Positions 1 to 64,000 of a stretch of 64,000 nt of DNA are shown here, piece after piece. Below the pieces are notes generated by a model. The model was not told the DNA's origin. It was given only the letters and a program-made list of their open reading frames with translations, and did no database searches. The translations under genes and the position numbers were made by a program. This DNA comes from Streptococcaceae bacterium (GTDB taxonomy: Bacteria; Bacillota; Bacilli; Lactobacillales; Streptococcaceae), in contig JAISYQ010000014.1 of assembly GCA_031269775.1 (NCBI GenBank), positions 1 to 64,000 of the forward strand. The letters are read 5' to 3'. Numbering within the stretch: the first letter of the stretch is position 1; each line of letters begins with the position of its first letter.

Positions 1-100
1 CAGGACCTGCATAACATCTTTCAGAGACACTAACAACTGATACAATTAAAGACAACATTACTAAACTTAAAACAAGTCTTAACTTTTTTAACTTAATCAA
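1..100 (-). CDS. Secreted protein, N-terminal fragment (runs off window start)
   Basis: A 33-codon N-terminus reads leftwards out of the window from a TTG start, with a GGGGAG ribosome binding site 7 bases upstream. It starts MIKLKKLRL, continues with a hydrophobic run of about 15 residues and reaches CYAGP, so it looks like a Sec signal peptide with a cleavage site near YA. The nearer ATG gives a stop after two codons, which favours TTG. Too little is present to name the product. The general plan resembles the small exported peptide at 19624-19779, but that likeness may be only that of any signal peptide. Confidence 0.5.
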   Translation of the reverse strand, partial: MIKLKKLRLVLSLVMLSLIVSVVSVSERCYAGP

Positions 101-543
101 AACATATCTCCCCTTTATAAAAAATATAATTTGCTTTAAAAGCAAATATGAAAAATATTACAATTACATCATACTAATCTCCCATCTTTTGTCAATAACA
201 CAAGATAGCAAAATCTTACGCATCTTTAGATATTTTTAAAAAGTAGCACGAAATTGTAAAAATAAGCGCAAGTGTTGCTTTTATTCGATAAGAAAAACAC
301 ACAGTTATACTAAATTTATTCAAGGATGTAACAAAAAAGTAGAGCCAACTCATCTAAATTTGTATAACTTTGCTTCAAGGCAATAAGAAAGCACTTTTTA
401 CAAGTTACATGATCCTTTTGATTTTTTTCTTGTCAAGAAAAAAAGAGATAAAATTTGCACATTTTAAAATCGATTGATTTGAACAACCTGACTGATTACA
501 AATTTGGTAAAAGCAATTTCACTTAAAGGCAAGTAAATAGACT
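101..543. other. AT-rich intergenic stretch
   Basis: No open frame with a ribosome binding site, RNA gene or strong hairpin was recognised here. It separates the 3' end of the phosphatase gene from the upstream region of the leftward secreted protein gene, whose promoter is presumably within the first 100 bases. Confidence 0.4.
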
Positions 544-1257
544 CTAAAGATTAGACGCACTGTTCAAAATTTCTCTACCCTTTTTGCGATAGCTCATATC
601 GCCAATTTTAACTAAATGAAAACCATTGTTTTTATCATATTCGATAATTGTAACACTTGCGTTATCAATACGATTTCGATGAAAAGATTTTGAAGCAATA
701 AATGAACATAAAGTTCCAATTGTCATTCCGTGTGATACTACCAAAGCATTCCCTCCACCTTGTTTAGCTACTGCATGCGCAATATCTTCAAAACCTGTCC
801 AAATACGTTCATAAATTATTTGCCAAGGCTCTGCCCATCCTGCTGTATCAGCCTCTATTAAACCATTGGCAATTGTCTCATAGGTTAAATTTTTAAAATC
901 CCTAACACTTTGATAAGCATTAGTTCGCGGTAATACTCCATCAAAAAGTTCTTTATCATAACCTCCATCTAAAGAACCAAAGCACCACTCACGAATACGT
1001 TTATCTTTCATATAAGGGATATGTGGATGTCCCAACTCTTCCATCAAAATATCCATTGTTAACATCGTACGGCCACTATCTGAAGAAAATGCAGCTTTAA
1101 ATTGCAATCCTTCTAAAGCTAAACCGGCCCCTAATTCATGAATACCCTCTTCACCTTTTTTCGTTAATGGTGTATCTGACCAACCTTGTGCACGACCAAT
1201 CGTATTAAACATAGTTTTGCCATGCCGAACAATATAAAGCGTTGATTTTTTACTCAT
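544..1257 (-). CDS. Histidine phosphatase (phosphoglycerate mutase-like) family protein
   Basis: A 237-residue cytosolic protein of the histidine phosphatase superfamily. The phosphoacceptor motif RHGKT is at residues 11-15 (His12), the acidic residue of the family is probably Glu90 (RIREW), and the second active-site His is in VVSHGMT (His176). Members include cofactor-dependent phosphoglycerate mutases and many broad-specificity phosphatases. The GAPDH-like genes of glycolysis are not adjacent, so the substrate cannot be read from context. It is a single-gene unit, and its start has a plausible AAAAGGGG site upstream. I am confident of the family and unsure of the substrate. Confidence 0.85.
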   Translation of the reverse strand: MSKKSTLYIVRHGKTMFNTIGRAQGWSDTPLTKKGEEGIHELGAGLALEGLQFKAAFSSDSGRTMLTMDILMEELGHPHIPYMKDKRIREWCFGSLDGGYDKELFDGVLPRTNAYQSVRDFKNLTYETIANGLIEADTAGWAEPWQIIYERIWTGFEDIAHAVAKQGGGNALVVSHGMTIGTLCSFIASKSFHRNRIDNASVTIIEYDKNNGFHLVKIGDMSYRKKGREILNSASNL

Positions 1258-1556
1258 TGTATCCCCTTTTTCTTTTCAAACGAGTTTATTATTTAAGCAA
1301 ATCAAAATGTGTCTCAAATCGTTTAAAAATAACACAATTTTCATTTGCCATGTAATAAAAATTAAGACCCAATCACTATTTCTTCTTCTAAACTTTTTAT
1401 CTGCTCCTTGTTTTAAAACGTCCTCAATACGAATATTGTCATTTTTACCATTACCCTTGTGTACATTTGTAATATAAATGTATACAAAAATATTTTGCTT
1501 TAAAAATTTTTAAAGTGATTCACTATTAGAGATAGGTGAGCAAACTCTCACACTTT
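1258..1556. other. Intergenic stretch with an inverted repeat at 1460-1486
   Basis: No intact gene. An imperfect inverted repeat (TGTACATTT and AAATGTATACA) lies at 1460-1486 and could be an operator, a hairpin or part of an insertion-sequence end. On the minus strand around 1380-1450 a short frame reads NDNIRIEDVLKQGADKKFRR, which looks like a scrap of a former coding region, but I do not recognise the family. Confidence 0.35.
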
Positions 1557-2195
1557 TCATCGTTTCTTTTTTTCATCAATGACCAATAAACCATTGAAAG
1601 TTCTTTCCCTGACTGGATAATCCTTTCGTGCAACTCTCATTTCTCTTCTTTTTGTTAACGGCAATTTTTTAGATTTCTTTTTGGGAATCTCGCTATTTTT
1701 ATGAAAATTTAAAACGCTTTGATATCCGCTATCAAAGCGAGCTAAAATACCACCTGAAATCGCATAACCAACTGTGCTTTTATATAACTTAAAATCGTGA
1801 ACGCTACCTTTTCTATGATCAAATGAAATAATTTTGCCTGTCCTTTGATTAACAATCACTTGTGTGGTGCTTCTTTTTTCCTGAATACCATTTTTAGGAC
1901 GCTCAATGGGACTTTCCGTGATATTAACCAGCACTACTTCAATTTCATTAGCTTTAAGCAAAGTTTTCTTGCCAGGAATTTGAGTTACATATTGACGCCA
2001 GTATTTCAAAATCATTAAAAGTTGCACACCAACTGGCAATTTAGGCGATCTTCCTCCCTTGACATGTTTAGCTTGAAAAGCAGCATATAAAACTTGCTCC
2101 ATTTTGGAAAAAATTACTTTTTTAACTCCAATTATTTACTGAAAATCTGCTTCGCTTAGTGTTTGTGCTTTTGTATAGTATTCTTCGTAATTCAT
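1557..2195 (-). pseudogene. IS5-family (ISL2-like) transposase, degraded
   Basis: Reading leftwards from an ATG at 2195, the frame starts MNYEEYYTKAQTLSEADFQ, then meets a TAA in frame and continues as IIGVKKVIFSKMEQVLYAAF. Further down are VLVNITESPIERPKNG and HDFKLYK, typical of IS5/ISL2 DDE transposases, where the Asp of the VDxTE region is part of the catalytic triad. Here that Asp is Asn (VNITES), residues after PKNG are missing, and the spacing between blocks is too short. It is therefore an inactive remnant. It lies immediately downstream of the broken parC-like gene and may have taken part in its loss. Confidence 0.75.
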
Positions 2196-2234
2196 TCTTA
2201 TCACCGATTTTAGTATATCAAATTAGTTGAGATT

Positions 2235-3000
2235 TTAAAGTTTACGAGGGGGTCTATTGTTCAAATCGGTTACGACTGAATTGACCACAAAATCATTTTG
2301 TCTTAAATTCATTGATTTAACGCTTTTAGCTTTAACTCCTACTACAGGTACTTTACTAAGAGCAAAGCGCAGGCCAAAACCACAATGGCTAACCAATAAA
2401 ACACCTTGATTAGACTCTGCTTTAACCAATTCAATCTTTTGAACTTGATCCTTATCTTTTAACTTAATTGCGCTCATTGTTTGCGTTTTATAAGTACGTC
2501 ACGAGGTGAATTCTGTTAACTTTGTTTGCTTAATCATGCCATTTTTTGTACTCAATAATAGGTTTCTCTTTTCATCTAACTCTTCAAATACAATCACCTT
2601 TAGAATTGCTTCTTGAGAAGATAAAGGAATTATCTGTGATAAGTGATATCCAACTTCTTTTAATTTTAAATCAGGCAATTCTAAGTGATAATTTGGCAAT
2701 TTTTGTTGATAACTCTTCGGTTTCTTTTTTAAGTTTGGTAATATTCGTATTGGTTAAACGATATAATTGCAAAATTACAATTGCTTCTGCTTGCTCTTTA
2801 GTAAAACCAAAAGCATCAATTAACTTTTACTTTGCATTATGATCTTTATTCATAGAAAATAAAATCTGTCTTTGCACAGGCTTTAGTTCATCACGAATAT
2901 CAGGAAGCGCGCTCTCTTAAATAATATATTTTGAATATCGTCCAAAACGATCCTCTATAACATTTTCTAAGGTTAACTTTTGAATTCTCCCTTGATTCAT
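2235..3000 (-). pseudogene. parC: Topoisomerase IV subunit A (parC-like), heavily deleted
   Basis: From the ATG at 3000 (GGGAGAG upstream) the frame reads MNQGRIQKLTLENVIEDRFG followed, after a frame change, by ALPDIRDELKPVQRQILFSM, the N-terminal signature of ParC/GyrA. The next recognisable pieces ([16 protein letters not shown], then [18 protein letters not shown], then a C-terminal blade with LLVSHCGFGLRFALSKVPVV and VKSMNLRQNDFVV) come from the middle and far end. Several stops and frameshifts separate them. ParC is about 800 residues; roughly a third remains, and the active-site Tyr region is absent. The last codons (RPPRKL and stop) match the terminus of the dispersed repeat of this window. 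A working ParC must be elsewhere, or GyrA alone must serve. Confidence 0.8.
2236..2256. repeat. End fragment of the dispersed MITE-like repeat
   Basis: The stretch TTTACGAGGGGGTCTA at 2241-2256 matches the conserved end of the repeat family (CCGAGGAGGTCTA) seen in full at eight other places. Only about 20 bases are present; beyond it begins the IS5-like remnant. It provides the final codons of the parC fragment. Confidence 0.4.
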
Positions 3001-3266
3001 CTTTTACTCTCCCACTTATCATCCAATAAACTAATCTTTTCTACAACCTCTTCATTTTATAGGCTCAATTACAACTTCTTGCTTTACACTCACATCTTCT
3101 ACTTGATCTAAAATTGTAAATATTTCAGTATCCTAATTTAGATTAAGATAAATGACTTTTGTTATAGTTTCTGAAAAAATTTTCTTTTAAAAAGATAATT
3201 TAAAATACGTTTTTTGAGTATTTTTGAGTATAATGAAGAGACAAATAAGATAGAAAGGTTTAAAGG
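3001..3266. other. Intergenic stretch with degenerate minus-strand coding traces
   Basis: On the minus strand, codons reading DTEIFTILDQVEDVSVKQEV precede the parC start and look like the tail of an upstream gene, broken by stops. I could not assign it; parE would be the expected neighbour. On the plus strand, GAGTATAATGAAGAG (around 3225-3239) contains a TATAAT hexamer suited as the -10 element of ymfF. Confidence 0.35.
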
Positions 3267-4529
3267 ATGAGAATTGAATTAACAAAAAATGTGCATTTAA
3301 TGACTGTTCCGACTACAAAATATAAAACAATTCAAATATTAGTATGCTTTTCTACTTCTTTGCGAGAAAATATTGTTGCAAAACGTGTATTGCTTTCAAG
3401 CTTAATGGAGCTTAACTCCAAACATTTTCCAGTGCAAACTGAACTCTCTAAAAGACTAGCAAAGCTTTATGGTGCAAGTTTTCACTCATATGTAGATCGT
3501 AAGGGGAACATGCATCGTTTAAATTTTTTAATAACTATCGTAAATGATTCTTATTTACAAGATATGCACTTATTAGAACAAGCAGTTGATTTTTTAAAAG
3601 AAATTATTTTTTATCCAAATCTTAAAGAAAATGCTTTTGATCAAGAAACTTTTAAATTAGAACAAGCAAACTTAATTCAAGATATTGAAAGCCTTATAGA
3701 AGATAAAGAATATTATGCAAAGTTGCGATTGCAAGAAATTTATTATCGATCTTCAAAAGCGCAGGCAGAAACAATTTTTGGAACAACTCAAGCATTAAAA
3801 GCACTAACAGCAAAAAAATTAGCTAGTTATCATAGAAAAGTACTTTCTACGGATAAAGTAGATATTATGATTATTGGAAATGTTAATGAAGTAAAAGTTC
3901 AAAAATTGTTTTCTAATTTACCATTTACCTCTCGCAATTTTTTAAATACTGAACTTTTTTATAATGAACCATTAACAAATGTTGTTATAAAACGAGTAGA
4001 GCAAGAACCATTAAATCAATCCAAATTAAACCTTGCTTATCATTTGCCGATAAAGTTTACCGATCCATCTTTCTTTGCTCTGCAAGTTTTCAATGGTTTA
4101 TTTGGAGGCTTTTCACAATCAAAATTATTTGTAAATATTAGAGAAAAGGAGAGTATGGCTTATTTTATCAGCAGTTCTTTTGATAGTTTTCGCTCCCTTA
4201 TGATGGTAGCTACAGGCATTGATCGGATCAATCGTAACAGAGTTTTAGAGCTTATTCATAAGCAATTGTTCTTTCTAAAATCAGGTATGTTTAAAAAAGC
4301 AGAATTTTTACAAACAAAAGCAATGTTAAAAAATGTTTATTTATTATCACGGGATAGTATTAGTACTCTTATGGAAGAAGAATTTATCAATTTTCTATTA
4401 CCAAAAACAAAATTTAGCAAGGAAGAGTACTTGCAAAATCTTATGCTTGTAACACGTGAGGAGGTAATGGAAGTTGCAAAAAGAATAAAATTGCAAGCAA
4501 TATTTTTCCTTGAAGGAATAAAATCTTAG
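3267..4529 (+). CDS. ymfF: M16 peptidase-like protein YmfF (inactive-type partner)
   Basis: A 420-residue insulinase-like (M16) protein starting at ATG after GAAAGG. It lacks the HxxEH zinc motif, as is known for the YmfF member of this pair, which has been annotated as associated with EF-P modification in Firmicutes. The second half (FNGLFGGFSQSKLFVNIREK, with the Gly-rich turn and SMAYFISSSF) is the usual C-terminal M16 signature for substrate binding. It is followed 8 bases later by ymfH, so the two are co-transcribed and probably form the mixed active/inactive pair typical of M16 enzymes. The whole block ymfF-ymfH-ymfM-pgsA matches the order in Bacillus and lactic acid bacteria. Confidence 0.9.
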   Translation: MRIELTKNVHLMTVPTTKYKTIQILVCFSTSLRENIVAKRVLLSSLMELNSKHFPVQTELSKRLAKLYGASFHSYVDRKGNMHRLNFLITIVNDSYLQDMHLLEQAVDFLKEIIFYPNLKENAFDQETFKLEQANLIQDIESLIEDKEYYAKLRLQEIYYRSSKAQAETIFGTTQALKALTAKKLASYHRKVLSTDKVDIMIIGNVNEVKVQKLFSNLPFTSRNFLNTELFYNEPLTNVVIKRVEQEPLNQSKLNLAYHLPIKFTDPSFFALQVFNGLFGGFSQSKLFVNIREKESMAYFISSSFDSFRSLMMVATGIDRINRNRVLELIHKQLFFLKSGMFKKAEFLQTKAMLKNVYLLSRDSISTLMEEEFINFLLPKTKFSKEEYLQNLMLVTREEVMEVAKRIKLQAIFFLEGIKS

Positions 4530-4537
4530 GAGGTTTA

Positions 4538-5836
4538 ATGAAAAAGATTGAATATAAACAGGTGGAGGAAACATTATTTTTAGAAAAGCTGGCTAATGGT
4601 TTGCGTGTTTTATTGCTACCAAAAAAAGATTTTTATAAAACTTACGCTTTATTTACGACTAATTTTGGCTCTATTGATAATGAATTTATCCCTTTAGGTA
4701 AAAAGGAGAAAGTGCGTTTTCCTGATGGGATTGCTCATTTTCTTGAGCATAAGTTATTTGAAAAAGAAGATGGGGACGTTTCTGAAAAATTTGGAGAGCT
4801 TGGGGCTTTTTCTAATGCAAGTACAGGTTTTACAAGGACAAATTATTTATTTTATACGACATCAAAAATTTATAAAAATTTAGAAATATTAATAAATTTT
4901 GTACAAAGGCCTTATTTTACAAAACAGCTTGTAAATAAAGAAAAAGGAATTATCATTCAAGAAATGTACATGTATTATGATAATGCAAATTGGCGTTTAT
5001 TTTCAGGTTTATTAGAAAATCTTTATCCAAAAGACCCTCTTTCATCTGATATTGCAGGGACAGCGGATAGTATTCAAAAAATTAATGCAGAAATGTTGTA
5101 TCAAAACTTTTATCAATTTTATCATCCAAGTAATATGACGTTAGTAGTTGGTGGACATTTTGAAGTTGATAAAATGATGACTTTTATTAAAGAAAATCAA
5201 GCAAAGGAAAAGTTTGCAAAGATATCTTTAACTCAAAATAAAGTTTTTTTTAAAAATGATGAACCAATTATTGAAAATCGTTCTATCAAGATGAATATAG
5301 TGCGTCCAAAATTTGTTTTAGGTTTAAAAGGAAGAGATGATTTGCCAATAAAAAATACTGAACTTTTGCAGTATAAATTTAGTCTTAAATTATGTTTACA
5401 GATGTTATTTGGGCCTATCAGTCAAAATTTTTGGCTATTTTATAATAAAGGTATAGTGGATGATTCTTTTTCATATTCTTTGACCTTAGAGCGCGGGTTT
5501 CATTTTGTAGAAATTAATGGCGATGTTAATGATCCACAAAAAGTTACGGATATTTTGCAGGAAAAGATTAGAAATTACCAACAGCAAGATGATTTTAATG
5601 AGAAAGTTTTTGAAGTATTAAAAAAAGAAATGATTGGTAGATTTATTCAATCGCTTAATTCAATAGAACATATTGTCCATAAAATTTCTTGTAGTTCGTT
5701 TAGTAATGAAGATGTTGTCTTTTTAAAGACTGATTTGTTGATTAGAGATTTATCTTTTGTTAAGTTTCAAAAATTTGTGCAACAGTTTATGGAAAATGCA
5801 GTTTTTTCTTGCTTTTATATTTATCCAAAAAAATAG
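4538..5836 (+). CDS. ymfH: M16 zinc peptidase YmfH
   Basis: A 432-residue M16 metallopeptidase. The inverted zinc motif HFLEH is at residues 67-71 and the third ligand is probably Glu142 in IIIQEMYMYY, so the active site looks complete, unlike its upstream partner. The start ATG has AGGAGG 5 bases before it. The gene lies in an operon between ymfF and the HTH gene. The natural substrate is not known from sequence; the pair is conserved together across Firmicutes. Confidence 0.92.
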   Translation: MKKIEYKQVEETLFLEKLANGLRVLLLPKKDFYKTYALFTTNFGSIDNEFIPLGKKEKVRFPDGIAHFLEHKLFEKEDGDVSEKFGELGAFSNASTGFTRTNYLFYTTSKIYKNLEILINFVQRPYFTKQLVNKEKGIIIQEMYMYYDNANWRLFSGLLENLYPKDPLSSDIAGTADSIQKINAEMLYQNFYQFYHPSNMTLVVGGHFEVDKMMTFIKENQAKEKFAKISLTQNKVFFKNDEPIIENRSIKMNIVRPKFVLGLKGRDDLPIKNTELLQYKFSLKLCLQMLFGPISQNFWLFYNKGIVDDSFSYSLTLERGFHFVEINGDVNDPQKVTDILQEKIRNYQQQDDFNEKVFEVLKKEMIGRFIQSLNSIEHIVHKISCSSFSNEDVVFLKTDLLIRDLSFVKFQKFVQQFMENAVFSCFYIYPKK

Positions 5837-5852
5837 AATAAGTTATTAAAGT

Positions 5853-6797
5853 GTGATTCCCGTAACAATTAAAGAGAAAAGAGAGAATGTTATAGTGGTT
5901 AGAAAGAAAGGAACTGTTGGAGAGCGTTTAACCGCTGCGCGCCTTGAAAGTGGGTTAACGATAAATGAAATTCAACAAATTACAAAAATACAAATTCGTT
6001 ATTTAGAAGCAATTGAACAGGATCAATATGCAAATTTACCAGGAACTTTTTATGTTCGTGCATTTATTCGTCAATATGCACATGCTGTTGGTGAGAATGC
6101 ATCTGAGTTAATCGATATTTATGATGGAAAGATTGAGCCATACGCTCCTGATCCAGAAGAGCTACCAGAGATTCCTGTTGTAAAAAAAATCCAAAAACAA
6201 AGAATTACTCGTCATGATAATCGTGTAAAAAGTTCACTGCCTTTTATTGTTTTAGGTATTTTTACTTTAGCTATCTTAGCAGTTGTGTTTTATTTTATGT
6301 TTGCGTATCAAGGGATTAAACCTATGATTGATACTAATAGTTCTATAAAAGTGGAACATATAGTTGAATCTTCAACATCAAAAGTTAAAGAGAATTCATC
6401 ATCAAATTCAAATACTTTAAAAACAAAAGAAAGCAGATCAACTTCAAATATAGGCAAAAGCAAAAAGATTGAAATTTCTAAAATTTCAGAATCAGGTAAT
6501 AATATTTCATTATTGGCTAAAAATATTAGCGAGCAAGCAGAAATTCAAGTAAAAGCGTTAGAAGGACAAAAAACATGGATCCAAATTAATGATGCAAATC
6601 AAACGGCTATATACTCTGGAACAATACAAGCGTCTAATCCATTTTCTCTTAAATTAACAGAAGGAACAAAACAATTTTTGATTATTATTGGTGCTCCAGC
6701 GTATACAAATTTAGCAATTAATGGGACAAAAATAGACATGACTCCTTATAATTCAGATAAACCTCTGACATTTATAATTTTTTTGGAATACATTTGA
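5853..6797 (+). CDS. ymfM: RodZ-like membrane HTH protein (YmfM)
   Basis: The N-terminus holds a RodZ-type helix-turn-helix domain (about residues 21-80, including VGERLTAARLESGLTINEIQ and YVRAFIRQYA), then a basic linker, one transmembrane helix (about 128-152), a Ser/Thr/Asn-rich spacer and a C-terminal beta-rich domain (DUF4115-like, with KTWIQI). This is the plan of RodZ/YmfM proteins, which link cell-shape machinery to the membrane. The GTG at 5853 has no clear ribosome binding site; a GTG at 5895 (MVRKKGTVGERL) is an equally good start and would shorten the protein by 14 residues. pgsA follows. Confidence 0.85.
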   Translation: MIPVTIKEKRENVIVVRKKGTVGERLTAARLESGLTINEIQQITKIQIRYLEAIEQDQYANLPGTFYVRAFIRQYAHAVGENASELIDIYDGKIEPYAPDPEELPEIPVVKKIQKQRITRHDNRVKSSLPFIVLGIFTLAILAVVFYFMFAYQGIKPMIDTNSSIKVEHIVESSTSKVKENSSSNSNTLKTKESRSTSNIGKSKKIEISKISESGNNISLLAKNISEQAEIQVKALEGQKTWIQINDANQTAIYSGTIQASNPFSLKLTEGTKQFLIIIGAPAYTNLAINGTKIDMTPYNSDKPLTFIIFLEYI

Positions 6798-6856
6798 AGA
6801 GTAAATACTAGTAATTCTACAAGTTATGCAAGATCAGAATAAAAAAGGAGTTAGAA

Positions 6857-7441
6857 ATGAATTTACCTAATAAATTAACCGTTTTACGAATTCTTATGAT
6901 TCCTTTGTTTTTATTTATGTTTTCCTTTCCATTTGATTGGGGGGAATTTAAGGCTTTTAGTAAAACTATTCCATTAGCTCATATTGTTGCGGCTATTATT
7001 TTTATATTAGCTACTATTACTGATTGGCTGGATGGATATTTGGCTAGAAAATGGCATTTGGTAACGAATTTTGGGAAATTCGCAGATCCTTTAGCGGATA
7101 AAATGTTGATTATGGCAGCTTTTATTGTCTTAATTGAACTAAAGCAGGTGTCAGCATGGATTGTGGCCATTATTGTAATACGCGAACTAGCAGTTACAGG
7201 TTTGCGTTTATTAGTAGTAGAAAAAAAAGGTGAAGTTTTAGGAGCTGCTTGGCCTGGAAAGATTAAAACAATAACGCAGATGCTAGCGATTATCTTCTTA
7301 TTGTTGCATAATCTACCCATGGCTTTTGTGACAAATTTGCCAATAGGTGAAATTTTGCTATATATTGCACTTACTTTTACAATTTATTCAGGCGTAGATT
7401 ATTTTGTAAAAAATAAAGAAGTGTTTAAAGAAAGTATGTGA
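6857..7441 (+). CDS. pgsA: CDP-diacylglycerol--glycerol-3-phosphate 3-phosphatidyltransferase
   Basis: A 194-residue integral membrane enzyme making phosphatidylglycerol phosphate from CDP-diacylglycerol and glycerol 3-phosphate. The CDP-alcohol phosphotransferase motif is complete: DWLDG at 56-60, AR at 63-64, Gly73, Asp77 and Asp81 (FADPLAD). Several hydrophobic helices flank it. The ATG has AAAGGAG 7 bases upstream. In related genomes cinA and recA follow; here the next region is instead a set of broken ABC transporter genes on the other strand. Confidence 0.95.
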   Translation: MNLPNKLTVLRILMIPLFLFMFSFPFDWGEFKAFSKTIPLAHIVAAIIFILATITDWLDGYLARKWHLVTNFGKFADPLADKMLIMAAFIVLIELKQVSAWIVAIIVIRELAVTGLRLLVVEKKGEVLGAAWPGKIKTITQMLAIIFLLLHNLPMAFVTNLPIGEILLYIALTFTIYSGVDYFVKNKEVFKESM

Positions 7442-7529
7442 ATCATATTTTAAGACCTCGTTATATAGTTACAAATTTGAAAAATTGCACAATAGTATTT
7501 TTTTACTTGGTGTATGGTCATTGAAATTT

Positions 7530-8213
7530 TATTTTTCCCTAGCCTTTCTTTTAAAAATTTCTTCTAAAGATGGTGTTTCTTGGCTAAAGATAGGCGCATA
7601 GCTGCCATAAGAGGCTCTTTTAAAAATTATTTTCCCTATTTTAGGATTAGATAAATCAACTTCCAATCGTCCATCTGCATGTCTTTTTACTTTTTTAACG
7701 CCATCGATTGTTTAAAGCTTTTCTGCAGTCAATTCACTTTTAATAAACAATTTCGTCAAACCAAAACTTTCACGAATTTCATGAATTTTACCATTTAGCA
7801 CGCTTTTTTCATCTTTAAGCATTATTAGATTTTCCGCCAATTTTTCCACATTTGCCATATTATGATTAGAAAAAATGATACAAGCTCCCTTTTTCTTTAA
7901 TTCAAGGATAGCCTCTTCTAATAAACTTACATTAACAAGGATCTAAACCAGAAAATGGTTCATCCAAAATAATAAACTTGGGTTCATGAATAAACGTTAC
8001 AATTAACTGGACTTTTTGCTGATTACCTTTTGAAAGCGTTTTTACTTTTGTTTTTCTGTTTCCTTTTACATCAAATCTTTTAAGCCATTCATCGGTTTTT
8101 GGTGAAATTTCTACGGGATCTTTTCCGCGTAATTCTACAAAATACAACACAGGTAAATAACCTACTTTATCATAAGTTGATTCAACAATTTTTTGCTCGA
8201 TTTCAGCATTCAT
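7530..8213 (-). pseudogene. ABC transporter ATPase (NatA-like), truncated and frameshifted
   Basis: The frame at 7932-8213 contains the signature-like VKTLSKGNQQKVQLIVTF and Walker B FIILDEPFSGLD, but there is no Walker A and no N-terminal half. After a frame change the protein continues leftwards as VNVSLLEEAILELKKKGACI and IIFSNHNMANVEKLAE (H-loop region) and ends near SLEEIFKRKAREK. At least one stop (after TAEKL) interrupts the tail. It resembles ATPases of ABC-2 exporters such as NatA. Its natural partner may be the broken permease at 10729-11410; the pieces of another exporter lie between them. Confidence 0.75.
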
Positions 8214-8229
8214 CTGAGCACGCTTTTCT

Positions 8230-8520
8230 TCTTTAAACTCAGGTGTTTTATCGACTTGCTGAGTATAGAAATGTAGATGGAGTACAAAGAATTATCGGCA
8301 TTGATTTTTGTATCATTTGTTAATGCTTGTTGCAGCTGTTGGTATTCTTGTTTTTTCTTTTCATTTTTTTGAATCTCATCATTGATTGTCTGTTTCTCTT
8401 TGGTAAGATTTATATTTTGCTGATTTAAAGCTGTATTTTCATCGATATTTTCCTTTTGTACATTTTTTAATCTAGCTAAAATTCTTCCAGCTGTTGATAA
8501 TATCCAAATTCATCTTTTTT
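8230..8520 (-). pseudogene. Coiled-coil fragment, probable exporter accessory (ComB/HlyD-like)
   Basis: Downstream of the broken C39 exporter, the minus strand reads GRILARLKNVQKENIDENTA and IQKNEKKKQEYQQLQQAL, a charged, Gln-rich heptad pattern like the periplasmic-adaptor-type coiled coil of ComB/BlpB/LcnD accessory proteins that usually follow such exporters. Both ends are missing and there is no start codon. The identification rests on position and composition, so it is moderate to weak. Confidence 0.45.
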
Positions 8521-10631
8521 TTAAAAATTTGCCTTTTTTGTGTAATTCCGTCCTTTAATTTTTCCATCTTGAGCGCTTTTAGCAATATTTAAACGATGAG
8601 CCACAAAGATTAATGTCTTTTTTGGCAGAGCTAATAGCTTTTCAAGAATTTTTTGCTCTGTTAAAACATCCAAACTGCTGGTGGATTCATCAAAAATCAA
8701 TACCGAGACTTTTGTCAACAGCGATCTAGCAATCGCAATCCTCTGCATTTGCCCGAGAGATAAGGCTGTTTCTTCAGCGCTTAATTTTGTTTGGAAATTT
8801 AGCGGCGAATGTTCAATATCTTCTCTAATTTGTGTTAATTCAACTGCTTGAAAGATTTCTTCCTGCGTAGTTTCCTCACTTGCTTCAAAGGTTAAATTTT
8901 TCAAAATTGTGCCTGAAAAGATATATGGCTTTTGGGGAAGATATTGAATTTTTCTTCTTAAAATCTTTTTATCCGTTTGTTGAATATCAATTCCATCAAG
9001 CATAATTTCCCCAGAGCCTGGTTGATAAAAGTTTATTATTAATTTCAGCAAACTTGTTTTATTAGAATCGCTCTTGCCCACAATACTGATTTTTTCACCG
9101 GCTTGAATTTTCAAATTTATCTTAGATAGGATTTGCTGAGTATGATCATACTGATAGTCAACATCTTTTAATTCAATCGTCTTAAATTTTTTAGAATTAA
9201 ATGAAAAATTCGCTTTCGTATTTGTAAACTCAGAAGAAACAACAAAAACTTCTTGCAAGTGATGATTGGCAACGCGCGCCTTTTACAATTTTGACTGCAG
9301 ACATACAATGCTCTCCAGAGTATTCACAAAATAACTTAATAAAACATTATATGTAATCAACTGTCCTAAACTTATCTTTCCCTTCATCACTAAAGTAGAA
9401 CCAAACCATAAAATAAAAACATTTAAAACTAAGTGAATTCCCTGCTTCAGACCTTCTTGTAAGATAGAAATTTTTGTAAAAGCAAAAGATTTTCTTAAAA
9501 AACGTACAAACTCGCGATCAATTTTTTGATAACATTCTTCCTCGCTAGCTAACGATTTAATCGTTTCCATTCCGTTAATGTCTTCAGTAATTACTGAGCT
9601 TAGCAAGTGCATTTGCTTGCATCGTTTCATGATTTAAACGATTGAAGGGTCTGATAAATAAAAAAACAATTAATAAATACACAGGAATGGCTGCCAATGT
9701 TATATAGAAATAGATTGATATTTTGCGCTAAAAGCGCTGCACCGACCACAAGCAAAATACTTACATCCAAAAAAAGAGATAGAATAGTACTGGCCAAGGC
9801 ATCAATAATCAAGTTAACATCAGTAAAACGAGAAACAATCTCTCCAACTCTTCTAGTCGCAAAAAAAGAAAGTGGCAGATTAAAAATGTGCTGAATATAA
9901 GACAGATTAATTTTAATCGACAAACGCTGTCCTAAAATGCTCAGCAAATAATTTTGAGCAAAATTAACAATTTGTTAAATCACATATACAACGATCAAAC
10001 CAAAAGAAATAAAGCCCAGTGTTGTTTGCAGTTGATTTGGTAGATAATTATCAATCACTTCTTGTAAATAAAAAGAGCCTAAAATATTAATAATTGTCAC
10101 TAAAAAAGATGCTGTCACAATATTAAAAATCAAGCTTTTTTGTTTTAGCAGTAAAGGATAAAAACTAGCTAGTTCTGAGGTATCTTCTTTTTGTGGTGAA
10201 TAATTCGGCGTTGGTGTAATAACAAGAGCAACCCCAGTCCATTCATTTACAAAATCTTTAATCGCAATTTTTTGAATCTCTACTTTTTCATTGGGATCTG
10301 CAACCCATAACTTTCCTTTGCTGGCCTTATAAATAACCACATAATGTAATAAATTTCCTTCTTTTTGCACATGTAAAATAAGTGGATATGGAACATCTTC
10401 CATTACAAATAAACTCTCATCTGCAGCAAAGGCCTTTGTATGAAAATAAAAGACTTTTGCCGCTTCCATCAATCCTAAAGCTGAAGTTCCGTCAACTGTG
10501 GTTTTGGCCAATTCACGAATTCTTGCTAAAGAAACTCTTGACCCATAAAATTGCAAAACCATAGATAGCGCTGCTGCTCAATCCTTCTCATCTACTTGTG
10601 CAATATAAAGATATCGATGAAAAAAATCCAT
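8521..10631 (-). pseudogene. C39-peptidase ABC exporter for bacteriocin/pheromone, inactivated
   Basis: From the ATG at 10631 (GGAAGAG upstream) the frame reads MDFFHRYLYIAQVDEKD, then TGA, then AAALSMVLQFYGSRVSLARI. In ComA/LagD-type exporters this place reads DEKDCGAAAL, where Cys is the protease nucleophile; loss of three bases (TGG) would give exactly the observed TGA and remove Cys-Gly. The catalytic His (LLHYVVIY) and Asp (VADPN) remain. After the C39 domain come the membrane domain in three pieces (9975-10562, 9627-9947, 9283-9630) and the ATPase (8521-9258; degenerate Walker A VGKSDSNKTS, signature LSLGQMQRIAIARSL, Walker B VLIFDES). Breaks lie near 9960 and 9270. It once cut double-glycine leaders and exported the peptide. 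Confidence 0.88.
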
Positions 10632-10728
10632 GAATCTCTTCCAATCTAAAATTTTTTAAATTATTATATTTTTTCGTAAAAACACTTCCATTAAAAAATT
10701 TTTCCACAAGGAAAAAAATGATTTATTT

Positions 10729-11410
10729 TCATAAAATAAAATATTTCGTTGATATATTTTGGCAGAACCTCGCAGTAGCCAAAAAACAGCTAGCACTGAA
10801 AGCAAGAAAGAAAGCTACCATCACACTACTTGCTGAAACAATAAAAAGAAAAATACTGATTTGTAAAGAAATAAAATCGATATCTTTTTCGTTTTTGATA
10901 ATGATACCAGTAAGTGCATAAAGAAATAAAAAAGCCATAATTCCTAAAAAAATTAGTAAAAAAGTTCCTAGAGATGCTCCTGAAAAAATTTTTTGCCAAG
11001 GAATTTGGTGAGAAGATCCTGCGAGTTTAAATTTAGCAATTATCGACGTTGTGACTAAAAAGACCAAAAATTGTGTAAGCCAAACTAAACTAACTCCAAG
11101 TAATTTTCCATAAAGTAGGTTTTTGCTTTAACACTTGAAAGGATAACCTCTGTGATATAATTTCCTTTTTCATCAGCAACCTTTTATAATAAAATTCCGC
11201 AATTTATAAGACAATTGACAGAAGAATTGCGATGGTGATCAAACGGATATTTTCCATATAAAATTTCATATTATTTTGTGAAATGAAAAAATGACCAATA
11301 GTACTACTAAAGAAAGGACCTATGAAAAGTAATGAGGAAAGCAAAAATAATGGATTTTTTATTATTTTAAAGTAAGTTTTTTTGGCTACTAATTTTAGTT
11401 TATCGTTCAT
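10729..11410 (-). pseudogene. ABC-2 type permease (NatB-like), broken
   Basis: The N-terminus (MNDKLKLVAKKTYFKIIKNP, first transmembrane helix) starts at 11410. Then, after a gap, come KGNYITEVILSSVKAKTYFM and LLGVSLVWLTQFLVFLVTTS in a second frame and more hydrophobic helices to 10729. This is the order of NatB-type sodium or drug exporter permeases, whose family motif is ExILSSVSxxxxxxGK. A large internal piece and the C-terminus are missing. It lies upstream, in transcription direction, of the exporter and ATPase remnants. Confidence 0.7.
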
Positions 11411-11491
11411 TTTTTACCAGCCTTTTTTTTAGAACTGCCTAATAGATAAAATATAGCTTCTAAAAATGCTAAGAGATTTTATCTTTTTAAA

Positions 11492-11671
11492 TGGACCTGT
11501 TATGAATTTAAAGTCCATGAAACTGAAATTTCTTTTTCCCTGATCCATTTACCTAGGCATAAAATTTTAACGTCAAAAAGCCTTGCAAAGATAACTATTT
11601 TTGCATTTTTTCTTATTCTTAAGAAAAAATTGACCAAAATTTTAATCATACTTAAGTTTGAAATAAGTCTA
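11492..11671. repeat. Dispersed MITE-like repeat, degenerate copy
   Basis: It shares with the other copies the block TTTCTTTTTCCCTGA, the central ACGTCAAAAAGCCT and the end AAGTCTA, but has many substitutions. It is about 180 bp long and probably the oldest copy in the window. Confidence 0.6.
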
Positions 11672-11707
11672 ATATCCTAAAAGATTAAAAATGTTTTAAA
11701 TAAATCT

Positions 11708-11735
11708 TTGCTTCTTGGTTTTAAGACTGTATAAT
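11708..11735 (+). promoter_or_regulatory. Predicted promoter of the HD-domain gene
   Basis: TTGCTT at 11708-11713 and TATAAT at 11730-11735 with a 16-base spacer, about 50 bases before the start codon at 11785. Prediction from consensus only. Confidence 0.5.
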
Positions 11736-11784
11736 TAAATCATAGTTAGTTTTTCGTAGATTTTTTATGAAGGGACTTAATTAA

Positions 11785-12294
11785 ATGAATCAGCCGTGGC
11801 TTAAAGATAAAGAGTATATGTTACATGTACGAGAATTACTTGAAACGCAAATGGTTCAAAATTTACAAAATTTTGTGCACCATCATCATTCAAATAGATT
11901 AGAACACTCATTAAATGTATCTTACACAGGTTTTAAAGTTGCTAAAAAATTAAATATTAATGCTCGTTCAATTGCTAGAGCAGGTTTATTACATGATTTA
12001 TTTTTTTATGACCGACATGAGTTTAAAAATGAGGAAAAAAATCATGCTTATATTCATGCAAGAATTGCCGTTTTACATGCCGAGCAGATCACAGAGTTAA
12101 GTGATTTGGAAAAAGATATTATTCTAAAACATATGTGGGGAGCTACTTTTGCTTTACCTCGATACAAAGAAAGTTATATCGTTACCTTTGTTGATAAGTA
12201 TTGGGCTATCAAAGAAGTTGTTCAGCCCTTTGTTAGAAAATGGAAAAAACGCAAAATTTTCAAACGTAGATGCAATTGTAAAGTGGTTGCGTGA
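11785..12294 (+). CDS. HD-domain protein, putative phosphohydrolase
   Basis: A 169-residue protein with the HD metal-binding pattern: His-rich HHHHSNRLEHSLNV (about 33-46), then GLLHDLFFYD (His-Asp pair near 71-72), and a later His in IILKHMWG and Asp in VTFVDKYWA. This order is typical of HD phosphohydrolases with two metals. Lactic acid bacteria carry a similar small HD protein next to yidD. The stop overlaps the yidD start by one base, pointing to translational coupling. The C-terminus is very basic. Substrate unknown. Confidence 0.8.
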   Translation: MNQPWLKDKEYMLHVRELLETQMVQNLQNFVHHHHSNRLEHSLNVSYTGFKVAKKLNINARSIARAGLLHDLFFYDRHEFKNEEKNHAYIHARIAVLHAEQITELSDLEKDIILKHMWGATFALPRYKESYIVTFVDKYWAIKEVVQPFVRKWKKRKIFKRRCNCKVVA

Positions 12295-12542
12295 TGAAAA
12301 AGTTCGTTATTTTATTAATATGTGGATACCAGAGATTACTTTCTCCTTTGCTTCCTAAATGTTGTCGTTATTATCCAACTTGCTCACAATATATGTTGGA
12401 TGCTCTTTATCTTTATGGAACAGCTAAAGGTATTTTAATAGGAACCTTTCGTCTTTTGCGTTGTCATCCATTTGTTAAAGGTGGAGTTGATTATGTTCCT
12501 TTAAAATTTAATTTGAAAGCTTGTTTACGATTCTTTAATTAG
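12294..12542 (+). CDS. yidD: Membrane protein insertion efficiency factor YidD
   Basis: An 82-residue protein with the invariant YidD signature: YQRLLSPLLPKCCRYYPTCS (Cys-rich), then AKGILIGTFRLLRCHPF and the GGVDYVP tail. YidD helps insert proteins into the inner membrane together with YidC. The start ATG shares its first base with the last base of the preceding stop codon (TGATG arrangement); a GTG three bases earlier is possible. Confidence 0.95.
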   Translation: MKKFVILLICGYQRLLSPLLPKCCRYYPTCSQYMLDALYLYGTAKGILIGTFRLLRCHPFVKGGVDYVPLKFNLKACLRFFN

Positions 12543-12661
12543 GTAAGTTTGCAATGCATAATTTGGTTTTAAAAGAGAAGTTAGGACAAGATATTAATTT
12601 TTGCTTTATCTTTATTCTTTTATAAATAATATTGGTTTTTCATGAAGGAGGAAATCTACAA

Positions 12662-13672
12662 ATGACAGTAAAAGTAGGGATTAATGGTTTTGGACGTATA
12701 GGACGTTTAGCGTTTCGCCGGATTCAAAATGTTGAAGGCGTAGAAGTTGTTGCGATTAACGATTTAACAGATTCTCGTATGTTGGCTCATTTATTGAAAT
12801 ATGACACAACACAAGGACGTTTTGATAGAACAGTTGAAGTTCAAGAGGATGCTTTTGTTGTAAATGATAAAAAAGTTGCAATTTCTAAAAATCCTAATCC
12901 GGCTGAAATTGGATGGAATAAATGGGGTGTAGACGTTGTTCTTGAAGCAACTGGTTTTTTTGCTTCAAAGGAAAAAGCAGAACAACATATTAAAGGTGGA
13001 GCAAAAAAAGTGGTTATTACTGCTCCTGGTGGAGCTGATGTTAAGACAATTGTTTATAACACGAACCACAGCACACTAGATGGTTCTGAAACAGTGATTT
13101 CTGCTGGTTCTTGTACAACCAACTGTTTAGCACCGATGGCCGATGCCTTGCATAAGCACTTTGGTATTAAAGTAGGAACAATGACAACTGTTCATGGTTA
13201 TACAGGAGATCAGATGACGCTTGATGGACCTCATCGTGGTGGAGATTTGCGTAGAGCACGCGCTGCTGCAGAAAATATCGTACCTAACTCAACAGGCGCA
13301 GCTAAAGCAATTGGTTTAGTTATTCCTGAGTTAAATGGGAAACTTTCTGGACATGCACAACGTGTTCCGATTCCAACTGGTTCATTAACTGAATTGGTAA
13401 CTATTTTAGGTAAAAAAGTAACAGTTGATGAAGTAAATAAAGCTATGAAAGCTGAAGCTACTGAATCTTATGGATATAATACTGATGAAATTGTATCTTC
13501 TGATATTGTTGGGATGATCTATGGTTCATTATTTGATGCAACGCAAACAGAAATTATGCATGGTGATAATAATACACAATTGGTTAAAACAGTATCTTGG
13601 TATGACAATGAAATGTCCTATACAGCTCAATTGGTTCGCACCCTTGCTTACTTTGCAAGTTTAATAAAATAA
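12662..13672 (+). CDS. gapA: Glyceraldehyde-3-phosphate dehydrogenase
   Basis: A 336-residue glycolytic enzyme oxidising glyceraldehyde 3-phosphate to 1,3-bisphosphoglycerate with NAD. The Rossmann motif [10 protein letters not shown] is at 6-15 and the catalytic Cys151 is in [12 protein letters not shown]. The chosen ATG has AAGGAGGAAA upstream; an upstream GTG in the same frame would add 10 residues before the ribosome binding site and is rejected. It appears to be a single-gene unit, with no pgk or tpi next to it. The codon use is that of a highly expressed gene. Confidence 0.97.
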
Positions 13673-13902
13673 AAGAGATTATGTAGGCAATTAGAATATT
13701 CTTTAAAAAGAGGGCTGTTTTTGATTTTTAGCAAAATGGGTTACGTTTATTAAATTGTTTCAAGCTTTGCTTGTTTTGTAAGAGTCTATTAATAAGCTTA
13801 TTTATTGTTAGAAGATCATAAACAGGCTTTAAGATCAACCCTCAGGTAGAATAGAGATCTATTAAAACGCAAATAATTATTTGAAAGGATAAAAAAAGGC
13901 CA
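13673..13902. other. Intergenic stretch with half of a short palindromic repeat
   Basis: No gene. GAAGATCATAAACAGGCTTTAAG at 13811-13833 matches the right arm of the palindromic repeats at 25102-25156 and 52747-52808. No clear rho-independent terminator for gapA was found. Confidence 0.4.
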
Positions 13903-14343
13903 TTAATTCCTTTTTATTTTTATAGCTGCTTCAATTTTTTGAGCAACTCTTTTTAAATATGTAGTTGTGTATTGATCACTATGATCACCAAAATGAATGT
14001 GAAAATCATCTTCGCTGCTATAACGTGGAATTAAATGAATATGCGAATGAAATACTGATTGATAAGCTATTTTACGATTATTATTAATAATATTTAATCC
14101 TTTCATATCAGGGAGAGCTTTTTCTAATGCTTGAGCAATTTTGGGTATATGTGTGAATACTTCACTAGCAATTTTTTCATCATATTCAAAAATATCCTTT
14201 ACATGTATTTTAGGTACCAGTAATGTATGAGCTAAAGTTGTTTGACTTAAATCTAAAAAAGCATAAACTTTTTCATTTTCATAGATTTTAGCGCTAGGAA
14301 TATTTTTAGCGATAATCTTACAAAAAATACAATTTTCCATCAA
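13903..14343 (-). CDS. hit: HIT family nucleotide-binding hydrolase
   Basis: A histidine-triad protein of 146 residues, or 145 if the second Met is used. The triad HSHIHLIP is at residues 99-106, and a CIFCKII start (Cys5, Cys8) gives part of the usual zinc site. Members hydrolyse purine nucleoside phosphoramidates and related AMP conjugates. The gene is leftward and separate from gapA and rpsB; a short TTTCCTC upstream on the plus strand is its GAGGAAA ribosome binding site. Confidence 0.92.
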   Translation of the reverse strand: MMENCIFCKIIAKNIPSAKIYENEKVYAFLDLSQTTLAHTLLVPKIHVKDIFEYDEKIASEVFTHIPKIAQALEKALPDMKGLNIINNNRKIAYQSVFHSHIHLIPRYSSEDDFHIHFGDHSDQYTTTYLKRVAQKIEAAIKIKRN

Positions 14344-14450
14344 AATTTCCTCATAAATATTTTTTAATAATTAAAAATTATCATAAAAGAGACTCGGAGT
14401 AAACTTTAAGCTCTTTTTCCTGAGTATTTTTTGTTAAAAAATTCGTTTAG

Positions 14451-14480
14451 TTGACGAAATTTATACTTAGGCGTTACAAT
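14451..14480 (+). promoter_or_regulatory. Predicted rpsB promoter
   Basis: TTGACG at 14451-14456 and TACAAT at 14475-14480, spacer 18. It leaves an untranslated leader of about 125 bases before the rpsB start, long enough for autoregulation by S2, but I recognise no specific leader motif in it. Confidence 0.6.
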
Positions 14481-14612
14481 ATTTAAAGTTGCTTAAAGCA
14501 ATAATTACACATCCAAAATTAGCGTTTGAGCCTGCTTTTAAGTAAATTTTGCTTAAAGTTTTAAATCGTGTAAATTTTGGAGAGGATAAAAAAGAAAAGG
14601 TGGAAAATAAAA

Positions 14613-15416
14613 ATGGCAGTAATTTCAATGAAACAACTTTTAGAGGCAGGAGTTCATTTTGGACATCAAACACGTCGTTGGAACCCAAAGATGAAAAGAT
14701 ATATTTTTACAGAACGTAATGGTATTTACATTATTGATTTGCAAAAAACTGTTAGATTAATTGATTTGGCATATGCTTATATGAAACAAGTCGCTGATAA
14801 AGGCGGAGTTGTTTTATTTGTGGGAACAAAAAAACAAGCACAAGAAGCTATTAAGGAGGATGCTTTACGATCTGGACAATATTATGTAAACCATCGTTGG
14901 TTAGGTGGGACGCTAACAAACTGGAATACAATTCAAAAACGTATTGGACGCTTAAAACAAATTAAGAAAATGGAAAAAGATGGAACGTTTGATGTTCTTC
15001 CTAAAAAGGAAGTTGTTCTTTTAAAGAAACAGCGTGATCGTTTAGAAAAATTTTTAGGCGGTATTGAAGATATGCCGCGTATTCCTGATGTAATCTATAT
15101 TGTTGATCCACGTAAAGAGAATATCGCGGTAAAAGAAGCGTGTAAATTAAATATTCCAATTGTAGCAATGGTGGATACAAATGCAGATCCAGATGAAATC
15201 GATGTAGTGATTCCATCAAATGATGATGCGATTCGTTCAGTAAAATTAATTACAGCTAAAATGGCAGAAGCATTTATTGAAGTAAATCAAGGCGAAGATC
15301 AAATGGTAGAAGAAAACGTTCCTTCCGAATCTAAAGTTAGTGAAGAGAAAACAGTGGATTTTGTGATGGAAGAATTAGTTGAAGAAGTAGAGGAAGACAA
15401 CATAAAAAAAGATTGA
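14613..15416 (+). CDS. rpsB: 30S ribosomal protein S2
   Basis: A 267-residue ribosomal protein. The start [20 protein letters not shown] and the motifs [20 protein letters not shown] and [14 protein letters not shown] are diagnostic. The ATG follows AAAGGTGG by 10 bases; an upstream in-frame start has no family support. The C-terminus has a long acidic tail ([11 protein letters not shown]). In nearly all Firmicutes tsf (elongation factor Ts) follows at once; here a terminator and a mobile repeat follow and then sortase genes, so the rpsB-tsf linkage has been broken. Confidence 0.97.
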
Positions 15417-15441
15417 AGAACGAATTTTTAGGATCAAAATA

Positions 15442-15500
15442 GGTTATCTAAATGTAGGATGATAGGATTAGCTTTTCTGGCATTTAGATAATCTTTTTTT
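15442..15500 (+). terminator. Rho-independent terminator after rpsB
   Basis: GTTATCTAAATG (from 15443) pairs with CATTTAGATAAT (from 15481) and is followed by a run of eight T. The loop is long (about 26 bases). Confidence 0.8.
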
Positions 15501-15503
15501 TAT

Positions 15504-15667
15504 TAGATCTCCTCGAAAATTAAATGTATGAGAACTTCGTTTTCTTTTTCCTCGATACATCGTCAAAAAGCCTTAAAATAGCAACTACTTATCTTTAAGT
15601 TTTTTTCTTTGTTTCAGGAAAAAATTGAAATTAATTCTCTTTATACCCTAATTTCCGAGGAGGTCTA
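15504..15667. repeat. Dispersed MITE-like repeat, short class
   Basis: A 164 bp element beginning TAGATCTCCTCGAAAATTA and ending CTAATTTCCGAGGAGGTCTA; the ends are imperfect inverted repeats and the outermost bases are TA. The centre is the short variant TCGATACATCGTCAAAAAGCC. It sits between the rpsB terminator and the sortase promoter. Confidence 0.85.
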
Positions 15668-15678
15668 TTAAATTATAG

Positions 15679-15707
15679 TTGTCATGATTAAATAATTATG
15701 ATATATT
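15679..15707 (+). promoter_or_regulatory. Predicted promoter of the sortase pair
   Basis: TTGTCA at 15679-15684, 17-base spacer, TATATT at 15702-15707, ending 37 bases before the GTG start. It begins 11 bases after the repeat ends. Confidence 0.55.
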
Positions 15708-15744
15708 ATGAATATAGTTATAATTTAATGAGAGAAGGGATTTT

Positions 15745-16986
15745 GTGAAGGTTCCAAAACCAGATAAAAAAGCATCTAAAAAAGCGATTCGTGAATTTTT
15801 AATGCGTGTTTTTATTGTTTTTTTTATGTTAACTGGAGCGGGAGTTACGGCATATCCTTTTGTTGTCAATGCTTTGAATGATAGCATTGGAAAAGCAGTA
15901 ATTAATCGTTATCAATCTAAAGAAAATAAAGAGTTTCGCAAGAAGCAAGCAAAAAAATTAAAAGAGATGAACCTGGCAGAAAAACAAAAAAGTAAGGCAT
16001 TAAAGGATCCATTTTCACAAGCAAGTTTGGATAAAGCAAATTTTGATGCCTTCCATCCTAATTTTTATGCACAACATACCATTGCAGTAATTTATATCCC
16101 AAAAATTAGTGTAGGTCTTCCAGTATTTGATAGTACAGATGAACGTTTTCTCTCACAAGGAGCAACTTGGATGTCGGATACTAGTTTTCCTGATGGCGGA
16201 AAAGGAGAGCATTCAATCATTACTGCACATCGCGGTTTGCCAACAGCGGAATTATTTACAGACTTACCAAAGCTAGTTAATGGGGATATTTTTATTATTA
16301 AACAAGATGATAACTATTTGGCTTATGAAGTATTTGAAAAGAAAACAGTAAAGCCAGAAGAGACAGGAATTTTGAATCTTAAGAGTGATAAAGATTTGGT
16401 AACATTAGTAACTTGTACTCCATATATGATTAATACTCATCGACTTTTGGTGACAGGAGAAAGAGTGCCTTTTACGCCCAATATGTTTAAAGAGATTAAC
16501 GAAATTGCTAAAGCAAAGAAAAATAAAAATATCAAAGTTTATGCTGCGCTATCTTCAGCAGTAGGTGGAGTATTTATGCTTTTGCGTTTCTTTTGGGTAA
16601 GTATGCAATTAAAACGCAGACGTTATAATTTACGTTTTCGTGTGATGGATAGTACAGGAAAAAAAGGTTTAACACAAGCCAAATATCAATTGTTTGGAGC
16701 CAATGGTAAAACACCATTATCTAAAAATGGTCAGTTGTTACTTGCATCACCTAATCGAAATGGTGAAGTTGTATTTACCGGCCTTCCTGGAGGAAAATAT
16801 ATTATTAAGCAAGTAGAGACTCCTAAAGGATATCGCGTACTTAATAAAGTAAAATTTAAAATGCATAGTATTAAAGATCCTTTTTTTTCTGCTTCAATTA
16901 TTCATCGTGTTTTAAACAAATTTAATTGGCAACAGTTAAAAGGCAAAGAATTGGTGATTATTAATCCGTTAAAAAATAAAAATTAG
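15745..16986 (+). CDS. srtC: Class C sortase with C-terminal CnaB/SpaA-like domain
   Basis: A 413-residue pilin-type sortase. Order: short basic N-terminus, transmembrane helix about 20-42, lid motif Asp88-Pro89-Phe90, catalytic domain with His162 (TAHRG), Cys224 (TLVTCTPY) and Arg233 (THRLLVTGER), second transmembrane helix about 264-287, KRRR at 290-293. Class C sortases normally end shortly after the second helix; here about 115 residues follow, containing AKYQLFGANGKTPLSKNG and GEVVFTGLPGGKYIIKQ then ETPKGY, the pattern of CnaB/SpaA (prealbumin-like) repeats. The GTG start has AGAAGGGA upstream. Such enzymes join pilin subunits by isopeptide bonds, but no pilin gene is in the window. A related sortase follows 21 bases later. 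Confidence 0.92.
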   Translation: MKVPKPDKKASKKAIREFLMRVFIVFFMLTGAGVTAYPFVVNALNDSIGKAVINRYQSKENKEFRKKQAKKLKEMNLAEKQKSKALKDPFSQASLDKANFDAFHPNFYAQHTIAVIYIPKISVGLPVFDSTDERFLSQGATWMSDTSFPDGGKGEHSIITAHRGLPTAELFTDLPKLVNGDIFIIKQDDNYLAYEVFEKKTVKPEETGILNLKSDKDLVTLVTCTPYMINTHRLLVTGERVPFTPNMFKEINEIAKAKKNKNIKVYAALSSAVGGVFMLLRFFWVSMQLKRRRYNLRFRVMDSTGKKGLTQAKYQLFGANGKTPLSKNGQLLLASPNRNGEVVFTGLPGGKYIIKQVETPKGYRVLNKVKFKMHSIKDPFFSASIIHRVLNKFNWQQLKGKELVIINPLKNKN

Positions 16987-17007
16987 GAAAGGATAGATAG
17001 ATTTTTT

Positions 17008-18222
17008 ATGACCAAAATGCCAAAAGAAAAAAAATGGGCAATTCCTCAATTTGTTTTTAAAATATTAGCCGTTTTTATTTTTTTGGGAGGAGCACTTACT
17101 ACTGCTTATCCTCTTTATTGTGATGTATTAAATGATGCTTTAGCTAATAAAGTAAATGATGAGTATCATTCTAAAGAAAATGAAAAATTTCGTAAAGAGC
17201 AAAATAAAAAATTGCGCTCTCAACATCAAAGACAAGAAGCTTTAAAGGATCCATTTTCAAATGTTTCTTTACAAAATGCAAAAGATCTAGCTAGTAATCC
17301 GAAAACAGAATTTTTAGTAAAACATACGATTGGATTTATTTATATTCCAAAAATTGATCAGAAATTACCGATTTTTGATACGATCAATGATACATTTATG
17401 GATTGCGGGGCAACGTGGTTTTCAAAAAGTAATTTTCCCGGTAGTGGAAAGGGAGGGCATACTGTTATTACAGCGCATCGCGGTTTGCCTACGGCAACTT
17501 TATTTACTGATTTAGATAAGTTAAAAAATGGTGATAAGTTTATTGTTGAAGTGGATGAAAAGTATTTAGCTTATGAAGTTTATGCACGCCATGTGGTTTT
17601 ACCAGATGATTTAAGTAAATTAGATCCTATTGATGAACAGGATACAGTAACTCTTTTAACTTGTACGCCATATATGATCAATTCTCATCGTTTATTAGTG
17701 GTTGGTAAACGTATTTCATTTACACCGTCAATGTATGAAGATATGAGATCAATTAAATCAGCTCAAAAGAAAAAGATTGCAAAATTAGTAATAGGACTTT
17801 CTGCAGCTGGAGTACTTGCTGTCTTTCTTTCTTATTTTTCTTATCTTCGTTTAAAACATGCACGTAGTTTATATAATTTGAATTTTAGAGTTTTGGGTGA
17901 AGGAGGTCAACCTGCAGTTGGCACTTGCTATCAATTATTTGATCGAAGAGGAAAAAAGCCTAAACGTAAGAATGGTAAATTAATAATTAGTGAGATAAAT
18001 CCTGCGGATGGCACAGTTTCTTTTCAAAAGATTCCAGGTGTCTCATTAAAGATAAAGCAAATTTCTGATAACAACCAATATCAAAAAATGCCTGATATGC
18101 GAATTGGAATTTTAAAAAGAAAGGCTAAAGAATTTACTTTGAAGATAAAGAAACGTAAATTAAAAGGAAAATTAGAAAAAAATGATAAAGATTATACGAT
18201 TTATTTGCAAAAGAAAGGATAA
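17008..18222 (+). CDS. srtC: Second class C sortase with C-terminal CnaB-like domain
   Basis: A 404-residue paralogue of the upstream gene with the same plan: membrane helix about 15-37, lid Asp81-Pro82-Phe83, His157, Cys219 (TLLTCTPY), Arg228, second helix about 258-281, then TCYQLFDRRGKKPKRKNGKL and GTVSFQKIPGVSLKIKQI. The extra domain is less CnaB-like than in the first gene (no ETPxGY) and more basic, ending with many Lys. Two paralogous sortases in tandem usually mean two linked pilus polymerisation steps, but substrates are not adjacent. The ATG has AGGAAAGGA upstream at a rather long spacing. Confidence 0.9.
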   Translation: MTKMPKEKKWAIPQFVFKILAVFIFLGGALTTAYPLYCDVLNDALANKVNDEYHSKENEKFRKEQNKKLRSQHQRQEALKDPFSNVSLQNAKDLASNPKTEFLVKHTIGFIYIPKIDQKLPIFDTINDTFMDCGATWFSKSNFPGSGKGGHTVITAHRGLPTATLFTDLDKLKNGDKFIVEVDEKYLAYEVYARHVVLPDDLSKLDPIDEQDTVTLLTCTPYMINSHRLLVVGKRISFTPSMYEDMRSIKSAQKKKIAKLVIGLSAAGVLAVFLSYFSYLRLKHARSLYNLNFRVLGEGGQPAVGTCYQLFDRRGKKPKRKNGKLIISEINPADGTVSFQKIPGVSLKIKQISDNNQYQKMPDMRIGILKRKAKEFTLKIKKRKLKGKLEKNDKDYTIYLQKKG

Positions 18223-18255
18223 CAATAGACCTATTTTAAAATTAGGTCTATTGTT
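18221..18255 (+). terminator. Terminator after the sortase pair
   Basis: AACAATAGACCT (18221-18232) pairs perfectly with AGGTCTATTGTT (18244-18255), followed by TAATT. It begins at the sortase stop codon. Confidence 0.75.
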
Positions 18256-18356
18256 TAATTATGGAGGTATTTGTTTTTATCATCATTTTCCATTTTTATG
18301 AAGTTAAATTTTCCAAAAATGATATTTTTTACAAATTCTAAGTTATTAATATAAAT

Positions 18357-18389
18357 CTTCCAGGAAATATATATTTTCCTGAAGGATTA
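18357..18389 (-). terminator. Probable terminator of the Rgg gene
   Basis: An inverted repeat TCCAGGAAA/TTTTCCTGAA with a TATATA loop lies 37 bases beyond the end of the leftward regulator gene. The T-run on that strand is weak. Confidence 0.5.
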
Positions 18390-18425
18390 ATTTATTATTT
18401 TTAATTAATTTTCATGACAATTTAA

Positions 18426-19342
18426 TTACTCTCTTTTTTCTTGTCTACGCTGAATATCTTTTATAAGAACTTCATCATAGTAACTTTGAAATTGCTTTAC
18501 CAACTCATCATAGTTGCGTAGTAATAAAAAATTGATTACGTTACTCATCACTTTTCGACCATTATCTTTGTGCCCAGTTATAAACATATATAAACCTTTC
18601 AGAAAATCTAAAGTGCATTCTTCTCGCATGCAATTATCTCGTTCTTCTACAATTAATCTATATGCAAGTTCAAAGAAATCATTAAAATCATCAAAATAGT
18701 TATGCTGAAGACAAGGATACATTACGTTAATTAACGTGATTATAAGAAGTCTCTTTCGATCTCTAGTGTCACAAAAAATTTCTTTGTGATTAATGATATT
18801 TCGCATTAACGCACAACTAAGATCAATCTTTAAAACATGAGCAACATTGCAAAACAGTGATAATTCATAATAGGACCACTGAGTTGTTTTAAACAGATAA
18901 TTAGAGGCATTTTGAAAAACATCTTCTGAAATAGGAAAGTTGTGATCTAAATCATGAATCATGGCAGAAAGCATCAAAATCGTTAAACAGCTACCTATTC
19001 TGGATTTTGTCGTTCTCTTTTCTTTTTTAATAATTCTTTTAATTTATCAATCTTTTTGTCATTATAGTATATATAAACATCTTTAAAAAATTGCTCATTA
19101 GGGTCAGCTTGATAATTCTTAGCTATTGAATCAATTTCTTCTAGAGGTAAGTGAATTCTTTGAGCTAGGGCAAGAGAAGCAGCATATTCTGACTGTATTT
19201 TTCCATTTTTAAATTGAGATAGAATTCTTTTGTCACATATGCCTTCGGATACCTCTTCTGCATTAAGAGCTCTTAATTTTCTGTGTTTTTGCAACATCTT
19301 CCCAATTTTTGATTGTAAATCTTGAAAGTTATTTTGAACCAT
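18426..19342 (-). pseudogene. Rgg/MutR-family regulator split by a single-base frameshift
   Basis: The first frame (19342-18995) holds an N-terminal HTH (SKIGKMLQKHRKLRALNAEE, ICDKRILSQFKNGKIQSEYA) and the linker; the second (18977-18426) is the all-helical C-terminal Rgg domain (ASNYLFKTTQWSYYELSLF, LIITLINVMYPCLQHN). Reading frames join if one A is added to the AAAA run at 19005-19008 (TTTT on the plus strand): the text then runs RERQKSRIGSCLTILMLSAM without a stop and gives about 305 residues, the usual Rgg length. Rgg proteins are RRNPP-type receptors for small peptides. The start ATG has AAGGAGCG upstream. A peptide gene lies upstream in the same direction. It could be a real mutation, a phase switch or a sequencing error. 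Confidence 0.85.
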
Positions 19343-19623
19343 AAAAAACGCTCCTTTTTATTTTGATTATTTGTTAAACATGCTAATTTTCTACTCATCT
19401 ATTTTACTATACTTTACTACTTTTAAACCAACAAATAATGCAATATGATGAAAAAACATCTTTAAATGCAACTAAAAAGTAAATATTCATTAAAGAGACT
19501 TTTCAAATCAAATTATAATAATATAGCAATTTGAATTGAAATTAACATATCAAAGTTTTAATAAGTTTGTTTAGTTATAGCGAATATATAAACAAAATCT
19601 CTAGACCTTTTTTATATTCTAGA
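19343..19623. other. Intergenic stretch between Rgg gene and peptide gene
   Basis: It holds a small hairpin TCTAGA...TCTAGA near 19600-19625, which may end the peptide transcript. Near 19395-19420, on the minus strand, the AT-rich repeated AGTAAAGTATAGTAAAAT could hold the Rgg promoter. Confidence 0.4.
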
Positions 19624-19779
19624 TTATTGTACCTCTAGCAATAGAAAATTTTCTAGACGGCATGCATAAGCTGTATCAACCTTGAAAAAAAGGATTGCAC
19701 TAAAAAGTGTGAAAGCTATAATAGTTAGCAAATGTTTGATATTTTTTTGTGAAATTTTACCTTGTTTTATTTTTATCAT
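19624..19779 (-). CDS. Small Sec-exported peptide, candidate pheromone of the Rgg regulator
   Basis: A 51-codon gene. The product has a Lys-rich N-terminus (MIKIKQGKISQKNIKH), a hydrophobic core of about 17 residues (LLTIIAFTLFSAILFF) and a signal-peptidase-like site VDTAYA, leaving the 12-residue tail CRLENFLLLEVQ. That is the plan of Sec-exported signalling peptides of RRNPP systems. It lies 281 bases upstream of the Rgg gene on the same strand, behind a palindromic operator candidate. The ribosome binding site (GGGAAAA, about 10 bases) is weak. A lipobox reading of TAYAC is possible but poor. The ORF, signal plan and position are seen; the signalling role is inferred. Confidence 0.6.
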   Translation of the reverse strand: MIKIKQGKISQKNIKHLLTIIAFTLFSAILFFKVDTAYACRLENFLLLEVQ

Positions 19780-19803
19780 TAATTTATTTTCCCGTGTACA
19801 ATG

Positions 19804-19823
19804 CTTATCATATTCATGATAAG
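19804..19823. promoter_or_regulatory. Perfect 8-bp inverted repeat upstream of the peptide gene, operator candidate
   Basis: CTTATCAT-ATTC-ATGATAAG lies 25 bases upstream of the peptide gene start. It overlaps a possible -10 hexamer (TATGAT on the minus strand). Position and symmetry fit a regulator binding site. Confidence 0.5.
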
Positions 19824-19855
19824 AATGTGATAAATGTGATATTAGTTTGGAAGAA

Positions 19856-20018
19856 TAGGCCTCTTCTGAAATTAGGTTATAAAGAGAATTCGTTTCAATT
19901 TTTTCCTAAGATAAGGAAAAAAATTTAAAGATACGTGTTTCTATTTTGAGGCTTATTGACGATGTATCGGGGAAAAAGAAAACGAAGTTCTCATACATCT
20001 AATTTTTGAGGAAGTCTA
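19856..20018. repeat. Dispersed MITE-like repeat, short class
   Basis: A 163 bp copy in the opposite orientation to the one at 15504, starting TAGGCCTCTTCTGAAATTAG and ending GAGGAAGTCTA. It ends 50 bases before uvrB, so the uvrB leader is made largely of this element. Confidence 0.85.
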
Positions 20019-20068
20019 ATATTATACATAATAAAACAAATTATAATTTTAAAGAGATGTGGTTAAAA

Positions 20069-23777
<3,709 letters not shown>

Positions 23778-23781
23778 AGCC

Positions 23782-24411
23782 ATGCTAAATTTAGTTGGAG
23801 ATATTGCTAAGAATTTACTAGAGATTAAAGCAGTTTTTTTATCGCCTAAAGAGCCGTTTACTTGGACTTCAGGCATAAAAGCTCCGATTTATACGGACAA
23901 TCGCATAACGATGAGCTTTCCCAAAGTAAGAAGATTGATTACTAAAGGTTTCGCTCAAAAAATAAAAGAGGTTTATCCTAATGTGGAAGTGATTGCAGGA
24001 GTAGCTACTGCAGGAATTCCTCATGCAGCGTGGGTGGCAGAAAAGTTAAATCTGCCGCTTGTTTATATTCGCTCAAAGCCAAAGGATTACGGTAAGGAAA
24101 AGCAGATCGAAGGAAAAATTTGCCAAAATGCTAAGATGGTTGTTATTGAAGATTTGATTTCAACAGGCGGATCTGTTTTAAAAGCTGTAGCAGCAGCAAA
24201 ACGTGAAGGAGCAGATGTTTTAGGTGTTGCAGCAATTTTTACTTATGAGTTATCAGAGGGGTTAGCAAATTTTAAAAAAGCTAAAGTTGAGCTGTCAACG
24301 CTTTCTAATTATACATCTTTAATTAAAATTGCTAAAGAAATTGGCTATGTCAATAAGGAAGAATTATCTTTGTTAAAGCGATTTAAAAAAGATCAAAAAA
24401 ACTGGCAATGA
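23782..24411 (+). CDS. pyrE: Orotate phosphoribosyltransferase
   Basis: A 209-residue enzyme joining orotate to PRPP. The PRPP motif [16 protein letters not shown], the Lys-rich loop [11 protein letters not shown] and the N-terminal [16 protein letters not shown] are all present. It follows pyrF by 4 bases, with AAGGAG before the ATG. Completes the uvrB-pyrDFE cluster; pyrB, pyrC, carAB and pyrR are not in the window. Confidence 0.95.
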
Positions 24412-24484
24412 TTTCTAAATTTGGTAAAAGAATTTAAGAAGTAAGAAAAAAATGTTGTATAATTTAATTAAAAGAGATTTAGTT

Positions 24485-24629
24485 ATGTTAATAGCCACTG
24501 CTAGAAAAGTTGGAAATTCTATTTTCTTATTGCTTCCCAAATAATTAGATGTAGACGCTCAATTTAGAGTATGTAGCATATAAAAGTCAAAATGGAGGAT
24601 TGATTTTTGCTCCTTGTAAATCAACTTAG
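24485..24629 (+). pseudogene. MazE/PemI-type antitoxin remnant
   Basis: The frame MLIATARKVGNSIFLLLPK, then TAA, then LDVDAQFRV is the AbrB-fold antitoxin signature (RKxGNSxxxxxPK). After a frame change it ends YKSQNGGLIFAPCKST. Two lesions are enough to kill it. No toxin gene follows. Confidence 0.65.
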
Positions 24630-24787
24630 AAGGAAAAATTTTCTTTTGGTTAAGCAGATTTTAGATTACGCATTACTAATGGTAAATTTTTCAAACAGCT
24701 GTAAAGATAAAACTATCTATCCCCTTACTTGAAAATACTGATTTTGTAAAAATCTGAAAATTGTCGTTAATGCGGCATTTTACGCTC

Positions 24788-24838
24788 AAAGAAAGATCTT
24801 CTCAAGTCTCTTTAAAAAAAACTTAAGATTCTTTCTTT
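24788..24838. repeat. Imperfect inverted repeat, possible terminator
   Basis: AAAGAAAGATCTTCTCAAGT at 24788 pairs imperfectly with ACTTAAGATTCTTTCTTT at 24821-24838. It may end the pyr transcript 380 bases after pyrE, which is far, so the role is uncertain. Confidence 0.4.
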
Positions 24839-24867
24839 AAATTTTTTAACGTTAAAAAAATAAACAT

Positions 24868-25088
24868 TAGCCCTCCTCTGAAACTAGGGAATAATGAGAA
24901 TTCGTTTCAATTTTTCTTGATACAAGGAAAAAAACTTAAAGATACGTGTTTTTATTTCGAGGCTTTTTGACGCTAGAGGCACGGCTTCTAGGTGATGGAT
25001 AAAAAAAAATGAACGAAAGTGAATTTTCTGTCGCCGTCAGGGAAAAAGAAAACAAAATTCTCATACATCTAGTTCTCGAGGAAGCCTA
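24868..25088. repeat. Dispersed MITE-like repeat, long class
   Basis: A 221 bp copy starting TAGCCCTCCTCTGAAACTAG and ending GAGGAAGCCTA, with the extra central block GCACGGCTTCTAGGTGATGG ... CTGTCGCCGTCAGGG. TA at both ends. It lies before pta, with a different palindromic repeat in between. Confidence 0.9.
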
Positions 25089-25101
25089 TTATCTCTTAGA
25101 G

Positions 25102-25156
25102 CTTGCTTATGATCTCCAAGCGGTGAATTCACTTCACTATTAGAGATCATAAACAG
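25102..25156. repeat. Short palindromic repeat, copy A
   Basis: Arms CTTGCTTATGATCTC and GAGATCATAAACAGG surround a GAATTC centre. The same arrangement is found at 52747-52808, and one arm at 13811-13833. It could be a hairpin-forming repeat, and here lies in the pta leader. Confidence 0.5.
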
Positions 25157-25190
25157 GATCTTAGAAAAGATTAAAAAAGGAATGATATTA

Positions 25191-26180
25191 TTGGAATTAT
25201 TTGATAGTTTGCGTTTTAAAATTGTAAAACGTGGTATTAGAATTATTTTTCCAGAAAGCACTGATAATCGTATTTTGGGTGCAGTTGCGCGTTTAAAAGT
25301 AGAACAGTTAATGGAACCTATTTTGATTGGAAATGTTGAAGAGGTTTGCTTAGCAATTAATAATCGAGGGTTACAACCGTCGATGTTTGAAATTATTGAT
25401 CCGGCAAATTATGAATATTTTGAAGAGATGTTAAACGCTTTTGTAACTGTTCGCAAAGGTAAAATTACTAAGGATCAAGCGCGTAAATTATTGTTTAATG
25501 ATTACAATTATTTTGGCACGATGTTAGCATATATGGGTAAAGCAGAGGGAATGGTTTCAGGAATAATTCATTCAACAGGGGATACTGTTAGACCAGCGTT
25601 GCAAATTATTAAAACACGTCCAGGTGTTACGCGGACTTCTGGAGCCTTTTTAATGGTTCGTGGGCGTGATCAGGAAAAATATTTATTTTCTGATTGTGCG
25701 ATTAATATTAATCCTAGTGCGCAAGAGTTAGCCGAAATTGCTGTGGAATCTGCTTATACAGCGAAATTGTTTGACATTAATCCTAGAGTTTCTTTATTAA
25801 GTTTTTCAACAAAAGGTTCAGCTAAATCACCAGAGGTTGAAAAAGTAGTAGAAGCAACAAAGATTGCTAAAAGATTAGCTCCTGAAGATATTATTGATGG
25901 AGAGCTGCAATTTGATGCCTCTTATGTAGAATCTGTTGCACATTTAAAATCACCTGATTCAAAAGTTGCAGGTAAAGCCACAGTGTTTGTTTTTCCAGAT
26001 TTACAATCAGGGAATATTGGCTATAAAATTGCTCAACGTCTTGGCAATTTTGAAGCAATTGGTCCGATCTTACAAGGACTTAATAAACCAATTTCTGATC
26101 TTTCGCGCGGTGCTAATGAAGAAGATGTTTATAAGCTTGCGATTATTACGGCTGTGCAAACGTTGCTTAATAAAAAGTAA
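25191..26180 (+). CDS. pta: Phosphate acetyltransferase
   Basis: A 329-residue enzyme interconverting acetyl-CoA and acetyl phosphate. Motifs: IIFPESTDNRILGAVARL at the N-terminus, GMVSGIIHSTGDTVRPALQI, the family signature SGAFLMV and the C-terminal VFPDLQSGNIGYKIAQRLG. A TTG at 25191 is chosen as start because AAAAAAGG lies 7-9 bases before it; ATG 25182 abuts that site. ackA is not adjacent. Confidence 0.94.
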   Translation: MELFDSLRFKIVKRGIRIIFPESTDNRILGAVARLKVEQLMEPILIGNVEEVCLAINNRGLQPSMFEIIDPANYEYFEEMLNAFVTVRKGKITKDQARKLLFNDYNYFGTMLAYMGKAEGMVSGIIHSTGDTVRPALQIIKTRPGVTRTSGAFLMVRGRDQEKYLFSDCAININPSAQELAEIAVESAYTAKLFDINPRVSLLSFSTKGSAKSPEVEKVVEATKIAKRLAPEDIIDGELQFDASYVESVAHLKSPDSKVAGKATVFVFPDLQSGNIGYKIAQRLGNFEAIGPILQGLNKPISDLSRGANEEDVYKLAIITAVQTLLNKK

Positions 26181-26298
26181 GATAGAAAAAATTTTTGAGA
26201 GTAAAGTTTGTAGATATGCAATTAGTATATAAAATAAGGGATATTATTTGCTATGTTTTGATGATGAAGCTATAGCTTGATTTATTTATCTAATTCAA

Positions 26299-26520
26299 TA
26301 GCCCTCCTCTGAAACTAGGGTATAATGAGAATTCGTTTCAATTTTTTCTTGATACAAGGAAAAAAACTTAAAGATATGTGTTTCTATTTCGAGGCTTTTT
26401 GACGCTAGAGGCACGGCTTCTAGGTGATGGATAAAGGAAAATGAACAAAAGTGAATTTTCTGTCGCCGTCAGGGAAAAAGAAAAAGAAATTCTCATACAT
26501 CTAGTTCCAGAGGGGGGCTA
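26299..26520. repeat. Dispersed MITE-like repeat, long class
   Basis: A 222 bp copy nearly identical to the one at 24868 and in the same orientation, starting TAGCCCTCCTCTGAAACTAG and ending GGGGGGCTA. Its last bases (AGAGGGGGG) lie 4 bases before an ATG and act as an accidental ribosome binding site for the permease remnant. Confidence 0.9.
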
Positions 26521-27044
26521 ATGTTCACATTTACGTATAGAGGGGGAATTTGGAAATTTACTCGTGGCATTTGCGGACAGTTGATCATTGTTGCTTGTGG
26601 AGTTATTGTAATTATTTTTGCAACTAATGAATTTGATAATGGCACCATTAATCCATCTTTGCTGACTACACCTAATCGAACTTGTTACTTTTTAGCAAAA
26701 GGTCTAATATCTTCGCTTTATATGATGATTACGGGAATAGTTTGTATGCTATTACCTTTTATATCAATTTACATTGGCAAAAACATTAAAGAACACTTAA
26801 CTTTTAATGTTTTTTAAAAAAAATACTCTTATCATTTGATGGGTAATTTTTTCAATTTTTTATATAATTATTTAATACCAAATGAACTTTTTCATAATTT
26901 AACTAAGGCTTATGGAATATACAAAAAAAAAAACCAGGCGAAGGAGTTTATCTGCTTTGGTGGCAAGCGCTGTTGTTTATTATTAGCTTTGCTGTAATAA
27001 TTAGTATCGTTTCCTTATTTACTTTTAAAAAACAAGAAATTTAG
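26521..27044 (+). pseudogene. ABC-2 type permease remnant
   Basis: The first frame (26521-26817) reads WKFTRGICGQLIIVACGVIV and FATNEFDNGTINPSLLTTPN, the EFxxGTIxxxLLTTP pattern of ABC-2 permeases of peptide-resistance exporters; after a degenerate stretch the far end appears as KPGEGVYLLWWQALLFIISF and stops at 27044. The 5' end is cut by the repeat. No ATPase gene is next to it. A short extra frame at about 27050-27140 (ending VLVWIFGSTI) is unexplained. Confidence 0.65.
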
Positions 27045-27138
27045 GTAAATTCTATTTTTCTAATTGCAGCGGATCCGAATTGGGGAAGAGTAGTAGAATA
27101 TGTGGGAGTTTTAGTTTGGATATTTGGTTCTACGATTT

Positions 27139-27176
27139 AAAATTACGACCACTATTTTAAGTGTTGGTCGTAATTT
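27139..27176. terminator. Bidirectional terminator before xth
   Basis: AAAATTACGACCA at 27139-27151 pairs perfectly with TGGTCGTAATTTT at 27164-27176. It serves the leftward xth and the rightward permease remnant. Confidence 0.75.
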
Positions 27177-27198
27177 TAAAGTTCATTGACTATACAAG

Positions 27199-27960
27199 TT
27201 AAAAATCAATTTCTAATTCCACTGGACAGTGATCGCTGCCAAAGATATCCATGTGAATTTTTGCTTCTTTAATTTTGTAAGCTAGATCATTACTCGTTAA
27301 AAAGTAATCAATGCGCCATCCAGCGTTATTTTTACGAGCATTAAAACGGTAACTCCACCAAGAATATACGCCACTAACGTCAGGGTATAAATGGCGAAAG
27401 GTATCAGTGAATCCGGCGTTTAAAAGTTCAGTGAACTTGCTGCGTTCTTGTGGCGTGAAGCCAGCATTTTTACTATTTGTTTTCCAATTTTTAAGATCGA
27501 TGTTCTGATGAGCGACATTTAAATCTCCACAAAGAATAACTGATTTTTTTTGTTTAAGATTTATTAGATATTTACGGAAATCATTTTCCCATTTTTGGCG
27601 ATATTCTAGGCGTTGCAGATGATTTTGTGAATTTGGTGTATAGCAGCCAACAAAGAAAAAATTTTCAAATTCCAGCGTAATTAAACGTCCTTCTTGATCG
27701 TGTTTTTCAATTCCCATGCCATAAAAAACATTTAAAGGCTTTTTTTGGGCCCAAATAACAACTCCTGAATAGCCTTTTTTCAAAGCATAGTTCCAATAAT
27801 CATAGTAGCCTTCAAATTCAAGATCGATTTGACCTTTTTGTAATTTAGTTTCTTGGATAGCAAAAATATCGGCATTAAAATTTTGCATAATTTCTTTAAA
27901 GCCTTTTTTTTCGATAGCTCGCAATCCATTAACATTCCAACTAATTAGTTTTAGTGCCAT
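27199..27960 (-). CDS. xth: Exodeoxyribonuclease III (AP endonuclease)
   Basis: A 253-residue base-excision repair nuclease of the ExoA/APE1 fold. Motifs: LISWNVNGLRA, AIQETKLQ (metal-binding Glu), GVVIW, CGDLNVAHQNID (catalytic Asp and Asn), WRIDYFLTS and SDHCPVELEI (catalytic Asp-His). The start ATG at 27960 has GGAGG 6 bases upstream; the longer frame to 28008 lies before that site and is rejected. Confidence 0.95.
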   Translation of the reverse strand: MALKLISWNVNGLRAIEKKGFKEIMQNFNADIFAIQETKLQKGQIDLEFEGYYDYWNYALKKGYSGVVIWAQKKPLNVFYGMGIEKHDQEGRLITLEFENFFFVGCYTPNSQNHLQRLEYRQKWENDFRKYLINLKQKKSVILCGDLNVAHQNIDLKNWKTNSKNAGFTPQERSKFTELLNAGFTDTFRHLYPDVSGVYSWWSYRFNARKNNAGWRIDYFLTSNDLAYKIKEAKIHMDIFGSDHCPVELEIDF

Positions 27961-28165
27961 TTTAGCCTCCATTTTTACTTCTTTTGGGTTTAGTGATTGA
28001 TGTAACAAGGAAGTAAAAGCAAGAAAATTGTTTGCAATTATTATTAGGAAAATTGTAACATTAATAAGTTAAAATTGATAAAATTTTAAGTGTTAAACTG
28101 CCGAATTTATAAATAAACTGTTATAGTAAATGGAGGCTAATTAGGGTAAAAGCGGAGGAGATAAA

Positions 28166-29713
28166 GTGAAATGGGAAAAAGTTTCAGTAATATTTTCTTT
28201 TATAATTTTTTTTCTATTTATGATAACAGGTTGTGAAAGTGCAAATGAAACTAAAGATGATGCTTTAAGTCAAATCAAAAAAAGAGGTACTTTAATTGTT
28301 GCAACTTCAGCAGATTATATGCCCTATGAGTTTCAGATTTTAAAAAATAGAAAAAATAAAATTGTAGGGATGGATATTGATTTAGCAAAGGCTATTGCTA
28401 AAGATTTAGGTGTAAAACTTGAAGTTAAAAATATGCAATTTGATTCAGTTTTAGCATCAGTAACTTCGGGTAAATCAGATATTGCAATTTCTGGTTTTAA
28501 TATTACTGAAGAACATAAAAAGTCTGTTGATTTTTCTATTCCTTATTATCATTCAGGTCAATTAGCTTTGGTTAATAAAAATAAAGCAGCTCAGTATACA
28601 AACTTATCAGACTTTAATGGGAAACAAATTTTGGTTCAACAAGGTTCTGTGCAAAATGAAATTGCCAAAAAGCAATTACCTAATTCCCAGATTGTGACCA
28701 CAGATACGATTCCAAATGGCATAATACAGTTACAATCAGGCAAAGTGGCAGCAATGATTTTAGATTCGGCAGTTGCACAAGGATATGAGATTAATAAGCC
28801 AGATCTTGCGATTGCAAAAGTGAAGTTTATAAAAACAGGCGAAGAGAATAATGGATTAGTTCTGCCTAAGCATAGTGGAAGATTGAAACAAAAAATTAAT
28901 AAAATTATCAAAAAGCAGATTATTAGTGGGAAAATAAAAGAGTATTTGAAAAAAAATGGAAAGTTGCAAGCAAAAGCAGTCAATAAAAACGGAGCAAAAG
29001 AAAATGAAAAAGATAAAGGAAGTAGTTTTAATTTTAACTTTTTACCAAAGAGTTTGCCTTACTTTTATGATGGAGCGATAGTAACGTTGATCATAGCCTT
29101 TTTTGTTGTATTGTTTGGTTTAATTATTGGAACGATTGTGGCATTGGTAAAATTATCAAAGGGTAAAATTTTACGAATCATTGCTAATCTTTATGTGGAG
29201 ATTTTAAGAGGAACACCGATGTTGCTTCAGATTTTAGTGTGGTATGTAGTTATTAAGTTGTCTTTACCTTCAATTTCGGTGGGTCTTTTGGATATTGATT
29301 TGGGCAGATTATTTATCGGCATTTTTGCGCTATCACTTAATTCAGGAGCTTATATTTCAGAAGTGATTCGTGCAGGGGTCCAAGCGGTAAGCAAAGGACA
29401 AAAAGAAGCAGCTTACTCGCTAGGTTTATCTTCTTTAGCAACCATGCGTTATGTAGTTTTACCACAAGCGTTTAAAAATGTTTTACCAGCTTTAGGAAAT
29501 GAATTTATAACGATTTTAAAGGATTCTTCACTACTGACAACAATTGGACTTACAGAATTATTATGGGGGGCCAAAACAATCCAAGCTAATTCTTATCAGG
29601 CTTTGTCCCCTTTATTGGTTGCCGGAGTATTTTATCTGGGAATGACTTTTTCGTTGAGTTGTATTTTTGCTTTAATTGAAAAGCGCTTAGCAGCAGAATC
29701 TAAAGAAAAGTGA
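28166..29713 (+). CDS. Amino-acid ABC transporter, binding protein-permease fusion
   Basis: A 515-residue two-part protein of polar amino acid importers. A signal with lipobox ITGC (Cys near 23) is followed by a family 3 solute-binding domain (about 30-265, with [36 protein letters not shown]), a charged linker, and a membrane domain with the EAA loop ([20 protein letters not shown]). Fusions of this kind (GlnP/ArtPQ-like) are common in lactic acid bacteria, where they take up Gln, Glu or Arg. The ATPase partner (GlnQ) normally lies next to it and is missing here. GTG start with GGAGGAG. Confidence 0.9.
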
Positions 29714-29801
29714 GAATGGTAAAGGAATTATTAAAGCTCTTTATCACTTTTTTGTGGTAAGATTAAAAGCGATAAAAAATTCTTTTAAAGGGGCAAAAAG
29801 A

Positions 29802-30521
29802 ATGGGAAATCCTAAATATCAACGCGTGGTTTTAAAACTTAGTGGAGAAGCACTTGCAGGAGATGAAGGTTTTGGTATTAATCCTTTAATTGTAAAACAA
29901 GTAGTCGCAGAAGTAAAAGAGGTCCATGATTTAGATGTTGAGATTGCTGTTGTGGTTGGTGGAGGCAATATTTGGCGTGGTGAAGTTGGTGCAAGTATGG
30001 GGATGGAACGTGCGCAGGCAGATTATATGGGCATGCTTGCAACAGTGATGAATGCTCTTGCCTTACAAGATACGCTTGAAAATATTGGCGTGCCAACACG
30101 TGTGCAAACATCAATTGAGATGAGGCAAATTGCTGAACCGTATATTCGCAGAAGAGCTGAGCGTCATTTAGAAAAGGGTCGTGTGGTGATTTTTGCAAGC
30201 GGAACAGGAAATCCTTATTTTTCAACGGATACTGCTTCAGCTTTAAAAGCTGCAGAGATCAACGCTGATGTCATTTTAATGGCTAAAAATAATGTAGATG
30301 GTGTATATTCTGCTGATCCGAAAAAGGATGAAAAAGCTATAAAATATGAACAGCTTACTCATTTAGATATAATTGCTAAGGGACTACAAATAATGGATGC
30401 AACAGCTAGTTCGCTTTCGATGGATAATGATATTCCATTAGTTGTCTTTAATTTAAATGAACCAGGAAATATTAAACGTGTGGTTCTTGGCGAAGAAATT
30501 GGAACGACTGTTCATAATTAG
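29802..30521 (+). CDS. pyrH: UMP kinase
   Basis: A 239-residue hexameric kinase making UDP from UMP, a step after the pyrF product. Motifs: [53 protein letters not shown] and VDGVYSADP. The ATG at 29802 has AAAGGGGC upstream. Together with frr it forms the rear half of the classic rpsB-tsf-pyrH-frr cluster; the front half sits 15 kb away without tsf. Confidence 0.96.
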
Positions 30522-30533
30522 AAAGGAAGAAAA

Positions 30534-31097
30534 ATGGTAGATATTATTCCTAAGATAAAAGATAAGATGCAAAAAGCAATGGAAAATTTAAATCGTGAGT
30601 TTGGTCAAATTCGTGTAGGACGTGCGAATGCTTCTTTATTAGATCGGATTTATGTAGATTATTATGGAGTGTCAACACCGCTTAATCAAGTAGCAGGAAT
30701 TCAAGTTCCTGAGGCTCGATTATTACTTATTACGCCATTTGATAAGACGGGTTTAAAAGACATTGAGCAAGCATTAAATGCTTCAAATCTAGGTTTAACA
30801 CCAATGAATGATGGAAATGTAATTCGTTTGGAGATTCCACAATTAACGCGGGAAAGACGTAAAGAGCTAGCTAAAGAGGTAAAGAAAATTGCAGAAAATT
30901 CGAAAATTACTGTGCGTAACATTCGCAAAGAAGCAATGAATGAAGCAAAAAAGCAAGAAAAAAACGCAGAGTTAACTGAAGATGATCTTTATGATTTAGA
31001 AAAGGATATTCAAAAAGTAACAGATGATGCAGTAAAAAAAATTGATCAAATAACAACGGAAAAAGAAAAAGAGTTATTAGACCTCCTCGAAAAGTAG
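30534..31097 (+). CDS. frr: Ribosome recycling factor, C-terminus made by a mobile repeat
   Basis: A 187-residue factor that frees ribosomes after termination. Family signature: [33 protein letters not shown] and VRNIRKEAM; the length is normal (about 185). The last six codons (LDLLEK) and the TAG stop come from the end of the repeat at 31078-31300. The original terminus was therefore replaced by a similar-length tail that still looks like the family's Glu/Leu-rich end. Probably functional. Confidence 0.95.
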
Positions 31098-31300
31098 ATG
31101 TATGATAATTTCCGTTTTCTTTTTCCCTGACGGCGACAGAAAATTCACTTCTGTTCATTTTCCTTTATCCATCACCTAGAAGCCGTGCCTCTAGCGTCAA
31201 AAAGCCTCAAAATAGCACCACGTATCTTTAAGTTTTTTTCTTTGTCTCAGGAAAAAATTGAAACGAATTCTCTTTATACTCTAATTTCCGAGGAAGTCTA
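31078..31300. repeat. Dispersed MITE-like repeat, long class, inserted into the frr end
   Basis: A 223 bp copy starting TAGACCTCCTCGAAAAGTAG inside the frr reading frame and ending GAGGAAGTCTA. It carries the long central block (GACGGCGACAGAAAATTCAC ... GCCGTGCCTCTAGCG). TA borders both ends. Confidence 0.9.
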
Positions 31301-31544
31301 TTGAATGTTTAGAGTCTATTTTCAATCGATTCTTTAATTTTTGTTTGTATGCCTGCTTTGTTTTTCCTGATAAAGCTTTAGGAAAAATAAAAAAAAGATT
31401 ATTTTTCCTACAAAATTATTTTTGTTCACAAAAAAATTTTGAAATAGAAAATAAATCTCTTGAAATTAATGGTTTAAATCTTTTATTCACACCAGTAAAT
31501 GTTGCGTATCAAATTCAAGGAGTTTTTTAGGAAATGTGGAGTGT
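31301..31544. other. Unassigned stretch with a plus-strand open frame at 31345-31530
   Basis: The frame (ending FTPVNVAYQIQGVF) has no ribosome binding site and no family I recognise; in most relatives uppS and cdsA follow frr, but it matches neither. Possibly a remnant. Confidence 0.3.
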
Positions 31545-32110
31545 AAAAAAATCTGCGTGGAAAAACAGTCAAAAATATCGGAGATCAACTTATTATATTC
31601 CGGAAATACTTGATCTAAGCCAAGCAATAATTTTTCGTTTCAAGTCCAAAGGTTTATTAACCAAGCCAGCTATAGCGAAAGTGTTCAAGCTGTTTCAAAC
31701 GAAAGATGGTCTTCTGTCGGTAGTTCCGTTTTTTCGAGTAAATCCATTCGGATGACTTGAGCAATCAGTACAGTGTTCACAGAATCTGTTTTTGTTTTCC
31801 GAATGTAGAATTCACGCAATACATCGGAATTGAATGGTATTAAATGCCGTTACAGGAAAGTCTAGCTTGTACAGAAAAGAATAAATCCTTAGCTAATATT
31901 GTCCTGTCGCTTCTATGCCAATCATTGTGTTTTTAGCAAGGAGCTGATGTTGGTTGATAAATTTAAGGAGTTGTTCACTTTCTTGTTTGGTGTTGAAAAT
32001 TTGAAGAGTTTTTTTCCAATTAAAGCACCTTTTTTATCAAGTAAGGCGACTTCGTGGGTTCGTTTTCCAATATCAATCCCGAGAAAATACACATTATCAG
32101 AATATATTGC
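31545..32110 (-). pseudogene. IS110-family transposase remnant
   Basis: Reading leftwards from about 32110: YFLGIDIGKRTHEVALLDKK is the N-terminal DEDD motif of IS110-type transposases; SDVLREFYIRKTKTDSVNTV and a degenerate RFxLVDQIGDLKRKL-like block near 31600-31690 are further parts. Several stops and frame changes interrupt it, and the C-terminal Ser domain is missing. Dead element. Confidence 0.75.
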
Positions 32111-32427
32111 TTAGAACATATTTTAGAAGTTCATAAAACTTGCAGATAGAATTTAAGGGAGTTATCAATATTCCTAATAGTTAGGATAAATCTGACGTAC
32201 TGTCTGCTTTCCCTCAAAATAAGAAATTGAAAATAAATTAATAACATAATTAAAAATTTATTTTAAAAGAGGAAGTTGTTAAAATTTAAAGGATGTTTTT
32301 ATTTGAAGCAACGAATCATGTTTCGCGGGTATGCGGGTATTTTTATATGAGGCAATACGTTTTGCGCGCATCTTCGCATGTCATCTTGCGGAAAATATAA
32401 TGAAAATGTTAAAATTAGGAAACTAAT
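32111..32427. other. Intergenic stretch before mreC
   Basis: No gene recognised. The GC-rich patch at 32315-32395 (CGCGGGTATGCGGGTATTTT and TTGCGCGCATCTTCGCATG) stands out in composition and may be a scrap of foreign or former coding DNA. In relatives mreB or radC lies here. Confidence 0.35.
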
Positions 32428-33330
32428 ATGATTAAAGCAAGCTTAATGCGAGGAAAATATGTGAAAAAGTTTAACCTAAGTAAAAATATTATTGTTATTT
32501 TAATTATCATTATTTTTATCTTAATAACAGTTAGTTTATCAGTATTTTTTATAAATGAAAAAAAACGCTCAAATATACTAACTTCTGCAATAAATGATTC
32601 TATCACTTTTATTGATAAAGCTTTATCTGCGCCTGTAAAATTTTTGCATAATGGAATTGATATGCTTAACGATTTGGTAAATACTTATGAAGAAAATAAA
32701 CAATTAAAAGCAAAATTAGATGATTATGATGAAGCAGTTATTAAGTCCAAAAACAAAGATAGAGAAATCAAAGACTTAAAAGAGCAATTAAAATTAAACG
32801 ACACATTAACTGACTTTGAAAAAATCACCTCTAATGTTATTAATCGTTCAACAAATTTATGGCAAAATAACTTAATTGTAGATAAAGGAGGTGCTAATGG
32901 CATTGAAAAAGATATGGCAGTCATGAGTAAAGGTGGCTTAGTTGGACGTGTTATTCAAGTAAATGAGCATAGTTCTAAAGTCGAACTATTAACAACTACT
33001 AATAAAGATGTAAATCGCTATTCTGTGCGCATTTCAAGCTCAAATGCTGATAAAGGTAATGGTTTAATCAAGTGTTTTGATGAAAAAACGCAAACATTAA
33101 TAATTGATCAAATACAAAATCAAAGTGAAATAAAAAAAGGTGATTTGGTCCAAACATCAGGTTTAGGTGGGAAAGCACCGGCAGATTTGCTTATTGGTAA
33201 AGTTATAGAAATTAAATCAAGCAAAAATGGACTTTCTAAAGAAATTTATGTTCAACCTAGAGCTGCTATGTATGCTATTTCCGTAGTCACTATTATTAAA
33301 AGATCATCTCAAGAGGTGCCAAATCCATGA
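32428..33330 (+). CDS. mreC: Cell shape-determining protein MreC
   Basis: A 300-residue bitopic membrane protein scaffolding cell-wall synthesis. One transmembrane helix (about 19-43), a coiled coil (about 75-120, ENKQLKAKLDDYDE), then the two beta-barrels with NLIVDKGGANGIEKDMAV and GGLVGRVIQV. Possible starts are ATG 32428 (AGGAAA upstream) and GTG 32461 (GAGG upstream). mreD overlaps its end by 4 bases. mreB is not in the window. Confidence 0.92.
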   Translation: MIKASLMRGKYVKKFNLSKNIIVILIIIIFILITVSLSVFFINEKKRSNILTSAINDSITFIDKALSAPVKFLHNGIDMLNDLVNTYEENKQLKAKLDDYDEAVIKSKNKDREIKDLKEQLKLNDTLTDFEKITSNVINRSTNLWQNNLIVDKGGANGIEKDMAVMSKGGLVGRVIQVNEHSSKVELLTTTNKDVNRYSVRISSSNADKGNGLIKCFDEKTQTLIIDQIQNQSEIKKGDLVQTSGLGGKAPADLLIGKVIEIKSSKNGLSKEIYVQPRAAMYAISVVTIIKRSSQEVPNP

Positions 33331-33830
33331 AACAAGTAAAATATTATGCTCCTATTATTTTCTTTTTGGGGATGTTGCTTGATGGTCAATTATCTACTGT
33401 TATGGAAGGTTTGACAAAGAATCATTATTTTACTTTATCTAACTTGACTTTATTAATTTTTTTGGTTGGAGTTATAAATTTATCTAAAAACTATATTATT
33501 CTTTTAGCATTTATCATCGGTTGCCTTTGTGATAGCTATTTTACAGGAATTTTAGGAATAAATATGTTTCTTTATCCGTTATTTACTTATTGGTTTATTC
33601 GCTTTCAAAAAACGATTAATAAAAATATTTTAACGCAGCTAGCTAGTTTTATTGTTGCTTTTACAAGTTATCAGATATTATTGATGTTAATGCAAATTAT
33701 TTTTAATTTAGCTAAGGTGAATCTTATTTTATTTATTGTTTCTATATTGGGACCAAGTATTTTATTTAATATTTTGCTATTTTTAATTTTTATTTGGGCG
33801 TTTCGTTTTTTGCTTTGTGTTAGGAGTTAA
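33327..33830 (+). CDS. mreD: Rod shape-determining protein MreD
   Basis: A 167-residue protein made almost only of hydrophobic helices (five or six), starting with an ATG that overlaps the mreC stop. Position after mreC, length and features such as [10 protein letters not shown] and [12 protein letters not shown] identify MreD, which works with MreC and RodA/PBP2 in side-wall growth. The thiI start follows 31 bases later. Confidence 0.85.
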
Positions 33831-33861
33831 AGATGATAAGCGGAGTTTTAAAAGGATTTTT

Positions 33862-35064
33862 ATGAAATATACAGAAATTATGATTCGCTATGGTGAGTTA
33901 TCAACAAAAGGAAAAAATCGAAAGTGCTTTATTCAACAATTAGCCAAAAATCTTCGTAGAACTTTAATGCCATTTCCCGCTGTAAAAATCTTAGCAAAAC
34001 GTGATCGTGCACATCTTTTAATTAATGGTGAAGATAGCGATTTAATTATTCCAAAATTAAAAAAAGTATTTGGGATTGTTAATTTTTCTTTGGTCGTTCG
34101 TGTTGAAAAAAATTTAAAAATAATGAAACAAACTGCACAATCAATCATAAAGGAGCAATACAAACCAAATGCAACATTTAAAATCACAGCTAAACGTCAA
34201 GATCATGATTTTAAGCTTGATACCAATGAATTAAATCAATTTTTAGGATCAGCGATTCTTAAGTGTTTACCAGAGATAAAAGTACAAATGAAAAAGCCTG
34301 ACATTAACTTAAAAGTTGAAGTAAGAATGGATGGTGTTTATTTTTTTACATCAACAATTAAAGGAGCAGGCGGACTTCCTGTAGGTACAAGTGGATTAGG
34401 CATGTTAATGCTTTCTGGTGGGATTGATTCCCCTGTGGCAGGATTTTTAGCAATAAAGCGTGGAATGAAGATTGAAGCTGTTCATTTTGCATCTCCTCCA
34501 TACACTTCACCAAAAGCTTTGCAAAAAGCCAAAGACTTGACACAAAAATTAACTTTTTTTGACGGAAGTATTAAATTTTTTGAAATTCCTTTTACCAGAA
34601 TTCAAGAAGAAATCAAAGCTAAAGTTCCACTTCCTTATCTAATGACAATTACAAGACGTATGATGCTACGTATTACTGATTTATTACGTAAAAAGCGAAA
34701 TGCCTTAGTTATTATCAATGGTGAATCAATAGGGCAAGTAGCAAGCCAAACTCTTCATTCAATGATTACAATTGAAGATGTTGCAACAGCACCTATTATT
34801 CGTCCGCTTGTTACTATGGATAAAGCAGAAATTATTGAACTGGCTGAAAAGATTGAGACTTTTCAAATATCCGTTTTACCTTTTGAAGATTGTTGCAGCA
34901 TTTTTGCTCCACCATCACCAAAAACAAAACCAAATTTAGAAAAAGCAAGAGAGTATGAAGCACTATTAGATGTTGAAGGACTAACTAAACATGCTTTGGA
35001 AAATGTTTCAGTAGCTGAAATTTCAGCTACTGAAAATACGGAACAATTTGTTGATTTATTATAA
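33862..35064 (+). CDS. thiI: tRNA 4-thiouridine sulfurtransferase ThiI
   Basis: A 400-residue enzyme adenylating and thiolating U8 of tRNA, also a sulfur donor in thiamine synthesis. THUMP-like N-terminal half ([15 protein letters not shown], about 1-165), then the PP-loop [18 protein letters not shown] and [12 protein letters not shown]. No C-terminal rhodanese domain, which is usual for the Firmicute form. The ATG at 33862 has AAAAGGA 5 bases upstream. Normally an iscS-like gene precedes it; here it follows mreD. Confidence 0.95.
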
Positions 35065-35107
35065 AAGTAAGTAAGTTGTCGTTACAATTATTTTTTCTAA
35101 GAGCTGT

Positions 35108-37399
<2,292 letters not shown>

Positions 37400-38620
37400 A
37401 TGCTGCTTTTTCTAATTGACCAAAAAATTAAAAAATTAGATCATAACAAAACACAACAGCTTCTAGACAATAGCTTGACTTATCAATTACTAAAAGAGCT
37501 ATTAATAAAAAAAAGCATTACTTCTACAATCTTTTGTAATAAATACTATCTAAGTTACGCAACATTTCAACGACGAAAGAAAAAATTAAACATTTTACTC
37601 GATCATTTCTCAATTAGTTTTTCCAAAAAATCACTTCAAGGTGAAGAAAAAAACGTCCGTTGGTTTTTAATTCATTTTTTTCAAAGTATTGCATCTTTTA
37701 ATTTGTTAAAAATTTTTTTTACACTAGAAGAATGGAACTTTTTTAAAAAATGCAAACAAACACTAATAAAAAATCTAAATCATAATCTTAATAAATGCTT
37801 TGAGATATGGTTATTAGCAATTTTTTTTCACTCTCTTGGCAAGAAAGCACAAACAAATTTTGAAAAGTCTCATAGAATTTCAACAGATTTTGAAATAAAA
37901 GCTTTTCATTTAGTTTTTAGTTTTTTAAGTGCAAGCGATTTACAATTTTTAATTTTAGGATATCATCTATTTCATCCAGAGCAATCAAAAAAGATTTCAC
38001 AAAAAATTCCAATACACCCTGAAGCAAAAATTTTTGTTAAAAATTTAAACAAATCTCTCCCTACGCGTTTAATCAATGAAGATCAAAAAAATCTTACAAT
38101 AGAACTTACTTATTTTGTCCATTTGCACCAGTATCTTCCGATCAAATTTAAATCTTTTGTCGTTAAACCTTATTTGGATACTTTTTATAAAAAATATCCA
38201 AATAAAGCAAATTTTCACTATCTTCTTCAAAAAAAATCAGTCAATAATACTAACATTTTAAAAAATTCCTTTGCACAAAATTCCTATACTCGTTATTTTT
38301 TGAATCAATTAATTGATAATATACTGCTTAAGATGAAACTACCAATTTATTTTGACTTTTACTCAGATTTTGATCCATATATACAAAAGAATTTAAAAAT
38401 AAAAATTTGCTCTATATCTCCTCAGCTTGTAAGAGCAAAAACAAATGATTCAGTAGATTTAACTATCTATCAAAGTGAACATATGTATAATAACCGAGCA
38501 TCTATATTTTGCTTTCCACTTTTTGTAACAGAAAAAAATTGGTTAAATTTTACTAAATATATCGAAAAACTTTATTATCAAAAATTAACTGATTATTTTC
38601 TTGAAAAAGAGAAAAAATAA
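37400..38620 (+). CDS. Mga-like transcriptional regulator
   Basis: A 406-residue protein of the Mga/PRD-type regulator class. An HTH like the Mga domain lies at about residues 20-65 (LTYQLLKELLIKKSITST, YLSYATFQRRKKKLNILL), followed by long helical repeats and a C-terminal region that resembles an EIIB-like fold (CSISPQLVRAKTNDSVDLTI). Mga proteins of streptococci and enterococci control surface and sugar genes. No target is adjacent: a terminator and groEL follow. ATG with AAGGAG. Family fairly sure, function unknown. Confidence 0.65.
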   Translation: MLLFLIDQKIKKLDHNKTQQLLDNSLTYQLLKELLIKKSITSTIFCNKYYLSYATFQRRKKKLNILLDHFSISFSKKSLQGEEKNVRWFLIHFFQSIASFNLLKIFFTLEEWNFFKKCKQTLIKNLNHNLNKCFEIWLLAIFFHSLGKKAQTNFEKSHRISTDFEIKAFHLVFSFLSASDLQFLILGYHLFHPEQSKKISQKIPIHPEAKIFVKNLNKSLPTRLINEDQKNLTIELTYFVHLHQYLPIKFKSFVVKPYLDTFYKKYPNKANFHYLLQKKSVNNTNILKNSFAQNSYTRYFLNQLIDNILLKMKLPIYFDFYSDFDPYIQKNLKIKICSISPQLVRAKTNDSVDLTIYQSEHMYNNRASIFCFPLFVTEKNWLNFTKYIEKLYYQKLTDYFLEKEKK

Positions 38621-38650
38621 TCATTTCCATCATAAATTAATCTAAAATAG

Positions 38651-38700
38651 CAAAAAAAACAAACATGAAGTTTATTAAAAAGTCATGTTTGTTTTTATTT
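38651..38700. terminator. Bidirectional terminator between the Mga-like gene and groEL
   Basis: AAACAAACATGA at 38657-38668 pairs with TCATGTTTGTTT at 38683-38694, with A- and T-runs on both sides. Confidence 0.85.
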
Positions 38701-38717
38701 GCAGTTTTAAAAATTAT

Positions 38718-40379
<1,662 letters not shown>

Positions 40380-40393
40380 TTAATATTTTTGTT

Positions 40394-40678
40394 TTACTCC
40401 ACAACCGCCGCAATTTGATCTGCACGTAAGATCAAGTATTCTTTACCATCATGTTTTACTTCTGTTCCTGCAAATTTTTCAAAAAGAACAATTTCGCCCA
40501 CTTTTATTTCTGGAGCAACCGTTTGCCCATTGTCTAGTACACGTCCACTTCCAACAGCAATAACCTTTCCTGTTTGTGGTTTTTCTTGCGCAGCAGAAGC
40601 TAAAACAATACCTCCAACAGACTTTTCTTCTTCTTTTGCAACTTCAATAATGATGCGATCACCTAGTGGTTTTAACAC
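40394..40678 (-). CDS. groES: Co-chaperonin GroES (HSP10)
   Basis: A 94-residue lid of the GroEL chamber. The sequence [20 protein letters not shown], the mobile loop around [14 protein letters not shown] and the end [17 protein letters not shown] are typical. First gene of the operon; AGGGAT-like site upstream. Confidence 0.97.
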
Positions 40679-40712
40679 GTTAATCCCTCCAATTTTTATA
40701 AATTAATTTATT

Positions 40713-40739
40713 TAGCACTCGCAAACATAGAGTGCTAAC
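40713..40739. promoter_or_regulatory. CIRCE element (HrcA operator) of groESL
   Basis: TTAGCACTC-N9-GAGTGCTAA, a perfect match to the CIRCE consensus. HrcA binds it and represses groESL until heat shock. It lies 34 bases before groES, overlapping the transcript start. Confidence 0.97.
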
Positions 40740-40750
40740 CTACAGAAGTT

Positions 40751-40778
40751 ATTGTAACATGCCCTATTAATTAGTCAA
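40751..40778 (-). promoter_or_regulatory. Predicted groESL promoter
   Basis: On the minus strand, TTGACT and TACAAT with a 16-base spacer lie directly upstream of the CIRCE element, so the operator covers the start of transcription. Confidence 0.75.
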
Positions 40779-40884
40779 GACTAATTTAAATATTTTTTGT
40801 TTATGTCTTTGAAAAATTTAAAATTATGTAGTTAAATTTTGCTTTTTTAACAAAAAAATGGAAAGTATTATTTGCTGTTAAAGA

Positions 40885-41268
40885 TTAATTAAACAGATTC
40901 TTAAAAAAGCGAATAAAAATTAATCCTACGGCTAAACAAGGAACAAAAGGGATTGTTTTTCTTTTAAAAAAGATTATTCCTAAAAAAATTCCACAAAACG
41001 AAGCTATCATCACGATTTTTAATAATTCAAAGGTTGAACAATATCCACTCCACCACGCTAATAAATAAAAATCCCCAGAACCCATACCGATGTTTTGATC
41101 TTTTGCTAAAATCCCCAATGCGATCAAGCAAAACATTAAATAAGAAAAACGAGGCGGCCAAATAATCATTGGTAACAAACATAATAAAAGATGCCAAGTT
41201 TTAAAAGTGCATGTTCGAAAGTCTTCCACTGCTAAAAATAATGCTGTAATGCTTAACCATTTCCACAT
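40885..41268 (-). CDS. comC: Prepilin peptidase, short form lacking the methyltransferase domain (ComC-like)
   Basis: A membrane protein of about 127 residues with the two aspartates of A24 peptidases: AVEDFRTCTF (first Asp) and GMGSGDFYLLAWW (GxGD). Hydrophobic helices fill the rest. Full ComC/PilD has about 220-250 residues with an N-terminal Cys-rich methyltransferase domain; here only the peptidase part exists. Start ATG 41268 has AGAGG 6 bases before; ATG 41274 is possible. The frame goes on upstream without hydrophobic helices, so the front domain was lost or is not needed. It would process the ComG prepilins encoded 4-6 kb away. Confidence 0.8.
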   Translation of the reverse strand: MWKWLSITALFLAVEDFRTCTFKTWHLLLCLLPMIIWPPRFSYLMFCLIALGILAKDQNIGMGSGDFYLLAWWSGYCSTFELLKIVMIASFCGIFLGIIFFKRKTIPFVPCLAVGLIFIRFFKNLFN

Positions 41269-41588
41269 ATCCATCCTCTTTTCTAAAAGGTATTTCTTAA
41301 AAAGTACGAAATTTATATTTTTAAAATTTTTAAAAATATAAAGAAAAAATTTTGCACTTTGGTGCTTTTTTATTTTTTGAAGAAAAATCATAAAAAATAT
41401 TAAAATGAAACGATATTAGAAATCGTACATCTATTAATTAGATAGATTTAGATTACTTTTGTTTTAAACTGTGTTTACTCATATATCATGAATTTGAAAA
41501 ACTGTTTTACTTTCAATTCTTTTGTTTTTCATTGCCTTTTAGTACCATAAAATGCATAGATACGAAAAGAAGAAAGGATGAAAAGCTT
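41269..41588. other. Divergent intergenic stretch before tyrS
   Basis: An open frame to 41391 (KKHQSAKFFLYIFKNFKN) continues comC but looks non-coding. No T-box leader (no AGGGTGGNACCGCG) was found before tyrS, although many Firmicutes control tyrS that way. Confidence 0.45.
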
Positions 41589-42851
41589 ATGTTATCGTTT
41601 TTTGAAGAGTTGAAAAAACGCGGATTAGTATATCAAACAACAGATGAGACTGAGTTGATTAAGGCATTGGAAAAAGGCGCAATTCATATGTATATCGGCT
41701 TTGATCCTACGGCAAGTTCTTTACATGTGGGGCATTTGGTCCCAATTCTTTTGCTGCGTCGCTTTCAGTTAATAGGGCATTTTCCAATTGCTTTAGTAGG
41801 AGGGGGCACGGGTTTAATTGGAGATCCTTCATTTAAAAATGAAGAGCGCAAGCTAAATTCGCTTGAAGTAGTGCAAGGTTTTGTAAAAAGTTTGAAAATA
41901 CAAATTGCTCGTTTTATCGATTTTGAAGATAAAAAATATCCAGCTATTTTAGTCGATAATTATGATTGGTATAAGGATGTTTCACTCATTGATTTTTTGC
42001 GAGATGTTGGGAAATATTTTACGGTGAATTATATGATGAGTAAAGAATCAGTAAAGCGCAGGATAGAGATGGGAATTTCTTATACAGAGTTTGCTTATCA
42101 GCTGCTACAAGGTTATGACTTTTATATGTTAAATCAAAAATATCAAGTAACACTACAAGTAGGAGGAAGTGATCAGTGGGGCAATATCACTGCTGGCATA
42201 GAGCTGTTGCGTCGTAAAGCAGATGTGGCTATACATGCTTTTACCATTCCTTTAATCACAGATGCTACAGGTAAAAAATTTGGCAAATCAGAAGGGAATG
42301 CAGTGTGGCTTGATGCTGATAAAACGTCCTTCTATGAATTTTATCAATTTTGGTTAAATACGAGGGATGAGGATGCTGTACGCTTTTTGAAATTATTTAC
42401 TTTCTTAACGTTAGATGAGATAGCAAAAATCGAAGAAGAATTTGTGAAAGCCCCACATAAGCGCTTAGCACAAAAGATGTTGGCCAAAGAGATGACAGTG
42501 TTAATTCATGGAGAAGATGCGCATGAGCAAGCACTGCGCATCTCTGGTTTATTATTTGGAAAAACAGACTTTAAGGAAATGTCAGTGGCAGAAATTAAGC
42601 ATGGATTAAAAGATGTTCCAAATTTTAAAATTTCTCAAGATCAGGATAAGAATATTATTGAGCTGTTGGTAACTTCAGGGATTGTATCTTCAAAACGTCA
42701 AGCACGTGAAGATGTGAATAATGGCGCGATTTATATAAATGGTAAACGCATTCAAGATGTAAGTTATAAGTTAACTAAGCAGGATAAATTGGAAGAAGAA
42801 ATAACGGTTATTCGCCGTGGAAAGAAAAAATATTTTATTTTAGTTTATTAA
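41589..42851 (+). CDS. tyrS: Tyrosyl-tRNA synthetase
   Basis: A 420-residue class I synthetase. Motifs: [16 protein letters not shown] (HIGH-like), [31 protein letters not shown] (KMSKS-like) and a C-terminal S4 domain ([20 protein letters not shown]). The start ATG follows AAAGGA by 10 bases; the longer frame has no family support. A repeat copy follows 22 bases after the stop. Confidence 0.96.
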
Positions 42852-42873
42852 TATAAAGGTAAATTTTCTATAT

Positions 42874-43037
42874 TAGACCTTTTCGGAAATTAGGTTATAA
42901 AGAGAATTCGTCTCAATTTTTTCCTGAGACAAGGAAAAAAATTTAAAGATACGTGGTACTATTTTGAGGCTTTTTGACGATGTATCGGAGGAAAAAGAAA
43001 ACGAATTTCTCATACATCTACTTTTCGAGGAGGTCTA
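42874..43037. repeat. Dispersed MITE-like repeat, short class
   Basis: A 164 bp copy starting TAGACCTTTTCGGAAATTAG and ending CGAGGAGGTCTA, with the short centre GACGATGTATCGGAGG. It lies between tyrS and the comG operon. Confidence 0.88.
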
Positions 43038-43145
43038 TTATCATTGATTAATTCACAGTAGTGTTAATTTTTAAGTTAAGTGATTATAAAAAAATTTTTT
43101 GTACTTTTCTATATTTTTTACGTTCTTTATTTTATGGAAAGGTAG

Positions 43146-44114
43146 TTGGAAAAATTGGTCGATATTAAAAAGTTGGCGATTGAGATTTTAGAAAAAGGAA
43201 TTTTTGAAAAAATTCATGATATTTATATTCTGCCATACCTTGAAGGCTATAAAATTGATTTTCGTCGAGGAGGATATTTTCTTCATGAACAAAAAATAAC
43301 AAAAGAAATCGGTGAGCGTTTAATTATTCATTTTAAGTTTAACGGTGGAATGAATGTTAGCGAAAAAAGGCGAGCGCAATTAGGAGCTATGAGTATTGCA
43401 ATTCTTAAAGAAAAGCGAAGGTTACGGTTATCAACAGCAGGAGATTACTGTCATCGCGAAAGTTTAGTGATTCGTTATCTACATAAAAGTGGTTTGGATC
43501 CCCTTAATTTTTTTAGCAAGGAAGAAGTCAAAAAAGCACATATTGTTTCACATAAAAGAGGTCTTCATTTATTTTGTGGTCCGGTAGGCTCAGGTAAAAC
43601 CACCTTAATGTATGAATTGTGTCACATTCGTAAAAAAAGACAACAAATTATTGCCATTGAAGATCCTGTGGAGTTGATAGACGAAAACATTTTGCAATTT
43701 CAAATTAATGAAATGATCGAAATGGACTACGATGCACTGATTAAACTTTGTTTGCGACATCGTCCAGATATCATGATTGTTGGTGAAATTCGTGATGAAA
43801 AAACAGCCAAAGCTGTCATTCGCGCTGCTTTAACTGGACATACTGTTTTTTCAACGATTCATGCTGGTAGTATTCAAGGGATTTTTAAGCGGCTTTTTGA
43901 CTTAAGGGTCAGTGAAGTCGATTTACTTGAAGCTTTACGTGCTATCTATTTTCAACGATTAGTTATAGATACCAGAAAAGAAGCTTGCGTTTTATTAGAT
44001 GTCGTTACTAAGCAGGATAAATGGAAAGGTGAATGGAGACAAAAATTACAGAGATTACTAACACAAGGAGTAATTGATGATGATCTTTTTTATGAATTGG
44101 AAGAGGAAAATTAA
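43146..44114 (+). CDS. comGA: Competence type IV pilus assembly ATPase ComGA
   Basis: A 322-residue secretion ATPase powering the transformation pilus. Walker A GPVGSGKTTLMYEL, Asp-box-like EDPVELID, Walker B HRPDIMIVGEIRDEKTAKA and the HAGS histidine region. Starts with TTG after GGAAAGG. First gene of a complete seven-gene comG operon; the following genes overlap. Confidence 0.95.
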   Translation: MEKLVDIKKLAIEILEKGIFEKIHDIYILPYLEGYKIDFRRGGYFLHEQKITKEIGERLIIHFKFNGGMNVSEKRRAQLGAMSIAILKEKRRLRLSTAGDYCHRESLVIRYLHKSGLDPLNFFSKEEVKKAHIVSHKRGLHLFCGPVGSGKTTLMYELCHIRKKRQQIIAIEDPVELIDENILQFQINEMIEMDYDALIKLCLRHRPDIMIVGEIRDEKTAKAVIRAALTGHTVFSTIHAGSIQGIFKRLFDLRVSEVDLLEALRAIYFQRLVIDTRKEACVLLDVVTKQDKWKGEWRQKLQRLLTQGVIDDDLFYELEEEN

Positions 44115-45120
44115 TAAGCTTAATATGACAGATCAAAGAAAATTTATTAATCTTTTGATTACTATGCTCAAAAACGGTTTTTGCTTATATGATTGCACAT
44201 TAATCTTTAAAACATCAGCATATGAATTTGAACGCAGAGTTGGAAAAATTTTGGAAAAAGAAATCAGTATGGGAAATGGCTTAGATATGACATTGCAACA
44301 ATTTGGCTATTCGCAAAAAATAGTTTTACAAATTAAGTTTGCACAAACTCATGGTAATTTGCTTTCAACTTTAAAATCAATCGATGAGTCTTTAATGAAA
44401 TTGGAAAAAGAGAAAGAAAAGTTTATTTCAATTATAACTTATCCGTGCTTGCTGTTGCTTTTTTTAGTAGGAATTTTAATTACTATGCGTATTTTTTTAT
44501 TGCCTGAATTACAAAGGCGTTTAGGTTATGAAAAAAATGCAGGTTTACTTTTAATGGAATATGGACCTTTAGCGATTATTTTTGTTTTACTAATAGGCTT
44601 TGGTTGGTGTTTACTTTTAAAGTGGCAATTATTAAAAAAATCTAATTTAGAAAGAGCAGAAATTTTTGCCAAACTTCCATTTATTGGGGAATTTTATATA
44701 TTGCAAATAACAAGTTATTTAAGTCGTGAGTGGGGACGTTTTTTTGAACAAGGAATGGAATTAAGCAATATTTTAACCGTTATGCAATCATTAGAAAAAT
44801 CTAATTTAATGAAAGAATTGGCTCAAAAATTAGAAAGCGGTTTACAGCAAGGAATCAGTTTCACTTCACAAATTCAGCAGTTCAACTTTGTCACGGAAGA
44901 ATTTAGCATGATGATCAGACAAGCTGAGTTAAATTTTAGTTTAGGAGAAGAGCTGATTTTTTATGGAAACAACTGTGCTGAGACTTTATTTAAAAAAATA
45001 GAAGAAAAAATGCAATGGCTACAACCGATCGTTTTTTTGTTTGTAGGAGGTATGATTGTTTTGGTATACATATCAATGTTACTACCCATGTATCAAAATA
45101 TAGGAGGGATTGCAAAATGA
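44074..45120 (+). CDS. comGB: Competence pilus platform protein ComGB
   Basis: A 348-residue inner membrane protein of the type II secretion F family with three or four hydrophobic helices (near 130-155, 160-185 and 315-340), anchoring the growing pseudopilus. The frame overlaps comGA; the true start may be ATG 44092 (MNWKRKINKL) or ATG 44125 (MTDQRKFINLL). Confidence 0.92.
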   Translation: MMMIFFMNWKRKINKLNMTDQRKFINLLITMLKNGFCLYDCTLIFKTSAYEFERRVGKILEKEISMGNGLDMTLQQFGYSQKIVLQIKFAQTHGNLLSTLKSIDESLMKLEKEKEKFISIITYPCLLLLFLVGILITMRIFLLPELQRRLGYEKNAGLLLMEYGPLAIIFVLLIGFGWCLLLKWQLLKKSNLERAEIFAKLPFIGEFYILQITSYLSREWGRFFEQGMELSNILTVMQSLEKSNLMKELAQKLESGLQQGISFTSQIQQFNFVTEEFSMMIRQAELNFSLGEELIFYGNNCAETLFKKIEEKMQWLQPIVFLFVGGMIVLVYISMLLPMYQNIGGIAK

Positions 45121-45410
45121 AAAAATTGCAAAAAGAAATTTCTGGTTTTACTTTAGTAGAAACGCTTATTGTCCTGCTTATTTTATCTATTTTGATCCTT
45201 ATTATGGTTCCTAATTTAATGCAACATAAAGATTTTGCTGAAAAAAAAAGTGATGAAGCTCTTATTCATGTCGTGGAATCGCAAATGACCATGTATGAAT
45301 TAGAGCAAGCTAAAAGTGACAAACCATCTCTTGAGGAATTAAAGGATGCTGGTTTTATTACCAAAGATCAAAAAGAAAGATACGAGCGGATTATAGCAAA
45401 AAGACAATGA
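45117..45410 (+). CDS. comGC: Major pseudopilin ComGC
   Basis: A 97-residue prepilin. The type III cleavage site is EISGFTLVETLIVLLILSIL with Gly-Phe and Glu at +5. GGAGG precedes the ATG, which overlaps the comGB stop by 4 bases. It forms the DNA-uptake filament. It needs the peptidase encoded at 40885-41268. Confidence 0.96.
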   Translation: MKKLQKEISGFTLVETLIVLLILSILILIMVPNLMQHKDFAEKKSDEALIHVVESQMTMYELEQAKSDKPSLEELKDAGFITKDQKERYERIIAKRQ

Positions 45411-45871
45411 TCAGAAAAAAACGAGCAAAAAAATTAGCAGGATTTACTTTATTAGAATTACTTATTGCCTTATCAATTACTCTGCCTATTATTTGTTTTA
45501 CAATCAGTGGTCTGACAAAGTATCGGCAATATTTAGAATGGCAAAGGACTCTTTATTTGTTTGAAAAAAGTATGATGAGTTGGCAAGAAAAAGCTGCTAG
45601 TTCAAATCAGGTTGTAAAAATTCAATTTGTTCCTACTAAAAATTGTTTTAAAGCTTATTTTTTGACAAAAAGAATAACGGAAATTGGTCGTTGTCAATTG
45701 CCAAAAGAGATAAAATATACAGCAGAAGGTAAACAATTGCTGCAGTTTAACGAGCAAGGTCATTTTTCTTATCTTTTTAAAATTCATTTTCGCAATTTAG
45801 CTATTCATAAATATCAAAGTTATTCACTGCTAATTGGTGGGAGGTTATGGAAAAGCCATGAAAAATCTTAA
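45407..45871 (+). CDS. comGD: Minor pseudopilin ComGD
   Basis: A 154-residue prepilin-like protein with the site KLAGFTLLELLIALSITLP. The ATG overlaps the comGC stop by 4 bases. It contributes to the pilus tip or to uptake in the fourth position of the operon. Confidence 0.92.
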   Translation: MIRKKRAKKLAGFTLLELLIALSITLPIICFTISGLTKYRQYLEWQRTLYLFEKSMMSWQEKAASSNQVVKIQFVPTKNCFKAYFLTKRITEIGRCQLPKEIKYTAEGKQLLQFNEQGHFSYLFKIHFRNLAIHKYQSYSLLIGGRLWKSHEKS

Positions 45872-46229
45872 AATCTGTATAGAAATTTTTAAAGAGAGAT
45901 TTTTATCTATTTTTGTACATTTTTTTGTTCAAAAGTTTCGAAAATTTACATCTGTTAAAGATTTTAAACAGATTCTTAAAGGATTTGCTTTATTTGAAAC
46001 ACTAATTTCATTACTAATCATTACCCTTTTAGTAACACCATTTCTTTCATGGATTTCGCATATTGAGAAATTAATGGAAAAAGAGCATCAAAAATTGATA
46101 GAAGTACATAATGCTAAGAAAAGTCTATTATTAAAAACTGATATTGGTCAAGCAAAACTTACAAAAAATGCGCAAGATAAAATTATTGGCGTACGTTTTA
46201 TAGACAAAGAAGTGAAATTACTTGAATAA
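45858..46229 (+). CDS. comGE: Minor pseudopilin ComGE
   Basis: A 123-residue protein with the pilin signature KGFALFETLISLLIITLLVT. It overlaps comGD by 14 bases; ATG 45858 is preferred over an earlier frame. The part before the signature is unusually long for a prepilin leader, about 37-45 residues including a hydrophobic patch, so the exact start is uncertain. Confidence 0.85.
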   Translation: MKNLKICIEIFKERFLSIFVHFFVQKFRKFTSVKDFKQILKGFALFETLISLLIITLLVTPFLSWISHIEKLMEKEHQKLIEVHNAKKSLLLKTDIGQAKLTKNAQDKIIGVRFIDKEVKLLE

Positions 46230-46668
46230 AAGGATCGAAGGTTTTGTTATCTTTGAATCACTACTTTCATTATTTATTTTATCTCAATTTGTTTTGCTAT
46301 TTTTTCTAATATTTAAAAATATAAATATATGGGGTGCAAAATATTTATATACACGAGATATAGATTATTACAGTAGCCTTTTCCTCTTAGAAAAAGAAAT
46401 CGCTGATAGCAATGAAATAAGATGGCAAAATGAACATCATTTTATGATTTTAAAAAAGCAAGGCTTAGAATTTAAGGTTATAGAATTTTTTCCAAAAGCA
46501 AAAGAAATAAGAATAAAAAGAAATGGTCATGGGTATCAACCACTTTTACGTGATGTTACACATTGCTCATTTCAAAAAGAAAATGAACGATTATTAAAAA
46601 TATGTATGCGCTTTGTCGATGATAGTAGGGAATATTTTGATATTCTATTGCTTCCATCTAAGGAGTGA
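46222..46668 (+). CDS. comGF: Minor pseudopilin ComGF
   Basis: A 148-residue protein starting with TTG, overlapping comGE by 8 bases. The pilin-like site is RIEGFVIFESLLSLFILSQF and the later HCSFQKENERLLKICMRF fits ComGF. Required for transformation in related bacteria. Confidence 0.88.
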   Translation: MNKRIEGFVIFESLLSLFILSQFVLLFFLIFKNINIWGAKYLYTRDIDYYSSLFLLEKEIADSNEIRWQNEHHFMILKKQGLEFKVIEFFPKAKEIRIKRNGHGYQPLLRDVTHCSFQKENERLLKICMRFVDDSREYFDILLLPSKE

Positions 46669-46673
46669 GTTAA

Positions 46674-47000
46674 ATGAGAAAAAAATTAAAAGGGTATGCC
46701 TTACTTAGCGCACTTTTTTTACTACTCCTTATCACTAGTCTATGGAATTACATCTATTCAGATTATGAGCAATATCACTCTTTTAGGAAAAATAATGAAC
46801 AACAATCACTTGCATATATAATGGTTTTAATTCTTCGTGAAAATGGACTTGAAACAAAAAAAGAACAAATTTTTTATTTTAATACGGGAAAAATTTTGAC
46901 TCATCATAAAGAGGAAAAAATAACTTATAAAGTAATTTTAAATAATCGACAAATTTTTCAAATAGAGATTAGAAAAAATGGGCTACTTAATTTAATTTAA
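46674..47000 (+). CDS. comGG: Minor pseudopilin ComGG
   Basis: A 108-residue last protein of the operon, with a hydrophobic N-terminal helix (KGYALLSALFLLLLITSLWN) typical of ComGG, which often lacks a canonical +5 Glu. Weakly conserved family; the call rests on place, size and shape. comGH-type methylase and ackA, which often follow, are missing. Confidence 0.8.
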   Translation: MRKKLKGYALLSALFLLLLITSLWNYIYSDYEQYHSFRKNNEQQSLAYIMVLILRENGLETKKEQIFYFNTGKILTHHKEEKITYKVILNNRQIFQIEIRKNGLLNLI

Positions 47001-47213
47001 GATTCTGTATGCTACGTCAAATATTGTGTAGACATTATTATATGTTAATAATCATCAATAATTTTGAGAAAGAAAACATTAATCAAATGCTTAAAATAAG
47101 ATTTTAATAATATTATAATTAAATTACATTTAAAGGCAAAGGCTATACATACATGAATTGTTAATTTTTATGCCATAAAATCTACATGTGTTTGACGGCT
47201 TTATATTGATAAA
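47001..47213. other. Intergenic stretch between comGG and rplM promoter
   Basis: AT-rich and without a recognised gene, terminator or RNA. Confidence 0.4.
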
Positions 47214-47242
47214 TTGACAAATTTATGAAAAACAAGTATTAT
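47214..47242 (+). promoter_or_regulatory. Strong predicted promoter of rplM-rpsI
   Basis: TTGACA at 47214-47219, 17-base spacer, TATTAT at 47237-47242. Near-consensus, as expected for ribosomal protein genes. Confidence 0.8.
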
Positions 47243-47254
47243 AATATGCGGTAT

Positions 47255-47300
47255 TATTTACTTCATTTTTACGGTTTTTAAAACCGTAAAATGAAATGAA
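47255..47300 (+). promoter_or_regulatory. Hairpin in the rplM leader, likely L13 leader
   Basis: TTCATTTTTACGGTTTT pairs with AAAACCGTAAAATGAA around 47262-47296. An L13 leader family is known upstream of rplM in Firmicutes; the position and hairpin fit, but I cannot verify the consensus. Confidence 0.5.
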
Positions 47301-47328
47301 TGGAAAATTTAAAGGAGACTTTATAGAT

Positions 47329-47775
47329 ATGATGCGTACAACATATATGGCAAAGTCAAACGAAGTAGAACGTAAATGGTACGTGATAGATGCTACAGAT
47401 ATCCCTTTAGGACGTTTTAGTGCAATTGTCGCTTCTATTTTGCGTGGTAAAAATAAACCAATTTTTACACCACATATGGATACAGGAGATTTTGTGATTG
47501 CTATTAACGCTGAAAAAGTGGCTTTAACTGGTAAAAAAGCTAAAGATAAAATTTATTATCGTCATTCAATGTATCCTGGCGGATTAAAATCAATTTCTGC
47601 TGGTAAATTACGTGATAAGAATGCTCGTCGTTTAATTGAACTTTCTGTTAAAGGTATGTTACCTAAAAACACTTTAGGGCGTAGGCAAGGAATGAAATTA
47701 CATGTATATGCGGGATCTGAGCATCCACATCAAGCGCAAAAACCAAAAATTTTAGATATTAAAGATTTGATCTAA
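47329..47775 (+). CDS. rplM: 50S ribosomal protein L13
   Basis: A 148-residue ribosomal protein. [37 protein letters not shown] and the end [20 protein letters not shown] are diagnostic. AAAGGAG precedes the tandem ATG-ATG at 47329 and 47332. A frame from 47296 begins inside the leader hairpin and is rejected. Confidence 0.96.
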
Positions 47776-47810
47776 TGAGCGTTCTAATCAGTTAAAAGGA
47801 GGAAGATTAA

Positions 47811-48203
47811 TTGGCACAAGTACAGTATATAGGTACAGGTCGTCGTAAAAATGCAGTTGCTCGTGTGCGTTTAATGCCGGGTAATGGCAAAATTACTGTA
47901 AATAAAAGAAAGGTTGGAGAGTATATTCCGTATGCGAATTTTCGTCTGATTATTAATCAGCCGTTTGGCATTACAAAAACAGTTGGCGCTTATGATGTTT
48001 TTGTAAATGTTCATGGTGGAGGTTATGCTGGTCAAGCTGGAGCAATTCGTCATGGAATTGCACGTGCTTTATTGCAAGTTGATCCTAATTTTCGTTTATC
48101 ACTAAAAAAAGCAGATTTGCTTACTCGTGATGCTCGGATGGTTGAGCGTAAAAAGTCAGGTCTTAAGAAAGCTCGTAAAGCTTCACAATTTAGTAAACGA
48201 TAA
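47811..48203 (+). CDS. rpsI: 30S ribosomal protein S9
   Basis: A 130-residue ribosomal protein starting with TTG after [28 protein letters not shown] and the C-terminal [15 protein letters not shown] are typical. Co-transcribed with rplM; pyrK follows by 13 bases. Confidence 0.97.
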
Positions 48204-48216
48204 ACTCGGAGGTCTA

Positions 48217-48990
48217 ATGCATTTACAAGAGAAAATGAAGATTGTTTCACAGCGCAAGCTTGCTCCTGATATTTTTGAGATGAAGCTTTTTGGTAACTTA
48301 GTGAAAAAAATGAAACGAGCAGGGCAATTTTTGCATATTCGCGTACCTCGTTGTGATTTATTGTTATCTCGTCCGATTAGCTTAGCACAAATTGATCATA
48401 AAGCTGGCACTTGTACGATTATTTATCGAGTTAAAGGCATTGGAACAAAATATTTTTCTAAGATGAAACAGGAAGATAGTCTTGATATTTTAGGACCACT
48501 TGGCAATGGTTTTGATATAAGCGTGGTAAACAAAAAAGAAACAGCGTTAATTATTGGTGGTGGCATTGGGATATCTCCGCTTTATGAGTTGTCAAAAAAG
48601 TTAGTTGCTAAAGGTGTGAGAGTGATTCATTTATTTGGTTTTACGACCCAAAAAGTTATGTTTTATGAGAAAGAATTTCGCGCTTTAGGTGAGGTGCGAG
48701 TGTCAACAGATGATGGAAGTTATGGTGTATATGGGCATGTTGGCAAATTGTTAGAAAAGTTAACAGCTGATGCGGTTTATGCATGTGGTGCTAGTGGTAT
48801 GTTAAAAATAATAGATAAAAAATTTATGACACATCCTCATGCCTTTCTTTTATTAGAAGCACGAATGGCATGTGGAATTGGAGCATGTTATGCCTGTGTG
48901 TGCCGTAAACGCGAAAATGAAACGGGAATTAAATTCTTTAAAGTCTGTGATCAGGGTCCTGTGTTTAAAACTGGGGAAGTTATTATTTGA
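48217..48990 (+). CDS. pyrK: Dihydroorotate dehydrogenase electron transfer subunit PyrK
   Basis: A 257-residue FAD/2Fe-2S subunit passing electrons from the type 1B PyrD to NAD. The FAD-binding domain (PRCDLLLSRPISLAQID), Gly-rich IIGGGIGISPLYEL and the cluster motif EARMACGIGACYACVCRK followed by VCDQGP are clear. Good CGGAGG ribosome binding site before ATG 48217. It normally lies next to pyrD; here it is 25 kb away in a ribosomal-protein unit. Confidence 0.92.
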   Translation: MHLQEKMKIVSQRKLAPDIFEMKLFGNLVKKMKRAGQFLHIRVPRCDLLLSRPISLAQIDHKAGTCTIIYRVKGIGTKYFSKMKQEDSLDILGPLGNGFDISVVNKKETALIIGGGIGISPLYELSKKLVAKGVRVIHLFGFTTQKVMFYEKEFRALGEVRVSTDDGSYGVYGHVGKLLEKLTADAVYACGASGMLKIIDKKFMTHPHAFLLLEARMACGIGACYACVCRKRENETGIKFFKVCDQGPVFKTGEVII

Positions 48991-49025
48991 TGAGTATTGT
49001 TGCCTTTTAAAGGGGAGATTTGATT

Positions 49026-50660
49026 TTGGTAAAGAATACCTTTTATATTACGACTCCTATTTATTATCCATCAGGGAAATTACATATTGGCAATTCATAT
49101 ACAACGATTGCTTGCGATACTATGGCACGTTTTCAGCGTTTGATGGGTAAGGATGTATTTTTTCTAACGGGAAGTGATGAACATGGTTTAAAGATTCAAC
49201 AAAAAGCAAACAAGTTTCACATTTCCCCAAAAAGTTATGTTGATCTTATGGCAGAAGATATTAAAAAATTATGGCAGTTGCTTGATATTAGCTATGATAA
49301 ATTTATTCGTACTACCGATAAAGAGCATAAAGCAATACTGCAAAAGGTGTTTGAAAGATGGCTTGAGCAAGGAGATATTTATTTAGGTGAGTATGTTGGT
49401 TGGTATTCGGTAGCTGATGAAGAGTATTTTACACAAACGCAGCTTATTGAGGTGTTTTATGATAAAAATGGCAAAGTTATTGGTGGAATCGCACCAAGTG
49501 GTCATGAAGTTAAACAAATAAAAGAAGAGTCTTATTTTTTTAGAATGTCAAAATATGTCGATCGACTGCTGCAGTATTATAAAGATCATCCTGATTTTAT
49601 TCAGCCTGTATCACGTAAAAATGAGATGATTAATAATTTTATTAATCCAGGGTTGGAAGATTTGGCGGTAAGTCGGAGGACATTTACGTGGGGCGTTTCG
49701 GTTTTATCTAATCCTAAGCATATGATTTATGTATGGATTGATGCGTTATTAAATTATATTTCAGCTCTTGGATATGCGTCGTTAGACGATTCTTTATTTA
49801 AAAAATATTGGCCAGCTGATATACATGTTGTTGGCAAAGAGATTATTCGTTTTCACGCGATTTACTGGCCGATTCTTTTAATGTCGTTAGACTTGCCTTT
49901 GCCAAAGAAGATTTTTGGGCATGGTTGGCTGCTTATGAAAGATGCTAAGATGTCAAAATCTAAGGGGAATGTGGTTTACTCGGAGGTTTTAGTTAAGCGT
50001 TATGGGTTAGATGCACTGCGCTATTATTTATTGCGCGAGGTTTCCTTTGGCTCTGATGGCATTTTTACACCAGAAGGTTTTTTGGATCGTTTAAATGGTG
50101 AATTGGCTAATGATCTTGGCAATTTGCTTAATCGAGTTATAGCAATGATTAATAAATACTTTGCTGGCAAGGTGCCTGATTTTGCAAATGAAGTAACGGC
50201 GTTTGATAAGGATTTAGCAAAAACAGCTAAAGAGGTTATTGATACTTATCATATGGCAATGGAAGGAATTGAATTTAGCGTTGCACTTGAAGCTATATGG
50301 CATTTGATTCGGCGGGCAAATAAATATATTGATGAGACAAGTCCGTGGATTTTGGCTAAAGATAAGATAAAAATAAAAGAGTTAGCAGCAGTGATGGTTC
50401 ATTTAGCAGAAAGTTTGCGGGTTATTGCGACACTTTTGCAACCAATCATGCCAAAGACAACAGAAAAAATTACCTATCAGTTAGGATTAAGTAAAGATGC
50501 TTTGCAGCTGAAAAATTTGCGTTTTGGTCAGTTTTCAAAAGGTGCGGTCGTAGTGAAAAAAGGGGATCCAATTTTTCCGCGTTTAGATGTAAAAAGTGAA
50601 ATTGCCTATATCTTTAAACAAATTAATACTGGCAAAGAAAAAGAGTTGCAAATGGATTGA
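49026..50660 (+). CDS. metG: Methionyl-tRNA synthetase lacking the C-terminal tRNA-binding domain
   Basis: A 544-residue class I synthetase. [20 protein letters not shown] (HIGH-like), [14 protein letters not shown] and [10 protein letters not shown] are present. Start TTG 49026 has AAAGGGGAG 7 bases before it; TTG 49020 is too close. The protein ends [13 protein letters not shown], where relatives of about 650-680 residues continue into the EMAP/Trbp111-like domain. The mobile repeat begins 6 bases after the stop, so the domain may have been lost with that insertion. Short forms of MetG are active in other bacteria, so it is probably functional. Confidence 0.93.
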
Positions 50661-50665
50661 TATAG

Positions 50666-50885
50666 CAGACCTCCTCGGAAACTAGAGGTATGAGAATTTC
50701 TTTTTCTTTTTCCCTGACGGCGATAGAAAATTCACTTTCGTTCATTTTCTTTTATCCATCACCTAGAAGCCATGCCTCTAGCGTCAAAAAGCCTCGAAAT
50801 AGAAACACGTATCTTTAAGTTTTTTTCCTTGTATCAAGAAAATTGAAACGAATTCTCGTTATATTCTAGTTTCCTAGGAGGTATA
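50666..50885. repeat. Dispersed MITE-like repeat, long class, after metG
   Basis: A 220 bp copy starting CAGACCTCCTCGGAAACTAG and ending TTTCCTAGGAGGTATA, with the long central block. It lies between the truncated metG and the SPFH gene. Confidence 0.88.
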
Positions 50886-50905
50886 GTAAAGAAAGGAAAA
50901 TATAA

Positions 50906-51799
50906 ATGACATTTCTAGTTTTAATAAGTATCGCTATTTTTTTGGGTTTGATTATTGGTTTAACAACGGTTTTTGTGGTTAATCAACAAAGTGTTTATAT
51001 TATTGAACGATTGGGGAAATTTTTAAAAACGACGAATGCTGGAATTCATGTACGCATTCCTTTTGGAATTGATTGCATTGTAGCAAAGGTAAATTTGCGT
51101 GTTCGTCAGAGTGAATTGATTATTGAGACGAAAACACAAGATAATGTGTTTGTTAAAATGGCTTTAGCAGTGCAGTTTAAAGTGGATGCAAATAATATTT
51201 CAGCTTCGTATTATGAATTATTTTCGCCATTAGATCAAATTAAGTCTTATGTGGAAGATGCGATTCGCTCGAGTTTGCCAAAGTATACATTAGATGCAGC
51301 ATATGAAAAAAAAGATGAGATTGCACTTGATGTTTATAATGTAGTTGGCGCTGAGATGAAAGAGTATGGTTATATCGTAATAAAGACATTGATCACTTCA
51401 ATTGAACCTGATTCCAAGGTGAAGGATTCGATGAATGAGATTAATGCTGCACAAAGAACAAGGGCAGCTGCACAGGAATTAGCAGAAGCAGATCGGATTA
51501 AAGTAGTAACTGCCGCTAAAGCTGAAGCAGAAAAAGATCGTTTGCATGGAGTGGGGTTAGCTGATCAACGTAAGGCGATTGTTGATGGTTTGGCTACTTC
51601 ATTTACAGAACTTAAAGAAACTGGATTAAGTGAAAAAGAAGTGATGTCAATTTTGTTAACTAACCAGTATCTTGATATTTTAAATGCTTTTGCTAAAGGT
51701 GGCAATCATGCTATTTTCTTACCAGCAGGAGCAAGTGGAGCAGAGGACCTTCGCACACAACTTTTGAGTGCATTGGAAGCTAATAAAAACTTAAAATAA
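50906..51799 (+). CDS. SPFH/Band 7 (stomatin-like) membrane protein
   Basis: A 297-residue protein: one N-terminal hydrophobic helix (about 3-25), then the Band 7 domain (YIIERLGKFLKTTNAGIHVR, QVDALRS-type IETKTQDNVFVKMALAVQFKV), then a coiled coil rich in Ala/Glu (AAQRTRAAAQELAEADRIKV). Such proteins form oligomeric membrane scaffolds. The gene starts with ATG after AAAGGAAA and is followed by coaA. Function beyond the family cannot be given. Confidence 0.9.
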   Translation: MTFLVLISIAIFLGLIIGLTTVFVVNQQSVYIIERLGKFLKTTNAGIHVRIPFGIDCIVAKVNLRVRQSELIIETKTQDNVFVKMALAVQFKVDANNISASYYELFSPLDQIKSYVEDAIRSSLPKYTLDAAYEKKDEIALDVYNVVGAEMKEYGYIVIKTLITSIEPDSKVKDSMNEINAAQRTRAAAQELAEADRIKVVTAAKAEAEKDRLHGVGLADQRKAIVDGLATSFTELKETGLSEKEVMSILLTNQYLDILNAFAKGGNHAIFLPAGASGAEDLRTQLLSALEANKNLK

Positions 51800-51811
51800 G
51801 AAGGAATAGAC

Positions 51812-52744
51812 GTGAGTAATTTTCATGATTTTGTTTGTTTTGATATGATTTTAAGAAATGAGTGGCATCAATTTGCAGTGCAAGAGGAAGCGCCTTTATC
51901 TTCAGAAGAATTAGAAGGGATTAAGTCATTAAATGATGCGATTTCTTTGCAAGATGTGCAGGAAGTTTATATGCCAATAACGCATTTAATTGAAGTGTAT
52001 CGTCAAAATTATAAATCCTTATCTGTAACAAAGGGCTTGTTTTTACATCGTTTTTTGCAAGTTCCATCATTTATTATTGGTATATCAGGAAGTGTAGCCG
52101 TTGGAAAATCTACAATTGCTCGCTTGCTTCAAAAACTTTTAAGTCGCACTTTTCAGCGTTTAAAGGTGGAGTTAATTACAACGGATGGCTTTTTATATTC
52201 AAATACCGAACTTAATAAACGTAACTTAATAGAGCGTAAGGGTTTTCCTGAGAGTTATGATATGGCAAAAATGTTAAATTTTTTACGTAATGTTAAAGCA
52301 GGGGAAAAAGAGGTTTCTTCGCCGATTTATTCGCATGAAATTTATGACATTGTTGATGGTGAGAAAATTATTTTGAATAGGCCGGATATTTTAGTTGTGG
52401 AAGGAATTAATGTGTTTCAACTACCACAAAATCAAAAAATTTATGTTAGTGATTTTTTTGATTTTTCAATTTATGTAGATGCGGAAGAAAAAATGATTAA
52501 AACTTGGTATTTAGAGCGTTTTGAACAGTTACTTGAATATGCAAAAGAAAAAAAAGATAATTTTTATTATGAATATAGTCGATGGCCTAGAGCAAAAGCG
52601 ATCAAGGAAGCATTAAAAGTGTGGGAAAATGTGAATTTGGTTAATTTGAAAAATTATATTTTGCCTACGCGTAGTCGAGCAGATGTAATTTTACATAAGG
52701 GACTTAATCATGTGATTGATAAATTGTATTTGAGAAGGTATTAA
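51812..52744 (+). CDS. coaA: Pantothenate kinase, type I
   Basis: A 310-residue kinase committing pantothenate to coenzyme A. P-loop GISGSVAVGKSTIARLLQ, then LITTDGFLYSNTELNKRNLI and SYDMAKMLNFL, and GINVFQLP region. GTG start after AGAAGGAA. The end (KLYLRRY) is as in the family. Confidence 0.96.
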   Translation: MSNFHDFVCFDMILRNEWHQFAVQEEAPLSSEELEGIKSLNDAISLQDVQEVYMPITHLIEVYRQNYKSLSVTKGLFLHRFLQVPSFIIGISGSVAVGKSTIARLLQKLLSRTFQRLKVELITTDGFLYSNTELNKRNLIERKGFPESYDMAKMLNFLRNVKAGEKEVSSPIYSHEIYDIVDGEKIILNRPDILVVEGINVFQLPQNQKIYVSDFFDFSIYVDAEEKMIKTWYLERFEQLLEYAKEKKDNFYYEYSRWPRAKAIKEALKVWENVNLVNLKNYILPTRSRADVILHKGLNHVIDKLYLRRY

Positions 52745-52746
52745 GA

Positions 52747-52808
52747 GTTTGTTTATGATCTTCATAATCGCGAATTCATCAATAAAGAGATCGTAAATTG
52801 ACTTTAAG
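52747..52808. repeat. Short palindromic repeat, copy B
   Basis: AGTTTGTTTATGATCTTC and AAAGAGATCGTAAATTGACT around a GCGAATTC centre, related to 25102-25156. It is in the leader of guaA. Confidence 0.5.
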
Positions 52809-52838
52809 AGTTCCTAAAGAGTAATAGGGGTATTTTAA

Positions 52839-54398
52839 GTGAGGGCAATTACAGATGAAATAAATGATGTTAAAAAGATTATTGTTTTAGATTACGGGTC
52901 ACAGTATAGTCAGCTTATTACGCGTAGAATTCGTGAATTTGGTGTGTTTTCAGAATTATTGAGTCACAAAATTTCAGCAAGTGAAGTGCGAAAAATCAAC
53001 CCTCTTGGAATTATTCTCTCAGGTGGTCCAAGTTCAGTCTATGATAGAGGCGCTTTTGGGATTGATCTTGAGATTTTTAAATTAGGTATTCCTATTTTGG
53101 GGATTTGTTATGGAATGCAATTGCTTGCGTACAATTTAGGTGGTAAGGTTGAGCAAGCGGTTAATCGTGAGTATGGGAAAGCAACTTTAGAAGTGGTTAG
53201 TAAAGGTGCTGCGCTGTTTAAAAAGACACCTAAGTTTCAACAAGTGTGGATGAGCCATGGAGATTTAGTGGTGAGTGTGCCAGATGGTTTTGAAGTGGTT
53301 GGGACATCAAAAAATTGTCCGATTGCAGCAATACAAGATCTTAAACGAAAATTTTACGGTATTCAATTTCACGCGGAAGTTCGTCATTCAGAGTATGGAA
53401 AAAAAGTGTTGCAGTATTTTGCTTTTGATATTTGCAAGGCGTCTGGCAATTGGTCGATGAAGAATTTTATTGATTTTCAGATTGAGAAAATTCAAAAAAA
53501 AGTGGAAAATCACAAAGTTTTGCTTGGTTTATCTGGAGGGGTTGATTCTTCAGTTGTGGGTGTTTTATTGCAAAAGGCCATTGGGGATAAATTAACTTCA
53601 ATTTTTGTTGATCATGGCTTATTGCGTAAAGGCGAAGCTAAGCAAGTGATGGATACTTTAGGCGGTAAGTTTGGCTTAAATATTATTAAAGTTGATGCTA
53701 GTGAGCGTTTTTTAAACAAAATTGTGGGTGTGAGTGATCCAGAGAGGAAACGGAAAATTATTGGTAATGAATTTATCTATGTATTTGATGAAATAGCAAG
53801 CAAGCTTAAAGGTATAAAATTCTTAGCACAAGGTACACTTTATACAGATGTGATTGAATCTGGTACAACGCATGCGCAAACGATTAAATCGCATCATAAT
53901 GTTGGTGGTTTACCAGAAGATATGAAGTTTGAGTTGATCGAGCCGCTTAAAACTTTATTTAAAGATGAAGTGCGTGCGTTAGGAATACAACTTGGAATAT
54001 CAGAGGAAATAGTGTGGCGTCAGCCATTTCCTGGACCTGGCCTTGCTATTCGGGTGATAGGTGAGGTTACTAAAGAAAAGTTAGCAGTGGTACGGGAGTC
54101 TGATGCTGTTTTACGTGAAGAAATTGCACTTGCTGGGCTTAATCATGATGTTTGGCAATACTTTACAATTAATACAGGAGTTCGTTCAGTTGGTGTGATG
54201 GGGGATAGCAGGACGTATTGTTATACGTTAGCTATTCGCGCCATTACTTCAGTTGATGGGATGAGTGCAGATTTTGCTCGGATTCCTTGGAATGTTTTAC
54301 AAAAAATTTCGGTGCGAATTGTCAATGAAGTAAAGTATGTCAATCGCGTTGTCTATGATATTACTTCTAAGCCGCCGGCAACGATAGAATGGGAGTAA
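52839..54398 (+). CDS. guaA: GMP synthase (glutamine-hydrolysing)
   Basis: A 519-residue enzyme making GMP from XMP. Glutamine amidotransferase half with Cys90 ([10 protein letters not shown]) and [16 protein letters not shown] pyrophosphatase half with PP-loop [14 protein letters not shown], then [12 protein letters not shown] and the C-terminal dimerisation part ending [11 protein letters not shown] start. The 3' end of guaA is a known integration site for genomic islands, and foreign DNA follows directly. Confidence 0.97.
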
Positions 54399-54495
54399 GT
54401 TGGAAGGGCCGTAAAGTTTTTCTACAAGTTGGTTTGCGGCACATTTAATCGGTCTTTGATACTAACTTTTATTCCCATAGAATTTAGACAGAGTG

Positions 54496-54538
54496 AAAAA
54501 CTCTCCGTCTGAGCGTTAAGTTCAGGCGAGAGTTTTTT
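54496..54538 (+). terminator. Terminator upstream of the relaxase remnant
   Basis: AAAAACTCTC pairs with GAGAGTTTTT around a 22-base loop, ending in a T-run (54532-54537). It belongs to the foreign segment. Confidence 0.65.
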
Positions 54539-54568
54539 GTATTTGTTTTGAAAGGAGGGCTAGAAAGT

Positions 54569-55718
54569 ATGCAATGGACAATCAGCGTTATGGTAGGGAA
54601 AGGTTCTGTCAACCACAACAGCTGTAAGTTTCATGCCGCCAATATAGACCCGGAGCGCTCTGAATTAAACCGTTCCTATTACAATGAAAACATACGGCAA
54701 GAGTACCGTGAATTATTTGATGGAGCGGTCAGCCGTTATAATTAAAAGCAGATTCAAAGTGATCGGATATTACTGATTATTCCGAAAAGATACGCTCCGG
54801 CGAACAAGAAAAGCCGTTTTACGAAATCGTTTTGCAAATCAGAAATAAAGACGATATGAACGCTGAAACGGAAAACGGGGAGCTTGTCGTAAAGATACTT
54901 GATGAGTATATGCAATCGTTTCAATTCAGCAATCCGAATATGCAAGTATTTTCGATTCACCTGCACATGGATGAAGCAACGCCATATTTGCACATTGATT
55001 TTGTGCCGTTCACAATGGGCAAGTGTGGATTAAATAAAGAGTATCGCTCAAACAGGCTTTTGCAGCACAGGGATTTAACAACGGGAGCAGACAGAAAACA
55101 GAATGAAATCAATGGGGTATACGCCGAAAAGAATAGCTTGCGGCGGTCATGGAACGCCACAGCATTAAATGGGAACAAAAGGAAACGCACGAAAAGCATT
55201 TATCTGTCTTGGATTACGAAAAGAAAAAATGCTCAGAAAAAGTATCGCAGTTGGAAACGCAAAAATCGGTTGATAAAATATAAACCTGATTAGACAAGCT
55301 GCAAGAACGCAAAAATTTAATCGGTTTAAATGTTTGCAGATATGATGACGACCCAGAATGCCAGTTGTCGGAGCTGAGGATGCTGATGAGCGCAAATTTT
55401 TATAAAACAAAAATTGTTGAGCCGTTCATTAAAAAATTAAAAGGCGTTATCTGCAGTATCCTCACCTGATATTTGAGCTTAAAAGCAACGCTCAACGATT
55501 TGAAAGGCCAATTATCCTGCGCTCACGCGGATAATGAAAGATTAGATGGATAGGATTGATAAGATAGAACAGGAAAACATGTGGCTTGTTGAAACAGTTA
55601 AAGATTACAGGCGAGTATAGAAAGTGCTTGGGGAGGAGATAATGTTCTCGCCAGAGCAAAAGCAGAGGAACAGGCGTTAGAACGTCTTGTGCGTTCTAAA
55701 AATTATTATGAAAGGTAA
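54569..55718 (+). pseudogene. MobV-type relaxase (plasmid recombination enzyme), decayed
   Basis: The start MQWTISVMVGKGSVNHNSCK is preceded by GAAAGGAGGG. The frame stops after VSRYN (near 54740), then resumes with KPFYEIVLQIRNKDDMNAE and the HUH relaxase motif HLHMDEATPYLHIDFVPFTM. Further damaged pieces follow (LEQALAAQ-type block, KLKGVI, VKDYRRV) down to VRSKNYYER at 55718. Many frameshifts make it inactive. It resembles relaxases of mobilisable elements of Clostridiales more than those of lactic acid bacteria. Confidence 0.82.
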
Positions 55719-55758
55719 AAGTGTTATGCTGCCAGATTCCAAATTCGACGAAATGTTT

Positions 55759-56517
55759 TTATTTCATTCTCCGCTTATACGCCCATATAGATAGCGCCCA
55801 AAACGCCACACAAATCCCCGCGCACCATGCCAGAGCAATCCATAAGCTGTTTCCGGCGGGCTGCCCCAAAAGCAAAGACCGCAGGCAGTCCGCAATCGGA
55901 GTTATGGGCTGATATATTGCAAATGCGGCAAGTCCGGCAGGCATGGTGTCAACAGGTGCAAATGCGGAACTCACAAACTCCAATCCCATCAGCAGATATG
56001 AGAACACGGATGCGGTTTCAGTTGATTTGGCAATCAGTCCGAAGAATACGCTTATCCACGTCATGGCTGCTGTGAACAGCAAAAGAATAATCGCCGCGAT
56101 AATCCACTCCAATATGCCCGCTTGCGGATGGAATCCAACCAGCAATCCGACCAGTAACACAACAATAACTGAAAACATATTGCTGATGATGGAAGTCACT
56201 ACATGACCACCCAATATGGAGGATTTTGCGATAGGCATGGAATGAAACCGCTCAAAAATCCCCCTTTGTACGTATGTGTTCAATCGAAACGCCACATAAG
56301 CTATCCCGTTGATGACGCTTAGAAGAAGAATTCCGGATAGGATGTAATCCGCTGCGCTGAAAACATCGAAGTTCATTGCGCCGCCGACCACATATCGGAA
56401 CATCAACAACATCATTATCGGCATAATGAGAACTGTGATAATGGTGTCCACACTACGGAATATTTGTCGCATAACACGGCTTGCCATGACCATTGTATCT
56501 TTGATTGCGTATCTCAT
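55759..56517 (-). CDS. ABC-2 type exporter permease (DrrB-like)
   Basis: A 252-residue membrane protein with six hydrophobic helices and the ABC-2 signature region near residues 150-215 (TETASVFSYLLMGLEFVSSA, FAPVDTMPAGLAAFAIYQPI). It is the permease of the drug-exporter-like pair; its start overlaps the ATPase stop by 4 bases. GC content is far above that of the flanking genome. Intact. Confidence 0.9.
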   Translation of the reverse strand: MRYAIKDTMVMASRVMRQIFRSVDTIITVLIMPIMMLLMFRYVVGGAMNFDVFSAADYILSGILLLSVINGIAYVAFRLNTYVQRGIFERFHSMPIAKSSILGGHVVTSIISNMFSVIVVLLVGLLVGFHPQAGILEWIIAAIILLLFTAAMTWISVFFGLIAKSTETASVFSYLLMGLEFVSSAFAPVDTMPAGLAAFAIYQPITPIADCLRSLLLGQPAGNSLWIALAWCAGICVAFWALSIWAYKRRMK

Positions 56518-57434
56518 TTTGCACCCTCCCCGATAATGGATAAAAATGCTTCTTCAAGCGTGGGCGGCTGTTGGGCGAACGTTGCCTGTATTGCTGCGAT
56601 TTCGAGTTTTGATAATACTTCCGTTGCTTGTTTCACACTTCCGTCTGTTAAGAGCGAAATCGTCAACCCGTCCTCTTCCATAAAGTAATCCGTGAGCGTT
56701 TCTTTTGCCCGTTTCATTTCGCTTTTTTCCAAAAATGAAAGCACAAGTTTTGGTGGTGGGGCGTTTTTTTTAAGTTCAGTAGCTGTTCCTTCGGCGACAA
56801 TTTTGCCTTGATGAAGCACTGCGATTTTGTCCGCAAGGCTGTCAGCTTCTTCAAGATATTGCGTGGTAAGAAATACCGTTATGCCGGATTTGCTCATAGC
56901 GCGTATGGTGTTCCAGACAGCAAGCCGTGCCTGTGGGTCAAGCCCGGTAGTCGGTTCATCGAGAAATACGACATTGGGATTGCCAATCATACTCATAGCT
57001 AAATCCAACCGTCGACGCATACCGCCGGAATATTGCAAAAGCGGTTTATCCGCCGCATCTGTCAACCCAAATTCCGCAAGCTGTTTTTCAGCTTTGGCTT
57101 TCGGTTTTTTCAAATGGCGCAGTTTGCCAATCATGATGAGATTTTCGCGCCCGGTTAGAATATCGTCTACCGCCGCAAATTGTCCGGTTAGACTGATGGA
57201 TTCCCGCACCTTGCGCCCTTGTTTTTGCACATCAAAGCCTCCGACCTTAACTGTGCCGCTATCGGCGCGAAGCAAGGTGGTAAGGATTTTAATCGTAGTG
57301 GTCTTACCCGCACCGTTAGAGCCGAGCAAGGCAAAAATTTCTTTTAGACGAATAGTAAAATCAATGCTTTTCAAAACCTCCATGTTTTTATAGGACTTTT
57401 TCAATTTCTTTACGCTTATGGCGAAATCGGTCAT
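56514..57434 (-). CDS. ABC exporter ATPase (DrrA-like)
   Basis: A 306-residue ATPase. Walker A GSNGAGKTTTIKILTTLL, signature YSGGMRRRLDLAMSMIGNP, Walker B VVFLDEPTTGLDPQAR and H-loop TTQYLEEAD. The C-terminal extension ending EEAFLSIIGEGAK is like that of the daunorubicin-resistance ATPase DrrA. Together with the downstream permease it exports an unknown compound. Intact. Confidence 0.93.
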   Translation of the reverse strand: MTDFAISVKKLKKSYKNMEVLKSIDFTIRLKEIFALLGSNGAGKTTTIKILTTLLRADSGTVKVGGFDVQKQGRKVRESISLTGQFAAVDDILTGRENLIMIGKLRHLKKPKAKAEKQLAEFGLTDAADKPLLQYSGGMRRRLDLAMSMIGNPNVVFLDEPTTGLDPQARLAVWNTIRAMSKSGITVFLTTQYLEEADSLADKIAVLHQGKIVAEGTATELKKNAPPPKLVLSFLEKSEMKRAKETLTDYFMEEDGLTISLLTDGSVKQATEVLSKLEIAAIQATFAQQPPTLEEAFLSIIGEGAK

Positions 57435-57802
57435 TGTGAATTACGCTCCTTTTCGAATTTGCTTGCTATGTCACAGTTTAGTTTCTCACGCCAACCCTCC
57501 GTATACGTTTTGGCATTCTTCAAAAGTTCATCGCAGAATGCAGCGACATCCTCGCCTGTGACCTCCAAAACGTGCTTGCCACTTGCTGCGCCAGATTCAA
57601 ACAAATCTATCAAATCGTAATGGATTTCCATCATGTCATAGCCATCGCCGCCCGCAAAGCACCACATATGGTGCTGAATTTTCTTGAACACAAACTGATA
57701 GTTCTCCGGCAAGGCTTCCACCCGCACCATTTGTTGCTTATACTCGCGTTTGCTCTCTATTATCTTTTTGACATTAAAATATTTATCGAAAAAATTAGGC
57801 AT
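57431..57802 (-). CDS. DUF1048 family protein
   Basis: A 123-residue protein of the DUF1048 family, soluble and helical (NFFDKYFNVKKIIESKREYK, HMWCFAGGDGYDMMEIHYDL). Start ATG 57802 has AGGAGG 7 bases upstream. It is nearly always found with PadR and DrrAB-type genes, as here; its action is unknown. Overlaps both neighbours by a few bases. Confidence 0.85.
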   Translation of the reverse strand: MPNFFDKYFNVKKIIESKREYKQQMVRVEALPENYQFVFKKIQHHMWCFAGGDGYDMMEIHYDLIDLFESGAASGKHVLEVTGEDVAAFCDELLKNAKTYTEGWREKLNCDIASKFEKERNSQ

Positions 57803-58127
57803 TGAGATTTTCCTCCTGTAATTGATTAATTTTAGACGCAACAAAAGTCCATTTTTCCCAGAATTTCCGCAATTCTTCGCACCCTGCGTCATTGAGCGTG
57901 AAAAATTTGCGCGGTGGTCCCATATCGGAGTTTCGTTTTGTGGTATTAACAAATTTATTTTTCTCTAAGCGTATGAGAATCGTGTAGACCGTACCCTCAA
58001 CCACATCGGAAAAACCGAGGGCATTCAACTTACGGGTAATTTCATATCCGTAGGTTCCCCCCCGACTGATATACTCCAACACACAGCCTTCTAATACGCC
58101 TTTGAGCATTTCGGTTAAATTTTCCAC
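57795..58127 (-). CDS. PadR family transcriptional repressor
   Basis: A 110-residue winged-helix repressor: KGVLEGCVLEYISRGGTYGY, DVVEGTVYTILIRLEKNKFV and the dimerisation end. GTG at 58127 is chosen (AAAGGAG 8 bases before). It probably represses its own operon and lets the exporter be induced by its substrate. The operator candidate lies 45 bases upstream. Confidence 0.9.
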   Translation of the reverse strand: MENLTEMLKGVLEGCVLEYISRGGTYGYEITRKLNALGFSDVVEGTVYTILIRLEKNKFVNTTKRNSDMGPPRKFFTLNDAGCEELRKFWEKWTFVASKINQLQEENLNA

Positions 58128-58155
58128 GCGGCACACTCCTTTTCAGTAATTTGTC

Positions 58156-58188
58156 ATTATAATATGCTGTATTACTTACTACAAGTAA
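58156..58188 (-). promoter_or_regulatory. Promoter and PadR operator candidate of the ABC module
   Basis: On the minus strand TTGTAG and TATAAT with a 17-base spacer (58156-58184). An inverted repeat TTACTT-ACTAC-AAGTAA at 58172-58188 overlaps the -35 element, in line with repression by PadR. Confidence 0.65.
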
Positions 58189-58581
58189 ATTGTATCACTA
58201 AGTAGAGAAAATGTTAAGAAGTATTTGAAAGAATTATTTCTTTCATCGTTGCAAAAAGGCTTTATCTGTGCTAGATTACATATTTTAGTATTTTGTTGCA
58301 GGACTGTTTAGCTGATACGAATTTGATACTAAAAAATCCTCACTCACCCAAATATGAGAGAGAATGAAGATAAATGCGAAGACGAAATATAATAATTTCT
58401 AAACGAACAAGTTTAATGTCTATATGAACTTAGCGAATAGGAATAATTCAGCAAGAGCCTGTAAAGGAGAAAGAGAAATCAGTTTTTTAATCTTTATTGA
58501 GCAAATTTTTGATTTTTTGTATTTCATAAAAATGAGTGCTATCATTTGTGTGCTTTAAAAGAAAGAAGATGATAGAGCTTT
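58189..58581. other. Intergenic stretch before atpB
   Basis: The place where atpE would lie in a streptococcal order. No c-subunit frame is present in any reading. TTGCAA/TAGATT with a 17-base spacer near 58253-58281 is a weak promoter candidate for the ATP synthase operon. Confidence 0.5.
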
Positions 58582-59298
58582 ATGGATGAGAAGACGTGGG
58601 TGTTTAATATAGGGCCTGTTGTTTTTGATGGAACCATTATTTTGATGTGTTTACTCACTGTTGCTATTGTTTTTGGATTAGTATTTTGGGCTTCTAGAGA
58701 TCTTAAATTAAAACCAAAAGGAAAGCAGAATGTATTAGAATGGGTTATTGACTTTGTTTCAAGTATTATAAAGGATAATTTATCTTCTGAAGAGTTACCC
58801 GTTTTTCAATTATTTATGTTTACGGTTTTTTCTTTTTTAATTGTTGCAAATAATTTAGGTTTAGTTACAAAAATTATTGTTGATGATGTTTCTTTATGGA
58901 AAAGTCCAACAGCAGATGTTTTAGTAGCCTTGAGTCTTTCACTTATCATTGCGTTATTTTGCAATTATATGGGTGTAAAACGCTTTGGTTTTAAGGGATA
59001 TTTGGTTAATAGTTTTTTGCGACCAGTACCTTTTATTGCACCTATGAGGATCATAGAAGAGTTTACTAATTTATTAACATTAGGTTTGCGTTTATATGGA
59101 AATATTTTTGCTGGTGAAGTGTTATTAAGCTTTATTTGTAAATTTGGGCTTAGTTGTGGAGTATTTTTAGTATTACCAGGTATTTTTCTAGAAATGTTAT
59201 GGACAGGTTTTTCCATTTTTATTTCTTGTATTCAAGCGTATATCTTTATTATATTAACGAATTCTTATTTAAGTCATAAAATTTTAGCGGAGTATTAA
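58582..59298 (+). CDS. atpB: ATP synthase F0 subunit a
   Basis: A 238-residue membrane subunit forming the proton half-channels. The essential Arg is in TLGLRLYGNIFAGEVLL; hydrophobic helices fill the rest. ATG start. atpF follows after only 16 bases, so the usual atpE between them is missing. Confidence 0.95.
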   Translation: MDEKTWVFNIGPVVFDGTIILMCLLTVAIVFGLVFWASRDLKLKPKGKQNVLEWVIDFVSSIIKDNLSSEELPVFQLFMFTVFSFLIVANNLGLVTKIIVDDVSLWKSPTADVLVALSLSLIIALFCNYMGVKRFGFKGYLVNSFLRPVPFIAPMRIIEEFTNLLTLGLRLYGNIFAGEVLLSFICKFGLSCGVFLVLPGIFLEMLWTGFSIFISCIQAYIFIILTNSYLSHKILAEY

Positions 59299-59314
59299 GA
59301 AAGGGGTATTTTTA

Positions 59315-59827
59315 ATGTTAGCAACACAAACACTAGGAGTAATGTTCGGAAATATTATCATTGCTAGTATTTCACTACTTCTACTTTTATATTTGTTAAA
59401 AAAGTTTGCATGGCAAAGTATTATGGAAATTTTTAAGAAGCGTGCACAAAAAATTGCTGCGGATATTGATGAAGCTAAAAAGGCTAATCTCAATGCGCAA
59501 AAATTAGAAAAAAAGCGAAAGGAGCAGTTAGCAAACTCACAAGAAGAAGTAACAACTATTTTAAAAACAGTTAAAGAAACAGGTGAGCGTAATCGTCAAA
59601 ATATTTTAATGGCAACTAAAGAAGAAGTTAAAAAACTTAAAGAAAAGGCTAAAGTGGATCTTGAGCAAGAACGCAAAGAAATTTTAATAAATGTAAAAGA
59701 AGAAGTAGCGGATTTATCTTTACAAATTGCTGCTAAAATTTTAAATAAAGAATTAACAAAAAAAACTCACAAAGTGTTGATTAACTCTTTCATAGATAAG
59801 CTAGGAGAATCTTATGAAACGAGATAA
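59315..59827 (+). CDS. atpF: ATP synthase F0 subunit b
   Basis: A 170-residue stalk subunit with one N-terminal membrane helix (about 8-27) and a long charged helix (KKRAQKIAADIDEAKKANLN). Its stop overlaps atpH by 14 bases. AAAGGGG before the ATG. Confidence 0.95.
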   Translation: MLATQTLGVMFGNIIIASISLLLLLYLLKKFAWQSIMEIFKKRAQKIAADIDEAKKANLNAQKLEKKRKEQLANSQEEVTTILKTVKETGERNRQNILMATKEEVKKLKEKAKVDLEQERKEILINVKEEVADLSLQIAAKILNKELTKKTHKVLINSFIDKLGESYETR

Positions 59828-60359
59828 AAAGTTGGCAGGAAAAAGGTATGGGAAAGCTTTATTTGAATTAGCAGTTAAGCAAGATAATACACCTATTGTT
59901 CTTGATGAGTTAAAGAATTTACGTATGATTTTTCAAAAAGTTCCTAAATTAAGAATTGTTTTAACGGATAATCTTTTATCAATCGAGCAAAAAGAGCAAA
60001 TTTTTTCTTTTTTAAAAGGAAAAAGTAGTCAATTGGTGGAAAATTTCCTTGGAGTATTGTTTAAAGAAAAGATGATGGAAATTTTCTTTGTTGTGGTTGA
60101 TGATTTTGAAAAGCGTTTTTTAAAAAAGGAACAAAAAGCTAAAGGAATCGTAATCACTGCGACTGCTTTAACAGACGTTCAAAAAGAAAAGCTTGAGCAA
60201 AATGTAGCCAAAAAGTTAAATTTTAAATCCGTTAAGTTTTTAAAAAAGATCGATGAAACAATTATTGGTGGCGTGATTATTGAGGTAAATCAAAAAGTGA
60301 TTGATGGTAGTGTTAAAAAAGAGCTTCAAAAATTTCAACATTTATTAAATTTTAGATAA
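59814..60359 (+). CDS. atpH: ATP synthase F1 subunit delta
   Basis: A 181-residue subunit linking F1 to the b stalk: AGKRYGKALFELAVKQ at the N-terminus and IIGGVIIEVNQKVIDGSVKK at the C-terminus. Start ATG overlaps atpF; AGGAG upstream. Confidence 0.94.
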   Translation: MKRDKKLAGKRYGKALFELAVKQDNTPIVLDELKNLRMIFQKVPKLRIVLTDNLLSIEQKEQIFSFLKGKSSQLVENFLGVLFKEKMMEIFFVVVDDFEKRFLKKEQKAKGIVITATALTDVQKEKLEQNVAKKLNFKSVKFLKKIDETIIGGVIIEVNQKVIDGSVKKELQKFQHLLNFR

Positions 60360-60404
60360 TTCATCTAAATAATTACAAATTCAGGAAAAGGTGGACTTTC
60401 ATAA

Positions 60405-61955
<1,551 letters not shown>

Positions 61956-61994
61956 TTTTTCTTAAAACATGCCTAAAATAAGGAGTTGTTTAAG

Positions 61995-62882
61995 ATGGTG
62001 GATTCGTTAAATGAAATCAAAAGCAGGATTGCTTCAACGAAAAAAACTAGTCATATTACTAGCGCAATGCAAATGGTTTCAGCTGCTAAATTAACAAAGG
62101 CAGAACAATTAAATCGTAATTTTCAAATTTATGCCTCAAAGATTAGGGCAATTGTTACGCATTTAGTTGCTTTTCAGCTTGATAATTCAATGCCAGATGA
62201 TAAATTAAATGCAATGCTTGCTAATCGCAAGGTTAAAAAAACTGGTTATATTGTGATTACTTCAGATAAGGGCTTAGTTGGTAGTTATAATAGTTCAATC
62301 TTAAAAAGAACAATAGATATGATTGAGCGAGATCATGATTCTTCAGAGGAGTATTTAATTTTGGCAATTGGTGGTGTGGGGGCTGATTTTTTTCGAGCAC
62401 GTAAAATGAAAATTGCTTATGAATTAAGAGGAGTAGTAGATCATCCTTTGTTTGATGAAGTTCATAAAATTGTTAGTGAAGCAATTACGATGTATCAAAA
62501 GGAGGTTTTTGATAAGTTGTATGTTTGTTATAATCATCACATTAATTCACTGACTGCTCAATTTCGTGTAGAAAAGATGTTGCCAATTAGTGATTTGAAT
62601 CTTGAAGAGGTTAAAGCAAACAATATCTCTTACTTGCTAGAACCTTCTAAAGATAAAATTTTAGAAAGTTTGCTCCCGCAGTATGCTGAAAGTTTGATTT
62701 TTGGTGCAATTATTGATGCCAAAACAGCTGAGCATGCAGCAGGGATGACAGCAATGAGAACAGCCACAGATAATGCTAAAAATATTATCAATCGGTATAA
62801 AGTAATTTATAATCGTGCGCGCCAAGCGGCAATTACGCAAGAAATTACTGAGATTGTAGCAGGTGTTGTGATATTGGAATAG
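61995..62882 (+). CDS. atpG: ATP synthase F1 subunit gamma
   Basis: A 295-residue central shaft. Start [33 protein letters not shown] and end [20 protein letters not shown] 61995 has AAGGAG 9 bases upstream; the TTG nine bases before is rejected. Confidence 0.96.
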
Positions 62883-62902
62883 TAAAAATAAATAGGCTCT
62901 AA

Positions 62903-64000
<1,098 letters not shown>

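Follow-up and report, generated by a model that had tools for sequence, protein, structure and literature searches.

Introduction

Little is understood about how class C sortases come to be concentrated at the sites where pilins emerge. In the window analysed here (64,000 nucleotides of DNA from a Streptococcaceae bacterium, positions 1 to 64,000 of contig JAISYQ010000014.1 in assembly GCA_031269775.1), two adjacent genes for such enzymes encode proteins that continue for about 120-130 residues past their second membrane helix. This additional tail appears to derive from CnaB, a fold that otherwise functions outside the cell. The question raised by the locus is on which side of the membrane the tail lies and what a domain of this kind could do in a pilus sortase.

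Two Tandem Class C Sortases with Intact Catalytic Cores

The first sortase (P1, 15745-16986, plus strand) has 413 amino acids and a GTG start, and the second (P2, 17008-18222, plus strand), which has 404 amino acids and an ATG start, follows after a gap of 21 bases. Both match the NCBIfam class_C_sortase model NF033745 (224.8 bits for P1 and 207.5 bits for P2, cut-off 160), and P1 also matches PF04203. In P1, the sequence places membrane helix 1 at about residues 20-40 (15802-15864), whose outer end contains the Y-P motif of class C sortases (Y37-P38), both residues being invariant in a 35-row alignment of tailed relatives. The lid motif DPF, whose columns are nearly invariant among relatives, occupies residues 88-90 (16006-16014), and the catalytic barrel extends over residues 112-245 (16078-16479) according to PF04203, the alignment and superposition of the AlphaFold2 (AF2) model. 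The same features are found in P2, with DPF at residues 81-83 (17248-17256) and the barrel at about residues 107-236 (17326-17715; profile, alignment and AF2). The catalytic residues H162/C224/R233 of P1 and H157/C219/R228 of P2 are invariant in the 35-row alignment, and both proteins have the TLxTC motif together with this His/Cys/Arg set. Among solved class C sortases, the structure closest to the P1 model is 7cg9 (Z 22.8, rmsd 3.0 over 188 residues). By sequence, P1 and P2 are thus class C (pilus) sortases whose catalytic set is intact and which have a DPF lid and two predicted membrane helices, as an earlier note on this DNA had described them.

The core of membrane helix 2 lies at residues 267-285 in P1 (16543-16599; hydropathy) and at residues 257-275 in P2 (17776-17832), within continuous AF2 helices of about 47 residues (245-291 and 240-286, respectively). 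The P1 helix is real but weak, with a Kyte-Doolittle value of 1.68 over 19 residues compared to a mean of 2.57 in 57 tailed sortases, and it contains an Arg; the corresponding value in P2 is 2.13. In P1, the helix is followed by the basic cluster KRRR (residues 290-293, 16612-16623), with a net charge of +6 over the next 15 residues.

A Tail Derived from CnaB Domains

The tail of P1 comprises residues 294-413 (16624-16983; pI about 10.4, net charge +15) and that of P2 residues 281-404 (17848-18219; pI about 10.3, net charge +19). The earlier note had recognised a SpaA/CnaB pattern that was clear in the first protein and drifted in the second, and the domain and profile searches bear this out. 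Pfam SpaA (PF17802) matches P1 residues 300-372 with 35.4 bits (cut-off 23.1, E 1.2e-8), and hhalign relates the P1 tail to pilin CnaB domains at 97.4% (E 1.2e-11). The P2 tail has no PF17802 or other Pfam match at E ≤ 1, yet hhalign identifies it as a homologue of the P1 tail (98.5%, E 1.9e-15), a family profile covers it, and its own comparison with pilins gives a weak 72%. In the wider set of 35 tailed proteins, SpaA is detected in 21 at E ≤ 0.01. When a profile of 18 tails was compared with the PDB, the best matches were the pilin CnaB domains of GBS52 (3phs, E 4.9e-10) and RrgC (4oq1, E 3e-8). Judged by sequence homology, the tail is CnaB-derived. The AF2 models agree with a beta-rich fold in both proteins, with strands at residues 293-385 in P1 (pLDDT mostly 86-91, falling below 50 for residues 395-413) and 288-400 in P2. 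Foldseek and VIA-align searches with the full-length AF2 models returned lists filled by matches to the sortase barrel, and no CnaB entry was among the matches listed.

A Lys/Glu/Asn isopeptide set is typical of pilin CnaB domains. In the tails, the corresponding positions were located by their spacing from a conserved F/Y, an alignment of tails and pilins by MAFFT being unusable for this purpose since it set the pilin Lys column against the KRR near the membrane in the tails. The P1 tail has Val/Met at the Lys position, P2 has no Lys there, and both have Gln at the Glu position. Across 66 tails, a Lys near the right spacing occurs in nine and a Glu in ten, and none has both; the pilin reference set has Lys and Glu in 40 of 40 by construction, as it was chosen by a pattern requiring these two residues. 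Having lost the Lys and Glu of the isopeptide set, the tail cannot be a classical self-crosslinking pilin module.

Predicted Topology and Charge

Charges flanking the membrane helices were surveyed in 57 dereplicated tailed sortases and 55 untailed class C sortases. The 15 residues after helix 2 have a net charge of +2 or more in 56 of the 57 tailed proteins (mean +3.7), and the untailed enzymes have the same basic cluster at their C-terminus (mean +5.0). Since the cluster is common to both groups at the same place, the tail starts where the normal cytoplasmic stub sits. The tails themselves are strongly basic (mean pI 9.8 and net charge +10, n = 57), in contrast to the C-terminal domains of pilins (mean pI 5.5 and net charge -4.6, n = 98), a comparison set that consists of the 110 residues before LPXTG signals in the same set of loci and includes some proline-rich stalks besides CnaB domains. 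The N-terminus before helix 1 of tailed sortases is also basic (+4.2). So is the loop before helix 2 (mean +2.3), which makes the charge contrast across this helix weaker in tailed than in untailed sortases; the charge after the helix exceeds that before it in 36 of 57 and 49 of 55 proteins, respectively.

The charge and residue-loss signals fit the prediction that the tail of P1 and P2 is cytoplasmic and no longer self-crosslinking. The earlier note had placed the domain in the cytoplasm, which these signals support as a prediction, and had named, as grounds against its view, a large number of known sortases sharing the tail together with proof that it lies outside. Sortases with the same tail are indeed numerous (in at least 42 genomes, see below); a literature search found neither a topology or localisation experiment on any tailed sortase nor proof of an outside position, and the signals point inside.

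Distribution and Evolution

Among 395 Lactobacillales genomes, 90 contain matches to the tail profile. In at least 42 genomes besides the source genome, belonging to six families, the match lies in a sortase-sized frame (about 380-460 amino acids), many of these genomes having two such genes in tandem, and the remaining matches are mostly in long frames of pilins or adhesins. The best 80 matches include tailed enzymes from Enterococcus, Lactococcus, Leuconostoc, Ligilactobacillus, Lacticaseibacillus, Secundilactobacillus, Lapidilactobacillus and Vagococcus, whereas in the same scan the enzymes of Lachnospiraceae, Streptococcus suis and Actinomyces have just a short basic stub at the C-terminus. 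The possibility that the tailed architecture is unique to this genome was rejected by the order-wide survey of 395 genomes, and the impression of the earlier note that the tail is unusual gives way to a feature that is common in class C sortases of Lactobacillales. In the named collection, the best match is an 84%-identical orthologue from a metagenome-assembled genome, Streptococcaceae bacterium isolate Cc175_bin59; isolate codes of this type presumably denote termite guts.

A near-identical tailed tandem pair (404 and 385 amino acids) with near-identical scores recurs in G063, G132, G149, G206, G227 and G412, which belong to several families, and is consistent with a bee-type cluster moving on conjugative plasmids. 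In addition, such a tail may be present in the SrtC of Lactococcus lactis IL1403, a protein of 432 residues with its catalytic Cys at position 225 (PMC3516528), which was not identified among nine related genomes. Searches for literature on sortases with a CnaB or prealbumin tail or on class C sortase topology, in which few subscription papers were covered, found no discussion of the tail. It is therefore a widespread and apparently undiscussed feature of the pilus sortases of lactic acid bacteria, of which the P1/P2 pair is a new instance, and it may have escaped notice because these proteins are catalogued just as class C sortases.

On the sortase tree, P1 and P2 are sisters (support 100/90) and stand apart from both branches that hold the tandem pairs of the pBEE99 bee locus and plasmid pSH74. 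The tree thus places the P1/P2 duplication within their own Streptococcaceae lineage, and an origin from the same duplication as the bee/pSH74 pairs was rejected. About ten changes in the presence of the tail are placed on the tree, and enzymes with short tails branch from within groups of tailed ones. Having been gained or lost repeatedly, tails are dispensable in some pili.

Full-length tails are present in five congeneric genomes. The dN/dS values of both tails between orthologue pairs are mostly 0.09-0.2 (0.29 for the most distant P1 pair), and those of the catalytic core are 0.03-0.15, indicating that purifying selection is stronger on the core than on the tails. Identity to the most distant congener is 57-58% in the tails versus 77-79% in the core. 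That the tail is a chance extension of the reading frame or a pseudogene was rejected on the basis of selection and conservation.

Genome Context

The source genome (1.2 Mb in 32 contigs) has four sortase genes. Class C sortases are usually encoded beside their own pilin genes, a feature that is not strictly defining; P1 and P2 lie on contig C26 between unrelated genes and not beside pilin genes. Pilin-like genes with LPXTG signals are found on contig C7, which encodes a 672-aa GramPos_pilinD1/SpaA protein and a 615-aa SpaA protein, and on contig C9 (731 aa), and no sortase was detected near any of them. Similarly, no pilin gene stands beside the sortases in the 84%-identical relative (L073), in which the upstream span is shorter than 1 kb. 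Since the pilin genes lie elsewhere in the genome, P1 and P2 probably act on them in trans.

Several other features of these regions were observed. Between the two LPXTG pilin genes of C7, an 1827-aa Big_2 protein (L009, 6737-12220) ends without a recognisable LPXTG signal, and a short regulator-like fragment (L009, 3200-3529) is located upstream of the same genes. A longer regulator of Rgg type adjoins the sortases in the window (18426-19342, minus strand) and is split into two ORFs of 115 and 183 amino acids, the latter matching Rgg_C (PF21259), which reflects either a pseudogene or an assembly error. At 7932-11067 of the window (minus strand), several short ORFs look like the fragments of a single peptidase/ABC exporter gene of bacteriocin or competence-peptide type. 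Finally, a small sortase (220 aa; L011, 4144-5369) directly follows a 191-aa secreted-looking protein that lacks a Pfam match, and the two are possibly a dedicated enzyme-substrate pair.

A Possible Role of the Tail

A short cationic cytoplasmic tail has been reported to place enterococcal sortases at assembly foci, and in Enterococcus faecalis the distribution of the sortases was altered and pili were abolished (Kline 2009, as cited in PMC4829219; see also PMC3516528). According to PMC3493515, the C-terminal membrane domain is required for pilus polymerisation by class C sortases. On this basis, we propose that P1 and P2 polymerise pilins with the N-terminus inside, the catalytic barrel outside, and helix 2 returning the chain to the cytoplasm, where the strongly basic, beta-rich tail without isopeptide residues would be a larger counterpart of the short cationic tail found in other class C sortases. 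As it starts at the position of the stub and is itself strongly basic, the tail likely does the job of the stub with a larger surface, and it would keep the sortase at an assembly focus, associated with anionic lipid or with Sec, at which pilin precursors emerge. Taken as a whole (sortases duplicated within the lineage, polymerising pilins, and localised at an assembly focus by a cytoplasmic, cationic, CnaB-derived tail), this explanation seems to us about evenly poised between right and wrong. The weak charge contrast across helix 2, the only moderately hydrophobic, Arg-containing helix 2 of P1, and the repeated gain or loss of tails all speak against it.

The main rival to localisation is that the cytoplasmic tail, a former pilin domain, serves as a specific docking module, whose partner could be the cytoplasmic end of a pilin precursor, the Sec translocase or another sortase, so that it would recruit substrate or pair the two enzymes. 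Glycines and an LPG turn are conserved in the tails across distant genera; together with the purifying selection and the PDB matches to the CnaB domains of GBS52 and RrgC, they favour docking, as does the frequent presence of tails in both members of tandem pairs. Speaking against the localisation proposal, too, is that a folded domain appears to exceed what a mere patch of charge would require; the conservation of the glycines and of the LPG turn points to a specific surface. However, the tails diverge faster than the core, and their repeated gain or loss in relatives fits poorly with docking, which we consider possible but rather unlikely. A regulatory or substrate-docking role, as raised by the earlier note, is possible; given the published work on cationic tails, localisation at assembly sites is the better-grounded first guess. 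A more general evolutionary scenario would accommodate both functions: a pilin CnaB domain was captured by the pilus sortases of Lactobacillales, moved inside, lost its self-crosslinking, and now acts as a specific module for docking or localisation by which the pilus assembly site is organised. We put this scenario forward tentatively, and it is somewhat less probable than the localisation proposal. If true, a pilin fold known from exported proteins would be used inside the cell.

For the tail to lie outside, helix 2 would have to stop short of crossing the membrane, or the protein would need the opposite topology; the CnaB domain could then work like its counterparts in pilins, perhaps by holding the base of the growing pilus. 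This position would agree with the usual place of such folds and with the weak, Arg-containing helix 2 of P1. It is nevertheless improbable, considering the basic cluster after helix 2 in nearly all tailed sortases, the mean hydropathy of 2.57 of this helix among them, the cationic charge of the tails as opposed to acidic exported domains, the loss of isopeptide residues, and the KR stub that terminates this helix in class C sortases lacking a tail. A decaying, functionless relic of a gene fusion, to which the lost isopeptide residues, the drift of P2 and the patchy presence of tails might point, is very unlikely in view of dN/dS values of mostly about 0.1-0.2 in both tails and of the full-length tails in congeneric and many other genomes.

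Comparison with Known Systems

The CnaB domains of pilins such as GBS52 and RrgC show detectable sequence homology to the tail profile. Pilin domains are exported and as a rule acidic; they lie ahead of an LPXTG signal, and often contain isopeptide bonds. The sortase tail, in contrast, comes after a membrane helix, has a cationic charge, and is missing the Lys and Glu of the isopeptide set. Short-stub class C sortases such as those of group B Streptococcus, Streptococcus suis and Lachnospiraceae share with P1 and P2 the barrel, the lid, the two helices and the basic residues after helix 2, but have no CnaB-like domain after the stub.

The closest counterparts are two plasmid-borne tandem pairs of class C sortases with homologous tails, both of which are recognised by a tail model built only from the genus of the window. 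In the bee locus of pBEE99 (Enterococcus faecalis), the sortases have 398 and 373 amino acids; unlike P1 and P2, they form one gene cluster with pilins on a conjugative plasmid, and their tails score below the Pfam SpaA cut-off. In pSH74 of Lactococcus lactis NCDO712, SrtC1 and SrtC2 are detected by the same model in a four-sequence search (domain E 1e-13 and 1.1e-5) and, in contrast to P1 and P2, adjoin pilin genes in the cluster spaCB-spaA-srtC1-srtC2. This cluster gave rise to pilus-like structures in L. lactis when overexpressed from a multicopy plasmid, and the accessible text of that report makes no remark on the tail of SrtC1 or SrtC2 (PMC5152845). Since the pSH74 cluster makes pili, a cluster with two tailed sortases can assemble them, and a widespread, conserved extra domain, predicted to lie on the inner face of the membrane, is present in the sortases of a cluster that builds pili in a laboratory Lactococcus, where it offers a direct genetic handle on how class C sortases are concentrated.
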